Shown in pieces: positions 1-64,000 of a stretch of 64,000 nt of DNA. Position 1 is the first letter of the stretch. Every line of letters begins with the position of its first letter. This DNA comes from Polychytrium aggregatum. Lineage: Eukaryota > Chytridiomycota > Chytridiomycetes > Polychytriales. The stretch is from contig NW_026516233.1 in the NCBI RefSeq assembly GCF_025602895.1, positions 124,001 to 188,000 on the forward strand. The letters run 5' to 3'. The notes below the pieces were generated by a model that made no database searches, had not been told where the DNA came from, and saw only the letters and a program-made list of their open reading frames with translations. Both the position numbers and the translations under genes were made by a program.

Positions 1-51
1 GGAGGCCTGGTCCGAAGCAGAGCAACCTGCGCGTGACCCGGGAGTGCGTAC

Positions 52-184
52 CAAAGCGACAGAGGGCATCCATGATTTCTTGGGCGGTGTTGATGCGAGC
101 CTCGTCGGTGGCGACGGCGACGGCCGGGTTGGGGCCGCCAAACGACGCAAAATCGATGGTGGGTATCTCAGGACTGGAAATCAT
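52..184 (-). CDS. 2-oxoglutarate/Fe(II) dioxygenase-like protein, first exon only (partial)
   Basis: ATG at 184 on the minus strand opens a 44-residue exon. It contains a PTIDFASFGG stretch followed by an amphipathic helix (TAQEIMDALCRFG). This is the pattern of the N-terminal domain of the isopenicillin N synthase-like non-haem dioxygenases, where P-x-I-D-F is followed by a helix ending in C-x-x-x-G-F. The exon stops at a splice donor (GTACGC, from 51 down), and the rest of the gene, including the HxD...H iron site, lies beyond the left edge. Such enzymes use 2-oxoglutarate and O2 to hydroxylate or desaturate small molecules; the substrate cannot be guessed. The family call rests only on this N-terminal motif, so it is moderate. 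Confidence 0.6.
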
Positions 185-1011
185 GACGACGACAAGGACG
201 GGCAGATGGAGAGCAAGGATGGGGGAGGGCAGATGAAAGGCGAGGGTGAGCGGACGGACGGACAGACAGACGGATGGCGAGCAAGAGGCGGGCGGCAACG
301 GGTTGCTTCCGCGGGGATGACACAATCACCGCCCCCGGCGTTTGGCTGGCCGTGGGCGCGGACACTGGATCTGGGGTGTATGGGGGGGAGGGACGATGCA
401 CCGAGACTCAGCGGGACGCAGAGAGAGACAGCAAAGCACACGGGCCATGCCGGGCTCGCCGGACCTGCAGACGCACGTTGCGACCGATAAAGGCCCTTGC
501 GGTTTCAGCGTCCTGTTCGGCTCGCAGGGACGTTCCACAACCAACAGGGTCGTGCGATATCGCCGCGGGGCAGCGGCCATGGCCAACGCGGTCATGAGGG
601 CCAATCTCCGACCATGGGCCCTCCGTTGCACTGCCTGGCTCGCGCGAGTGCGGATACAACGGGATCGGCTCTGGCCTGCGCTTGCCGCCAGCCAACGCAT
701 GCAAGGGCGGTCGTCGCTTCCACCCGACGCAGCGCAACAGCAGAGGGAGGAGCAGCAAGACGGGTGGCAAAGCAAGTTCCAAGCGGATCGAGATGGGCTG
801 GAAACCAAAAACAAAAACCTGTATTGAGAGGAAGGAGAGTATGATACATGGTTTGGAATGGCCAGCAAACGAAGGGCGACGGCGAAAGCGACCCTGGGTA
901 GTGCGTGAGGGACGACTGAGAGCGCAAGACACAACCCTGTGGTGGGAGGAACGGAGGAAGGAGCTTTGGGAGCGGCGTTCAAGAACACAGACATCTCCAC
1001 GATTGTGCTTT
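185..1011. other. Intergenic, no gene seen
   Basis: The stretch lies upstream of the dioxygenase-like gene and downstream of the 1012-2568 gene, both on the minus strand. Open frames on both strands are long because of high GC content, but none has recognisable protein features or exon signals. It should hold the dioxygenase promoter. Confidence 0.5.
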
Positions 1012-2568
1012 CTAGAGCATGACGTCGCTGCGCAGGTTCGTGTTGGCAGTAAAGTTATGGAACAGCTTGAGTTTTCTCAAAAAGTTGCGGCCGCTGCTGG
1101 TGGGATGGTTCTCGAGGTCGTTGGCTGCGGGCCGGGTGGCAGACGAGCCATCAGTATCGTCCTCTTCTGCCACAGCGCCGCTCCGTCGGGAACGAGCGGT
1201 TGTGTGGCGGACTGGGATCACCCGATCTGTCGATTCTGTCGCTATCGATGTCGACGCTAGCGTTGACGTCGACGTTGGGTTTGCTGGCCCGGCTGGGCCT
1301 ATCGGACTGGTCAGGCTGGTGGAGACAATGGCGGCTGTGGCAAGACTCGAGCCGACCTTGGGTTCAGATACCAAGCCAGCCTCGGTGCTGGTCGAAGCAG
1401 CAGGCCCGACAAACTGAGACTCGGTCGGCGGCGTGACCACGAGGATGGGGATCTCGTAGAGCGCCGCTGTTCGCGGGACCGAGCCGCCAATGAAATCCTC
1501 GGCGGTGGCAAAGATCTTGCGCTTTGGAGCCTGCACGGGCTGCGGGACTCTGGCGAGACAGTTGACGGACGATGTCCGCGTGGGCTCGGCCAGGTTCGCT
1601 GTGGTGTCGAATTCTAGAGTGTTGCTGGAGACGCTCACGCGCAGGCGAGAAAGCCGGCGTCCAAGAACCGAGGAAGGGGCAGGCATGGCCGAGACAGCCA
1701 GGGTGGTGGCTGAGGTGGTGGTGATGGAGCTGGAGGTAGTGGTGGATGCAGTCGGGGCGGCCAGGGCGGCGGAGCCATCGGGAGCAGGTGCAGAGACATA
1801 GCGCTCCAGAGCCTGAGCCTCTGCATTGATGCCGACAAGCTCGCGGCGGAAGCGGGCGCTTGAGAGCCGTAGTGCCGGTCGAACCTGGCGGTCGTGGAGA
1901 GTTGTTCGGATCGGAGGAGCATAGATTCGGAAGGCATGTTGCGAGCCCGACTGCCACTCGCCCAGCTCGATGCCGGGATGGACAGCAAGGGCGTGCAGCA
2001 TCAGCGAGATGATGGCACTTCGCTGGTGCACAGGACGCTTGGGTTGGGTCAGCTTGAAGTATGAGATCCGATAGATGAGCCGCTCGGTGTCGAACGGATA
2101 GCGCACCGGGAGGTGGCTCGTGGGCTGTGAAAAGCCATGCTCGGCCAGGAGAATGTCGGAGGCGGAGAAGGGACGCGGGGCGCTGATCGACACTGGATGG
2201 TCGTCGGTCCGGGCGACAGGGGCAGACAGAGTCAGGGGAGTGATCGAGGGCCGCTCGGGAGTCAGCGATCGAGACCGGCGACGGACTCCAACTGGACGGC
2301 CTCGTTCTGGAGCCGCCTGCTCAAGGGCTCCGGGTAGGGATGCTGGCAGAGTCCTGTCCAAGGTCTGCGACGATAGGTCTTGCGATAAGTCTTGCGAGGG
2401 GGAACTGGGGAATGGCAGGTTCATGGCTTTGGATTCAGATTCGGATTCGGATCCAAGCGATTCAGGTTCATCAAAGAGAGTATTGGCCGAGATGAGGACG
2501 ACGGGATGTTGCTTTGACGCCGACAACGGGGCGACGGTTATATAGGCGGAATGGATGCGAGCAGTCAT
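1012..2568 (-). CDS. Disordered protein with conserved YPFD-ER-YR-KL-RP module (local paralogue family, member 1)
   Basis: Single-exon 518-residue protein of unknown function. Most of it is Ser/Thr/Pro/Ala-rich and probably disordered. One ordered-looking module at about residues 157-215 contains RYPFDTERLIYRISYFKL, then KRP, then a hydrophobic helix and VHPGIELGEW. The same module, diverged, occurs in the neighbours at 4991-6151, 9683-11281 and 15229-16107. The chain ends with a short basic-hydrophobic segment (RNFLRKLKLFHNF), echoed at the ends of two relatives. The ATG at 2568 was preferred because the frame is open further upstream only from a TTG, and an AT-rich TATA-like element sits near 2757-2767, followed by a pyrimidine-rich leader. 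The module resembles a short ER-x-IYR-S-x-x-KL motif that I recall from uncharacterised fungal proteins; this was not checked. Confidence 0.65.
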   Translation of the reverse strand: MTARIHSAYITVAPLSASKQHPVVLISANTLFDEPESLGSESESESKAMNLPFPSSPSQDLSQDLSSQTLDRTLPASLPGALEQAAPERGRPVGVRRRSRSLTPERPSITPLTLSAPVARTDDHPVSISAPRPFSASDILLAEHGFSQPTSHLPVRYPFDTERLIYRISYFKLTQPKRPVHQRSAIISLMLHALAVHPGIELGEWQSGSQHAFRIYAPPIRTTLHDRQVRPALRLSSARFRRELVGINAEAQALERYVSAPAPDGSAALAAPTASTTTSSSITTTSATTLAVSAMPAPSSVLGRRLSRLRVSVSSNTLEFDTTANLAEPTRTSSVNCLARVPQPVQAPKRKIFATAEDFIGGSVPRTAALYEIPILVVTPPTESQFVGPAASTSTEAGLVSEPKVGSSLATAAIVSTSLTSPIGPAGPANPTSTSTLASTSIATESTDRVIPVRHTTARSRRSGAVAEEDDTDGSSATRPAANDLENHPTSSGRNFLRKLKLFHNFTANTNLRSDVML

Positions 2569-3287
2569 GACGGGTCGGGACGGGATCGGTGACGTGAAGG
2601 GAGAGGCTTGGGGCTGGACGAAACAACGGGCCGACTTTGACGCAGGCTTGGCGAGGCAGGAAGGCAGACAAGATGCAGCGAATAGGCGAAGGGCGAGGTC
2701 GGCAGGAGGGTCGGGCCGAAAGAGCAATCGGGCATGCCGGAGGGGGGCGAGGTCGGCCTAAATATGGCCGCAGTCCAAAGCACGCAAACGCGCACCGGGT
2801 AGATATGGGCGACGCACGGGCGGCAGGCCAATGGGCCACGGCGATCCAGCGACCTTGTTGGGCGAACGACGGTGACAATGGAGCACAAACGACAAAACGG
2901 ACCCCGGGCAGCATGCGACTGGAGAAGAGATCGCCAGTCGGTGCGGGTTGACGGCGGTTGATGGCGGGTGTTGTCTGACAGGAAGTTTTTGCATGGACGA
3001 CAGTGGATCGTTACGTGGTTGGCAGTGTCTTTACGGCTGGAACGGCTCATCGGCGACAGCCGGGATTGTCAGCTGCTGCCCGTCTGCGATTGCCGGCCGC
3101 TGTTTGTCTGCGATTACGCGGCATGGCATGGCATGAATCAAATCGACATGGCAGTGCCGGTCAGGCTTGCCCCGGAGCCAACCTTGGGCAGAGCACAAAC
3201 GAAATGTGTTGTCAACAAGCGCGGGTGACCAGGAGACAGGGCTGGGCCGGCTGACCAGGAGATGGAGCGAGTGAGCAGCAAGTGTGC

Positions 3288-3320
3288 GGCAATCGTGTGG
3301 CAATCGTGTGGCAATCGTGT
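3288..3320. repeat. 11-bp tandem repeat, 3 copies
   Basis: The unit GGCAATCGTGT is repeated three times exactly in the intergenic region. Confidence 0.85.
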
Positions 3321-3492
3321 GGCAAGCAACCAGCACTGCCCCCCGGACGCGCTGCGGACGCAATCAAATGACTCGATGACCACAACAGCGACGCACGCGG
3401 GCTCGCCAGTCCCACGGGGTGCAGTGCCGGGCCTGGATGATCATGGCGGCTCGATCATGGTGGCGTGGTGGTGTTGGCTTGGGCAGCCCGAT

Positions 3493-3550
3493 CATGTCGG
3501 CTTGGCCATGTCGGCGTGGCCATGTCGGCTTGGGCCATGTTGGTCTGGCC
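3493..3550. repeat. Degenerate 14-bp tandem repeat
   Basis: About four imperfect copies of CATGTCGGCTTGGC, an intergenic minisatellite. Confidence 0.7.
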
Positions 3551-4906
3551 AGCGCGTCGGGTATCATCGCTCGGCTTGGGCGGCACACGCTCGCACGCCA
3601 CCTGGCCGTGTGCTGCCTTTGGCGCTCCAGCCTATCGCTCCAGCACGCCGTCGCCATGCCGGCTGACGGGATCGGGTCATTGGCCGCTCTTGCCCTCGAG
3701 TGCTGTTGCCCGGTGGCATGCAAGCTCGAGGTCGGATTTTGTGTCTCTCCCAGCAGCCAAGATCTGGCCTGTGGACTGGCATGTGGACTGGCAGTGGATT
3801 GCCAAGACCGACAGCGCAGGGCTGGTGAGGCTGAAGCAATCTTGGCAGCCGGCCGCATAGGATTTGCCGTTCACGCGCTTGTCTTGGCGGGCTGGATCGA
3901 GGCTGAAACCAAGACCGAGATCGAGACCTGCAACGAGACCGAGATCGCTCATGAAACCAAATCTGGTTGCCTCGTTTTGCCCGTGCGAGCCCGGCTGCAT
4001 CGTGGGCAGAGCGGGAAGCATCCTCCTGCCCTCTCAGACCCACCCAGCCGATCGCCACGCGAGAGATTTCTTCGAAACGGACACTCGGCTGCTTGCTCCC
4101 TCGGCGCCGCCGCTGAAACACAGGCTCGCTGGCGCTGGGTATCACTGCTGGGGCTGGGTATCTGGCCTTGCGGGCTCTCCGCTGGCAGTCTCGCAGGCGC
4201 GCGGCTGCCTCGCACATGTCGCACCACATCGCACCACGTTGCACATGCTACGTGTGCAAGGTGGCCAAGCGGCGAGAAAAACGCAAGAGTCCTTGGGGCT
4301 GAACAGCGGGCTGCCTGTGCGACGGCCTCTCCATACAACCGATGCCATGATCGCAGCAGGCGGCTGTTTCGCCCAATCGGCCGCTGCGCTCGCGTGGGAC
4401 AGATCCACCAGCCCAGGCTCCACGCCGAGAACGACGACGATGCCGAGGTGGTACCGAGAGGGCGATGCCGAGGTGGTACCGAGACAGAAAAATGTAAACC
4501 CGCCGCTGACAATTGCGAGGCAGAGTTGCCTGCTTGGCAATTGCTCTCTGACACTTGCTTGGTAATTGCTGCTTGGCACTCGCCCTCTGCCAGACACTCG
4601 ACACTTCATACCTGGTACTCGACACTGAGCACTCGGCGCTGGCCATTTGTTGCTCGGTGCTGGCGGCCTGGCAGAACGGATACCGTCGGCGAGGGGCGGG
4701 GACGACGACCGGCGACGCAATGCTTTGCCCTCGCTGCGGTGGCGGCGGCGTGACTCTGCCTTTGCTGCGATAGCATGGCCCCGTTTGGCCCCGTTTGGCC
4801 CCGTTTCGGTCCTGTGCCGCTCTGTGCCGCCCCCTGCTTCGGCTGTATCCCCATCGATTTTTTTCTGTGCTTTGCGCGGCCAACCGGACACCTCCCTCAC
4901 CCCCCC

Positions 4907-4913
4907 ATAAATA
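4907..4913 (+). promoter_or_regulatory. TATA box of the 4991-6151 gene
   Basis: ATAAATA in GC-rich surroundings, followed by a C/T-rich leader and the ATG at 4991, 78 bp downstream. It argues for this ATG over upstream in-frame codons. Confidence 0.55.
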
Positions 4914-4990
4914 CGATCGCTCCTCCGCCCTGCTGCCTCAACCCACTTTTGCTTCCCACCCTCCCTGATCCTGATTCTCTGGGGCCCCCA

Positions 4991-6151
4991 ATGCAACCTG
5001 CCACTGTTTCAGACTATACGAGCTCATACCTGCTTCAGCAGGACGATGCCGTGTTGCCCGCTTATGTTCCGGCCCACATTCCATCGGCCGCTCCACTCCT
5101 GAGTCGGTTTAACGCCCAGCTCGAGCGGTACATGTACCAGCTTTCCTACTACAGACTCTATCAGTCCAATCGCCCCATGACCCACTCGGTCAACATCCGC
5201 GCCATGGTCATCCGCCTGCTGGCGGTGCACCCTGGTGTGCATCTGATCCATCCATTCGACAACCTGCCCACCTTCAAGCGGCTATACGAATCGCCCTCCA
5301 GATCGACGCTGGATGGCTGCTTCGTTACTCGCTGTGATCACAAATCGGCGCAGGCCGCCCGCATCCGCAACAGGAGCCTCAACCGCACTCCCACCCCGAA
5401 GCGCATGCACCCGCTGGCCTTTGCCCTCCCGATCGAGAACCAAACTTGCAACAACGACTCTGCCGACGACGACAGCGAGATGACCATCGTGTCTCCCACG
5501 CTCCCCTCGCGGCCCGCTTCGCCTGAGCCGGCACTGTCGACGACCTGCTCGCCGGCATCGGTTTACTCGTCCGAGTCGTGCTCGTCCGAGCCCATGTCCT
5601 CCCCCGAATACTTTGCCTCCTTCGAGTCGGACTGCTCACCAGAGTCGTCCGCACCCTCATCGCCGTCGTCCATCGACTCGTGCGAGTCCGCCGTCGACGC
5701 ACTTGTTCCTGCCGAGCCCGCAATGCTCCTGTCCGCCAGCATCGACCCCGCCACATTCCTGATCGCCCCGGACAGTCCTCTCGCGGCGGACTCCCTGCCG
5801 GCCTTTTCGCATTCCTCGGACTCCACCGCCACCAGGATCGAGCCTCTTCCGCCCATCGGCCGCCTCGATTGCCCCGACCGGCCGCCAACACCTCCGCCGC
5901 CTGCGCCCAGCTGCCCGATAGACACGTCCCGGCTCATTGCCGAGGCCATGACGGCTCTGAATCTAACCATCGACCAGACCGGCTGGCGGAGCGACCTGTC
6001 TCTGCGTGGGCCTGGGACTGCGGCCTCGCCAAAGAAGGACAAGAAGCCGGCGTCGACGCCGTCGCTGTCCTCGGTTGTCGAGCGCAAGTTCAAGTGCATC
6101 TCGTCGTACCTCAAGTCCCGGACCGATCCGATTGCTGTCTTGAGCACCTAA
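4991..6151 (+). CDS. Disordered protein with YR-KL-RP module (paralogue family, member 2)
   Basis: Single-exon 386-residue protein of unknown function. The conserved module lies near the N-terminus, about residues 40-100: QLERYMYQLSYYRL, then NRP, then a hydrophobic helix and VHPGVHLI. The rest is dominated by Ser/Pro/Glu/Asp, with a long SSP/SES-rich middle (about 165-260). The C-terminus has a basic-hydrophobic tail (ERKFKCISSYLKSR) similar in character to the tails of members 1 and 3. It is transcribed away from member 1. The start follows the TATA box at 4907; the upstream in-frame extension would lie across that box and was rejected. Function unknown; a scaffold or regulatory role is only a guess from the disordered build. 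Confidence 0.7.
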   Translation: MQPATVSDYTSSYLLQQDDAVLPAYVPAHIPSAAPLLSRFNAQLERYMYQLSYYRLYQSNRPMTHSVNIRAMVIRLLAVHPGVHLIHPFDNLPTFKRLYESPSRSTLDGCFVTRCDHKSAQAARIRNRSLNRTPTPKRMHPLAFALPIENQTCNNDSADDDSEMTIVSPTLPSRPASPEPALSTTCSPASVYSSESCSSEPMSSPEYFASFESDCSPESSAPSSPSSIDSCESAVDALVPAEPAMLLSASIDPATFLIAPDSPLAADSLPAFSHSSDSTATRIEPLPPIGRLDCPDRPPTPPPPAPSCPIDTSRLIAEAMTALNLTIDQTGWRSDLSLRGPGTAASPKKDKKPASTPSLSSVVERKFKCISSYLKSRTDPIAVLST

Positions 6152-8556
6152 GTGCGTCTGGCCCGCCGATCCCGGCGCCTCACCAGTTTCCCCCCCTCCT
6201 CTCCCCTGAACCTGACGAATTGTAATTTGCCTCAGCTCTCATCCTCTCGCCCTTTCCATCATCGCTGCATCATCCCTCATACTACATGTAATCTTAATGG
6301 TCGAGTTCAGGTTCCTTGGAGGGGCACAAAACCCCACACTCCCTTTCCCCACTGGCACATTTGTGTCGTTCGGTATGCCCCGCGGTGCTCGGACATCTAT
6401 CCCCACCCTCGCTCACATCCTCAAGCCCAGGGGAGGAGGATACATTCCAAATAACAACAGCACGCGCTCATGCCTTTTGCCATCTATCCGACAATTGCGT
6501 CCGCCTCATATCTGTACTTGCCCCGTCTGTATCGCCGCCGGTCACGCCCATGCGCTTGCGCTTGCGTTGCCCGGCACCCTTTGTATCATTATCATTGAGC
6601 AAAGAAATACCCAAGGAAGCCTTTCACGAGGTTTCCTTCTGTCGACACCATTATCGTTGTTTTTGGTCCTGCCTCAGCCGTGCCCTGCCTTCGGTGTGCC
6701 CTGTATCTCCCACCGCCGATCTGTACTGCTTCTGTGATCCTCGCCGATGTCGGCGATTGGCATCCACCACCACCCACCACCACCACTGCCGCTGCCACAG
6801 GATGTCGATGAAGGAGAGCAAAAAATGTGAATACAGAGTTCCCTCCCTGGTTGCTGAGCACCACAAAGTTGATCAGGTTCCGGAGAGTGTATGTGCATGC
6901 GGTGGATGGATGAACGGCGGTGGTAGTGGTGGTGGCTTATCATGTTGCGGTGACGGACGTTCTTTGGATGGACACTCGACCACCTTTTGGATGGACGTTT
7001 GGTCGCCCTGGATGGACAGACCGAGCACGTCCCTGCACGGGCTTGTCCCTGGGCGGACATGCGGGGTCATTCGAGACAGCGGCATGGGTCGCCGCCGCGG
7101 TTGTGTTGGTCCCGTTGGACAGAAACATGTTTCCTTGGACGAACATGTCCTCACCAACCCAACGAATGCGCACCAGGGGAGACGCACCAAGCGGACAGAC
7201 GTACAGACGGGCGGGCTGCTACTGCAATCCAAGAGCCCTCATGGCCAGCCAGGGATCGGCCTTGGCCAGTGGGATGGATCTGAGCGGCGTGCGGTTGCCC
7301 GCAGGGCCGGACAGTCCATGGGCATTTTGCCAACACCAACAGCCATTCCACCTCGCCTCCGTCTTGAGATTGGGCCTGCAGATAGCTTGACCGGGCATTG
7401 CCCAGGCGGGCTCGTGCTGGCTCGTGCTGGCTCGCCCGCCTGTCCCTCTCTCCCGCAGGCTTCCAAAGCCGCAGCCGGGCCGATTTCGCAGCGGATCCTG
7501 GAAACCCACGTCGCATGTGCCGACGACTGCGGAGGCCTTGTTGGATGCCCTTGGCGATCATGTCTTGGCCGACGCGTGGCTTCTTGGCTGGGGTCGTCCG
7601 CAAAGCTGGGCGGCGGAGATCTTTGGGGGGGAGAGCGGAAGGAGGCCCTCAGACCGACACCCCCCGTCTTGGCCGGCGATGCGGCACGATGCGGCGATGA
7701 TGCCACCAGCGCATCTCCCCTCCGGTTCAGGCTGGGATTGGCTTGGCTCCCATTTGAAATGTGTCGAGGGACGGGCGGGATTTGCAAACTCCAGGAACAA
7801 CCTCCCTTGCGTCTTGTCCTTTTTTCCTTCACTCCTTCTCCCCGCCCCTGACATCAGAGCGTGCTTCGGTCTCGGGTACCGCCCAGAAGGGTTTGCCATG
7901 GGGAAGGAGAGGAGCAAGAAGCACCCGGCTGTAACGAGCGGGCTGTCCTGGCAGGATGCCTGGAGGCTGCTACCGACACTGTTACTGACATTGTTCTGGA
8001 CACTGTCGCTTGCTGCTTGTGCTTGTGCTTACGCCTGCTGCTCCTTGCAGACATACATGTTCGAGTTCGAGGAAAGCCGCTGGTCTCCGATTCGGCTGAG
8101 CAACGGCCTGGCCGACTTGGCCAGCCCATCGGCCAACTGGTAACCATGCCATCGGTGCACGCGGCTGGGAGGTCGAGATTGCTCTGGGCGGAGGGCGGAG
8201 GCATGTTGGACGAGCGGGGGGGGATCGGGCTGAGGGAGGAAACGGTGCTGGACATGCCCCCGAAGTGGAGGAGCCGAGAGCGAGCCGAATGGTTCGGCGC
8301 TGTCGCCATCGGCGAAAGGAGCGAGTCTCGAAAGCAGGTCATGCGTCCAGTGCTGCTGGCTGGGTTTGGCATCGACGAACAGTCCAGAGCTGTGTCTGCC
8401 GACGGCAGGCCGCACCGGGTTGCGAACACATGCACCCCGGTGTCCAGCAACGGCAACGACAACGGCGACTCGGTGTGATGGAGAGTGACATGGGACGGAA
8501 TAACGGTGCAGAGCACCAGCATCGGACCTTCCAACCCAGAATGCACACTGGAATTT

Positions 8557-8629
8557 ACATCCGGAAGGACATCCGGAATTTACACCTGGAATGCACATCC
8601 AGAAGGACATCCGGAAGGACATCTGGAGG
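8557..8629. repeat. Imperfect 12-bp tandem repeat
   Basis: About five variants of AAGGACATCCGG, some separated by a related spacer. Confidence 0.7.
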
Positions 8630-8918
8630 GCAAGTGCATGTCTCTCGCCACAACATGCGCGATCGATCGCCCACAGATCCACTCAGATCGCACAAGCCCC
8701 AAGACATCATCGCACAAGTCCAACAACATGATCGCAACGTCGTTATCGCAGATCCAAAAACAGGCCCACCCCGATCCTCGACGACCTTTGCACATGTTAC
8801 ATCGAGACTGTCCCAGCGCCGCCGCGATCCCCCCCCCAATGCATGCCCGGGTGAATGCGACTTTGGCGATTGCAACATGGGTGGTTGCGTTTCGAGGACG
8901 ACGGCCGCTCGCCCGCTT

Positions 8919-8976
8919 TCTTGCCCACTTGTTCTTGTCCACTTGTTCTTGCCCACTTGTTCTTGCCGCCCGCTCT
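8919..8976. repeat. 14-15-bp tandem repeat
   Basis: Successive copies of TTCTTGCCCACTTG with single-base changes. Confidence 0.75.
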
Positions 8977-9005
8977 GCCATCCGCTCTGCCATCCGCTCT
9001 GCCAT
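8969..9005. repeat. 12-bp tandem repeat, 3 copies
   Basis: CCGCTCTGCCAT is repeated three times, directly after the preceding array. Confidence 0.8.
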
Positions 9006-9240
9006 CGCCCAACCATCCGCCCAACCAACCACCGCCCGACTCGTCGCTGTACACACACCGGCACACCCAGCCCGCTCTTCGGCCGCCACGATCCGCCAGT
9101 GCCCTCGTGGTCGGATGGCCAGCCTCCCCCACCACCACCTTTGATTGCCGGCCTCTCCGGTCCCCTGCGCTCCCGCCCATTGCCCCCGCTGGGCGGTCCT
9201 GGCGATGCCAATGGCGATGGCGCTGCCGACCTCCGTCCCA

Positions 9241-9247
9241 TTTATAA
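9241..9247 (+). promoter_or_regulatory. TATA box of the 9683-11281 gene
   Basis: TTTATAA in GC-rich DNA, followed by about 400 bp of C/T-rich leader before the chosen ATG. The long leader could hide a 5' UTR intron or an upstream start. Confidence 0.5.
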
Positions 9248-9682
9248 GGCTGCCCTTGTTGCCCTTGGCCCGCGGCCTGCTGTCCAGCTGCCTTGGGGTT
9301 GATCCTGCGCGGGTCCGACCTTTGCTTTCGCTTGCAAATCCGACCCTATTCTCTCTTCCCCGCTGCGACCCGCAGTCCTGAGCCCAGCACCCTTATCAAC
9401 ACCTGCCATCTCGGGGCCTTCCGCTATTCCCTCCTGCCTGGCTCGATCGTCCCCCCTCCTCTCCCACTCTCGACCCAACTCGATCGCCCTCAGACCCGAT
9501 CCTTCTCCAGCCCGACTACTCAACTCCCCCCGGTCGTCCCTTGGCCCTGTTTCCATTTGAACTACCGGCAATCTCATCCGCCGCCGCTGTTGCTGTTCGC
9601 GATCGTCATTTGCCACAATCGTCTGGCTTTGTGCATATCTACGCTTACGAGTACCTTCACGCCGTCGCCTTCCTGCCAAGCC

Positions 9683-11281
9683 ATGGGTTATCTGGACCTT
9701 GGCGACTCGTACTATGTCGCCCAAAAAATCAACTGCAGCGAGGTACTTGGCCTGCTGCCGGCTAGCCAGACCTCCCTCAGTTCGTGCATCCACGTCTACG
9801 TCCCCGATCGCCCACAAGAGTCCCAGCCTGCATCCATGTACAAATATCCTGCCCGCAGCCGTCCGACCCAAACCCAGCACTTGAGCCTGGAGCGACGCAG
9901 CAAGCACCGCCCGGTCTCCTCACCTGCTCTTGCGCATTCCTCGTCCAATCCGACAATGGCCACAGCCCGCGAACGCTCTGCTACTGCTGCTGCCGCTGCT
10001 GCCGCCGCCGCTGCTGGCTTCTCCGGCGCCGATGGCGGTGGTATGCGCTCAAGGTCGCTGTCGCTCGAGAGTCCTCTCATCCAGCGAGGCCACAGCAGCA
10101 GCTCGGTCGGCAGCTCGGTCGGCAGCTCGGTCGGCAGCTCCACAGCCTCCGCGTATCATTGTGCTGCCGCTTCCGTCTCCGCCACAACCTGTTCCTCGGC
10201 TGTGGCCCATCCAACCTCCGCCCCACGCTCGCCTGTGTCTCCTTCCTCGGCGTATTCGGCCAGCGAGCCCTTCCCGGTTGAGCTCCTCTACCGACCGCAC
10301 TCGGCCTGCAATGGCCGAGAGCTCGCCGCCATGTGTCTCGATCGTGGCCATGCCGATGGTCTACCCCGCCGCTATCCCTTCGATGTCGAGCGCCAGCTCT
10401 ATCGGCGCTCGTTCATGAAGCTGACCGAGGTCGGGCGGCCCCTGCACCATCGCGCCGTCATCACCTCCTTCATGCTCTACATGTTCATCATCCACGCCGG
10501 TATCGAGGTTGGCGAGTGGCCTGCCGAAATCCTGGACACTCGCACCTTCTACCCTTGCCCTCGCACCGCCAGCAACGGCCACCCCATCCTTCCCAAGGCC
10601 AGACAGAGGAGCACCCCCCGGCGGCATCCCTTCCGGAAGCGCCCGTCGCCTCTGCGGAATGTCAGTGTCGGCCTTGACCTCAACCATGACTTTGACCTCG
10701 ATCGCGATGCCGCCGCCGGCGTTGCGACCCCGTCCAAGAACGGCACCGGCTTGCCGAGCCAGGACAACTGGAGCCCGATCGAGTTCATTACCGACTTTTA
10801 CGACTTTCCGGACCGACCGTTGTCGCCACTGCCAACCGAGATCGACGCCGAGCACAACGCCTACGGCCTGCCGCCGCTGTCATTCTCCTTCGCCGATCTC
10901 CCGTCCAGCCCCGCCATGCACCACCTCCCGACCAGTCCGACCAGTCCGACCAGCCCAACCCATCCGCTCGCCTCATCGCCTGGTCTCAAGCGCCTGCTTC
11001 CTCGGTCGACCCACTTCCGCCACGTCTTTCTGGACGAGCCCGCGACCAAAGGCAGCGGCCAGCGTGGCAAGTCCTCGGCCGTCGATAAACGATTCTCCTT
11101 GGACTCCAAGTTGTCGAGCTCCACAAAGTCCTCAAAGTCGTCCTCCGCCGCGGCCGACTCGGCTTGCCGGGGTCAAAAGATCAAGGACATCAAAAACGAG
11201 ACGCGGCAGAAGCTCCATCGGATCAGCATGAAGTTCAACTCGTTTTGGACGGGGTCCAAATCCCTCAAGGTCTCGGCGTAG
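9683..11281 (+). CDS. Disordered protein with YPFD-ER-YR-KL-RP module (paralogue family, member 3)
   Basis: Single-exon protein of 532 residues from the ATG at 9683 (MGYLDLGDSYY). A downstream ATG at 9956 is possible, and the frame is also open upstream but only from a TTG. An Ala run near residue 100 and Ser-rich segments precede the module at about 230-290: RYPFDVERQLYRRSFMKL, then VGRPLHHR, then a hydrophobic helix and HAGIEVGEW. This is the closest match to member 1. Downstream come Ser/Pro-rich stretches, including SPTSPTSPT-type repeats, and a basic-hydrophobic C-terminus (RQKLHRISMKFNSFW). Function unknown. Shared module, shared tail and proximity support origin by duplication. Confidence 0.65.
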   Translation: MGYLDLGDSYYVAQKINCSEVLGLLPASQTSLSSCIHVYVPDRPQESQPASMYKYPARSRPTQTQHLSLERRSKHRPVSSPALAHSSSNPTMATARERSATAAAAAAAAAAGFSGADGGGMRSRSLSLESPLIQRGHSSSSVGSSVGSSVGSSTASAYHCAAASVSATTCSSAVAHPTSAPRSPVSPSSAYSASEPFPVELLYRPHSACNGRELAAMCLDRGHADGLPRRYPFDVERQLYRRSFMKLTEVGRPLHHRAVITSFMLYMFIIHAGIEVGEWPAEILDTRTFYPCPRTASNGHPILPKARQRSTPRRHPFRKRPSPLRNVSVGLDLNHDFDLDRDAAAGVATPSKNGTGLPSQDNWSPIEFITDFYDFPDRPLSPLPTEIDAEHNAYGLPPLSFSFADLPSSPAMHHLPTSPTSPTSPTHPLASSPGLKRLLPRSTHFRHVFLDEPATKGSGQRGKSSAVDKRFSLDSKLSSSTKSSKSSSAAADSACRGQKIKDIKNETRQKLHRISMKFNSFWTGSKSLKVSA

Positions 11282-12297
11282 TCGCCGCCATCCAGCTCTC
11301 TGTCAAAAGCCGTCACGAACATGGTGATCCAGCAACAACCCTACTGCAGCCCACTGCTATCCCACTTACAAACCCAAATACCTCCTTGCAATATCTATCT
11401 ACGAGCCCATTCCGATGCTGCAACCCTTGCGTTCCCATCCTCTCACCTTCTCCCATGTGTACATATTGTATTTCACCCATCCATCTTTTGCGCTGCCCAT
11501 CAAAGCTTTGTTACAAGAAACCCCAGAATATCCCGCTGCCTTCCTCCATCCACAGTCGTGTGGATGCATTCGGCAACGGCTTCTACAGGAAGCGAAACAA
11601 TCGTGTCGCAGAGCCTTGCGAGTATCCATGAGCCTGCCATGAGCCTGCCATGCACGCAACATCCGCCTGATACCGACTTGTCCGCTGGCAACTCCCCGAT
11701 TCCCTTCCGCCTTCGTTCCTCTATCGTTGGCGATGCTCCTCAATAGATCAAAAATATCCCCCTCCCTCTCCTCCCCTACTATTCCCCGGCCCCTCCACGG
11801 TCCTCACCACCTCTCTCTTTTTGGTTGATGCGCACTAAACGACACTGCCGCGGCATCCTCTCCCTCCATTTTGATGGCATCGCCCATGCGTTCCTATCGC
11901 GTTTGTGAATAAAAAAAAAGAATATACATACATATATAAGTGAATGTTGGGGACCATTGTTCTATATTGTTCTATATTGGCAAATGCGGATACAGACCAG
12001 CGGGATGCCGCAAGGCTGGAGTTGGACAAACTCTGATTGCACATGCATCCTCCCATGTTGGACAAGCACATCCACCCCTCTCCGTTGGGCTCGCTGCTTC
12101 GTCATCGAGTTTCGCTATCGGCCTCGCCATCGGCCTCGCCACCAGCACCAGCCCCGTGGGCTGATGCCAAACCTTCGACCCCAGGTCCGGCTCAACTTGC
12201 CACAAGGCACCAAGCCCACCGGCTGTGGCCATCGGGTACTTTCCTGGTTCCATACACTCTCGCTGCCGCTGCCGCCGTCCCAGAACAGACCGCAGAG
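11282..12297. other. Convergent 3' intergenic region
   Basis: Lies between the 3' ends of member 3 and the membrane-protein gene. It contains an A-rich/TA-rich patch near 11908-11940 (A9 followed by TACATA repeats), plausible as 3' processing sequence. No gene seen. Confidence 0.5.
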
Positions 12298-14284
12298 CTA
12301 GTCCGAGTATGTCGTTGAGTTGGGAAAGTATCCCTGGAAGCCGATACGCAACACCGCCTCCATTGTGAAGGCCAGCAGATTGATCACTGTGGTTTGGAGC
12401 AAATAACGGAGGAGGAGGCCGCAAGGCAGCAGAAACGGGGCCAGAGATCAACGAGAGGAACGAAATGTGGTCGCGGATGCACGAGCCTTGCCGCCGGGAT
12501 CAACCTGGGAGGTCGACTTGCGGCCAAGGAGGGGGAGCGCCGAGTTTAAGCTCGGCCGAAACTGAAGGATGCGGGTCCGAGTGTTCCCAAGCCGATTCGC
12601 CATTCGCTCTGCCCCCCCCTGATAATGGCACTGTAGCTTACCCCCTCCTCCAAGAGCCATGCGGGTGCTGAGGATGTCGCCGGACTCGTTGCCGTAGATG
12701 AATGCCAGCAGGAACGTAAAGAACGAAAACACATGGAGAACCTGTCGGATTCGTGGACGATTCCCCCCGCATGCCCCCCCCCGAAGAGTTAGTCATTGCT
12801 CACACCTTGCGTCTATCCAACAAGCCCACTCCGTGTCCTACCATGAAGGATATCAGCCAGCGAGTCGTATATGGAGGCGTCTCGAGAACAAAGATGTAGA
12901 TGTAGTCGTTGATGGCCACGCCAAGGAGAACGATTCCAAATATGAAGCACAGCTGCATGTAAATGTCCTTCCTGCGGAACACATGCGACAGGGACTGCGA
13001 AATCCCAAGGGATATGTGGGAATCGGGAGGGGGGAAGAGTCAGGAGTTGTTGAGCGGGCTTCGTCGCTAGTTGATCCAGACCCAATAGCGATCAAGAGAC
13101 GAATGCCCGTGGATCATCCGGCAGACATACGGCGCATGGTCCAGTGGCAAGACTGCCTCACCCAGGTACAGGCCGTGCATTAACAAAGTACCCACCCGGT
13201 GCGTTCCTCGGCCTGGAACGATGACGACTGTCCTCTTGGTCCCGGCCTCGGCCCCGTCTTCGGGCTGCTCTGTCTTAACCCCGTCTGGGCCAGCGGGCAT
13301 CGCCGACGGATACAGCGGACGCTTCTCTAGGGACTGGTCGCTCCGAGCATGCGGACCGCCGGTTAGCGGTGGCATCGGGAGGTCGATGGACTGAAAGCCT
13401 TCGTGGAAGAGCGTGCTGCCGAGAGTGCTTCCCAGGGCACTTCCAAGTGGATATTCGAACCCATCGATCAGCAGCGACGCCGCAGACCGGAACGAATCGT
13501 GTGAATACCGGTCATCGGGCAGTCCGTCAGGCGATAGGGCCTTTATGGTCGGCGGTGGTGGTGGCTGACCTGGTGTCAGTGCACCGCCGCTATCCGAGAG
13601 CGAGCTGTTGCGGTTCATGAGCTTGCGCATGGCCAGCGGCATGAGCGACTGGTTCACAAAGTACGATCCACGGCGACCGCCCGTTTGCATCCGCGCTTGG
13701 ACCTGCGCCTGGGTCTGGGTCTGGGACTGGGTCGACCGCGTCGATTCGGTGCGTCGGAATCGAGACGGAAGGGCCGTGGAGGTGCTCGGCCTGGTGGAAA
13801 GCGAAGGCTGCGGCAGAGAGGAAAGCCCACCGAGCGCGGTGAGGGACAGACGAGGGAGCTCCGTGTAGGTGTCGCTCATCTCCTCCTCCTCTGCATCCGA
13901 ATCGCCGACGACGGGGACCATGATGCGTCCACGACTGCCGATCCGAATCCCGTGGAGCGACAGCCGTCCGCCACGAGCGGGTTTGGCCTCAGCCGAGGTG
14001 GTTTGGGACTCGCCGCCATCCTCGGAGGCCTCGTCAATGTCGCTCCCGCTGTCGCCGCCCATCCCGGTAAGCCGCGCCGATTCCATCGTCAGATTGTTCA
14101 GCAGCTTGTTTTTCATGCGCATCTCCGCGTTGCGGCGAATCTGCAGCGTGGCCTCGATCGACTGCCGCCGCTCGTACTTGCCAAAGAAGGAGGAGGACGA
14201 AGCCGGCTCGTAGTCGTCGTTGGTGTCGCTTTCGTCACTTGACTCTCCCGAGAGATCCGACTGATCGTTGTGCGCGTAGTCCAT
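12298..14284 (-). CDS. Protein with disordered N-terminus and hydrophobic multi-span C-terminus, 4 exons
   Basis: Unrecognised protein of about 502 residues. My exon model, in minus-strand order, is 14284-13131, 12971-12806, 12741-12642 and 12386-12298; phases agree at every join. The first donor (GTATGT at 13130) is the least certain, because an alternative acceptor at 12994 pairs with weaker donors. Exon 1 is acidic and Ser-rich, with SQTQTQAQVQ-like repeats. The later exons encode at least three hydrophobic segments, around residues 391-414 (CFIFGIVLLGVAINDYIYIF), 443-457 (HVFSFFTFLLAFIYG) and 475-490 (NLLAFTMEAVL), plus a weaker one near 420-436. This implies a membrane protein with a long cytosolic N-terminus. 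No family was recognised. Confidence 0.55.
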
Positions 14285-15228
14285 GCTGACAGTCGGCGGG
14301 TGGTACGGTGGGTGGAATTCGGAGGTGCTGTGAGGTTGGAATCAGTGCATAGAAGATGCACGTATGTGCGTGTGAGGCGACGATGTGAGCGGAGGCGAGG
14401 CCGGCTGACCGTGGGAAGCGGATGGACAGAGCGATCAGAACGAACAGGACCAGCAGAACGAACACGACAACCTGACCGAGTGGAATAGTCCGAGTGGCAG
14501 CAGCAGATTGAATGAATCGCATGGGCCCTGGCAGATGAGATGGAGTTTGGGTGGATCACGCGAGCAGATCTGCCAGGGCGGCAAACCTGCTGATCGAAGG
14601 CTGTGACGTATCGTGTGTCCAGACGGAGGTGACTGCGGGAATCTGGTGGCTGAAGGGATCTGTTCACCGAACGTCCGGCGAGCGTTGGCGACGACGCAGG
14701 GATATCGGTGCCAACATCAGGTCGGGTGCGGGTGGGTGGTGGATGTGGCAGGCACGAGATGCACAACTGTCGGCTGACTGAGGGCCCTGGGTGTGGGCGA
14801 ATGGATGGACGTTGGGTGGATGGATGGGTGGGTGGATGGAGGGGATACGATGTCGATGCAGTGGATCCAAGAGCACACGGCCACCGATAGAGGGCCGCAG
14901 GATACTCATGCCAAACCAGGGCTTTCCCATGATGGATATCCTATGAGAGTATCCTATGATGGACAACAGATTCCATATATTGGATGCTGGATATCCGTGC
15001 TTCTCTTGGATATCCATAAATACCTATGTACAAACAGTCTCAGCATCGAAAGGAAGGGAAGGGCCGCTGTTGGCACAAGCAAGGTTGCTCAACTTTGGTC
15101 GCTATTCAAGGGTATCTGGGAGAGGGGAGAGAGGGCCGCGCGAATGGTGTGCAGAGTCGGTTCAAGCGACGCCCCGGCCCCACCCATCTCCCATGGTTCT
15201 ATCTGAGCAGCGAGTCTGCAGATTGGCC
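14285..15228. other. Intergenic region between minus-strand genes
   Basis: Upstream of the membrane-protein gene and downstream of family member 4. It contains a TGGA-rich stretch near 14801-14842 and A/T-richer inverted and direct motifs around 14920-15020. No gene seen. Confidence 0.5.
14801..14842. repeat. TGGA/TGGG-rich simple repeat
   Basis: Imperfect run of TGGATGGGTGGG-type tetranucleotides. Confidence 0.7.
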
Positions 15229-16107
15229 TCAGAAATGGGCATTGACATGGATCCGCTGGCATATCTCGGAGCGGGTTGGCAAACGGGGCAGATGGAAGTT
15301 GATGGCCTTGCGCTTGCTGGACGTGGCCACGGAGAGCGTCGCCGCCAGGAACTGGCTGCCAAGAGACAGCTCTGACCGCGAGTCCAGGGTCAGGTTGGTG
15401 GCCGGCAGCACGGCTCGCAGGGTCGATGCCTTGGATACGGGCTTTCGCGGCGGGCACAGCATGCCTCGGGCTCGACACTCGACCAGAGTACCGGCTAGGG
15501 TCCGCGGTGACGGCGGCGTATAGTAGCGGTAGGCCTGCATCTGCGGCTGCCGGTAGAGAAACGAGTTGCTGGGCATGGTTGTCAGGAACTGGCGGACGGT
15601 GGTCCGGTGTTGCAGCGGTCTCTCGACTTCGGTGAGCTTGAGTATCGAGTGCTCCACGACGAACCTGGTGGCGTCGTCGACCAGCACAGCGGCGGCTGGG
15701 TCTGCGATATCGGGTGAGTCCAGGGGACGGGCGTTGTCGTCAGAGCATATCCGCGTTGAGTCGTCGTCGTCGGAGCAGTCCAGGGGTTCGCGGTCGTGGT
15801 GGTCGAGCTCGTTCCCGCGCAGGGGCTCTATCAGGAGCGTGAACCGGCCGCTGATGACGACCGAGCAGGCCTCGGTGGGTGAAATGGGTATGGACGGCGA
15901 TTCTGGGCCCTCCGATTCAGCACAGCACATGGGCGAGTCTGGGACGACCACCCCCAAAGCAGCCTCGAGGTCGTCCTCGTCGTCGTCGTCGCAGGGGGCC
16001 AATAGCAGGTCCTCGCGAGCACAGACATCCTCGATGGTGATGATGTCGAGCACCATGGCAGAGTCATCGGGCATTTCGCTGGGGAACTGAGGAGCAAGGG
16101 AAGCCAT
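15229..16107 (-). CDS. Acidic protein with diverged KLTEVERPLQHR module (paralogue family, member 4)
   Basis: Single-exon 292-residue protein of unknown function. The N-terminal 145 residues are acidic (DDDDEDDLE and SDDDDS runs). At about 146-200 it carries the family module in diverged form: VVEHSILKLTEVERPLQHR, matching KLTEVGRPLHHR in member 3. The hydrophobic helix and HPGIE portion are replaced by a shorter segment. The C-terminal 90 residues hold several basic and hydrophobic patches. The ATG at 16107 lies 128 bp downstream of a minus-strand TATA element (16235-16242). Smaller size and loss of the YPFD-ER half suggest either degeneration or specialisation. Confidence 0.6.
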   Translation of the reverse strand: MASLAPQFPSEMPDDSAMVLDIITIEDVCAREDLLLAPCDDDDEDDLEAALGVVVPDSPMCCAESEGPESPSIPISPTEACSVVISGRFTLLIEPLRGNELDHHDREPLDCSDDDDSTRICSDDNARPLDSPDIADPAAAVLVDDATRFVVEHSILKLTEVERPLQHRTTVRQFLTTMPSNSFLYRQPQMQAYRYYTPPSPRTLAGTLVECRARGMLCPPRKPVSKASTLRAVLPATNLTLDSRSELSLGSQFLAATLSVATSSKRKAINFHLPRLPTRSEICQRIHVNAHF

Positions 16108-16234
16108 CGTGCACACAAGAGCAGACAGAGCAGACAGAACAGGCAGAATGCCGAGATGGTTTGGAGTTGGCAGAATCGTAAGAGTGCCGAGGAGACGAGC
16201 AGGAGGAAGACGGAGATGGCGGGGGCGCCTCGTG

Positions 16235-16242
16235 CTATATAC
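16235..16242 (-). promoter_or_regulatory. TATA box of the 15229-16107 gene
   Basis: GTATATAG on the minus strand, 128 bp upstream of the ATG. Confidence 0.5.
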
Positions 16243-16495
16243 GGCGCAGGCCGGGCTTGCGAATGACGCACTTGGCCAGCATTTTGGGGGGGGGGATCGC
16301 ATAAGGGTGGCATGAGACCGCATTGGCAGAGTTGCTTGCCAAGGCGTGCTGGCAAGACGAACAGCGCACCCGCGCAGGTCCATGCGCGCTTGACTGCTCA
16401 TGTCTCCGGCCTGGGGAGCCAGCGCCACCGAGGCTGGGCTGGCGACACTGTCGATGAGGCGATGGCATTGCCGATGAGGCGATATCATTGTCATT

Positions 16496-16591
16496 ATATC
16501 AACCGATAGCGGTGTCGGTATATCAACTAATGGTATCCTCGATATATCAACCGATGGCGGCGTCGATATACCAACTGATGGTATCGCCGAG
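16496..16591. repeat. 24-bp tandem repeat, 4 diverged copies
   Basis: Four units of about 24 bp, each beginning ATATCAAC or ATACCAAC. Alternate units end GGTGTCGGT/GGCGTCGAT or GGTATCCTC/GGTATCGCC, so the array is a two-fold copy of a 46-48-bp dimer. Confidence 0.8.
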
Positions 16592-17132
16592 GAGCAACAT
16601 GAACAACATCGACAGAATGCGTGGGGTGCCGCGTGACATCGTGTGTGACATTGGGTGGTTCAATGTCGCACACGTGGGCGCCTTGCCACGACACACAGCG
16701 ACAGTGGTGCTGCACAGCCACAGCCGCAGCTTGCGGCTCCCCACACAGACAGCGCATTCCCGCCGCCTGTGGCGCTGCCACCTCCAGCCCATGGTCTTGG
16801 CTTGCCCTGGGCCATGGTCCTGCTCGCCATGCACCCCGGGATGCAGGACGAGCCCCGGAGGACGGCCGCCAACAGCGCTTCAGCGGCCCTCCGTCGATCG
16901 CCTTGCGGGGGGCGCGCAAAAGCCCTCTGGCCTGCAAAGCGCTGCCTCATTCGGGCCAGCGCCGCATGATCTGAACAGATGCGATTTGCATGTGATCCCC
17001 TGATATATCTTTGGTCGCCTTCGGCCCCCCCCCACCATCAGTCGCTTCTGGAACGCCGGCCAGCCATCCGCATCTCCGTTTTGTCTCCTTGCCAACATCT
17101 GCCCTCCCCTCGCCCATCTCCATACCGCCGAA

Positions 17133-18637
17133 ATGATCCCGCTTCCTGTCGCAAATACGCTCGGACGCCGCCTCTTCTCCTCGAGCGCTTCGGCCATGCA
17201 GATCAAGAATGTGACCGTCGTGGGCTCAGGTAGGCTCAGCCCGATGTGTCTGTCGGCTCGTGCGGATCCCTGCCATCTGGTGTCGATCCCTCCCGCTGAC
17301 TCGATTTGCACCATCTCCACGCAATTTCAAAGGCCTCATGGGCGCCGGCATCGTCCAGGTCGCTGCTCAGTCCATGTTCAACGTCACCATGGTCGACCTA
17401 ACCCCAGATACTCTCAAGAAGGGCGAAGCGTTGATCAACTCGTCGCTTGGACGAATCGCTCGCAAAAAGTTTGCCAGCGACACCGAGGCCCAGGCCGCTT
17501 TCATCAAGGACGTATGGACACGCATCCAGCTGTCCACCGACTCTGCCCAGGCCGTCCAGGACTCGGATCTTGTCGTCGAGGCCATCGTCGAGAACATCGA
17601 TGTGAAGCGGTCGCTCTTCAAGTCCCTGGATGCAGCGGCACCCTCCCGCACCATCTTCACCAGCAACACCAGCTCGCTGCCCATCCAGGCGATTGCTTCG
17701 GCCACCCAGCGCGGCGACCGTTTCGGTGGCCTGCACTTCTTCAACCCTGTCCCGCAGATGAAACTCGTCGAGGTGATCAAGACCAAGGACACGTCCAGCG
17801 TTGTCTTTGATGAGCTCGTGGCCTTCTCGAAGGCCGTCGGAAAAGAACCTGTTGCCTGTGGCGACACTCCCGGGTACGTTCGCAGCGGATCGACAAGCAG
17901 AACGCGTGGTGGTCTCTGGTACAATGATATCTGGCGATGCCGATCCAGAGCGATGTCGTTCTTGGCGCTGGAGAATAACGAGTCCGCATGGGCTGTGCGC
18001 CGCCCCTTGCACTGACATCGTTGCTATCGACTGCCAGTTTCATTGTCAATCGCCTCTTGGTGCCCTACATGATGGAGGCTCTGCGGCTGGTGGAGCGCGG
18101 CGACGCCAACATGAAGGACGTCGACACCGCCATGAAGCTCGGTGCAGGCTATCGTAAGCGACAGTGCGGGCGGAGGGTTGAAGCGTCGGCGTGCAAATCG
18201 AGGCAGGCGAGAGGACGCATGCCGCATAATGGGCCGCAACTAACTGGCCGCGCACGGAATCGATCCAACATCATCGACCAAACCCCGCTCAGCCATGGGT
18301 CCCTTTGAGCTTATGGATGTAAGTCCACGCCTGCAGCAAGTGCTTCTGCTTCTCTGTACTGGATCCTTCCCCTCTCACGCAATAGTGCGGATGGGCTGTC
18401 GCCCGCAGATACTGCCACTCACCATTCTCACCATGGCCTCTCTATGCGTCGCGTCTCATGCAGTACGTTGGCCTAGACACCCTCAAGTTCATCAACGACG
18501 GATGGAACAAGAACTCGCCTCTTTCTGGCGACTCGCTGGTCGCCCCGAGCCAAATGCTCGATGACCTTGTGAAGCAGGGCCGCCTGGGCGTCAAGTCGGG
18601 TCGGGGTTTCTACGAGTATCCCGCCAAGAAGAAATAA
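17133..18637 (+). CDS. HADH: 3-hydroxyacyl-CoA dehydrogenase, mitochondrial, 5 exons
   Basis: Oxidises L-3-hydroxyacyl-CoA to 3-ketoacyl-CoA with NAD+ in beta-oxidation. Exons: 17133-17229, 17333-17873, 18038-18153, 18293-18318 (26 nt) and 18464-18637, giving 317 residues, the usual family length. The first 20 residues ([20 protein letters not shown]) are basic and hydroxylated without acids, like a mitochondrial presequence. The NAD-binding loop GSGLMGAGI is split by intron 1. The catalytic region [17 protein letters not shown] supplies the His and Glu. The C-terminal dimerisation domain starts at GFIVNRLL and continues to [14 protein letters not shown] and [11 protein letters not shown]. 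All junctions keep frame. The C-terminal KKK is not a peroxisomal PTS1. High confidence in function; the mitochondrial location is inferred. Confidence 0.95.
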
Positions 18638-19210
18638 ACGCCGAGATAGGGGCCGCGGCCACATCAGCGTGCCTGCGTATGCACAGAGAATCTCTTGACC
18701 ACACCGAGTGACGGCGAACGGCACATGCACCGGCAGGGTATCGCATGAGCCGGTTGGGTGAACGGACCGAGTCGGTTGAGCCGATTGGGCCGGATTCAGC
18801 GCCACGCGTCGCCCCGCAGCCGGGGCGGATCGCCTCGGTCATGGTCATGGTCGCACGTGCACGACCGCCCGTCACACCCCGCCCGGCGCATACAGTGCGT
18901 GCCTCGCGAGCGCACGCGCAAACCGCCCGTGTCGCTGTTTCTGTGGCGCCGGTGGTGTCCGGCGTGTGTGTGTGCGCCTTCATGAGGGCGGCGCCTCTGG
19001 CCGAATCTTTCAAAAATCCTTCTCCCCCATAATTTCAAAAACAGTCCTATTCGGCACTGGTTGCTTGAAATTAGAGCTCTTTTGGATTCATCCGGCCGAG
19101 TCCTCGATCCATCCATCCATCCATCCATCCGCAGGGACACCTTACGCTCGTCGTCGTAGGTCTCTTTCCAACTCTGTCAAGCCCCGCTTCGCAAGAATCC
19201 CCGCCCAGCC
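18638..19210. other. Intergenic, HADH 3' side to Stm1-like leader
   Basis: Contains an (ATCC)n run at 19106-19130 just before the Stm1-like leader and otherwise GC-rich sequence without a gene. Confidence 0.5.
19106..19130. repeat. (ATCC)n microsatellite
   Basis: About six ATCC units, about 80 bp upstream of the Stm1-like ATG; probably in the leader or promoter. Confidence 0.85.
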
Positions 19211-20842
19211 ATGACTGAAGTCTTTTCCAAGAACCCTTTCGAGCTCCTCGATGACGATTTCCAGCCCGTCTCTGGCAACAAGGCCGCCTCTGGTGATGCC
19301 AAGAAGGATGTGAAGAAGTCCGAGTCGGCTGGTCCCCGCAGCAACCGCGGCGGCCGCTCCGATGGCAAGCGTGGCCCCCGTGGCGATGGCCGCGGCCAGG
19401 TCGCCAACGGCGAAGGTATTAGTTGCCGCTCACTCGCCCTGCCCTCTGTCCTCCACCATCGGTCGCCGGGGCACCCCTCAGACGCCACAGACTACATCTC
19501 TGTGAACTGGACTGCAGCCGAAACGAGGTCTTGATACGTTGTCGCCGATATGGACGGACGGCAGCCATCGGGATCGATATTATGGGGAGGGCACGCAGGA
19601 AATGTGGCCAGATCACCTTTGCCCGACAGAGCAGACAATCGGGCTCGATCGCAGAATCAAACAACCGCCCTGGGCATGCACGACACGGGTCGGCTCTCCC
19701 GAGAGTCCTCGAGGCCAACACGGACAGTGACGATCAGACAATCGGCACCCCACAACCCACCCCATTCCATTTTGCGATCTCCTCGACGAGCAAGTGGCAT
19801 CGGAACTGCCGGGACCGAGACGACCGCGAGAGTATATCCCTCTGTATCTGAGACCCGCCAAGCACCGTTGCTGACCCCCCATTCGGCTCTGCTTCGCTTC
19901 GATTCTGATAGAGCGCTCCGAGAAGCGTGCCGATCGTCCCCGCCGCGAGCGTGGTGGCCGTCCCTTCGATCGCCACTCTGGCATGGACCGCAAGGACAGC
20001 CACAAGAAGGACGTTGCCGGCAAGGGCACCTGGGGTGATGCCACCGAGGCTAGCGCTGAAGCTGCTGCCGTTGTCCTGTAAGTCCTTCCTCCCGACACAG
20101 CGTGGCGGATCTGCTCATGGCGACCAAACCAAACCAAACTGACGCTCAAACGGGTTCCTCTGATTGACTGCCGTCTCTAGCGCCGAGGAGACCGTTGAGG
20201 TCCTGACCCCCGAGGAAGAGGAGCGCCGTGCTGCTATCAAGAAGGAGCAGGAGGAGCGCCTGGCCGCCTTCAAGAAGGAGCAGGAGGAGGAGGAGAAGAA
20301 GAAGACCCTCGACCAGTTCCTTGCCGAGAAGAACGCCAAGGCCAACGCTCTTGCCGCCACCAACATCCGCCGTGCCAACGAGGGTGCTGACAACGCCCAG
20401 TGGAAGGATGGTGTTGTCCTCAGCAAGACCGCCGAGGAGTTCATTGTCCTCAGCAACGTAGGTTTTTGTGTGGAGCTGGCGCCGCCTGCTGGACAACGCC
20501 CCCCTTTCGGCCGAGCCTAGAGATCGCCGTTCCCTGCTGAACCTCCTCGACTAACATATACTTTTTGCTGATCTGCAGAAGGAGCAGAAGCCCAAGAAGG
20601 TCGCTGCTGCTGCTGCCAAGCCCGTCAAGGCCGTCTTTGAGATCGAGCAGCGCTTCAACGAGCCCGCCCGCGCCGAGCGCAGCGAGCGTGGCGAGCGTGG
20701 TGAACGTGGTGAGCGCCGCGGTGGAAACAGCAGCCGTGGTGGAAACCGTGGCGGCAACCGCCCCAGCCGGGGAACTCGCCCCAACACCGCCAGCGCCGTC
20801 AAGCTGGACGACACCGACGCCTTCCCCAGCCTCGGTGCTTAA
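19211..20842 (+). CDS. Stm1/SERBP1-family ribosome- and RNA-binding protein, 4 exons
   Basis: Exons 19211-19415, 19912-20077, 20181-20457 and 20579-20842 encode 303 residues. The N-terminus (MTEVFSKNPFELLDDD) and a Gly/Arg/Lys-rich segment are typical of Stm1, Oga1 and SERBP1 proteins. The middle is a charged helix (EEEERRAAIKKEQEERLAAF, then KKEQEEEEKKK) leading to TLDQFLAEK, the core of the HABP4/PAI-RBP1 domain. The C-terminus has RGG-type repeats (GERGERGERRGG, SSRGGNRGGNR) and ends DDTDAFPSLGA, the D-x-x-FPSL tail seen in the family. Family members occupy the mRNA channel of idle 80S ribosomes and influence translation and mRNA decay. Intron 1 is about 496 bp, long for this region. Confidence 0.88.
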
Positions 20843-21491
20843 ACCCGCTCACTTGCGAGCCTAACGGCGGATGTCTAGATCAATGGATGGAAGAGAGAAA
20901 CACCACAACAACAAAGCTTGCTGCATCACGGGAGTTCTGCTCGTTACCAAATGATTCACTTGTTCGGCTGGAAAAGAGAATCGCGACCCATGTTTTCCCC
21001 CCCCCACTTGATTGTAGATATCGCTCTGACCTGTGCATGAATGGAATGCCAAATGACAACATTGTTACATGTGAATTTCTAATTGCTAATTTGTCATATA
21101 TTCTGATCTCACATTGATGTCGCCGGTCTGCGGGGGGCTGGGGGCGAGCGACTGGGATGGGATGGGATGGGATCATGGCAGCCTTCACCTTTCGATGCAC
21201 GCCGTGAGTTGATGGTTCCGCATGGAGTCTCCTGCTGGTGCACATTCTTGCTCTATATTTTGGGCTCTGACCACCCGAGATCGGCGCTGTTCGACAAGAA
21301 GCAGCGACACATACGAGCCGAAGCGGTGTTCGGATGAGACATGGGCACGGGCTACGAACCGGCATTGGGTTGGGGTCGACTGGCGCTGGCTCCATCGCAG
21401 CCCAACCACAACGATACAACGATACAACGATATGGTGCATCGCACTGCCAAATGGCGCTGTCGGCGAGAGCGCACATACATGCCTTGGCTC
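20843..21491. other. Convergent 3' intergenic region
   Basis: Between the 3' ends of the Stm1-like gene and CCS. Contains (GGGAT)4 at about 21153-21173. No gene seen. Confidence 0.5.
21153..21173. repeat. (GGGAT)4 repeat, potential G-quadruplex
   Basis: GGGATGGGATGGGATGGGAT: four G3 tracts with 2-nt loops on the plus strand. Confidence 0.75.
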
Positions 21492-22454
21492 TTAGAAGGG
21501 AGTGGTCTCCTCCCACAGGGTCCGGCCCGAGCACGAGCACACTCGCTTGGCGTTCTCAAAAATGCCAGCCGATCTGGCAATGATGCCAGCAATCAGCGGG
21601 ATGCGGGTGCCGCTGGTGGGCTGATGCGAGAGCACAATCGACCGGCCGATGACATCCCAGACCTTCAGCTTGGAAGTCTCGGCAACGAGATCGCCGCGAC
21701 CCGAGGGACCAACCTCGAAGGAGCCCAGCTCGGCAAACTCGGGGCCGGTCGATTCGATGCCTTTGCTGATGTCGCCGAGGGTGTGGACGGCTGCCGTCCA
21801 GTGGCCTTCCTGCAGACCGTCGACGGCAACGTCGATCAGGCAGGTCTGCTCATCGACTTGCTGCAGCCGAGCCAGGCCCTTGTTGTTGAACTGGGCCCAT
21901 CCTTTGGCACCCTGGAAGGTCTCGAAGATGCAGACGGCGGCTCCGATGTTGGCAGACCCGGTCGATCCCTGGCCCCGCAACACCGTGGCAAGGCCGGTGG
22001 CCTTGAGAGCCCGAAAGATCGTGGAAGGGGGGACGGCGCCTTCAACCATCACCCGCTTCTCGGGCAGCTGGATGTCGATCTTGTCGATGCCATCGATGCC
22101 CGAGAGTGTCGAGCGGACCGAGTCGGCACACGACGAGCAGGTCATGTTGACGGCGAACTCGGACTGGTCGGGTTGGACGATTGATGGGCCAATCGTTTTG
22201 GGATAAGGAGTCGAGTGTCCGGTGGTGAGATGAGGGTGGATAGGATAGACATTCATTCAGGCCGGGTGTTGGAGGAGAGGGGCCCAAGCCAGGGACATCG
22301 AGTACAGCGAAACCCGGGCCGGTCTGGATTGCCTGAATCGCTGATCGCCCAGCACCAGCAGCACCAGCAGCACCAGCAGCACCAGCAGCACCAGCTAGCA
22401 GTCTCGCCCGCCGACAGTCGCTCCGTCGCATACCTTGAATACGGTAGGAGCCAT
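21492..22454 (-). CDS. CCS1: Copper chaperone for Cu/Zn superoxide dismutase
   Basis: Delivers copper to, and forms the disulphide in, cytosolic Cu/Zn-SOD. Two exons: 22454-22434 encodes only MAPTVFK and 22163-21492 the rest, joined in phase 0, giving 230 residues. Domain 1 is a heavy-metal-associated fold with MTCSSC (Cys16, Cys19). Domain 2 is SOD-like (LKVWDVIGRSIVLSH and CGIIARS-like AGIIARSAGIF). Domain 3 is the short tail with the C-S-C motif (Cys216, Cys218) before GRTLWEE. All three copper-transfer elements are present. The intron is about 270 bp and contains a CAG-rich 9-bp array. An in-frame ATG at 22256 lies in the intron and was rejected because it has no family match upstream of SEFAVNMTC. 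Confidence 0.93.
22351..22395. repeat. 9-bp CAG-rich tandem repeat in CCS1 intron
   Basis: About five exact copies of CACCAGCAG inside the single CCS1 intron. Confidence 0.85.
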
Positions 22455-23020
22455 TTTTGCGGTAGGCGGTGGTGTTGGAATGCAGAGACAATCGGATGTG
22501 ACGATGATGCTGTCGAGCGACAGGGGGGGGGAAGGTGATGGGCTCTGGGCGGATCAGCCGACGATTCGCAAAACGCAGATCTGGCCGACAATGGGGTCGA
22601 TGATTCGAAACGGATGCGGCCTGACAAATCGTGCCATGCGCGACCAATTGCAACATCGGCCGGGCTGTGAGGGATCGGAGACATCAGCGGCGCTGCGGGT
22701 TCGACCCACGGCCCAGACGACACACACCTTGTGCGTCTGCCTCGCAAGCAGAAGGCCGAGTGTTGGATCCATGCAGGAGGCACGCCAGAAAGCTCCGCAT
22801 GCATTTCATGTGTACTCACTAGGTGCATTTTGCCTTGCGGCGACTACAGTCACCTTTGTGCCTGCTCCCGCTCTGCTCTCCGATCGCATCCTCACTGTCC
22901 AGCGCTCCGTGTAGAACCCTGGATGAACGCAGGCCGGGACAAAGGATGCCTGCGCCCAAGGCCAGTGTCATCGTGTTGATGACAAGATAGGATCTTTTGC
23001 ATGCCACCACGCATCGTCTG
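22455..23020. other. Intergenic between CCS1 start and HROB stop
   Basis: Minus-strand promoter region of CCS1 and 3' flank of HROB; no gene or RNA feature seen. Confidence 0.5.
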
Positions 23021-26000
23021 CTACTGAGTGTGCAATGCCACTCCGTTTGGCAGGCGAAAGCACACGAGGTTCTCCTGTCTGATGATGAGATGCACCGAGC
23101 GACTCGACGGCTTGAAGAGCGGTACCTGTCATTCGCCCATGAACCACATGTTAGACCTGTCGGGAAATCAGAAAATGCTCCAGCGGGACTGTACCGCGCC
23201 AGTCCTGGCCTTGGGATACTGGATCGACCTGGCAAGGCCCATCCGAGCCATCCCATCTTGCAAAACCGATCGTTGTGTCCCCACCTGCTGTAGCTCCAGT
23301 GCAACTCCAACCGCAAAGTTGTCGCGGTACAGATCCAATGCCGACTTGTCAATCGTGCCTTGTACTTCGCCTGTCGTTCAACGCCGTCCGCAACATGTCA
23401 TCGCACAGCATCAGTTTCTCAGAGTCCACAATCGCACCGATGCTCTGACGGCAAAGTCACATCCAATGCTGGGTTCTCTGGGTTGATCGCACTCTGGTCC
23501 TACCGAACGGGTCCTTGACCGTCACTCCAGTCTCTGCTTCGCTCTGCTTGACTTCTTTGATCAGCACGATCAGCCGATCGACGCGTCCGGCTGGCCTCTG
23601 TCCCAGAGTGGCAATTCCATCTCGTCTCACTGCGGCATTGCCGTGTGAGGGGGGGGGCATGATCCAGGTCCCAAGAAAGGTCAGATCGCAGCCGCATCAG
23701 TCATCGCCCCCGTTGCATCGATCATGAATTGCGTGCTTGCTCTGCTTGTCGTGTCCTGCGTAGTGTGCTCGCTACCGTCCACCATGCACCACCAGGCTGC
23801 GTTGAGAACAACAGCGGAGCGTCTTACCATCGTAGCCCGGTCTTCCTTGCAGCATCGCCCGCCACGACTCCATCTCGAAATCTTCGTCGTAGCCCTGCTC
23901 TGGTCCAGTCGAAAATGCCAACCGGCTGAGCCCGAACGACGAGTTCCGTGACAGCCCGTTGCGTATCAAGTCGACTACTTTCTTGCCGTCAGGTGTTGGG
24001 GCCTTGACCGGAGACCGTGACTTGAACATGATGTTTTTCTCGTTGTCGCTCTGTTGTGTGCAATATGACTCAGTCCACATTCCAGTGCTCGATCATCGCC
24101 GCCGGTGGAGCCACGGCTCACAGGAGATCCTCCGATACCGCGCGGAATGCATCGATATTTCACTTTTAGCCTCGAGCTGTCGTCCTTCGAAGTCACTTAC
24201 CAACTTCGGAAGTGCACCCGCCGGTCCGGGAAACTTGCGCTCGATTTTGGGTTTCGAAGAGAAGCGACCATGTGGATCGTTGATATCTACAGAGTCGAAC
24301 GGCCGCTTTGTTGGCGTTGAGACCGCCCCCTGGTGTGTATACTGAGGATATGCACTCATAACGGACCCTTGTGGGCGCGGTGTCGGATTGAGCTGCTGAA
24401 CGGGAGCGACTCCGTGGCGAGCAATGCTTGCTGATGCAGATGTACTGGTATGGATGTTGTGCCTGTTAACGGGCGGCGCTGTCGGGCGTGCGTTGGCTCC
24501 AGAGATACTGACGTGGTTGAGAGGCGATGGGTGCATTAAATTAAAGCTAGATGGTGCTGCCTTGGTTGGGGTTGATGGGCTGTGTGCACCAGCTGCGATT
24601 CCAATCGATGTTGGCGCGGACGGAGGAGTCGGTCTGACCATCGGCGTGCGTGCTGGTGTGGTCTCCAGCGAAACTCGAGTCGGAACCGGCGCAGTTGTGG
24701 TTGTGGCTGTGGTTGTGGCTGTGGTTGGTGTTGTGGTTACAGATGCATTCTGCCGCAACATCGACCCGAAGCTCGAGGGTGTGACCGGGGTCGTATTGGA
24801 CTTTATATCTGAGAATTTGAATTTAAGCGATGGAGGGTTTGTCTGTGGTCTTGCTGGAGTCTGTGGCGACGCTGCCGTGACCTGAGCTGATGCTGGTGCT
24901 GGTGCCGACGGACCTGTTGCCAATGTGCTGGGTGGGACATATCCACCCAGCGGATGCCTGGGTTGCGGGGTGACTGCTGAAGCTGGTTGGCTGTGGGTAT
25001 TTTTCATGCCAGTTCCTGCCGATGGAGCTGGCAGCGGCGCCAGCGGATGACCTCGGACGGCTGTCGGCGTGGTAGTGGAAACTAAAACACTCTGTGTGGA
25101 GCCAGGTCGAGGCGAGCCGGGGCCATTCTGTGGATGTGCCGAGCTGGATTGCGATGCCGTGATTGCATGAGTCGGCTTGAACTGGAATTGCTGGATACCC
25201 ATCGTAAAAGCGACAGTCCGAGCGGCGTCAGCATCGCAGAACAGCAACCCAACCAAGCAATTTGATCAAATTGAGGTGGGCCTGGACCCCAATGCCCTGG
25301 CTCGCTTCGCATTGCGGGATGGCGAGGCTATGTGGCAGGCCGGGATACCCTCGTCCTTCAGCACCACACATTGCATCATATCTCGCGCACTCTGTGCTGC
25401 ATTATGCTCGCGTACCTTTAAAGCACCGCCTGAGTGGGTCAGGAGAGGACTGGATAATAGACCGGAGGTAAATTTGAACTTTTGAGTGTCCGGAGCCAAG
25501 GGTCGGGAAGGAGGTGGTCCCACCGCCGATGAATGCGAAGCTTGCGGATGCAATGCTGTCGCTGCGACCAGCGGCTGTTGATCGGTGGGTGCTATTGTCG
25601 GTGCTGGCATGGATGGACCAGGATGGCCGAGCGACGGTCTGGTGTTATCGAGCGCCGCTTGAAAGTGGCATTCGTTCATGTCAATTTGATCGAGGAGCTC
25701 GTCGTCAATGTCGTCCGAGAGCAGATCGGCATAAATTGACTGGTCAGTCGGCGCCGGGTTTGATCCCGGATGCACGGCTGAGGACCAGGGGTGTGTTGCA
25801 TCAGGGCCCCGACCGGCTGGCTCCAGCATTTGACCGAGGCCAGATTCCCGATAGCCGGGCTCTCGAAGCAAAGCACCACCACGGCCGATCCCTTCGTCGG
25901 AAGGCAGGTGCTGGCCAACATGGCTCGGAAGGCGATGGACCGGATCCGGCCGAGACTGTCCGTCGCCATGCGATGCAATGGGCTGCGCTGTGTTTTTGTT

Positions 26001-26066
26001 CTGGCTCGGAGGCAGCGATGCAGGGCCCGGTGATGGATTGGATTCCTTGGGGAGTCTTTTAAACAT
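23021..26066 (-). CDS. HROB: HROB-like (MCM8IP) homologous-recombination OB-fold protein, 6 exons
   Basis: In animals HROB loads and activates the MCM8-MCM9 helicase for DNA synthesis after strand invasion. Exons on the minus strand: 26066-25416, 25190-24201, 24050-23828, 23629-23504, 23370-23285 and 23125-23021, giving 726 residues with all phases consistent. The N-terminal 535 residues are Ser/Thr/Pro-rich and disordered. They carry three short F-x-F boxes (QKFKFTSG, QFQFKPTH, LKFKFSDI). Next comes KFPGPAGALPKL, the signature entrance of the HROB domain, then a W-containing helix (MESWRAMLQG). The OB fold follows: RLIVLIKEVKQSE, then TVKDPFG, then GEVQGTIDKSAL, then ALELQQVPLF, then LIIRQENLVCF. 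The match spans five exons, so orthology is likely. It is transcribed divergently from the Myb gene. Confidence 0.85.
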
Positions 26067-26536
26067 CGGATACGCAGGACAGGGCGACCGAGTCAGCGAC
26101 AGGCACGAGGGGCGCCAGAGGAGCACCGATTTATCAAGGCCGGACTCTGCCGGATGCAGATCTTGCTTTCACGGGCCCGAGATGCCGAGCGACGGTTGCC
26201 GGTGCCGACGGGAGCTGTCTGCGACAGAGCCGGAAGAAGCGCAGATGGCGAGAGAGAACAGAGTCTCTGCCCAAGGCCGCTTGTTTGGATATTTTCGCCG
26301 CGCCCTGGCGGCGCCGGGAATCGCCTCTGGCTCAGATCGGCTGTCTCCAGATCCACATTGATCTATCGCATCTGCATCGAGCCGCCGCTGCCCGGGCTAG
26401 ATCCAGCTGGCCGAGTGCGCTCAACTGCTGCATCCTCTCTCGCCCACGGTCTGCCACTGATCATTTGGAAGCCTTTCGGTCTGCCCTTCCCTCATCCGCT
26501 GCCCCGCTCACCTTGCATCAACTTCATCTCGTGCTC
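26067..26536. other. Divergent promoter region of HROB and the Myb-repeat gene
   Basis: 470 bp separate the two ATGs. The interval must hold both promoters. No clear TATA box was seen on either strand. Confidence 0.55.
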
Positions 26537-28252
26537 ATGACATCCATAGCGCATCGATCGCTCGCCCAGATGCGGGCCGGCAGCCCTCTCGTTGGATTGC
26601 TCAAATCCAGCGCACTACGAACAATCCCGCACGCTTGCACCGGATACGCCGCAGCTTCATCACTCCACAGCACACCCGCCACCTCGGCACCTCGCCCAAA
26701 ATCAGCCCCACCCAAGTCATCCCAGGACTCGGAGCCGTCATCGAATTCATCGTCTCAGGCACCGAGTTCGGGCCAGAAGCGGACCAGAAGTCGCAAGAAA
26801 TCCAAGGAAAGCACAAAGCCGATCGAGCCACCGCCGGTCATTGGCCAGCCTACCAATTTCTGGTCCTCTGCCGAGGATCTCAAACTACTCGAGGGCCTGA
26901 GCCAGTTCGGCCCCAACCGCCTGGCCGACATTCGAGCAGCGTACTTTCCGCAGTATACGCTCGGCTCCCTGCAGGTCAAGCTGCGCAATCGGCTGCTTCC
27001 GCGGCTCTATGCCAGCCGGCATCAGCTATGGACCGAGGAAATGGACCAGAAGCTGCTCGATGCCGTCAAAAAGTACGGCAAGAGCTCGTGGCTGCTGATC
27101 TCGGAGGAGCTTGGGTTCTGCACAGGCAAGCAGGCCCAGAAGCGCTACTTCACCATCTCTCCGGAGCGGGTGCGGGCCATATGGACGCCCGAGGAAGACA
27201 AGACCCTCGTCGAGGCCTTCCAGAACGCCCGGGGCAAACGGGGCATCTCCGTCTTTATCGCCAACAATATCTTGACCCACCGCAGCCCGTACGATGTCAA
27301 CGAGCGGTGGAAGGTCCTTCGCAGTTCGCTGCGTCCTGGCGACAACACCGTCACCGACTCGCACGTCAAAGAAACGCTCACGGAGATGACCAAAGACGAT
27401 GCCTCCGCGACGATGATGGCCACGCCCGTCAGCGACAAGATCTGGTCCGAGGACGACGACAACCGTCTCATGGAGGCCTATGTCAGCGCATCCGAGTATC
27501 TGAGGCAAATCGGCAACACCAGCTATCTGGGCGCCCGCGAGTCCTCCATCTACCAGGTCATCCGCGCCGGTCTCTTTCCGGACCTGACCTGGCAGACGCT
27601 TAGACAGCGGATCTATCTGCTATTCTACGTCCCCGCCAACTCGATCGTCCTGCGCCTGTCGTCCAAGGTCATCCACGACATTGTCTACGCTACGTGCATC
27701 CTCGGCCACAGCAACAGCCGGGTTGCCGAGTCGCTCGGCTGGGACGAGGCGTATCTCGACAAGGTTCTGCACGAGCTCTGGTACTCCAAAAGTCCGATCT
27801 ACACTGTTGGCTGCGGCACCTCCATCCCAAATGCCACAGACTGGACGACGCCATACGATGATGAAGCCATCCTGGAGGCCCTCGATTCCGATACGGGTCT
27901 GCGTCCGCCGCTGCTGCAGCTCTGTCGCCGACTCGGCCACATGAAGGTCTTCCATCTAGCCAACCGAATCAACTTTCTCTCGAACCGCAATTTCGAGCAC
28001 TGGAACGATAAGGACGACGAGGCTCTGTACCAAGGCCTGCTCAAGTACGACACGAAATTCGGCGACATTGCCCAGCACATGTTTCGGCGGCGATTCAAGG
28101 CTCTGCATGTCAAGCTGCGATATCGACATTTGCTACTCAACGGATTCCTTCAGCGGCGGGCAGACCAAGATGACTTGGCCGAATCGAAGCATGAGGTGCG
28201 GGCTCCCGATCTTCCCGAAAGCCTCGCTGACGATCAGGGTGGTCGCGAGTGA
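26537..28252 (+). CDS. Six-repeat Myb/SANT-like protein with possible mitochondrial presequence
   Basis: Intronless 571-residue protein. Six W/F-x-x-x-x-D/E-D-x-x-L units with a distal helix-turn-helix pattern are visible. They begin near residues 108 (FWSSAEDLKLLEG), 164 (LWTEEMDQKLLDAV), 214 (IWTPEEDKTLVEAF), 302 (IWSEDDDNRLMEAY), about 448 (TTPYDDEAILEAL) and about 496 (HWNDKDDEALYQGL). Myb repeats of this kind bind DNA; targets are unknown. The first 50 residues (MTSIAHRSLAQMRAGSPLV and following) are rich in Arg, Ser and Ala with no acids, like a mitochondrial targeting peptide. A basic cluster at 81-90 (KRTRSRKKSK) could instead be a nuclear signal. The ATG at 26537 is the first in frame; the open frame upstream starts at a TTG. 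Confidence 0.8.
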   Translation: MTSIAHRSLAQMRAGSPLVGLLKSSALRTIPHACTGYAAASSLHSTPATSAPRPKSAPPKSSQDSEPSSNSSSQAPSSGQKRTRSRKKSKESTKPIEPPPVIGQPTNFWSSAEDLKLLEGLSQFGPNRLADIRAAYFPQYTLGSLQVKLRNRLLPRLYASRHQLWTEEMDQKLLDAVKKYGKSSWLLISEELGFCTGKQAQKRYFTISPERVRAIWTPEEDKTLVEAFQNARGKRGISVFIANNILTHRSPYDVNERWKVLRSSLRPGDNTVTDSHVKETLTEMTKDDASATMMATPVSDKIWSEDDDNRLMEAYVSASEYLRQIGNTSYLGARESSIYQVIRAGLFPDLTWQTLRQRIYLLFYVPANSIVLRLSSKVIHDIVYATCILGHSNSRVAESLGWDEAYLDKVLHELWYSKSPIYTVGCGTSIPNATDWTTPYDDEAILEALDSDTGLRPPLLQLCRRLGHMKVFHLANRINFLSNRNFEHWNDKDDEALYQGLLKYDTKFGDIAQHMFRRRFKALHVKLRYRHLLLNGFLQRRADQDDLAESKHEVRAPDLPESLADDQGGRE

Positions 28253-29214
28253 TGTATTGGGGCCCACGAGCCTCGACATATGGGGTATGCGTCGGGTCAA
28301 GTTCTTTGGGGGGCTCGCTGAACGGCGAGCACGGTCGCTTTCGGGTCGTCAATACAGGCAACACACCGTTTAAGAAGTGTGACCATATCAGCAAGAGGCA
28401 CTTCACATCACTCACAAAGGCAATTACGAAACACGGGACACTCCCCATCGTTGACAGCATGGCTCCTCACTGTTGATTGGAGCGGCGTTGGGAACGGACA
28501 TTCGTCGTCGCAGCCGGGTCCCACCTATGCGGTTCCATGATGAGCCGTCTCTCAGTTCCAGCAGTGGCTGGCGCTCCTGCCGATCTCGGCCAAGACTTTA
28601 CCACACCCGCCACAGCCAGCATGGTCGACGGAATGCTCGATTCTGCCGCGCGGTGCGATGTACCAGACAGGGGAAATCTTCGGATTGGTGGATGGGCATG
28701 AAGCAAGAAACGGACAGCCAGCCAACTGGACCATCAGCTATCCGGATCTGGCAGGTGGGTGCATCCCACGAATCAGATCATGGTGTACACATGAAGTTCC
28801 ACGATGAATGTCATCCATGGGAAACAGCGCGACTGGCTCCGAATCCACACTTGCACAGCCAGCGGAATCGATGCGTCCCGTGTTCTGCTGGAGTTTGAGT
28901 AAACTGTAATCAACGAGAGCAGACACAACTACAGACAAGTAAGGTGAAACAAAAAACGAGCACGGCCAAAGGAATCTACGCATGGTATAGACAGACATGG
29001 TGAACGGAAGGGAAAGCTGTTGGAGAGCGATCTGGGTTGCACGGCAAACGGAGGAAGTGGGGCCCAGAGGACAGGTCCTATCAAGGCGATGCCAGCAAGC
29101 CATCGGTCGTGAAACGACTGTTGGATAAAATAGGGTGGCAAGAGACGGCTGAGCGCAAGTGTTGGTTTCGGAAGGTGAGGAGTGAGGGGGGGGGAGAGAG
29201 CGTTTTGACAGAGT
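28253..29214. other. Convergent 3' intergenic region
   Basis: Between the 3' ends of the Myb and HGSNAT-like genes. Open frames lack protein-like features; nothing assigned. Confidence 0.5.
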
Positions 29215-31547
29215 CTAGAGTCTGACAAAGTACTTTTTGTGCTTCATGTAGATGGCAAAGGGAATAAATACGAGCAGGCACCAGGCCAGCGACCAGATGA
29301 GACTGTTCCATCCCGCAGGGAGGTGGGTCGCGAATCCAAGGTTCCGGAACAGCCACAGCCACAGGGTGGCTCTCGACTCGGAGTCCGGGCCGTCGCTGAG
29401 GGTGATCGTGGTGGTGGTCCAGGCGACACACTCGCTGCAGATGTAGATGAGCAGCGAATTGCGCCCCAGCGCCACGAACGGAGTGGAGCCGTACTTGAAG
29501 TCGCTGTAGTCCGCTATCACATAGATGAGTGTCAGCAGCATCAAGCTGATGCCGCCCGACACCAGCACAAAGCTCAGCGACCACAGATTCTTGGAGACCG
29601 GGATCCAGCCAAGCTGATTCAGGATGGTGCCGACGATGATGAAGATCAGGCCCGATGCCACCATCTTCTGCATGACCTTGATCCGCCATCGTCCGTCGGT
29701 GTAATCGACATGGAGGCAGCGCAAAAGTCCGACCCCGACGAGGACACCGATCCAGCCTGTGAGGATCGCCATGAGGGTCGATAGAATGCCTTCGTTGTCA
29801 AAGACGTGCCCGCCGTAGAGGTGGCTTTGTCCAAACACCAGGCGATCGATGAACGACTGCGACGTGCACTCAGGAGGGGCCCAGCGGTGTTCCAGGTCAA
29901 GGTCCAGGACAATCTGAAGCGACTGAGTGGGGTTGCATTCAGGCAGCGGCAAGAGCAGCGAAAGATAGAGCCAGGAAACGATGAGGACGACGGGAACGAT
30001 CCAACGGAAGGCGAACCACGACAGGTGCTTGTATGTCAAGGCGCAGACTGGACAGGGGCGATCAGGTGTGGATGTTGGATGTTGGATGTTGGATGTTGGA
30101 TGTTGGATGTTGGATGTTGGATGTTGGATGGAGAGAACGACGCATCAGCACTGCGAAACACCCGACGGGAGTGCGGTTCTGGACAGACGGAAGCATGAGC
30201 CAGGCTTACCCAAATACACGATTGCGATGCGCTGCAGAACACCAAGCGGGCGATATGAAACCCAGGACTGGGATATGAGGCTCGGCACCGCATTGAACAG
30301 CATTCCGATCAAAAACAGCCACAGCGAGCGGACAAAGATGGTTTTCGAGTCGTGCTCACGGATATAGAACGAAAGGGGGACGGCCTGCAGAACAGTCGCA
30401 GCGAAGGAGGACCGGCGATGATGCAAAGAGAGGGGGGGTTGGCCAGGGTCAGCACAAGATCCAGCTGGGCTGCATGATTGGCGACATGGCCGCTTCTGAC
30501 TCGGGAAGGCGGCCGAAGCTGGTGGTCCTGGCGCTGCAGTCCACCAGCGATCCGTCCATGCAACAGCACAAGACCGAGCACAGCAACGAGCACAGCAATA
30601 TGGCCAAGTTGCCGCTTACCACGCCGCATATGAAGATGAAGGACGGAAAGACCAGATCGGCAAGCGTCAGTCCGATCCAGTCGGCATGAAGCAGCAGCGA
30701 GAACGCGCTGTCTTCGATTTGGTAGTTTGCGATGATCTGAAGAAGCGGATACGGATGTGGTTGCGGATGCGGTTGTAGAAGAGCAGAGAGGCGAAGTAGA
30801 TGAGACTGCGAGGTCAGCGGAGCCACCAAGGTGCCGGAAGAGACGGACGAGACCAAGGCGTTGGGAATGGGAGCACTATCGCTCGCAGCAAAGCGGAATA
30901 CAGCAACGACGGGGACGGGGTCGAGATATGGCTGGTGTGGGGGCTCGACGAAGAAATCGATATTCAGAGGCCCAACAAGCGGCAGGCCACAGCAGCACTC
31001 GGCACCGGTGGTCTGGGCACGACTGAGCGTTCAGCAGCAAAGAGCGGCAGTAACGCAGTGCACAAAGTCGAGCAGCACCGCAAAGGAGCGATGGGACAGG
31101 CAGTATAAGGGTGCAAGACGCAGTGCTCGGGGGGGGGGGCGGATCATGACGTACCATAGAAACCAGGGCCAGTCCCCGGAAGATATCAAGCGACAGCAAG
31201 CGGGGCTTGGGCGCGATCTGGAGATTTTGCAGCGGCACGAGCGAAGTATTGGATGTTCTCCAGAGCTCCTGGATGAACTGACGCGAGTAATCGAAGAGGA
31301 CCTGGGGCGAGGAAGGCTCGTCCTGGTCGTTCATGCTGGCATCTTGGTTCTGGCTCCGGAAGAAACGCATGGCGGCTGGATGGAGCGCCGACGGGAGCGT
31401 CGGTGGAGGGCTGGGCGAGACGCTTCCGGGAGAAGGCGCATGGTGAGGAGGCGACAGGTGCGATCCGGGAGCCAGGGGCGACGGCGAGACGATAGAGTGG
31501 TAGCCCTGGGGCTTGGATACAAGCAGCGGTGTCGAGGAGAAAGACAT
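29215..31547 (-). CDS. Heparan-alpha-glucosaminide N-acetyltransferase-like membrane protein, 4 exons
   Basis: Exons on the minus strand: 31547-31155, 30736-30620, 30384-30210 and 30047-29215, giving 505 residues with consistent phases. After a Ser/Pro-rich cytosolic N-terminus of about 110 residues comes RLLSLDIFRGLALVSMV, the first membrane segment of the HGSNAT/DUF1624-type acyltransferases. Next are LLHADWIGLTLADLVFPSF (candidate active-site His and Asp), then FYIREHDSKTIFVRSLWLFL and GVLQRIAIVYL. The last exon encodes about six further spans, ending near the membrane with KHKKYFVRL. In animals HGSNAT passes acetyl groups from cytosolic acetyl-CoA to lysosomal heparan sulphate. Fungi lack heparan sulphate, so the natural acceptor here is unknown. 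Family assignment is strong; substrate is not. Confidence 0.85.
30070..30130. repeat. (GATGTTG)n heptamer array in intron 3 of the HGSNAT-like gene
   Basis: Nearly nine perfect 7-bp units inside the intron between exons 30384-30210 and 30047-29215. Confidence 0.9.
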
Positions 31548-32002
31548 GGCTCGAGGAAGCAGCCGGACGGCGTGGTTGGATGGGCAGAGCGAGGGAGCAG
31601 GGAAAGTGTGGATGCACGGCTGCGAGCTCAGCGGACAGCAGACGAGGGAGAGTCTGTGGGCGAGACAGATAGTAAGCAGACACGATATCAAAGGCAGAGG
31701 TGGATGGCGGTGGATGGTGGATGGCGATGAACGATGGCGATGGATGATGATGACGACGATGGATGGAGACGAAGGCGGTCAAGGAACCGGACAGGGCTGG
31801 GTGGAGGACCGGGGCGCCCTCGCTGGCTCGGCGAGAGCGCTCTCGCTGCTCGGCCAACCACAACCCATCGCCCAGCAGGACCGCTCCAGGACCACTCCAG
31901 GATCGACAATGCTTTCATCAACCGACAGTGTATTGATCATCGCTTCTGCAGCGATTGCAAGTGACGACTTTGTGGCCGTGGAATGTACCGAGCTGGCCGG
32001 CC
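31548..32002. other. Intergenic, HGSNAT-like promoter side
   Basis: 455 bp between the HGSNAT-like ATG and the glyoxalase II stop, both minus strand. It includes an ATGG/GATGG-rich patch near 31700-31770. No gene seen. Confidence 0.5.
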
Positions 32003-33403
32003 TCAAGCCTTGAAGGTGTTCTTGAGATTTCGTAAATGCGCCAGGATCTGCAACGCATCGTACGGCTCCGAGAGATTGCCGACTGCCTGGGCAACACTAT
32101 GCTGCACCTCGGCAACGTGGGCTCGAACAAACGGGTTGATCTGCTTTTCGTCACCGATGGTGCCGGGGATCGTTTGGGCCTGGTGTCGCGCCCACTGGAG
32201 CTTGGCCTGGACTGCTGGGTTGGTGGGCTCGACCGAGGCTGCGAATTTCAAGTTGGCCTGGACACAGGCAAGGACACAACGAGGAGGAGATGTGGACGGA
32301 GTGGCAGCAAAAGTGAGCATCCAGCAGAACGGATGATGCCGAACGGATGATGCCGAACGGATGATGCAATCGAGCGCCGATCGCAGGCCCGATGGAGACG
32401 AGAGCGAGGCATGTCCCTCCAAGCAGCTCCGCTCTGCTCGGCCGCACCAGGCGGCTTTGGGAGATGCAGCTTCGAGCCGCTCTATGGGAGCCTTACCAGA
32501 GTGTATTCGTGGCCGCAGTAGACCAGTGTGTCGTCTGGCAGGCTCATCAGCGTCGAGAGCGACGCATGCATCTGTTCGGCGGTTCCTTCGAAGAAGCGGC
32601 CACATCTGTCGTGGTCGGCGAATGGTCGCTGGATTGTCAAGATATGCCGCTACTACAAACTGGCACCCAGCTGCATGTCCCTCCCAGGCTTACCCGGCAA
32701 TGAAGAGCGTATCTCCCGTGAATACGGCCTTGGCCCCTGAGGCTGGATCGTGAACATAGTACGAGCATGACCCGCGGGTGTGGCATGGGGTCAGCAGCGG
32801 GGTTACCGTAAGCGAGCCTAGGGCAAAGCTCTGGTTATGGCTCACGGGCGTGGTCAGACCGGGGATGCGGTCGTCAGCGCCATAGATCTGGATGCCGGCA
32901 AAGTGCGATGCGATCTCGGGGTTGCCGTTGGCATGGTCCCAGTGGTGGTGGGTCTGGCAGCGGCGAGATGGGATGAAGCCCGAGGATGGGGGGGTAGGAA
33001 GGATGCAGCGTAGAGGGCAGGGCATACCAGCCGAAAGGGAATGATTATCATGTCTGGTGGGTATCCGCATGTACAGCCAAAGCGTCGCAGCCGTCCTGGT
33101 ATGCAGCAATCTTCGAGCCGACTCACCGTCAACACAGCGACCACATTCAGATCGGTGTGGTGCTTCAAGAACTCAAGCACGGTCTTGGGGACTGCGGGGT
33201 CGACGAGGGCGGCCGTTCGGGTGGCTTTGTCGACGACGACATAAGAATAGTTGTCCTGGGACCAACATCCGGGGCAAGGGTCAGTTCCTATCATTGATGG
33301 AGCAGACAGAGCCGTTGGACCATGCGGACCATTGAGCCATGAGAGTACGAAGATCACCAAGCCATCTGTCTACCTCGAGGACGGGAACGGGAAGGACTTC
33401 CAT
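32003..33403 (-). CDS. Hydroxyacylglutathione hydrolase (glyoxalase II), 5 exons
   Basis: Hydrolyses S-lactoylglutathione to lactate and glutathione, the second step of methylglyoxal detoxification. Exons: 33403-33374 ([10 protein letters not shown]), 33255-33127, 32953-32694, 32605-32497 and 32257-32003, giving 260 residues with all joins in phase. The metallo-beta-lactamase zinc site is complete: [11 protein letters not shown] (residues 54-64), the His of CHTRGSC, the Asp of FTGDTLF and the His of YCGHEYT. The C-terminal substrate-binding domain follows ([15 protein letters not shown], then [12 protein letters not shown]). No targeting peptide is evident, so the cytosol is expected. The start gives the usual family beginning, with DNYSYVVVD right after exon 1. 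Confidence 0.95.
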
Positions 33404-34964
33404 GGCGTTGGTTGTGTTGGGACAGATCACTGTTCGAGAGGTCGATGAAGTGCAGGGCTGGATCGGGGGGGGGAGTGTGGGGTGCCTTGAGTGGTCGGGA
33501 ATTGCAAATCCCCTGCCCAACCGCAGCCGAGGCCTATCGGGTTTGCCGCCATGGCCAACCAACCGCAGTGTGCTGGAATGGGCCCATCACAAATCCCAGT
33601 CCAGTCCAGCCCAGTCCAGCCCGGCTCAACTCGGGGCTCCTCGGTGATGGGATTGAGGCCTATGGAGTCGCATGCATCTGGACCAAGAAAATCAAACATA
33701 CCCAGCACATCCAGCGCGTCGGTTCCATCGGGCAGAATCATTCCCAGCACGCACAATGCCCCATCTATCGCACTCTGATGGCCCATCTCGATCCACGGCC
33801 TGTGCAGGGTTGCGATCGTCGTCGGCACATCCAGGGGCAAAAGCCATCGGCCGTTCTCCACAGCGTTCCAGTCAATGATCCGCGTCCAGTCCATGAAGAT
33901 GAATCCCTCATCTATTCATGACCGCGTTGTGGTGAGCCGGCTTGCCTGCAGCGGCTGGAATTTGGAATCTCTCACCACACACACGCACCCGTCAAGCTCG
34001 GACAGTGATGCCGTTCATCTGTACAAGCTGTATTCTATATTGTTCAACACATGGATGTTTGCGTTGGGCTGGGGATTTGGAAAGTGGTATGATACCAAGT
34101 CTCCTGGAAGAAAGGGCGGGGGGGGGCAGGGCAAAGAGACGGGTGCGAGCCGACGGATGGATGCAGTCAATGCAGAGTGGGGCCGACGATGGCCGATCGG
34201 GGAAGGAAAGGACCAAGGGCCATATGCAAAGGTTAATGCAGCAGAGCGCGCAGACCAAGCTTGATACAGATGGGGGCGGGTACAAGCCCGAGAAGAAACA
34301 GAGTCAAAAAAAAGAAAAGGACATTCCCAACACCGAAAGCGAGCCGGCACAACTGAGAAAGGCAGCGTCGTCGATGGTGGTCATCATAAAAGGAGTCATA
34401 GGCCACGAAAGAACCGTGGAGAGCGTGGTGGTGGGGGGGGGAGACAAAGCTGGAGCAAGCCAATGGAATCGCTGTGTCTGAGGAGGGGGGGTTTAAGTCT
34501 GCCATAGAGACATGTGGAATATGCAGACGAGACCGGAGACAAACTTGTTACTCGATCCATGGCGACTGTGGAGAGATTCTATGAAACGGGCCAAGGGTCG
34601 ATTGACGGCTTGGTCGAATAACTTGCTGAAGAGTACATATTTTTGTTGCTGCTGCGGCGGCGGCGGGAGGCCAGGTGATGCAGTAGCGAAAAAGAAAAAA
34701 TAGAAAAAAAGAAAGCCAGGGCTTGGCTGCGAGAAAGTCAAGGAGACAGTAATGAGAAAGTCGGGGCAAAGCAGGGTTGCAGATTGAGACGGTGGGCCCA
34801 GGGAGCTGTGGCGAAGAGCGTAGATGTCGCGACACCAGATGGTTGGGCCCGGCAGAGAATAGGGGCGAAAGGCCAGGTGGAGGAGAATACCCTTGAAACT
34901 AGAAACGGCTAGTGGGGACTGCCAAAGTATTCATCGGGAAAAGGACAGTGCATCTCGGCGTCCG
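33404..34964. other. Gene-poor region
   Basis: 1.56 kb between the glyoxalase II ATG and the 3' end of the next minus-strand gene. Contains a CAGTCC-rich direct repeat near 33598-33625 and A-rich patches near 34300 and 34690-34710. No supported gene. Confidence 0.45.
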
Positions 34965-36596
34965 TTAGGCAGATGGCGCTGTGATTCCGGGAAGCTCCAC
35001 GGCATCATAGTCCTTCTGCAGGATGAGACTGTACTCGGTTGTGAGGGTGAGCTTGATGGGCTCGACCTTTTCCTCGGGGTCGTTCTCGATGCGCTGCAGC
35101 AAGAGTTCGAAGCGAGCGGCCTTCTCTGCATCCTTGACAGGCTTGAGGGGCATGAGCATCGGGCTGGGCATGGGCGGAATGATGTTGGCGCCGTTGCCGG
35201 TGGTGCTGCCGGTGCTGAGGGTACGGGGCCGTCTCAAGATGGGCTTTGCGTCCGGGCTGGACGGTGCTGGAGCGGGCGAGTTCGGGCCAGGCGGGGCAAA
35301 GGGGTCATCTTGATCGTCCAGAAGTTGCACCTGCTCCATGAAGGACTTGAAGAACTTGCGGAATCCCGACGGCGTTCGCTTTTCCATCTCCGGGAAGGCC
35401 ACGGGGGCAGCCTGAGGCGATCCGTAGGCTGTCGCGGGCAGCGATGCCGAGGGCTTCATCGAAGGCGGGTGCGGCGTCGTGGGAGCGTGCTGGATAAAGG
35501 ATGAGCGAGGGGTATCACGGGAAGCCGGCGAGACCGGTGGGGCCGAGATTTGGACGGGCAGGAGGGGCATCGAGTGTGGAGTAAGGGGCGAAGACGGATC
35601 CTGGGGCCGCGAGAAGCGAGGAGGAGCGACATCGACCCCAACGGCATTCGATCGACTTCCGGCCCGCACGGTGCGAGAGGGGGCGACGGGGATCTGCAGG
35701 GCGAGCATGCCGTTGCTGGCCGATCCGCCGACGCTGAGCGAGCGGCTGAGATGGCTCATGGGCCGGGGCGACGGTGTCAGGCTCGGCGAGACCAGGTCTC
35801 GCTGCGAGTTCCAGTGCGGGCTTGAGGGCGACGACACGGCAGGATGGGAGTCGGGCGAGGAGGCGAGCGAGCAAGGGGTGCCGGCGGTGGTGCTGATGGT
35901 GCTCATCTGCGAGTAGCGCGAGTGCACCGAGTAGCTGCGGACGGGCTCGATGGGCTGGTCGGGCCGGGCCTCTGGAAGGGACGACATCCGAGCCGGGTTT
36001 ACCCATGCGTGGGATTGGGCATGGCCCGTGGCCCCCACCGAGGGCGAGTCGGGGGCGATCCAGCGCTCCTTGGCATCGAAGGAGCGGGGCGAGCTGCCCG
36101 TGATGCCGTCGTCCGAGCCGAGCGAGGCCGGGCTTTCGGCAGTGCGGGTGTCGGTGGGGTGCAGGGAGTGGTGTGGGTAGACCATCGGGGCAGCAGCAGC
36201 AGCAGCGGTCGCCGGGGTCGCCGGGGTTGGGGCCGACATGTTTGCAGGGATGCTGTAGGTGCGGGAAAACGACATGGAGCGCTTGAGCAGCAGATCGCTT
36301 CCCTTGGGCGGAGTGGCCGACTGGGACGGCGTCCGAGGAACAGGCAGACGAAAGTCGGTGGGCTCATCGGTCAGCGGCCTGGGCGGCTCTGTGTGGCGAA
36401 CCCGGGACTGTTGGATCGAGAGCGGCCGGGTGGGCATCGAGGAGGTCATGGGCACCGACGATGGCGCTGGCAACGACGACGACAGCGGCGCGGAGGACGA
36501 GGGCGACGGTGGGGGCAGCGGGTCGTGCTCGGAACGAGGCCGGAAGTTGAGCCTCGAGATTTGCAGCGGACTCGAGATGGTGGGAGCAGAGGCCAT
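34965..36596 (-). CDS. Ser/Pro-rich protein of unknown function
   Basis: Single-exon 543-residue protein. Most of it is low-complexity Ser/Pro/Thr sequence with a run of Ala (about 130-140). Scattered basic R-x-x-S sites (SRTYSIP, RSYSVHS, RSLSVGG) look like kinase targets. The C-terminal 130 residues look more ordered: FRKFFKSFMEQVQLLDD, then KPILRRPRTLSTGS, then a helix (AEKAARFELLLQRI) and LTLTTEYSLILQKDYDAVELPG. No family was recognised. The ATG at 36596 lies about 310 bp downstream of a minus-strand TATA element at 36907-36914; an in-frame upstream extension exists. It could be a signalling adaptor, but that is a guess from composition alone. Confidence 0.6.
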   Translation of the reverse strand: MASAPTISSPLQISRLNFRPRSEHDPLPPPSPSSSAPLSSSLPAPSSVPMTSSMPTRPLSIQQSRVRHTEPPRPLTDEPTDFRLPVPRTPSQSATPPKGSDLLLKRSMSFSRTYSIPANMSAPTPATPATAAAAAAPMVYPHHSLHPTDTRTAESPASLGSDDGITGSSPRSFDAKERWIAPDSPSVGATGHAQSHAWVNPARMSSLPEARPDQPIEPVRSYSVHSRYSQMSTISTTAGTPCSLASSPDSHPAVSSPSSPHWNSQRDLVSPSLTPSPRPMSHLSRSLSVGGSASNGMLALQIPVAPSRTVRAGSRSNAVGVDVAPPRFSRPQDPSSPLTPHSMPLLPVQISAPPVSPASRDTPRSSFIQHAPTTPHPPSMKPSASLPATAYGSPQAAPVAFPEMEKRTPSGFRKFFKSFMEQVQLLDDQDDPFAPPGPNSPAPAPSSPDAKPILRRPRTLSTGSTTGNGANIIPPMPSPMLMPLKPVKDAEKAARFELLLQRIENDPEEKVEPIKLTLTTEYSLILQKDYDAVELPGITAPSA

Positions 36597-36906
36597 GGCG
36601 AGGGCGAGCGAGTTTCGGGGGGGGGATAAGTGGATCAAGCACAAGCGGGTGGAAGTGTGGTGTTGAAGCTGCTTGAGATGGTGGACTTCAGTGGTGGTCT
36701 TCAGTGGTGGTCGTTGGTGGCGATCGAAGACAGTAGTGGCAGAAGACAGAGTAGTGGCAGAAGACAGTGGGAACTACCAGGTCGTGGCTCCAAAGAAGAC
36801 CGCAAAGGAAAGGCCGGGAGAGAGCCGAAAATGTCAGATACAGAAAAGGCCAACGCAGGGCCGGGCGAAAACGAAGGCCGGGGGGGGGTCTGGTAGAGGA
36901 AGATAT

Positions 36907-36914
36907 CTATAAAT
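36907..36914 (-). promoter_or_regulatory. Candidate TATA box of the 34965-36596 gene
   Basis: ATTTATAG on the minus strand in GC-rich DNA. The implied leader is about 280 bp. Confidence 0.4.
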
Positions 36915-37732
36915 GGGCCGGATGGCGAGGGTGGGGTGTCCAGTTAATTGGGTTGCTGCTGTGGCGAGCAACAGAGGGTGGACGAGGTGATGGGCAGCTG
37001 CCGGGGTGTGCAGGCAGGAGCGCAAGTGGGCAGAGCGATGTGCAAACGGGCAGAGATGCGCAAGTCGACAGAGCAAGTTCATGTCGAGCCCCGTATTGCC
37101 GCCTCCGGTCGCGCGACAAATGTTTGGGCCACACAGGGATACCGCGGGAGCAGCGCACAAGCAACCAAAGCACCACTCGGCCGCGGCAGGGCAACAAGGG
37201 TCAGGCGGGTCCAAGGGGCGGCTCGACTGACTGCCATGTGCCGGCGTGGGCCACGATTGCAGGTGAGGTTGGGGATGGGATAGCGATTGTGTAGACTGAG
37301 GGGTCGGATGCCACCACCACGCAAGAAACACAACGACAGCACCACAGCAGCCACAGTCGACATTGCCTCCACACAGCTGCCGCAGACGACACAACTTCAA
37401 GGACCGCATCGGCGCCACAGTGCAACCGACATGCCATCTCGATTGGTGCTGGGGCGAACACAACGCCTCTGAAGCAAACACAACGCCCGCGCAGCAAGGC
37501 CCATAGTAGGTCTGGAGCACCGGCCGCAGCAGCACAGCGGTTGGCCCTGGGCCAGCCAGCAAAGGCCCAAGCAGTGCGGCACACAGGTGTGGACAAGCCG
37601 ATCCAGAGAGCGACCAGTCACGATGCGCACGTCTGCTCAGATCTGCACAGCGACGACTGCGGGGTTGTGCCGTCACATGGGCGCTGTATCGGTTGTCGAG
37701 TCGGTGTCTGTGCTGGTGTCTGTGCTGGTGAT

Positions 37733-37806
37733 GGGTTGTGGGATGTGGGATGTGGGATGTGGGTCGTGGGTTGTGGGTTGTGGGTTGTGGGTTGTGGGTT
37801 GTGGGA
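37733..37806. repeat. G-rich heptamer array (GGGATGT/GGGTTGT)n
   Basis: About ten 7-bp units, each with a G3 tract and a 4-nt spacer; strong potential for G-quadruplex on the plus strand. Confidence 0.88.
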
Positions 37807-38610
37807 TGGCATGCAGAATCGACTCGATGCATTCGAGTGGACCGACAGAGTTGCGAGTCGATCGACGCATCGCTGCACCTGGTTTTCCCGATGCTCTTCA
37901 TCTGCGACGCAACCGCCGTTCCCGCTCTCGTGCTGCGCGCACCAGACCCCATGCTTCCTTTGCCAGCACCCGGCGTCCGCCGTGGCAGGCGCACCACACA
38001 CCATCATGCAGGTCGCCCCAAGGGGCGCAGCTCGAAGGCGTCCTTTCCTCGCGAGCCGGCCGGTGGCGACGATGCGACAAGGCCAGACAGCGAGCCAAGG
38101 GCACCGTGCCACCCCGGCCCTCGGGCGGCCATTGGTTCGGCGCGCAGCCGGGCTGTGTGGCTGTATGGACACCGCGAGCATGGACCAGCGGCGCTGCCCT
38201 GATCGGGCCAGAGCACGATGCGTGGCAGCGACACGGGCAATCGACGCACCGCGACGACGCTGCGATTCGCATGGCCACGTTTGTTTGCCGGGGACGGTTT
38301 CGTCCTCGGGTGCATCCTCTCACTTTCCCCCCTCCATCGTCCTCTCCATCTCCCCGCTCCCTCGCAGAATCACGCTGTCCACATCGCCCTGCACTGCTGC
38401 CCTTGTCGCCCGCCGCGCTGAGCCCGACAAAGCGCCGCGACAAGGCCGGCTCGAGGGTGGCTCGAATGCACTCTGCCCGTGCCTCGCCTCGGCCGTGCGA
38501 CGCTGGTGGCGTCGTGTGTAACAGCTGCGCAGCAGGCTGTGGCGATGCTGCACGACGTGCCCTGATGTGCTGTGTTGTGTTGTTGAATGCGAGCTGCTCT
38601 GTCGATACGA

Positions 38611-38702
38611 ATATCACATATCGCATAGACATATCACATGTTACATATCAATTTCACATATCACATGTTACATATCACATATCACATTCCCATATCACAT
38701 TG
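38611..38702. repeat. AT-rich CATATCACATGTTA-type array
   Basis: Imperfect tandem copies of a 10-15-bp unit built on ACATATCACAT, standing out as AT-rich in GC-rich DNA. Confidence 0.8.
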
Positions 38703-40062
38703 CCACGTCAATGCGAGCGACTCTGTCCACTTGCCATTCGGGCTCCTGCGATCTGCGCTGTGTCGCAAGTGCCCACCGTCCCCCGCATGCTGCTTTCCTT
38801 GCCCCACGGCACTGCGTTGTTGCTGCTCTTGCGCTTGCGGGCTTGTTCCCGTCCTTTGTCGTGCCTGCCGTGCGCCTGCTTCTGTCTCTGTACTGCCGCG
38901 CCCGTTTTGGTTCTTTGCACCGCCGTGTGCTCGCTCCACTCACCCACCACACCAGGTTTCCTGTCGCTTGCCAGGCCGCTGTTTCGACTCTGGCCTTGCC
39001 TGGGCTGTCCGTTCTCCTGATCCATACACCCCTTTCGCATCGCTTCCGGCCGTCCTGCCGCTGTCGGCTTGTCGTTGTCCAAAGAACCCACCGGCTCCGA
39101 CCCTCGGCACATGCGCTGTCCCGTTAATTTCGAGCAGGTCAAAAAGCCCTGCCGGTACGTTCTCTGCCTTTCTCGTTTTCCCTCGTATCTCATTGCCTTG
39201 GGCACCCCACGAACCAGAAACAACAACAGCAAAATTTTAAATCTGCCCATCGACCTGCCTTCTGGTCGGCTCTCCCGTCAATCCAAGCTTTAGTTGATAC
39301 CTTTTCGATCGCCTCGATCGCTCCCCTGTTTCGTTCCAAATCTCTTCCAAACGGATCTTCGCCGAGGTAAGTCGCCTCTGCTGCTGCTCCCGGATGCTGC
39401 TTCCGATTGTGGCTTCTGGCTGTTGATCCTGGCCGTTGTTTGCGCTGGACTCCCTCTCGCCCGGGTCTTTGTCGGCAGCGACCGATCCTGCGTATTGTCC
39501 TCGCCCCGCCTCACTCGGCGGCTGCCCGCTCCTCTGTTCTGTCGTTCGCGTTGTATGTTACTGCGATCCTGTCGGCAGTGCTGTTGTTGGTCGGCGTCTC
39601 GCTGCTTTGTTTGCTGTGCTCCTGACCCTGCTTTTCTATTCACTCAATCGCATCTCATCCCGCTCGCGCGCTCGCTCCATGCCCTCGGATATCCTCGTCT
39701 CCTCGGCCGTCTCCGTTGGCTTTGGCTATTGTCGCCCACTCCCGCCGCCTGCTGTCCCTCGCCCGCCTTCTCTCTGCTATCGCTCCGGCACTGTCCTCGC
39801 AAACCGCTGCCTCGCCCACTCGTATATCGGCTCTCCGTTGTCCGGATATCGACTGTCGGATCTCGACCGCCCTGGTATTGTCTGCCCTGACCTTACCTAT
39901 TGATATTGACTGTCTTGATACTGGCTATCCCCCCCCCTCTCCACAACATAACCGCCGCTCCCTCGGCCCCACAACACCATTCGCTGTCGGCAGACCCCGA
40001 GCTCGGTACAGTCCCGACCATCGTGCCACTTTGATCCCACCACCCACCCATCCCGCCGCTGT

Positions 40063-40088
40063 CCCCTCCGTCCATCCATCCATCCATC
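40063..40088. repeat. (ATCC)n microsatellite in leader
   Basis: About five ATCC units roughly 30 bp upstream of the ATG at 40112, like the one before the Stm1-like gene. Confidence 0.75.
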
Positions 40089-40111
40089 GGCCTGCCAGCC
40101 TCTGGGTCGCC

Positions 40112-42232
40112 ATGTCCGACCCCAGCGCCGATCCCAGTGGCCTGTCGCCCCCATTCCTTGACGCCCCCATGGATCCTCTCAACATGGACCATGTTACCGA
40201 TCCTCTCCACCTCCCCCCCGTCGTGCTGGCACCCCGCCCGTCGCTGTCGTTGCAGGATCCCGTCCAGGCCCCCAAAAATACGCCCTTCCCCCCGTCGCCT
40301 TCGACCTCGGTCGACCTGCCCAGGCCGCCGCAAATACCCCTGGATCGCGAGCCGCCGTCCTTCCACAGCCACGAAACCTCCCAGTGCCCTGTTCCGCTCT
40401 GTCCGCCGCTCTCCACTGTCCCACCGAGCAACGCCGTCGGCTCCGATTCCCTGCTTCCCTCCTCGTCGCCGCTGAACATCCAGACTGAAATCTCCCACGC
40501 TTCGTCCGCATCCAGTGGCTGGCGGAAAGGCAACATCATCGACCGTGTCATGAGAACCGAGCCGAGTACATCGTCCATTCTCGACCCCACAAAGCCTTCG
40601 CAGACCCACTACTCAATCTTCCGCTCCACCTCGCTTCGCCTGCGGAGGAGTCTGAAAGCCCAGAATTCCCGGTCCGTTTCTCTCGATCTTGCCCGGCACG
40701 GCCGACTCTCAACTTCGACCATTGCCCCCGGTGGCTCGCCGCCGCTGGGACTGGCTTCGGGCTCGTCCATCAAGAAGAAGCGGCGGTTCTCCATGCCTCC
40801 GTTCTTTTCGGGGCTGTGGAGCTTCTTCAGCCCATCCAGACACAGTGCTCGCTCGGCCCGGTCCAGAAAGCGCTTCTCCTATCCGTCGTCCGTTCCACCC
40901 TCCAATCTCTCCTCGACCGTTTCGTTTCCGTCACATATCCAGTCCACTCAGCCTGCCCCCCACGATCAAGTCGCTGCCCCGGGCTCATGGCCGCCTCCGG
41001 AGCTGTCGTCGGCACCGTCGATCCTTGTTCGCACCTCGCCGGCCCAGCCCCGCTCGTCAGAGCCAAAGCTGTCGCTGACAATCGAGAACTTTGATCCCGC
41101 CAACTACGAATCTCCGCCGTCTCGTCGCCGCTTGCCGGCTTCACCGCTTGCTTCTTCCATCTCCCTGACCGACCTCACCAGCCGCTCGCCCTCTCCCAGG
41201 CTCGCCACGAGGTCAAGCACCAGTCCGACTCCCTTCTCTGAATCCTTCAGGCTCTTTGCCAAGCGTCCTCCTTCTACCGGTGGAGCCCCATTCTCGCCCA
41301 CGCAGAGCACGAAATCCCTGAAACCCTCCCGTTCCCACGAGCCGCCGTCGTCCTTGCATCCGTCCATTCCCGGGCGCCCGCTCTCTCCTGGCAACCTCTT
41401 CTCTCGTTCATCGCGGCAAGCCTTGTCAGTCGACAGCTCGGCTACAGTCACAACCGCACCCGCACCCGCAGCCACAACCACGACCACAACCACAACCACG
41501 ACCACGACCATGAGCCTGCCCCCAGCCGACTCGTTAGCGATGGCCCGGAAGCGAAGCCCGTTCTTGGCCTTTCGGCCGAACCGGTCCCCGTCTCCGGGTC
41601 TGTCGCAGTCCGCAAACTCGTACTTGCTTGAGAAACAACTCATCCCGCCGCATCTGCTGACGCCTCCTCATCCGGGCGACACGAAGCTGCCTGCGTTGGG
41701 CCAAGGACTGCCAAGGCCGCCCCGTGCTTCGCCACCGCCACCGCCGCCACCGATATCCAGCCGGCCGACGGAGCCCGAGCGACTGGATTCGATTCTGTGT
41801 GCTCGTGCAGGATCCCGCGACTCGATCGGCGCCCAAACGGCCACCACAGTTACATCAAATCGCGGCAATGTTGGACGGGCTGCAGACCGCGACCGCCACG
41901 AGGCGTCCCGGAGCTCGCAGGACGGCGTGCCTGCGTCGGTGGTGGCACTGCCAACCGAGTACCAGCCACAGACCAGCCAGCCCATCGAACCCACCGGCAG
42001 CGGCGTCCCCAGGCCCAAGCGCCACTCTGCAGCCTCGTACTTTGCAGACCTTCCCCGGCCCGAGCGCTGGGCGATCGAAATGGCGCGAGCGCCTTCTGCT
42101 CAGGACGGCTGGCGGATCACCGAGGGTATCGTCTCAGGATATCGCCAGATCGAAGTCTTTGATTCGTACGAGGTATATCCGGACATGGACCAGAAGAGCA
42201 GTTTTGGCGTTATCATGGACGACACGATGTAA
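40112..42232 (+). CDS. Ser/Pro-rich protein of unknown function
   Basis: Single-exon 706-residue protein of low complexity (Ser, Pro, Thr), including an uninterrupted Thr run encoded at about 41477-41510. More structured pieces are GWRKGNIIDRVMRTEPS (about residue 135), a basic cluster (IFRSTSLRLRRSLKAQ, about 170), KKKRRFSMPPFFSGLWSFF (about 218) and the C-terminus (PERWAIEMARAPSAQDGWRI and then SYEVYPDMDQKSSFG). No known domain was recognised. The first ATG giving a protein-like start is at 40112 (MSDPSADPSG). The frame is open further upstream, but that part reads like leader. An upstream GTAAGT donor at 39370 suggests a spliced 5' UTR. Confidence 0.6.
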   Translation: MSDPSADPSGLSPPFLDAPMDPLNMDHVTDPLHLPPVVLAPRPSLSLQDPVQAPKNTPFPPSPSTSVDLPRPPQIPLDREPPSFHSHETSQCPVPLCPPLSTVPPSNAVGSDSLLPSSSPLNIQTEISHASSASSGWRKGNIIDRVMRTEPSTSSILDPTKPSQTHYSIFRSTSLRLRRSLKAQNSRSVSLDLARHGRLSTSTIAPGGSPPLGLASGSSIKKKRRFSMPPFFSGLWSFFSPSRHSARSARSRKRFSYPSSVPPSNLSSTVSFPSHIQSTQPAPHDQVAAPGSWPPPELSSAPSILVRTSPAQPRSSEPKLSLTIENFDPANYESPPSRRRLPASPLASSISLTDLTSRSPSPRLATRSSTSPTPFSESFRLFAKRPPSTGGAPFSPTQSTKSLKPSRSHEPPSSLHPSIPGRPLSPGNLFSRSSRQALSVDSSATVTTAPAPAATTTTTTTTTTTTMSLPPADSLAMARKRSPFLAFRPNRSPSPGLSQSANSYLLEKQLIPPHLLTPPHPGDTKLPALGQGLPRPPRASPPPPPPPISSRPTEPERLDSILCARAGSRDSIGAQTATTVTSNRGNVGRAADRDRHEASRSSQDGVPASVVALPTEYQPQTSQPIEPTGSGVPRPKRHSAASYFADLPRPERWAIEMARAPSAQDGWRITEGIVSGYRQIEVFDSYEVYPDMDQKSSFGVIMDDTM

Positions 42233-44153
42233 CGGCCCAAGCAAATCGAATTGGATCGGACCGGACTGGACAGGACTGGACCGGACTGGACCGGACTCGA
42301 CCTGGCCAGACTGAGGCTGGACTCGTGAATCGCAAGATCGTAGCCAACGTTTTTGAGACAGTCCGACGGCGAGTCCATGCTTCCGCAACAACCTCTCGGA
42401 CAGCTGCCCTCCCCCTCGAAGGCTCCCATTTGCGGCCTCCGATCCAGATCTTATTTCCCACACCACCGTCTCCGCCCCCCAAGATGTTGTCCGTGCCGGA
42501 CACATTTCCCCTTCGATTGTTACTCAATCCTCCTTGTTTTTGGTCGGCTTCAAGATACAGGCCAGAGACAGCTTCGCAAATCTCGCTTGCTGGCTCATTA
42601 CCTCCCCCCCCCAACTTTTCTGATCCTTCTTGGACCTTTTCTTCTTTGCTGTGATCTACTTGCAAATCTCTGCTTCCGAGACGAGACAACGTCGCTGCAA
42701 CTCGATATCATTTATCTTCTCTTCTTCCTCGACCCCTCCCTCCCTCGCGCTTTTGCTTTTTTGTGGGTGTCAATCGATCAAGGCCGGATCTCGATTCCTG
42801 TCTTACGGGCTATCTCCGTGTCCGTGGTGTCCTCCTCTCCCTCTTGGTCCTGATTTCCTTCTCCCTGCCCTCGCTAATCCAGTCTCGGCCCCCCCTTTCC
42901 AACCTCCGCCTTCCACTCCCTTCAAAACCGGACTTATCCGCCGGTCACATTCCCATATCACCCCCCCCCTATCTTTCTTCACCATTCATCCCTCTTCCTC
43001 CTCACCATTGTCATTTCTTATTTATTAATGCAGCAGATTAAGCTGATGAATCTGAAGCCCCCGGTCCCTGATTCTGGAGAGGGAGGGGCAGCCCGTTGCT
43101 CCGCCCTGTCCAAGGACCGCCTTTTTTTGTCGTTATCTTCGTTTTTCTGTTTGCACATTGGACCCAATCCCATCGGCTGGGTATTGCAGTTGACAGGTTT
43201 CAACTCTAGAGTCCCTTTTCATCCCAAACAACCACCACTCCCCACCACCACCACCATGCCTTATTTTTGCCGCCTCACCCCGCCTGGTCGCCGCTATTCT
43301 CCTCCACCACCTCCACCACCCCCGCCACTGTCGCCGTCGACCCTTCCCACTCCCGCCGCACACGCCGATGACGAGATTCGACTTTTTCAAAAACAAAAAA
43401 AGCAACAGCACTGATTCGCACTGGCGCAATGCAGCGTTCCCCAGCCGAAACGGAGCACCCTGTTTGAGCCAGCCGTGTCACTTTCCCTGGGTCCTGAATA
43501 CACACCCCTCCATCGCCCTCCATGGACCACAGTCGTCCTCATTTCTTGACAGACCAAAATCCAGACCAAACAAGGGGCGGGGGATGTCGCTCCTTTATTT
43601 CCCCTTCCCTTCCCTCCACCTCCTCCACTCTGATTCTTTCTCGTGTACTCCGCCACGTATGTTGCTCAAGATCGGAGCCACCCACAGCTGTCCATGGCAT
43701 TCTCTGCCCAACCAGTCGTCCCCTCCTCCTCAGATTTGTCCTGTGCTGCTTGCCTGTTGCCAGGTCTCTCGGAACACCAGACAGCCCAACGGCAGCACCA
43801 GATCCGTGTGCTCTCTCCTCGCCGATTCGCTACCTTCCCACCCACAGTGCTTTTGAACGAATGCAACGGGCTTTGAGCGGCAATGGTGATTTTCCTCTGC
43901 GCGTGCTCATTCAATACCAAAATACTAAAACAAACGTAGGGAGAACCTTGAGGACATCTCGGCAAGAGAAAGGTATCGTCGCGGGGAAATATAATCAGCC
44001 AACAAATAGAGCATCGAAGTGAATGGCAGGGGCGAGGATCGGCTGGACCCAGGGCTGGAGAGAGAGAAAGCAACACCGACATAGCGCGCGGAAGGAACGA
44101 ATGAAGGAAGAGCAAATCCGAGACAGGTTCTACGCTCAAGGCATCTTGCCTCA
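42233..44153. other. Convergent, pyrimidine-rich intergenic region
   Basis: Lies between two converging unknown genes. It begins with a (GGACTGGACC)n stretch at about 42256-42300, followed by nearly 1 kb strongly biased to C and T on the plus strand (about 42400-43050, and again 43560-43640). No supported gene; the bias makes spurious plus-strand frames. Confidence 0.45.
42256..42300. repeat. 10-bp tandem repeat
   Basis: Imperfect copies of ACTGGACCGG directly after the stop codon of the 40112-42232 gene, likely in its 3' UTR. Confidence 0.75.
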
Positions 44154-45662
44154 CTACCGCTCGTACTCCGTATGAGGCGTGTTGGAGAAGATGCGGTCGA
44201 TTCCAGACGGAGATTCGTCATCGTCGCTGTTGTTCATGGGAGAGTCCAGATTGTGGGTCGCAGGCTCGGGACTTGGCTGTGATACTGGAGAAGGAATAAA
44301 GGCGCGGGTGATGAAGAATGGCTGCGGCTGATATTGCTGATGCTGTTGCTGCTGTTGCTGCTGTTGCTGCTGGGACGACTGAGGCGAAGGGCGAGAGAAT
44401 GCCGATGGCGACGAGGCAGACCGCGACGATGCCGACGATGCCGAAGGCGAAAGTGGTTGCAATGGTTGCAATGGTTGCTGAGTGCCGGACTCTTCGCGTG
44501 TCGGTGATCCTGGAGATTCCGATGTTGGTGTCGGTGGGGCTGCGATGCCCACGGGCGAGGTGGTGCGAGGCGGTAGGGCCAATGGCAATGTGCCCAAAGG
44601 AGACGAAGTCGAGCCCATGCCCGAGCCTGGACCCGAACCTGAGCCCGAGCCCGTGCCCGGCTGCAAGTGTTGCAGGTTGGCCATCTGCAGCGCTGCCGCA
44701 CGCTCGGCACGCTCAACGACTTCGACGAGCATGCCAAAGATCTGGTCCTCGAGCGATAGCGCAGCGCTCAGACTGTTTGGGGCCGAGACCGGAGCTGGAC
44801 TGCCAAACAGAGGGATGCGGAAGATGGTTGGGCCGGCGGGACGAGCGGGCTCGGACCAGTCGCCGCCGTACCGGATCGTGGGTGAGAAAGAACCCGGTGG
44901 GCTTTGTGGAGATGTCGTCGACAGTCCAGACCCACCACTCCCGCCGACTCTCGACAATCCAGGACCAGACGGCGATGACGAGCGGGGACGGTGTGCTCGT
45001 TGACGAACATGCAGCGACCGCACAATGCGCTCGGGGCTCCAGCCCAGGTTGTCGAGCCGGGATCCAGACTGAGATGTGGCCACGGAGCCGCTTGGCTGGA
45101 ACGATGCCGAGGCCGCAAACGACGACAGCCCGAGCGCCCCTGACCGGCCCCTGGCATTGCCGTTGTTGCCGTCGTTGCCGGCTCCGGCCGTCCCGATCGG
45201 GCGCGGAGACGGGCGAGAGTCTTCCTCCAGACCCTTGAACTGCTCCAGCTCGATCGGCGACAGACCGGCCTTGAGGATCTGCAGGACAGCCGCACGGCTC
45301 TCGACCGACATCCCCGAGAACAGGATTTCGAAGAACCTAAACAGCTGTAGCCCGCCGTATCGCTCCAGCTTCTTGAGAATCTTGCGCATGTGCGTGGGAA
45401 GGTTGCTATAGGAACTAATGCCGCCGCCCGATCCGCCGTCGCGATCGTCGTTTCGCACGGATAGGTGTCCGCCATGATTCCCGAGGCGGTGGCGAAAGGG
45501 AGAGCCTCGCCCTGGACGACGCCCAGATTCGGCCCGGTCGTCTCTGGGAGAATCGAGCTCGTCGCTGCTGGGGCGGTCGTCGTCGTCGTCGTTGCCGTCC
45601 TGTGCATACCAGGGCTGGGTGGTGACTTCAACGTTTGAGTGTCGGTAGATAGGAGGACCCAT
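44154..45662 (-). CDS. Unknown protein with one helical domain and a C-terminal poly-Q tract
   Basis: Single-exon 502-residue protein. After an acidic, Gly/Arg-rich N-terminus, a compact helical region at about 80-145 stands out (THMRKILKKLERYGGLQLF, then RFFEILFSGMSVESRAAVLQ and LSPIELEQFKGLEE). A second helix (SLEDQIFGMLVEVVERAERA) lies near residue 300. The remainder is Ser/Pro-rich, with a GSGSGSG run and an 11-residue Gln tract (CAG/CAA, about 44336-44375). The ATG at 45662 was used because the longer frame opens only with GTG. No family recognised; poly-Q and Ser/Pro richness are common in fungal transcription regulators, which is only suggestive. Confidence 0.6.
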   Translation of the reverse strand: MGPPIYRHSNVEVTTQPWYAQDGNDDDDDRPSSDELDSPRDDRAESGRRPGRGSPFRHRLGNHGGHLSVRNDDRDGGSGGGISSYSNLPTHMRKILKKLERYGGLQLFRFFEILFSGMSVESRAAVLQILKAGLSPIELEQFKGLEEDSRPSPRPIGTAGAGNDGNNGNARGRSGALGLSSFAASASFQPSGSVATSQSGSRLDNLGWSPERIVRSLHVRQRAHRPRSSSPSGPGLSRVGGSGGSGLSTTSPQSPPGSFSPTIRYGGDWSEPARPAGPTIFRIPLFGSPAPVSAPNSLSAALSLEDQIFGMLVEVVERAERAAALQMANLQHLQPGTGSGSGSGPGSGMGSTSSPLGTLPLALPPRTTSPVGIAAPPTPTSESPGSPTREESGTQQPLQPLQPLSPSASSASSRSASSPSAFSRPSPQSSQQQQQQQQQQHQQYQPQPFFITRAFIPSPVSQPSPEPATHNLDSPMNNSDDDESPSGIDRIFSNTPHTEYER

Positions 45663-47070
45663 GGCTGGTTCGGTGGGGTGGCTGGGGAGATGGATCACTG
45701 AGCAGATGGGCTACGAAGCAGGCTACCGGATGGGTCGGCAGGTCGATTGGTATTCCGAGGTACTCAGAGCAAGCTTGGAGTGCTTGCGATATTCCTTCAA
45801 GGGAACCTTGGCTTGGCCGTGGGAACGCCGAGGCAATGACAGACCAGAGTTCGTGGTGGGAAGTGTTGCCTGGAGTGTACCCAGGGGAGATTAGAAGGGT
45901 GCAGTTTTGATCGCTTTGGGAGACAAGATGCCGAGCGAGTCTCAAGCGTGAGGAGATGTGCGAGGAGATAAATCAAAGCTTGCTGGCGCAAGGGATGGCC
46001 GGGGCCGGACCAGAGGAGGGCCGAGGAGGGCCGAGGAGGGCAGAGAGGAGGCGAGCCCGTGTGGAGAATACAATAGAGCCTCCCCTGGGACAAGACAAGG
46101 GCCGCAAGGATGCAGATGGGTCTGGGAAGCTTGCACCTGGATCCTCACACAAGCGGCTGCGGGCGATGCCGCCGTCAATGTTTGCCGCCGCAATGACGCT
46201 GACATTGGCTGCTCTATGCTCAGGCCGTCTCGAGAGGCGCTGTTGCGATTTGTTGCTGGGGCCGACCAGGTTCCTTGTCCAGCGCACACACCCCCTTGCA
46301 CTGTCCGCCGCTCCCTGCATTTGTCCTGTGGCTGCTGCGTCGCTCGGCTGTCTGGAGGCCAGACAGGGGCATTTGTTGATACGACCGCAGGGTCGGTGGG
46401 GCGAGTCGGAAGGTCAGCTGGCGGTGGTGGTGGTGCCCAGCAGGGTCGAAGCACTTGGACAGAGCGGTTGACGATTTGTATGCGGCCCAGAGAGGCGAGG
46501 CAGCAGCACACCAACAAACGGCAGTTGACGCCAAGCAGCGACAGCTATTCGAGGGGCAGCAGCATCGCAACTGACCCGACCTTTGAATCGGCTGGCTGGG
46601 ACATGCGCACTGGATGCCAGACACCTCGAACAGACTGGTATTTACCAACATGATCAATGCGTGCGTGGCGGTTGACGAGACCAGAGGGCGATCCTTCGAT
46701 CGCAAATGGATGCAGATCACCGCGTTCGATTGAAATGGGTGTGTCCCGTTATTTTGAATATGTACACACAAGCGGCAAAAAAAAAAAAGAAAACGGATGC
46801 CGGTCGTTTCAAAGGCACAACACAAGCAAGAGTGAGGGCTGTCGGCGGAAGAAATCAACATATGGCGCTGCGGAAAAAGAATGGCTGAAATCACTGGATT
46901 GGTCCGGGTACCAATCCATATCAAATCCGATGCGGCGACGAGACCAGCGGGGACAAGAGCGTCTGCAAGAGCGTCGGGTCCGTCGCTGGCCAAGCTTTGG
47001 ATGGTGGCTCAGCGCATTCTCAACCGGGCAAGGAATGTGGCTGGGCAGTATGGGGCTCGGGAGCCGGCTC
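45663..47070. other. Intergenic region, no gene seen
   Basis: 1.4 kb between minus-strand genes. It includes direct GGAGGGCCGA repeats near 46015-46040 and an A12-like run near 46777-46792. Frames on both strands lack recognisable content. Confidence 0.45.
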
Positions 47071-47707
47071 TCACAGGTGGGCAACAATGTCCTTCTCCAT
47101 ATCGGCGGGGACCGTTGTGGGAGCAAAGCGGCGGATGACCTTGCCGTCGCGATCGACCAGGAACTTTTCAAAGTTCCACTTGATCATCTTCAGGCCAAGG
47201 ATGCCGGGGGCCTCGGACTTGAGGTAGTTGTAGAGAGGATGCTCGTCCGAGCCGTTGACGCTGATCACCTCGGTGATGGGGAAACTGACGCCATAGTTGC
47301 GCTGGCAGACAGTCTCGATGGCATCGACCTCGGAATGCTCTGGAGAACGGCAGAGGGAGGGCAGGACGAACGAGGAAGGGTTGGGATCACAGCAGCAAGC
47401 AACAGCCCCTCCTTCATCAGCGGCATCGACAGACTTCGACAAACACGCAGTGCAGTGCAGTGCAGTGCAGTGCACCTCTCCGGAACTGACCTTGGTTGAA
47501 GGAGTTGGAAGGGCAGCCGATGATGACGAGGCCCTCATCCTTGTGGTCCTGGTACAGCTTCTCGAGGCCAGTGTACTGCGGGGTGAGGCCGCACTTGGAG
47601 GCAACGTTGACGACGACAACGACCTTGCCGCGGAACTGGGCGAGATCCAGGGGCTTGCCACGGAGGTCGTTGATCTTGAACGAGTAGAAGGGCGAGTCGG
47701 AGCTCAT
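47071..47707 (-). CDS. Glutathione peroxidase (thioredoxin-type GPx) with altered catalytic site, 2 exons
   Basis: Exons 47707-47491 and 47339-47071 join in phase to 161 residues, the normal length. The peroxidatic Cys39 sits in NVASKCGLTPQY, the resolving Cys84 in TVCQRNYGV, and Trp127-Asn128 in IKWNFEKF. The usual Gln of the PCNQF box is absent: the segment reads GCPSNSFNQE, so Ser69 replaces the catalytic Gln and Ser67 the preceding Cys. The protein is also slightly shorter after this point. Fungal relatives reduce hydroperoxides with thioredoxin and can act as redox sensors. A minus-strand TATA box at 47830-47837 places the transcript start downstream of the next in-frame ATG, so 47707 is the expected start. 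The in-frame leader nonetheless reads like a basic presequence. Confidence 0.9.
47448..47474. repeat. (GTGCA)n repeat in GPx intron
   Basis: About five pentamer units just downstream of the exon 1 donor of the GPx gene. Confidence 0.8.
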
Positions 47708-47829
47708 GGTGAAGATGCGGCGGCAGAAGCGGCGAGAAGCAGGGTTGATGGGAGCAAAGGCAAAGGAGCGAGCGAGGGCAGGCGAGGCCGGGGACTTGAA
47801 TGCGGATGAAGTGTGGCTCTGATCGGTGG

Positions 47830-47837
47830 CTTTATAG
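47830..47837 (-). promoter_or_regulatory. TATA box of the GPx gene
   Basis: GCTATAAAG context on the minus strand, about 125 bp upstream of the ATG at 47707. Confidence 0.55.
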
Positions 47838-48139
47838 CCATGGCTGCATTTGAAATGACTTGCCGAAGATCCGGACATGCCCAATGGGCTTTCACGCGGC
47901 CGGATGCACATAGCGGATTTCCCTTTCACCCTCGTCGCCACGGGCGGTCTCATTGCGATGCACGCTCTTTCACGGCACAGAGTGGATGAGGAACAAGCGC
48001 GGACAGGTCGGGCGGGCGGATCTGGGCCAAAGTGCAGATACTCGCCATCGAGCAGCACTTGGAATTAGCCGTCCTGTGATTCGATTACCGCCACCACGCA
48101 GTCGAACGACCGTCTTAGAATATACCTACAGACTGACAA

Positions 48140-48200
48140 CCAGTCGAACAACCCAGTCGAACTACCCAGTCGAACTACCCAGTCGAACTACCCAGTCGAG
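48140..48200. repeat. 13-bp tandem repeat, about 5 copies
   Basis: Unit ACTACCCAGTCGA with few changes, in the kinesin-13 upstream region. Confidence 0.85.
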
Positions 48201-48526
48201 CATCGTGGCCGTGCAGCCATACAGCACGGTATCGTATCTCACTCGGCAACAGCGGTGTGCATGTGGCCATGACACTCCGTGACGGCCCGCACATCCATCG
48301 AGCTGGCAGCACCGGCCGTCATGACCTCGGTGCTTCTGTGCATTTGTACCAGCGAGGCGCTTGCTGACCGAGCAGAGGTGCAACCGCCGTCCCTCAATCA
48401 GCACGAGTGGTTCCAGTGCCGATCCAGCACCGCTTTGTCTGCATCTGCTCTGCCGCTTCCCACGGCCCATCTGCGCGCTCGGTCTCCCTCCCTCATTCGC
48501 CTCCTTGCTCTTCTCGCACACGCATC

Positions 48527-51500
48527 ATGAGCGACGAAGAAATGTCTCTGGTCAATTCGGAAGCAGCGGCCTTCCAGCCGCCTGCGTCCTTTGTCCAGCG
48601 CTCTCAGGCCCGGCTTGCTCGGCTCCACAAAACCAAGATGGGCCGAGACAAGTCAGTGTCGTCCCCGTCGCTGCTGGATCCTTCAACATCGGCACCGACA
48701 CCGCTGAAATGCGCAGATGACCACCCAAAGAGGATCAAGGCCAGCTCCACCACTCAGCTCTCCGCCTCAAGAGCGAGCCTGTCCTCGACACCGTCGACAC
48801 CGTCGACGCCCAAGACCCCTCCCCGTCCGTCGCCTCGCCCGGATCCGGCTCGATCGTCCGTTGGCTCATCCCACAAACGCGTGCGCTCTTCCTCCAACCT
48901 CGCCTTGCCCTCGTCCAAAGCGGCCGCACCAAGTATCGCACCCTCCAAGGCCGTGCTCGAGGTCGCCAGGCTGGCCGAGAAGCGCGCGGAACGGCGATTG
49001 ATGCAGTTCGAGACACGCAGATATCGCAGCAGCTTGACCGAGCGGGATGCCAAGACACTCGAGTACAGGTCCACCATCGACGGCTTCACCGATATCTTCC
49101 AGAAGGACCTTGGAAAGGTCCACGCACAGATCCTCAAGTCGCGGAATCAGGATCGAGTACTTTCATACGACAATCCGGACGACCGTATCCGGGTCTGCGT
49201 TCGGAAGCGACCCATAAACAAGAAAGGTCAGCGGCAGGAGCGATGCGGTGATTTGACATGGTGTCATTTGGCGGGCTGCCGCCGTGTAGCGATTCAGCAG
49301 CATATCATGCGGTGCATGATACGATAGGATACGCTCGTTGCGCTCGATGCTCCGGTGGCTGTCTCTGTTGCTCGAACGGACATCAGCCAAGCATTCGCAC
49401 CCCAACGGCCTCACCTTCCCATCCGCCTTTCTTTCGTTTTCGCTTCCGTTATCACTTCTGTTTCACTTTCACTTTCACAGAGATTGCTGAAGGCTCCTTC
49501 GACATCATCACCACGGCGACGGCCTCCTATCCCTATTCTCACATCTATCTGCACGAGCCCAAGATCAAGCTGGATCAAAGCAAGACCATCGACACCCACA
49601 GATTCCTCTTTGACCACGTCATTGATGACCAGTCCTCGAACGAGCAAGTCTACAAGATGGCCGCTCGGCCGCTGCTCCGACTGTTTCTCGATGGCGGCAA
49701 AGTGTCGCTGTTCGCATACGGCCAGACTGGTTAGGCACCTTTGTTCTCTTCCTGTGCAGTATCCGTCAGTCGCCTTGCCGCAGTGATTGCTGTAGCTCGA
49801 CATGCTGTCCTCGGCAAAGCTGGCACAGATCGGAAGAATCGGCAAATGCCTACCGCCGTGCATGGTTGATCCCGACCGACTCTCCCACACTGCTCCCATC
49901 CTGCTCCCACACTGCTCCCAGGCAGCGGCAAGACCCACACCATCTTTGGGAAGCCCAAGGATCCCGGCGTCTACTACTACATCTGCCAGGATCTGTTCGC
50001 CTCACTTGCTTCGCCTGCCTCGCGCTCCGAGAAGCCAAGGCAAGGCCACGGCACAAAGTCGAGTCTGAATCCAAGTTCGAATGCGAATGTGAATGTGAAT
50101 GTGAAGCAGGATCTCCGCTACTCGGTCGAGGCAAGTTACTTTGAGGTCTATGGAGGCAAGGCCTACGACCTTCTCAGCCATGAGCGCTCCCATCCCCAGC
50201 GCAAGCGAGTCCAGTTGCTCGAAGACGGCAAGGGAGAGCTCAAGGTCGTGGGACTCACCGAAATCAAAGACATTGCGAGCCCCGAGCAGCTCTACCAGAT
50301 CGGATGCCACGGCAACCAGATGCGCACGACGGGCTCAACCGAAGCCAACGCCGAGTCCTCGCGGTCGCACGCTGTCTTCCAGATCACCTTGAAGCATAAG
50401 CTACGCAGGACCGATGGAACCTGGGCTACCAGCCCCAGAGTCTTTGGCAAGTTTTCACTGATTGATCTGGCTGGCTCCGAGCGCGGCGCCGACACCGGGG
50501 ATATCGACAAGGTCCGTCGATCCGAGGGCAGCGAGATCAACAAGAGCCTACTGGCGCTCAAAGAATGCATCCGGGCACTGCATCGCCGAAGCATGATGGG
50601 CGAGCACGCCGCCAACGAGGTTCATATCCCCTTCCGAGGGAGCAAGCTCACGCAGATTCTCCGAGACTCGCTCGTCGACCCAAAGTCGTGCACCGTCATG
50701 GTGGCGACCGTCAGCCCAGGGTCCAACTCGGCCGAGCACTCGCTCAACACCCTGCGGTATGCCGACCGAGTGAAGGAGTACAAAGGTAAAGGTGCCCGGG
50801 CAAAGTCGCTGCCGCCGACCCGACTGGTCATTGACGGCCCAGCGCAAACCACAAACAACAACGACCCCGAGTGCAGCGATGGCAACGACTCTGCCAGCCC
50901 ACAACACAACGACGGCGACGACGAGTCGATGATGAGCCCCAACGAGGTGGTTGGCGTCTGCGTTCCGTCGCTGGCTGAGATGCAGCTCCAGGACGATGAC
51001 GACGACGACGACGATGACGACGATGACAACAACAGCGACGAGGAGCAAGGCGATGAGAATGTGGCCGTGGCCGGTGAACTCGGCACGCTCAAGAGCTCCA
51101 TCCACCCTTCGGGCTCGAGCGACGACCACCCAGCGCATCCGGACCGCTCGGAGGACGAGTCGATGGGCTCGGAGAGGTCCAGTCCGGCCACCACGGAGCC
51201 AGTCGGCGGCGCACGCAGCCCACCACATGTCGACTTGGCAAAGACCAAGCCAGAGGCCAAGCAGGAGGGGTCGCGCTGTGCCGACGAAGCCTCCCGGGCA
51301 GAGCATGCAGATGGAGCCAAGATCCACGAGCCCGCACGCCCGCTGACGGCATCCTCGCTGCTCGAGGAAGAGGACGCCCTGATCAACTACCACATCTCGA
51401 CGCTCACGTCCAACGCCAAAATCATCCAGGACGAGGAGCGGCTGCTGATGTCGGTGTCGACCGAGGGATACGACATTGACGAGTACATTGACGGACTGGA

Positions 51501-51609
51501 TGCCGTGCTGGCCACGAAGATGCAGATGCTGATAGAGCTGCAGACGAAACTGGGCCAGTTCCGCCGCCACGTCGAGGAATACGAGCTGCAGGAGGGAGAC
51601 CGGCTTTAG
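48527..51609 (+). CDS. Kinesin-13 family microtubule depolymerase, 3 exons
   Basis: Exons 48527-49226, 49481-49729 and 49922-51609 encode 878 residues. The motor domain is internal (about 220-585), the hallmark of kinesin-13. It is preceded by a Ser/Pro-rich arm and a basic helical neck (LEVARLAEKRAERRLMQFE). Motifs in order: RIRVCVRKRPINKKE, P-loop GQTGSGKT (314-321, split by intron 2), switch I ESSRSHAVFQI, switch II LIDLAGSERG, then HIPFRGSKLTQILRDS and SLNTLRYADRVKEYK. These enzymes use ATP to peel tubulin from microtubule ends at spindles, centrosomes and flagella. The C-terminal part has an Asp run (about residue 677) and predicted coiled coil near the end. The ATG at 48527 is the first compatible with the family; the frame upstream is leader. 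Confidence 0.95.
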
Positions 51610-52207
51610 GAGACTGTCGCTGAAGGATCTCTGGAGGATCTCTGGAATAGAGCATGTTCGTTGACGAGTAGTATAGGGGGCGTATGTCGGCGACAAGCTG
51701 CTGCGAGTCCTCGGCTGGAGCCGTGGTGGTTCTGGTCCTGCCAGGGGACGGAAATCATGGCCGCGGCCGCGCCGGCATTGCGCTGGACCGCCTGCATGCC
51801 CTCCGCGAATGTTCTGCGGCAGCGCGGATTTGAAATGCGGTGCTGCACAAGTGGCCGTCCGGCAAAATGCCGTCGCCAGGCACCGGGGCGGGTGATCGCC
51901 GATGACCATCGTCGGCAGCAGCGACGGGCCGGGGCACCGTTGTGCGCGCTGCTCGCCGCTGCTGGGATGGTCCAAGTGGTCGACATTGTCGAAGCAAAAC
52001 GGCGTGCCCTTGTCGATTGCCGCTTGCTGCGAATGTTCGGCAGCATTGCGACGAGGACGGGCAGCGCCCGCGCCGAACAGCAGCAGCAATGACGGTAACA
52101 ACAGCAACAGCAACAGCAGCGGCAGCGCCTATAAAAGGTGCTCCAGCCGCCCGGCCCCGTCTGCCCCCATCTGCCTGTCTCGCATCTCCCCACACCCGTC
52201 TTCTGCC
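51610..52207. other. Intergenic region with dihydropteridine reductase promoter
   Basis: Between two plus-strand genes; contains a CAACAG-rich stretch and a TATA box at 52130-52138. No gene seen. Confidence 0.5.
52130..52138 (+). promoter_or_regulatory. TATA box of the dihydropteridine reductase gene
   Basis: TATAAAAGG, 70 bp upstream of the ATG at 52208; the best TATA match in the window. Confidence 0.65.
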
Positions 52208-54061
52208 ATGTCCCGCTCTCTCCTCGTCTACGGCGGCTCCGGTGCCCTCGGCCGTGCTCTGGTTGCGCACTTTCGCTCCCTGAACTATGCAAGTATCGCC
52301 TGTTGTATGGCTTGGGGGGGGGGCGATCGCCCGCCATGTCTCTGGTCCGGCCCAACCCTTTCTCTGATCCACACCCGCCGTTCTAACGTCGCGCTCTCGA
52401 CTCTGAATCTCTCCAGAACGTTACCTCGGTCGACTTCAGAGAGAACGAGGAGGCCGATGCCAACGTTGTCATCTCCCGCGAGGACGGTGCTGCCGAGCTC
52501 CAGGTTGCTGGCCCTCGCATCGCCAGCGCCGTCGCTGCCTCGCTTGGCACCATGAAGGTCGATGCCATCCTGAACGTCGCTGGTGGCTGGGCCGGTGGCA
52601 ACATCCTCGACGAAGGTAAAGGCCTGCACTCTTCCTGGCCTCTGTCCTCTTGGCTGGTGTCGGTGTTGCCCATCGATGAGACATCCACAGCTTCGGAGTG
52701 CTCACTCCTGCCCTGGCCATCTCGCTAGATCTCTACAAGAACGTTTCCCTGATGCTCTCGCAGAGCGTCAACTCGTCCGTCATTGCTTCTCGCATTGCCG
52801 CCGCCCATCTTAAGGAGTAAGTGTGATCTGATCCGACTTGTACGCACACAGCAGCAGCAGCAGCAGCAGCAACTCCGGGGCGTTGGGTGGGGAGCATCAC
52901 CAGCCCAGGTCGCTCTAACCCTATATTTTCTTCGGTTTGCAACAGGGGCGGTCTGCTTACCCTCGTCGGCGCTGGCGCCGCTGTCTCTGGCACCCCCGGT
53001 AACATGGTCGTTCGTGCTTCTTCCGGACAACCTGCACCATTGGCAAACGTCTCAGACACAAACTTACCTGCATCACAACGACATGTGCCAATCTCATTGG
53101 CGCTCGTTCTCGTTTTCTTCTTTCGTTCACTCTGTCTCTCTCGCGCGGTCATCATGAACAAACGCTGCTGCAGGCATGGTATGATGAATCGCCAGCCTTT
53201 CCGGCCCATTTGTCGGTCCCTCCGTGTGCTGCGTTGTTGCCTCCACTTCAGCATGCGATCGTCGATACTGATGCCACCGGCTCGCGTTTACAGATCGCTT
53301 ACGGACTCGCCAAGGCTGCTGTTCACCACCTTGTCAAGAGCTTGGCCTCCAACGGCAGCGGCCTTCCTGAGGGTGCTCGCACGGTGGCGTAAGTAGCCAA
53401 ATCACACTCACGTTCATATTCGCATTGGAAGTTGGCATCACGGAAAGTGAGGCCCCGTGCTAATGCTTCATGCTGTGCCTTTCCCTCCCTTGACCAACAT
53501 CCCCGATATCATCTGAAGCATTCTGCCGTAAGTGTCGTCTTTGGTGACCGTGGTCCCGGAGCTGCTGGGTGCAGCTCTCGGACTGACCCCTCGCTTGAGC
53601 GCGGCGACGAACCAAAGCTCCGTTGGGGATCCGCACCATTCCATTTACCACATCTTGATACTCACGCTCGTGCCGATGTCTATTTTCCACAGCGTCACCC
53701 TGGACACTCCCATGAACCGCAAGTTCATGCCCGACGCCGACTTTTCCTCGTGGACTCCCCTCTCTGAGATTGCCGAGTATGTACACATGTTTTCTCCACG
53801 ACCAGGGTCAGCTGCATCCCTTCTTTGGAGGGCCAGGGCAATGCCACTCGGACACCCGGGCATCAAATCGTCATTCGCTCCTGTGTGCCAAATCGAATGC
53901 TAATGTGTCGCCATGTCGTCATGTTGCCATGCATCTCTGCTCCTGCCCCTGACCCCCACAGGCGCCTCCAGCGATGGTCCGAGAACTCCGATGCAGTCGT
54001 CTCGGGCTCCCTGGTCAAGATCGTCACCAAGGACGGCAAGACCGAGTGGATCAATGTCTAA
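52208..54061 (+). CDS. QDPR: Dihydropteridine reductase, 9 exons including micro-exons
   Basis: Regenerates tetrahydrobiopterin from quinonoid dihydrobiopterin with NAD(P)H; short-chain dehydrogenase fold. Exons: 52208-52288, 52417-52615, 52729-52816, 52946-52998, 53174-53178 (5 nt), 53294-53388, 53519-53527 (9 nt), 53693-53776 and 53962-54061, giving 237 residues (human about 244). Signatures: YGGSGALG (nucleotide loop), [46 protein letters not shown] (Tyr-x3-Lys), [20 protein letters not shown] and [14 protein letters not shown]. Frame is kept only if intron 1 starts with GCAAGT (52289), making it a GC-AG intron. The 5-nt exon supplies Gly-Met; without it, exon 4 would have to extend to a weak GTCGTT donor and insert an Asn. 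Function is certain; the 5-nt exon is probable. Confidence 0.93.
52849..52871. repeat. (CAG)n in QDPR intron 3
   Basis: About eight pure CAG/GCA triplets inside the intron at 52817-52945. Confidence 0.88.
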
Positions 54062-54707
54062 GGCTGCTCTGTGAGCGGGCCGAGGTAGTGCTATGATCCA
54101 ATGTGGCCAACGGCGAACAAGTATTATGATGGGCCTGCCCACGGCCTCTCGGATATCGATTTCGATTTCGATGGGCTGGAGCCGGGTCCGTTTCGCAGAC
54201 TCGGTTTAGGTCGATCGGACAACGTATGGAATAAACGTAAAACTTTCGATATCGTCGTTTTGCACTTTGAATCACCAATCCATGGCGGTGTGAGGATTGT
54301 GCACACTCTCGAGAAGCGTACACACGCACACACCGGCTAAACAGCCAAGCGCCTGTCTAATTTGAAGAAGCAAGTGGAGGAGAGACACCCACGGGCATAC
54401 CAAGATGTGCGTGTATTACGAAGGAGTAGGTGATATAAAGAGGGGGAGGCAATGCGATGCCGAATAATGCCGAGTGCAGGCGAGCAGCACAGTCGATGCG
54501 AACGCTGGTTGTTTCCAAAGGCAGGTGAGTCAGGAGTGATTTGACTGCATGAAGGTGGATTAGATACAGTGAGAAGGGGTTCAAGCAGTGTATTTGTTGA
54601 GAGGGAAAGGTGGTGACGCTCAATCCACCATGCTTTGGTCGAGAGGAGCACCGGCAATGAGGTCGCAAATATCTCATAGCTGGATCACACCTCGCTCCAG
54701 CGCAATA
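54062..54707. other. Convergent 3' intergenic region
   Basis: Between the stops of QDPR and the zinc-finger gene; AT-richer than its surroundings, nothing else seen. Confidence 0.5.
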
Positions 54708-55916
54708 CTAGTCCTTCGTGTGGCTCGAGTGAAGCTTATGGTATCGCAAGCCGCTGGAGCTGGTGTAGTGCTTGTGGCAGATATCGCAGCTGAAGACCGG
54801 GCGGACGAAAACAGTCTTGCCGCTCAGGTCCTCCTCGGAGGGGGCGTAGAGCTCCTCGCGCGACCCATTCTTGCGTTGTCGCAGAGACGAGAGCTGGTGG
54901 ACAGTCTTGAGGTGATATCTGGAGGCGAGAGAGCACAGAAGTGCAAGTGGATGGTGTGTGGCCGTGAAGGATTGTCGGGGAGGGACATCAGAGCGACGAT
55001 GTGGAACGATGGGGTCGTGGGAAAGGCGATTACCATGAGCACCGAGCGACGGCAGAGAGTCAGTAATCGAATGGTATCAATCTGTGCTCTTCTGCAATGG
55101 CATCTTGCTTAACACAGTGGGCGGCAGCACCGCCGAGCAGCCATGGCCGAGACCGAGGCCTGGACTATGAAACAACATTCTGCTTTGCACCACCAAGCCC
55201 AACCGCTGCCTCGGTTCCTGCTTGGGACACTGATCCCGCGCGAGGATATACATGCCTGAGCCCTCCAATAGTCGTGTAGGTCTTTGTGCACTGGCTGAAG
55301 TTGCAGGCGTAAGGGACGCCTTCGGATTTGAGTGCTTTCTTGACCCTTTTCCTCGCTGTCTCGCCGTCCCTTGGCGAGTCCGGTCCCGGTCCCGCACTGC
55401 CGCCATAGGCCGAGTCTTGCTGCGAACCAGACTGACTGCCGCTATGTGCTTCAGAGATAGACTCCGACCCAGATCCAGATCCAGATCCAGAGCTCATGGC
55501 GGCCGTGCAGCCCGTGACGCTGCCGATGGTGAAGCAGGATAGACCGGATGAGTCCCCCGGGCCTAGTGCTCCTGTCAACGATGAGGTGGGTGTGGAATGC
55601 GGCAACGCCGGCATCGGCACTGGCACAGGTACCGTCGCTGACGCTGATACTGGCATTGGCATCGGTATCGACATCGGCATCGGCATCGGCATCGGCATCG
55701 GCATCGGTATCGGCATTGGCATTGGCATAGGTCCGAGGGGGCGACAGAGCGTCGGACCCAAGTCGATTCCCCGCGGGAACGATGGTGTGAGCAAGCCGAG
55801 ACTCGGATGAACCACGAACGAGGGATGCGGCTGCATTTGTGTTGGCAGTCGCTGCTGTGCCTGTTGCATGGCTTGCGGGGCCAGTTGCGGCTGCTGGATC
55901 TGTTGGATATGGTGAA

Positions 55917-55981
<65 letters not shown>

Positions 55982-56907
55982 CGCATCTGATTCTGGAGGC
56001 ACTGTTGCCGCTGCTGCACTTGGTGGACTTGGAGGGTTTGCAAATGCTGCAGATTTTGGTGGTGTTGATACGGCAGGCTCGTTGGTGAGGCCACAGATAG
56101 GAAGACTGATGAAGAGGGCCGACCAAGCCGTTTCGGATACGGCGCGTCTCTGGATGGACCAACGGCCAGTGCTGGTGGTCGAGAGGAGTCATGGCCGAGC
56201 GTCATCACTGCCGGCCGGACGTGGTTCATGACCCGAAGAGTGCCCATATCGTGCGCGACCAGGTGGTTCATATCGCAAGGATAGTGCCCCAGAAAGGTAC
56301 ATATCTCTTGCGACTGTGATGAAAGGGGAGCCACGGACTTGGCTGGTGCTGTCGTGGCAGCAGGAGGCAAGCCGGCAGCCGGAGCAGCAGCCTCGGCCGG
56401 CGTCGAGGGCATCATGGGAACAGCAGCTTTTGGTATCGGCATGGATGCAGCAGGGGGTTGGATCGTCGCAGTCATGGCTGCAAAGGCAGTGCCCAGAAAC
56501 GCCGTCGAAGCGCCGGTGAGGTCGATCGGATACGGAGTTGCTGGATACGGGGGCTGGGAGGACTTGATCGCCGAAGCCAGCGGCGATACGACCAACATTG
56601 ATCCAACCAGACCGGTCGCGGGGTGCGGAAGCGGGCTTGGACTCGGGCTTGGATGCAGGAGCAGAACTGGCCCACAACTGCTCAGATGATGCTGTGGGTC
56701 ACTTGGGGCTTGAAACCGGCTGGTGTGATCGCCGGCACCCGTGCTGGGCGACCCGCCCGATAGCAGGGCGCCGTAGCTTGGCGGCAGATCGGGGTGACGG
56801 TGAGCGGGTGCTGGGAACGGCGAGGGTGCAATCGGAGCTCGGCACGCCGCCGCCGCCGCTGCTGCTGCTTTCGATTGGGCGATCGATCCACTCTTTCCAA
56901 CAAACAT
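54708..56907 (-). CDS. Split-finger C2H2 protein (Sfp1/JAZF1-like), poly-Q rich, 2 exons
   Basis: Exons 56907-55256 and 54918-54708 encode 620 residues. Two C2H2 fingers lie at the C-terminus, separated by a 36-residue linker: C535-x4-C540...H553-x4-H558 (CNFSQCTKTYTTIGGLRYHL) and C595-x2-C598...H611-x5-H617 (CDICHKHYTSSSGLRYHKLH). The paired, spaced fingers with a shared GLRYH core resemble yeast Sfp1 and animal JAZF1, which regulate growth and ribosomal genes or acetyltransferase complexes. The N-terminus is low complexity: Ala runs, about 21-25 consecutive Gln, and a Met-Pro dipeptide array. The intron splits finger 1 inside the Arg codon. Frame and the finger consensus require a GC donor (AG, then GCATGT at 55255), a second GC-AG intron in this window. 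DNA targets unknown. Confidence 0.8.
55649..55733. repeat. (GGCATC)n hexamer array coding Met-Pro repeats
   Basis: About a dozen hexamers within the zinc-finger gene, read on the minus strand as alternating Met and Pro with occasional Ile or Ser. Confidence 0.88.
55919..55981. repeat. Pure (CTG)21 triplet run coding poly-Gln
   Basis: About 21 uninterrupted CTG triplets on the plus strand, CAG on the coding strand of the zinc-finger gene. Confidence 0.92.
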
Positions 56908-58484
56908 GCTCGTCAGAGCGATGCACGGCGGATCGGCTCAGAGACAACGAACGCAGAAGGGCGCCGCTGGGAGTACTCAAATGCAGTCGATCGAAATGCT
57001 GGCGATGTTGGTGGGTCAGTCGTGGTTGTCGGCGATTGTGCCGGGAGAGCCAGTGTCAGAACTTTGGGATCGACCGAGTAGTCGCGACGCTGGCCACGGA
57101 GACGAAAAGGCCGTAGATGCAAATCAAAGGAGAAAGCGGCTCGGAAGGTATCGCCAGAGAGAGATGATGCGATTCCCAGGGTGTCGAGCGAATGACTCGG
57201 CCTGGTCTCAACGGTCGCGTTCGGCGAGATGATCTGGACAGAATTGCTGTGGGAATATGTCAGGAGGAGATCGCCACTCTCGATTATCAAACAGATGTTG
57301 CTACAGTCGCAACAGCAGTATCCGCGCATGTATTTGTGGGGCCGTCTGAGGAGGGTCTCAAAGTACTCGGACGAGCACGCTCCCGGCACAAGTGCAGAGC
57401 CGACACAATAGTTACCAGACACCGGTGCGGTCCAGGCCGGCTGTTTGCTGCAGCGAGGGTTGTTCGTTTTCGCTTCTAGAGGAAGACTCTGCCCGTTTGA
57501 TGTGCGAGCAGCAAATACTCCTAGCGGCTCGCAGAGATGTGCTCGAATGTGCTGGTGAGAGGACGCCGACGCTCTGCTCTTTGGATTGATTCTTCCACCT
57601 CGATTGGTTTCGCCGACAAGCGAATCATTGGATCTGAGGAGTGGCGATGAGTAACCGTGCTCTGCCGTGACGATCTAGATGTAGGGGGGGGGCCGAAGGA
57701 CTGTCTTGATTTGGTTCGCAGAGGATCACAGACGAAAGGCACCCGGCAGGTTGCATGATTCAAGATACAACATTCCGGAGCCGCCTCTCTCACTTTCTCG
57801 ATCCAGGATACCAAAGGGTACCAAAATGTACCAAACGTATCATCACTCGCCCATCCGTTACATGTCAAGTCGTCGTGAGATTTGTCGCAGTCTAGAAATG
57901 AGGTGCTGGACACAGCCTGGAGATCTCAGTGTGCTGGTCGATCACTCCTTGTCGAGCCTGACCTCGAGTGGCCCAGGCCGTCGATCAGCATAACTCGATG
58001 GCAGCAAACTTCCAGTATCAGATGGTTCATGTCCGTCGCGGAGCTGTGAGCTATCCGCGATGTATCATGCCCACACCCTTGCCTGCCCCGCTCTGTTTCC
58101 CGCCGCTCAATATTTTGCACGAATGATCTCGTCGACTTGGATGCCGCGTGGGCCCTCTTTCGTCTTTCATCGCCAAAGCTCGGTGAGATCGGCTCCTGGT
58201 TTCGAGTCCCATGCAAATCGATGAGAGCAAAAGAGGCTCTGGTGTATGTAGTTTGTTCCCGGACACATGGGTCGATGCTTCGATAACAACTTCTCCCCAC
58301 CACTGTCGCCAGCGCTCATCCAAGTCCAAGTCCACGTCCTCAGAGCCGCATCGTGTTTCGAGAAGAGCGCTCGAACAAGCCTGGCTTGCAGGGCGGTAGT
58401 GGTGGTGTCGGTGGTGGTGGTAGTGGTGGTGGTGCAGCCGGGTCGGCGACAAGGACAACCTCTACAGGGACCGCGGTGTATCCA
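56908..58484. other. Intergenic region, no gene seen
   Basis: 1.6 kb between two minus-strand genes, presumably with the zinc-finger promoter. Ends with a GGTGGT-rich patch near 58400-58436. Frames lack recognisable features. Confidence 0.45.
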
Positions 58485-60238
58485 TCAAGAGTTCTTCTTC
58501 AGCTTCCACAGGGCAGATCCCTTCTGCAGCGAACCGTCATCTGGGGCACCGGGGACAAGCGTGCTGGATTGCAAGCTCATTTTCCGCACGGACTTGTTGG
58601 AGTCTCCCGGCGATGTCGATTTGATGCGGCCGCCGCTGGTGGCATTGGACCCGAGACCGCCGGCCGATGGCGAGCCAGTTGCAAGCCCAGCCTTCTGCTG
58701 CTGCTTCCTCAGCCTTTGTTTCTCGATACTGCGGGCACGCTTTTGCCTGTGGAGGTTTCGGTAGGTGAAAAACTCGTCCTGGAACTTGCGCGGTATCCGG
58801 CTATAGAAGCTGAGTTCGTTTGGTCGCTCCCGGCCAAGCTCCATGTTGAAAGGCTTCAGGGCTCGATTGGCTTGCACAATGTACCTGGAACGAGAGAGAG
58901 GGAGGGAAGGAGAGGGGAGGGTCAATATACATGGCTGCTTTCATCTGTGCGACTCAAAGAGCGGCATCCGGACCGCTTACTTTGCTGGCTTGATCACCTT
59001 CTCGGTGTATGTGCCACTCGCAATAAACCAGAGCAGCACGCCCGCAAAGAAGATAAAGCCACCAAAGAAAAGGAGGTTGGGCCTCGTTCGCCCCTGTGAG
59101 ATCGGAATGGTTAGAACAGCGAGCGCAGCCGAGCTTGTGTTTTCACCGGCAGCGCTCCATAGAAGCAGACAGGCCGACCTCATTCACACCCACTGCAGCC
59201 ATAGGCGGCTCACCTCTTCGTCGACTGTCTTATCGGACCATAGCATATACGCAAAGAAGAATAGGGCCAGGATGACCATGCAAAATGCCGCTGATTCACG
59301 CAAACGAGTCAGCACATGGAAAGGCGTCCGCTTGATCCCGAGTCCCGGGGGCTCTCGATAGCCATCCGGCATTCCCTCCGCGCACACTCACCTTCCCATC
59401 TGCGCCGGGAACTGTTGAAGCGCTCCATGTTCATTCTTAGCCGCTCTTCAAAAATGGCGAGGTCTGGCCGATTTGCACCGTTGGGAGGAGGGATAAGATA
59501 CCGGCCGGAACAGGTCCAGACATAGCAAAGCAAGTTTGTGCCGATCAAATTCCGGATCATGTCGAAGCACACCATTGGGTTTCCCCGTTAAGCGATGAGG
59601 AAGGGATCGGGTTAGATGCATGAGTGCCCGTGGCATTTCGGCGATATCGGCGTCGATACAGCTGTCCTTTGGTGCAGCAAAAGCAAAAGTTCCATGGCAC
59701 ACTAGCACCATGCAATGGATACGACCCGACGCCACAGATCAAGGCAGATCCATCGAGCAATCCATCAATTGGTCCATCGAGCAACCGATTCGGATAGGGT
59801 TCCGGGCATGCCTCTCTAGTGAGCTCCGTATCCATGAAATCCATGCCCGTGCCACTGAAGTCATTCCAGGGCGAGATGCGTCCCTGATCCGCCAATCTTT
59901 CGCTATCGCCTCGTGCTCATCCCAACATCCTTACCCTTGAAAGTGCGCTCGTCCAGTCGCAGATGAGATTCGATGCTTCGCTCCAGTCGCTCGCCAGTGC
60001 TAGCTCCGTTGCTGTGCTCCACTAGGGTATTTTCAATGTTGGCAACGGGCGATGATGACGACAGCGCCGAGGGCGACAGCGGCGGGGACGAGGTCGGGGT
60101 TGGTGATGTTGCCGATAGGGATGGCGGTGCTCCCAAGGCCGGGATCGCAGGGAGGTACTCGTCGCCGGACCGGCTCGAGACAGGCTCATACGAGGCTCCG
60201 AGAGAGATGGATTCGAGCGTGATCTTGGGTGTGCTCAT
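58485..60238 (-). CDS. Spo7/CNEP1R1-like phosphatase regulatory membrane protein, 5 exons
   Basis: Exons on the minus strand: 60238-59935, 59463-59392, 59290-59214, 59093-58981 and 58884-58485; phases agree and give 321 residues. After a Ser/Pro-rich N-terminus comes FKDLAIFEERLRMNMERF, the amphipathic helix before the membrane in Spo7-type proteins. Two membrane segments follow (CMVILALFFFAYMLW, about 129-143; LLFFGGFIFFAGVLLWFIA, about 158-176). Then comes YIVQANRALKPFNMELG, matching the Spo7 NRxLRPFN box, and a basic helix (RQKRARSIEKQRLRKQQQK). Spo7 partners the Nem1 phosphatase at the ER and nuclear envelope to dephosphorylate lipin (Pah1) and steer lipid flux from phospholipid to triacylglycerol. 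The basic, Ser-rich tail is longer than usual. Assignment rests on order of features and the NRALKPFN box. Confidence 0.82.
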
Positions 60239-61438
60239 GGCATGAGAGGACGATGGGGAGTTCGGCGTTGGTGGTGTGCGGAGATACAGGACCTGCAGAC
60301 GATGGGTAGTCCAAGGGAGAGCAATGGGATCGGCTGGAGAGTTAATACAACGACGAAGCCGTGGCTTTGCCCGGTGTACACTATGCCTATGCAGGGCAGG
60401 CAGCTGTTTTGAGCCACCCCAAAGACGCAATCATGGTGGGGACCGGAATTGCAGCAGCCCGGCAAGTGGAAGCCGGCCGATTTGCCGACGGTGCACTCTG
60501 CGAGACTGGCCATGGTTTCGGGCAACAATAAAGTACGGCCGTGCAAGTGCGGATACCCTATACTCCTGCCAGTGGGCTCTGTGGTCGGGCAGGAAGTGAG
60601 GTGCTGAGGATGGGAGGGAGGGAGCTGACCTTGCGTCCAAACGAATGGCAGCGGCTCGGGCGTCGTGGGTCGAAGGAAAAAGGGCCGGCTTGTGGACAGG
60701 GATTCGTGGAGGTCAGCGCATGCCCTGCGGTCAGTCGGTCAGTCAGTCAGTCAGCGAGCCGAGCCGGAGCAGCCGGTCGGTGGGAGGGATGGACGGAAGA
60801 CGGAGGGGATGGACTGCAACCCGGCAGAATCGCTCAACAGCCAGCGCTGCGTTGGATGCAAGCCAAGCCAGGGCCGCACCACGAGCCGAGACAGCCCCGA
60901 GCGCGCCGCTCGCTCGCCCGCCGCTCTCGTGCCGTCTCGGCGACACGGAGTGCGAGGCTCGACTGCCACGATGCTGACCAGCCCAGTCCATCAGAGCGAC
61001 CATTCGCAAGCACTGCGGCAGATGCAGCTCCGGGTCATGGCCAGCGGTCATGCCGGGTTGGCTGGTCCTGCCGGGCTCGTCGTGGTATGCGGCGGGGGAA
61101 GAGAGTGTTCTCGCCGCCGATCTCGGTGGGCCGCTGGTTGGATCCGCCACAACGCGGCCGGCTCGAGCCGCTCCAGCATGGTGGCCCTGGCAAGCTCGGT
61201 GCAGTCTGGGCGGCCCTGGGCAGCGTCGCTGTCGGTGGTGCTGGCTGTGACGCCTCGGGTGGCGACTGAATCGCTGTCTCGAGTGCGAGGGAGCATCCTC
61301 GACCGAGGACAGTGCCGTTAGGCAGGGATGAATCCGTGAGCGCCGGGGGTCTGGCCACGGCACCGATCTCGATCTCGATCTCGATCCGGCGTCGCGCTGT
61401 CAAAAAACACCAAGTGTATATTGAGAATCCGGGATCAT
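60239..61438. other. Intergenic region up to the transposon
   Basis: Contains a (CAGT)n run near 60735-60755; otherwise no gene or RNA feature seen. It holds the promoter of the Spo7-like gene at its left end. Confidence 0.5.
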
Positions 61439-62062
61439 TACAGCGTATCCACCAAAAAACGGGACACCCAGGGTTTTGACCATTGATCAATATTTTGTTA
61501 CCCAATACCATCGCGCGCTGGCCATGACCATTCGCCACACAACCACTCTCCAGAGGAAAGTATCACTCTCACTCTGCCACACTGCCCTACAGCGAGCAGG
61601 TCTCTCTCACAAGAGGGCAACACACCTCTACAAGTCCAAGCGACTGGATGAGCGAGTGGCACAGTTCAGGGACCAGGTCCGCTCCATCGACCCACGACGA
61701 TTCGTTTTTGTCGACGAGACAGGGATCAGGAAATCCATTTTCCCTCTCTACGGATACTCACCGAAGGGTGCTCCGCTTCGCCAGCGCAATCGCATGAAGC
61801 ACAAGTCTGTCTCGGCTGCATTTGCCATCAACCACTCTGGTGTGCTGCATCGCATGTACATCCCCACATCATTCAAGACACACTCGATGGTCGAGTTCTT
61901 TGAGCGAGCGACCTTCCCAGATGACTCTGTGATTGTGATGGACAATGTCAGCATGCACAAGACAAGGGCTGTCCTGGACTGCATCGAGCGCCGAGGATGG
62001 TCAGTGATCTTCACCCCACCTGCCTCGCCCGACTTCAATCCCATCGAGAACTTCTTTGGGGT
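61439..62062 (+). mobile_element. Tc1/mariner-like transposon copy, decayed and interrupted
   Basis: Begins with a TA dinucleotide at 61439-61440, followed by a CAGCGTATCCACC terminal-repeat-like sequence; Tc1/mariner elements insert at TA and start with CAG. The transposase frame starts within about 40 bp, so the N-terminal helix-turn-helix region has been deleted. The element loses its coding frame at about 62062, where a different repeat-flanked sequence begins. No right terminal repeat is visible inside the window. Confidence 0.6.
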
Positions 62063-62087
62063 TGAGTCCCCACCGATTTGGGGTTGA
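61476..62087 (+). pseudogene. Tc1/mariner (DDE_3-type) transposase fragment
   Basis: A 203-codon frame; the first ATG is at 61524. It reads SLCHTALQRAGLSHKRATHL, then RRFVFVDETGIRKSIF (first catalytic Asp), VIVMDNVSMHKT (second Asp) and FTPPASPDFNPIENFFGV (third acidic residue region, the usual NPIEN box). These are the catalytic core motifs of the IS630/Tc1/mariner superfamily that cuts and pastes DNA at TA sites. The DNA-binding N-terminal half is missing. Right after NFFGV the frame enters a 21-22-bp direct repeat and stops at 62087, so the C-terminus is foreign. It is therefore a dead copy, unless spliced or complemented. Confidence 0.85.
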
Positions 62088-62117
62088 GTTCCTCCAATTT
62101 GGAGTTGAGCTCCCCAA
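62055..62117. repeat. 20-22-bp direct repeat, 3 copies, at the transposase/Fanzor junction
   Basis: Three successive units starting TTTGGGGTTGAG or TTTGGAGTTGAG and ending CCCCACCGA, CCTCCAA and CCCCAA. The first overlaps the end of transposase homology. It may be the left end of the inserted element. Confidence 0.75.
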
Positions 62118-62360
62118 TCACGCCGCCATTCTCACGCTCACATCCCTGGCTTGAACCTCTCGGCGATTTTTGAACAGGGTCACTTCCCCAACCAGCCCGC
62201 GCAGACGGGTTCCTGCTCTCGGGTATAAATGCCACACCTTCGTCCTGCTACTTTTTTTCCTTCATCTCGCCTTGATCTGATCATCGCGCTATTGTACGAT
62301 AAAAAAAAAGTCTCTGCTCTGACCAGTACCACTGGCAGGCATCCAGCATCCTCTGCCCCC
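62088..62360. other. Junction and promoter region of the Fanzor-like gene
   Basis: Carries the direct repeats, a TATA box at 62224-62230 and a C/T-rich leader with an A9 run at about 62301-62309. Confidence 0.55.
62224..62230 (+). promoter_or_regulatory. TATA box of the Fanzor-like gene
   Basis: TATAAAT in GC-rich flanks, 131 bp upstream of the ATG at 62361. Confidence 0.55.
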
Positions 62361-64000
62361 ATGCCTCCGAAGCGCAAGGGTACCGGTGATGGCCAGCCTC
62401 GGCCACCCAGGCCCAAGAAAGCCAAGTCACAGTCGGAGCCTGTCTCTGGTTCGTATTCTGACCCCACGCATGCTTGGTCGTCTGTTGCTTCGTCGCTCAC
62501 CACCACTGCTTCTGCAGATCCAATGGATGTCGATCCCACCGAGCCTGGTCCATCTACTTCCTCGAGTACCGGCAAGCGATGTCCCAAGTGCGATGGCACC
62601 GATCACGAACGTTGCAACACCAACAAGTGTCCCAAATACCGGCCCCTCAAGAGTTCTGTCGTCCCACTCGTGGATGGAAGGTCATCGGCCCCTCAGTTCA
62701 GCTGCTTCAAGCAGACCATGGATGGCTGTTGTCTCAATCCCGCTCTCCGCGACAAGATCCAGGCCACCGTCGAGGCCATGACCCAGATCCAGTTCGAGGC
62801 ATCCAGGCTGCTCAACCTGCACATCCTCCGGTGCATCGAGCAGGATCTTCCCGTCCCCGTCATCTCCAAGTCCACCCCTGCTTTCGTTCGCCAATGCTTC
62901 AAGATCGTCCAGGACGGTGCCCTCTCCCCGACCGGGGACAATGAGAAATACAACGAGCATCTGGTCGCTTCCTTTCGCGACTACCAGACCACTCGGCACG
63001 CAGACCTGCCTCCGGCCCCTCGTCTGCCTGATGGTGCTCACAGTCAGCTTCTCACACTGGCTGTCAATGCCTATGCCACCAACTGCACCACCCACCTCAA
63101 CCTGGCCTACTGGCGACTCCTTCGCCGCTTCTGTGCTGCTGTCTTCCCAGCCAACAAGCATAAGCACGAAGCCATCGAGGCCTGTCTCGAGCTCTTCGAG
63201 AAACCAGGGCAGACTCCACCCAAGGCCGATCTCGAGTTCCTCTATCCCGAGTTTGGCCACATCCTGGACGAGTTTCGGTACAGCAGCGACCAGGACCGCT
63301 TCCGGGCCCTCCATCGCCTCTCACACCATGTGAGAATCCTCGCCCGAGACAAGATGGTCGACAATGTCCACAAGTGGATCGACTGTGACATGCCCGCCCT
63401 CCGAGTCACCGAGCTGCAGCGCCAGGCCAAGCTGGACAGCCTCACCACCCAAGGCATTCCCTCCGACGACAAGAGGTTCACCAAGGCCAAGTCTGAGCTC
63501 GGCACCACCAAGTCCAAGATCAACAAGCTGGCATCCAAACTCAACTGGGCACTCAAGCAGCTCGCTCTCGACACTCCTCCGGCCGTGTGCACGATGGTCC
63601 CTCTGTGCACAGCCAAGGCCAAGTATGTCAAGATTGACACGGTCACTCTTTGGAATCTCCTGGGTCCAAAGAAGCGCCTTGGACTCACCCGGGACAAGCT
63701 CAAGGAAGAAGGTGAGGACGGTGTCAACAACCAGGATCGTCTCTGGCGCAGTTGCTTCAAGCTGCGTAGTTCCCTCTTCCAAGAGCGGGACGTGAACAAG
63801 AAGCTGTTCAACTACGAGATCAGCACCGATGGCATTGGATGCACCATCGGTCTCGTCAAGTTTCTGCCTCGAACCGATCACACCGAGACCATCGAGCCTC
63901 CTCCGACTGCCGAGCAGCGCATCCAGGCCATCGGCAACCCAGACCCCAACCGCACCACTTGGATTGGAATTGACCCAGGCGTCGGCTCCATCTTCACGGC
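62361..64000 (+). CDS. Fanzor-like (TnpB-derived) nuclease, N-terminal part, runs off the right edge
   Basis: Open frame of 546 codons from ATG 62361 to the window end without a stop or evident intron. A basic Lys/Pro-rich N-terminus (MPPKRKGTGDGQPRPPRPKK) could be a nuclear signal. A small Cys/His cluster follows (C74-x2-C77-x4-H82-x2-C85, plus C90). About 390 residues of mixed alpha-helical sequence come next, then FNYEISTDGIGCTIGLVKF (483-501) and finally WIGIDPGVGSIFT (534-546). TDG followed by a G-I-D-P-G-V strand is the approach to, and first catalytic Asp (Asp538) of, the RuvC domain in Fanzor and TnpB RNA-guided nucleases. RuvC-II, RuvC-III and the zinc ribbon lie beyond the edge. Fanzors are known from chytrids and travel with DNA transposons, which fits the adjacent transposase. 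Family call is good but unproven without the C-terminal half. Confidence 0.65.
   Translation, partial: MPPKRKGTGDGQPRPPRPKKAKSQSEPVSGSYSDPTHAWSSVASSLTTTASADPMDVDPTEPGPSTSSSTGKRCPKCDGTDHERCNTNKCPKYRPLKSSVVPLVDGRSSAPQFSCFKQTMDGCCLNPALRDKIQATVEAMTQIQFEASRLLNLHILRCIEQDLPVPVISKSTPAFVRQCFKIVQDGALSPTGDNEKYNEHLVASFRDYQTTRHADLPPAPRLPDGAHSQLLTLAVNAYATNCTTHLNLAYWRLLRRFCAAVFPANKHKHEAIEACLELFEKPGQTPPKADLEFLYPEFGHILDEFRYSSDQDRFRALHRLSHHVRILARDKMVDNVHKWIDCDMPALRVTELQRQAKLDSLTTQGIPSDDKRFTKAKSELGTTKSKINKLASKLNWALKQLALDTPPAVCTMVPLCTAKAKYVKIDTVTLWNLLGPKKRLGLTRDKLKEEGEDGVNNQDRLWRSCFKLRSSLFQERDVNKKLFNYEISTDGIGCTIGLVKFLPRTDHTETIEPPPTAEQRIQAIGNPDPNRTTWIGIDPGVGSIFT

What the first reader, a model, noticed from the sequence alone, without database searches (positions are those of the whole stretch)
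62361..64000. Fanzor-like RNA-guided nuclease gene in a fungal transposon
The uninterrupted frame ends in TDG...GIDPGVGSIFT, the lead-in and first catalytic Asp of a RuvC fold as in Fanzor/TnpB. It has its own TATA box and a basic N-terminus. Intact coding over 546 codons suggests a recently active element. Fanzor proteins use a guide RNA from the element's end, so a functional system would continue just past this window.
Basis: partly seen in the sequence, partly recalled or inferred. Interest (0 to 1): 0.88.

Follow-up and report, generated by a model that had tools for sequence, protein, structure and literature searches.

The report
Fanzor-carrying mariner transposon family
The window ends inside one of several hundred related copies of a jumping gene that carries its own RNA-guided DNA cutter (Fanzor), and the bases next to the copies suggest that this cutter helps decide which insertions survive.

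Summary
The finding is right in kind. The frame runs past the window and ends at window-equivalent 64730 as an intact 789-aa Fanzor1-type nuclease: DPG RuvC-I, Gly at the old RuvC-II site, alternative Glu714, C4 ribbon, RuvC-III Asp758. A weak profile match and a low-confidence fold both point to SpuFz1. It sits in a Tc1/mariner-type element (61439-64829) with transposase remnants. The genome holds at least 346 right ends of this family and 423 left ends of it and its relatives. The base before the left TA is T in 172 of 178 exact left ends (12.6% expected in the window); the mirrored right base is A in 57 of 308. So the flank motif is one-sided, TTA, like a TAM. A second family with a 96% identical transposase but a 43% identical Fanzor has T in only 5 of 11. 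The motif therefore seems to follow the Fanzor, though second-family counts are small. The noncoding right end is conserved and can form a hairpin. 'Recently active' is not shown. Nearly identical alleles carry different element sequences: gene conversion or assembly artefact.

The parts
61438..61440 (+). TTA at the left end: flank T plus the TA of the presumed target duplication; putative TAM
   Evidence: whole-genome counts (this copy has a variant left end and is not among the 178)
61439..61470 (+). Left terminal inverted repeat (TACA...AAAAAACGGGACA); the matching right end lies outside the window and ends at window-equivalent 64829
61476..62087 (+). Remnant of the IS630/Tc1-mariner transposase (DDE_3, E 1.7e-22); N-terminal part with the HTH and C-terminus deleted in this copy
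62224..62229 (+). TATAAA 137 nt upstream of the Fanzor ATG
   Evidence: TATAAATGC in 20 of 22 copies
62361..64000 (+). First 546 codons of the Fanzor1-type nuclease (789 aa in all; continues to window-equivalent 64730)
62580..62630 (+). N-terminal CX2CX4HX7C zinc-knuckle-like motif, also in family B (which has two)
   Evidence: not matched by Pfam
63972..63974 (+). Codon of the RuvC-I Asp538 (GIDPG)

Best explanation
This is a Fanzor1 RNA-guided nuclease carried as a second gene by a high-copy Tc1/mariner-type DNA transposon. Shown: an intact nuclease with the Fanzor catalytic signature, related terminal repeats, a transposase 5' of it in other copies, purifying selection on the protein, a conserved noncoding right end of about 100 nt that can form a terminal hairpin, and a one-sided TTA flank. 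Supported by small numbers: the flank follows the Fanzor rather than the transposase. Inferred: the right end is transcribed as the guide scaffold ending at ...GTGTA and reads into the flank as the guide; the complex cuts TTA-guide, which is exactly the empty insertion site; repair from the occupied homologue or sister copies the element back. Insertions at non-TTA sites would not be protected and would be lost, leaving the TTA bias. Short A-type copies without the nuclease but with the A right end would be served in trans.
For: Protein: Bao-Jurka motif D-X178-TS-X2-C4-X5-RD, DPG and alternative Glu714; Cas12f1-like TNB, E 3.9e-9; SpuFz1 profile E 0.0025; the top 6 of 335 PDB fold matches with E up to 10 (50 listed) are all Fanzors. 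Element: 346 A right ends and 423 left ends (A, B and relatives) with at most 1 mismatch, 0 reversed-pattern controls. Selection: dN/dS 0.30 over 231 pairs; nuclease intact to the end in 21 of 23 copies against the transposase in 7 of 23, 20 of the 23 having been chosen by nuclease similarity. Flank: T in 172 of 178 exact A left ends, mirrored A in 57 of 308 right ends. Family B: T in 5 of 11, Fisher p 6e-6, or 0.001 with A halved and two B pairs merged; counting only the 7 B left ends that pair with a listed B right end, T in 4 of 7, p 0.003, or 0.03 halved and merged. Right end: pi 0.017 against 0.073 at fourfold sites; hairpin z -1.8 and -2.1 in 2 A copies and -1.1 to -3.2 in 5 B-type sequences, left end +1.2. 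Precedent: SPu-1 has a conserved CA before its 5' repeat and a CATA TAM (PMC10432273, passages).
Against: No RNA, cleavage or transposition data. No empty site was found for 17 sites queried with both flanks (in one search only 40 of 755 candidates were scored), so the TA duplication is not proven and homing is not shown. B counts are small, and B also exceeds the background of T (5 of 11 against 12.6%). Right-end covariation is nearly absent because A copies are 96% alike. The right flank shows a slight A excess (18.5% against 12.6%, p 0.003). The longer RNA folds of the window copy are little better than shuffles (z -1.1 and -1.8).
Confidence: 0.75

Rival explanations
1. Same element, but the T before the left TA is an oriented target preference of the mariner transposase or an extra terminal base of the A element; Fanzor has no part in it.
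For: Tc1/mariner elements insert at TA (recalled) and can have further local preferences; B also exceeds the background of T (5 of 11, and L030); 6 exceptions in 178 could be mutations of an element base; counting only paired B copies and merging duplicates weakens the A-B difference to p 0.03.
Against: B carries a 96% identical transposase (synonymous distance of L038 to 7 A copies 0.066-0.10, A to A 0.031-0.091) yet has C, A or G in 6 of 11. The right flank does not mirror the motif.
Confidence: 0.27
2. The Fanzor is a passenger that is no longer active; the intact frames are young copies and the dN/dS is inherited from a few source genes.
For: Silent differences among copies are modest (mean dS 0.09); no polymorphic insertion was seen among sites found twice; 13 of 79 scored copies have a stop.
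Against: dN/dS is 0.30, the nuclease is kept in 21 of 23 copies where the transposase is kept in 7 of 23, and the right-end noncoding part varies about four times less than fourfold sites. The 20 copies taken by nuclease similarity bias the first count.
Confidence: 0.15
3. An unrelated RNase-H-fold protein that resembles TnpB only at the ribbon.
For: phmmer finds no PDB match at E 0.1 and none of the 7995 scored candidates of the large protein collection; only the TNB domain reaches a Pfam cut-off.
Against: All catalytic landmarks are in order and the fold search ranks only Fanzors at the top.
Confidence: 0.02

Closest known systems
SPu-1 / SpuFz1 of Spizellomyces punctatus (Bao and Jurka 2013; Saito et al. 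2023; passages of both read)
   Same: Fanzor1 in a TA-flanked element with about 30-bp inverted repeats, conserved noncoding right end, nuclease-free 'ghost' copies, and conserved flank bases before the left repeat that make up the TAM with TA (CA+TA there, T+TA here)
   Different: No transposase was found inside SPu-1 elements, and fewer copies are reported (42 loci with full or partial Fz genes, 134 ghosts); sequence similarity to ours is confined to the C-terminus (E 0.0025); TAM CATA against putative TTA
PGv-1 and PUl-1 (Bao and Jurka 2013; passages read)
   Same: Mariner-like transposase and Fanzor1 in one element; PGv-1 and three related elements share the 5' transposase part and differ in the 3' part
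   Different: PGv-1 and its three relatives are single-copy and their shared 5' parts about 78% identical; here the transposase is about 96% identical between two multi-copy families whose Fanzors are 43% identical
IS200/IS605 TnpB
   Same: RuvC and C4 ribbon nuclease whose guide is read from the right end; proposed cut-and-copy retention
   Different: Alternative Glu and DPG signature, longer N-terminus, DDE rather than HUH transposase

Membership tests
Fanzor1 | Motif D-X(125,275)-[TS][TS]-XX-C4 zinc finger-X(5,50)-RD | tested here: met
   D538, X178, TS717, C721/724/747/752, X5, RD758; motif text from PMC3627910
Fanzor1 | DPG at RuvC-I and alternative catalytic Glu, with the canonical RuvC-II Glu replaced | tested here: met
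   GIDPG, Gly667, Glu714; invariant in the 9 sequences; signature as in PMC10711439 (passages)
Fanzor1 | Sequence or fold relation to solved Fanzor1 proteins | tested here: met
   SpuFz1 E 0.0025, GtFz1 E 0.049 (C-terminus only); top 6 fold matches SpuFz and PpFz, from a model of mean pLDDT 50
Fanzor1 | Guide RNA transcribed from the right end into the flank | not testable with these tools
   Only indirect: right-end conservation and hairpin
Fanzor1 | RNA-guided, TAM-dependent DNA cleavage | not testable with these tools
   No experiment; the TTA flank is a prediction of the TAM
Tc1/mariner (IS630) transposon | DDE transposase with N-terminal helix-turn-helix | tested here: met
   In other copies: DDE_3 E 5.1e-24, HTH_23 E 0.0015, the latter below its cut-off; broken in the window copy
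Tc1/mariner (IS630) transposon | Terminal inverted repeats | tested here: met
   both ends share TACA and AAAAAACGGGACA; imperfect
Tc1/mariner (IS630) transposon | TA target-site duplication | tested here: inconclusive
   TA at both ends, but no empty site found

The most novel reading that the evidence does not exclude
A natural experiment in one genome: two families share an almost identical mariner transposase but carry Fanzors 43% identical, and only one shows the near-absolute one-sided TTA flank. This would mean that Fanzor cleavage, not transposase choice, filters which insertions persist, so RNA-guided retention or homing acts in a eukaryotic genome. The near-total loss of linkage beyond 20-50 bp between copies, and identical alleles that hold different element sequences, could then be the trace of break repair copied from other family members. 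(Lowered from 0.40 to 0.38 after the recount of paired B copies.)
Probability: 0.38. Interest if true: 0.85.

Novelty: new member of a known kind. Interest (0 to 1): 0.62.

Why it matters
Saito et al. 2023 state that the biological role of Fanzor remains unknown (PMC10432273, passage). In that species they found no transposase inside the element, so a conserved flank could not be separated from transposase preference. Here a transposase is in the element and is shared by two families with different Fanzors. That makes the question testable with two proteins and two guide scaffolds from one genome, each with natural guides written in its flank. It also offers two divergent Fanzor1 proteins, one with a predicted TAM.

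Tried and rejected
Empty sites: joined 90+90 bp flanks of 17 of the 20 nuclease copies, plus the right flank only of an 18th (L027, whose left flank came out empty), were searched in two calls; L021 was left out as a duplicate of L011 and L025 because my pattern missed its end. No uninterrupted site was found, but one search scored only 40 of 755 candidates. This is no evidence for homing, because in the two full-element allele pairs read the flanks are almost identical and no polymorphism would be expected.

Protein search of the 5.8-billion set gave no hit at E 0.001 among 7995 scored candidates. phmmer against the PDB gave none at E 0.1. Rfam gave only sub-threshold matches at the right end and none in the window.

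The structure model is poor (mean pLDDT 50, pTM 0.40); I use only that its best matches are Fanzors.

Covariation at the right ends: 1 of 52 pairs in A (26 sequences) and 2 of 33 in B (8 sequences; L029 left out because it lacks the right terminus) had a two-sided change. It neither supports nor refutes a structure.

Gene conversion among copies was considered as a result in itself and not claimed: consensus blending of noisy reads in a high-copy repeat could make the same picture.

Full report
WHAT IS THERE. The frame at 62361 is open to the window's end and on to a stop at window-equivalent 64730, giving 789 aa (L009). Landmarks: RuvC-I GIDPGVGS (Asp538), Gly667 in AFGNASW where TnpB has its Glu, alternative Glu714 in NEFNTSQVC, cysteines 721, 724, 747, 752, and RuvC-III Asp758 in NRDVNAARN. 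This fits the motif and the Fanzor signatures given in PMC3627910 and PMC10711439 (passages read). Pfam gives Cas12f1-like TNB, E 3.9e-9; NCBIfam gives only sub-cut-off matches. A profile of 9 sequences finds SpuFz1 (E 0.0025) and GtFz1 (E 0.049) by their C-termini. A low-confidence model (mean pLDDT 50) still has SpuFz and PpFz as its six best PDB matches, E 1.8e-7 to 5e-3. The protein is divergent: no direct phmmer hit.

THE ELEMENT. Comparing the window copy with 19 others gave its ends. Left: TACAG...CCAATAAAAAACGGGACA (window copy: TACAGCGTATCCACCAAAAAACGGGACA, from 61439). Right: CCCGTTTTTTTCTGAATAAAGTGTA, ending at window-equivalent 64829. Reversed, the right end reads TACACTTTATTCAGAAAAAAACGGGACA, so the ends form an imperfect inverted repeat. 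Between the left end and the nuclease lies an IS630/Tc1-mariner transposase: DDE_3 E 5.1e-24 and a weak HTH in a full copy. In the window copy its N- and C-terminal parts are deleted.

COPY NUMBER AND FORMS. With at most one mismatch there are 346 right ends (A pattern) and 423 left ends (a pattern that also finds family B and relatives), with no reversed-pattern control hit. The tool listed only the first 100 of each. Among those, 65 left ends pair with a right end within 6 kb: 55 at 3.3-3.8 kb (nuclease size), 4 at 1.08 kb and 6 at 255-353 bp; 35 left ends stayed unpaired. I read 20 of the 35. Six (L031, L036, L043, L045, L032, L047) have A-type right ends outside the pattern, L035 and the duplicates L037/L044 are truncated, ten belong to family B or its short relatives, and L039 was not classified.

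SELECTION. In 23 A copies read (20 chosen by nuclease similarity, 3 by their left end) the nuclease frame reaches its normal end in 21; L013 is shifted near the end and L031 gave no full frame. The 310-codon transposase is whole in 7 of 23. Mean dN/dS of the nuclease is 0.30 over 231 pairs of 22 copies, L013 included; of the whole transposases of A, 0.22 over 21 pairs. The 99-101 noncoding nt from stop to right end vary at 0.017 per site in 21 copies, against 0.073 at 286 fourfold sites of the nuclease and 0.031 in the 200 nt before the ATG. Part of that low value is the inverted repeat, and the stretch is AT-rich, so some of the contrast may be mutational. The last 54 nt fold as a hairpin in 2 of 2 A copies and 5 of 5 B-type sequences examined (L038 and four short copies), with different stem sequences (z -1.8, -2.1 in A; -1.1 to -3.2 in B), and not at the one left end folded (z +1.2).

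THE FLANK. Exact left ends TTACAGGCAATCCAATAAAAAACGGGACA number 172; with any other base in place of the first T, 6 (3 A, 2 G, 1 C). In the window 12.6% of NTA sites have T (2204 sites, both strands). After the right-end TA, A stands in 57 of 308. So the motif is TTA on the left only. The window copy has a variant left end and is not among the 178, but also has T. These counts contain haplotype duplicates: at 12 of the 17 sites queried with both flanks a second contig carries the same flanks with an insertion between them, for L022 a 32-kb one. In one such pair one copy has T and the other G (L023 and C119), so at least some exceptions are later changes or errors.

THE CONTROL. L030 and L038 carry a second family, B. 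Its transposase is 96% identical to A's (L028 against L030), and the synonymous distance of L038's to seven A copies (0.066-0.10) overlaps that between A copies (0.031-0.091). Its Fanzor is only 42-43% identical to A's, with synonymous distance above 1. Its right end is different in sequence. At B left ends (TACAGCC) the base before TA is T 5, C 2, A 2, G 1 in 10 sites found with a pattern that excludes G one base further out, and A in L030, the one such excluded site that I know: T in 5 of 11. Seven of the 10 pair with a listed B right end at 3.58-3.77 kb (T 4, C 2, G 1); for the other three none was listed, the list being capped at 40. With eight short B-type copies (T 4, A 2, C 2; one of them, L029, lacks the right terminus) T is 9 of 19. 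Fisher p against A: 6e-6 (5 of 11), 3e-8 with the short copies, 0.001 with A halved and two possible B pairs merged; 5e-5 without L030, 0.003 for the seven paired copies, and 0.03 for these with A halved and one pair merged. Of the 10 short A-type copies, 7 have the exact left end and all 7 have T; the other 3 have variant left ends not counted. That they lack the nuclease is judged from their size. Three further short A copies read (L032, L045, L047) also have T. Thus the T goes with the A right end and Fanzor rather than with the transposase, on small B numbers. This matches SPu-1, where two conserved bases (CA) stand before the left repeat and the TAM is CATA (PMC10432273, passages). PMC11423790 (passages) in one sentence swaps the TAMs of GtFz1 and SpuFz1; its later text gives TTAA for GtFz1.

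MECHANISM. Best supported: right-end RNA guides the nuclease to TTA followed by the copy's own right flank, i.e. the empty site; the cut is repaired from an occupied copy. The flank bias is then the trace of past survival. Transcription, cutting and repair are inferred, by analogy with TnpB (discussion passages of PMC10432273).

AN UNRESOLVED OBSERVATION. L011 and L021 share flanks with 0 of 668 and 1 of 3563 differences (and one 18-bp indel), yet the element between them differs at 98 of 3741 sites. L036 and L043: flanks 2 of 653 and 0 of 895 (with indels of 7, 7 and 9 bp); element 159 of 3364 plus indels of 243, 105, 21 and 6 bp. A truncated copy, L037/L044, differs at 1 of 2220, about 200 of them element. 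By length, 7 of 13 allele pairs differ by more than 100 bp, one of them by a 28-kb interruption; 6 differ by 19 bp or less. Among 21 copies, r2 between 141 common variants falls from 0.32 (under 20 bp) to 0.09 (20-50) and to about 0.05 beyond; transversions alone behave the same, and 7309 of 9870 site pairs show all four combinations. Either copies exchange short tracts at a very high rate, or the assembly blended reads of different copies inside the repeat. I cannot tell without reads. If it is blending, dN/dS and distances within the element are less exact, while flank bases should be little affected.

NOVELTY. Fanzor1 in mariner elements, even with a transposase, and 3' module exchange were described in 2013 (PMC3627910, passages). 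Searches of the held library for Fanzor with mariner, with TAM and target-site duplication, and with insertion site and transposase (listings) showed no title or abstract start on a same-transposase comparison of Fanzor flanks. Subscription papers are mostly not held, and of 82 papers that name Fanzor only 40 were listed.

Noticed in passing
L011/L021 and L036/L043; 13 allele pairs: Element copies at the same site on two nearly identical contigs differ as much as unrelated copies, and linkage between variants vanishes beyond 20-50 bp: ectopic gene conversion or read blending in assembly.
   Followed up: partly
62580-62630; L030 Fanzor N-terminus: CX2CX4HX7C zinc-knuckle-like motif near the N-terminus, once in family A and twice in family B; not matched by Pfam, and I recall no such part in SpuFz1.
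   Followed up: no
62064-62120: The lost transposase C-terminus is replaced by about three degenerate copies of a GGGGTTGAGTyCCyCCAATT-like unit; the C-terminal deletion recurs in 10 of the 20 copies.
   Followed up: partly
L022 and C14:63122-95200: On C14 the two flanks of the L022 insertion are 32 kb apart instead of 3.7 kb; L035 from C14 shows a truncated element whose new neighbour (309 bp) is identical to sequence right of the L030 element.
   Followed up: no
one search list: Of 13 scored copies with one internal stop, 11 have TAG and 2 TGA; whether these share one site was not checked.
   Followed up: no
window 9248-11278 (+), 49870-51606 (+), 26063-28249 (+): Host-type genes: Zds_C domain, kinesin motor, Myb domains (4 of the 10 frames scanned had any match, the fourth an EPL1 match below its cut-off).
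   Followed up: no
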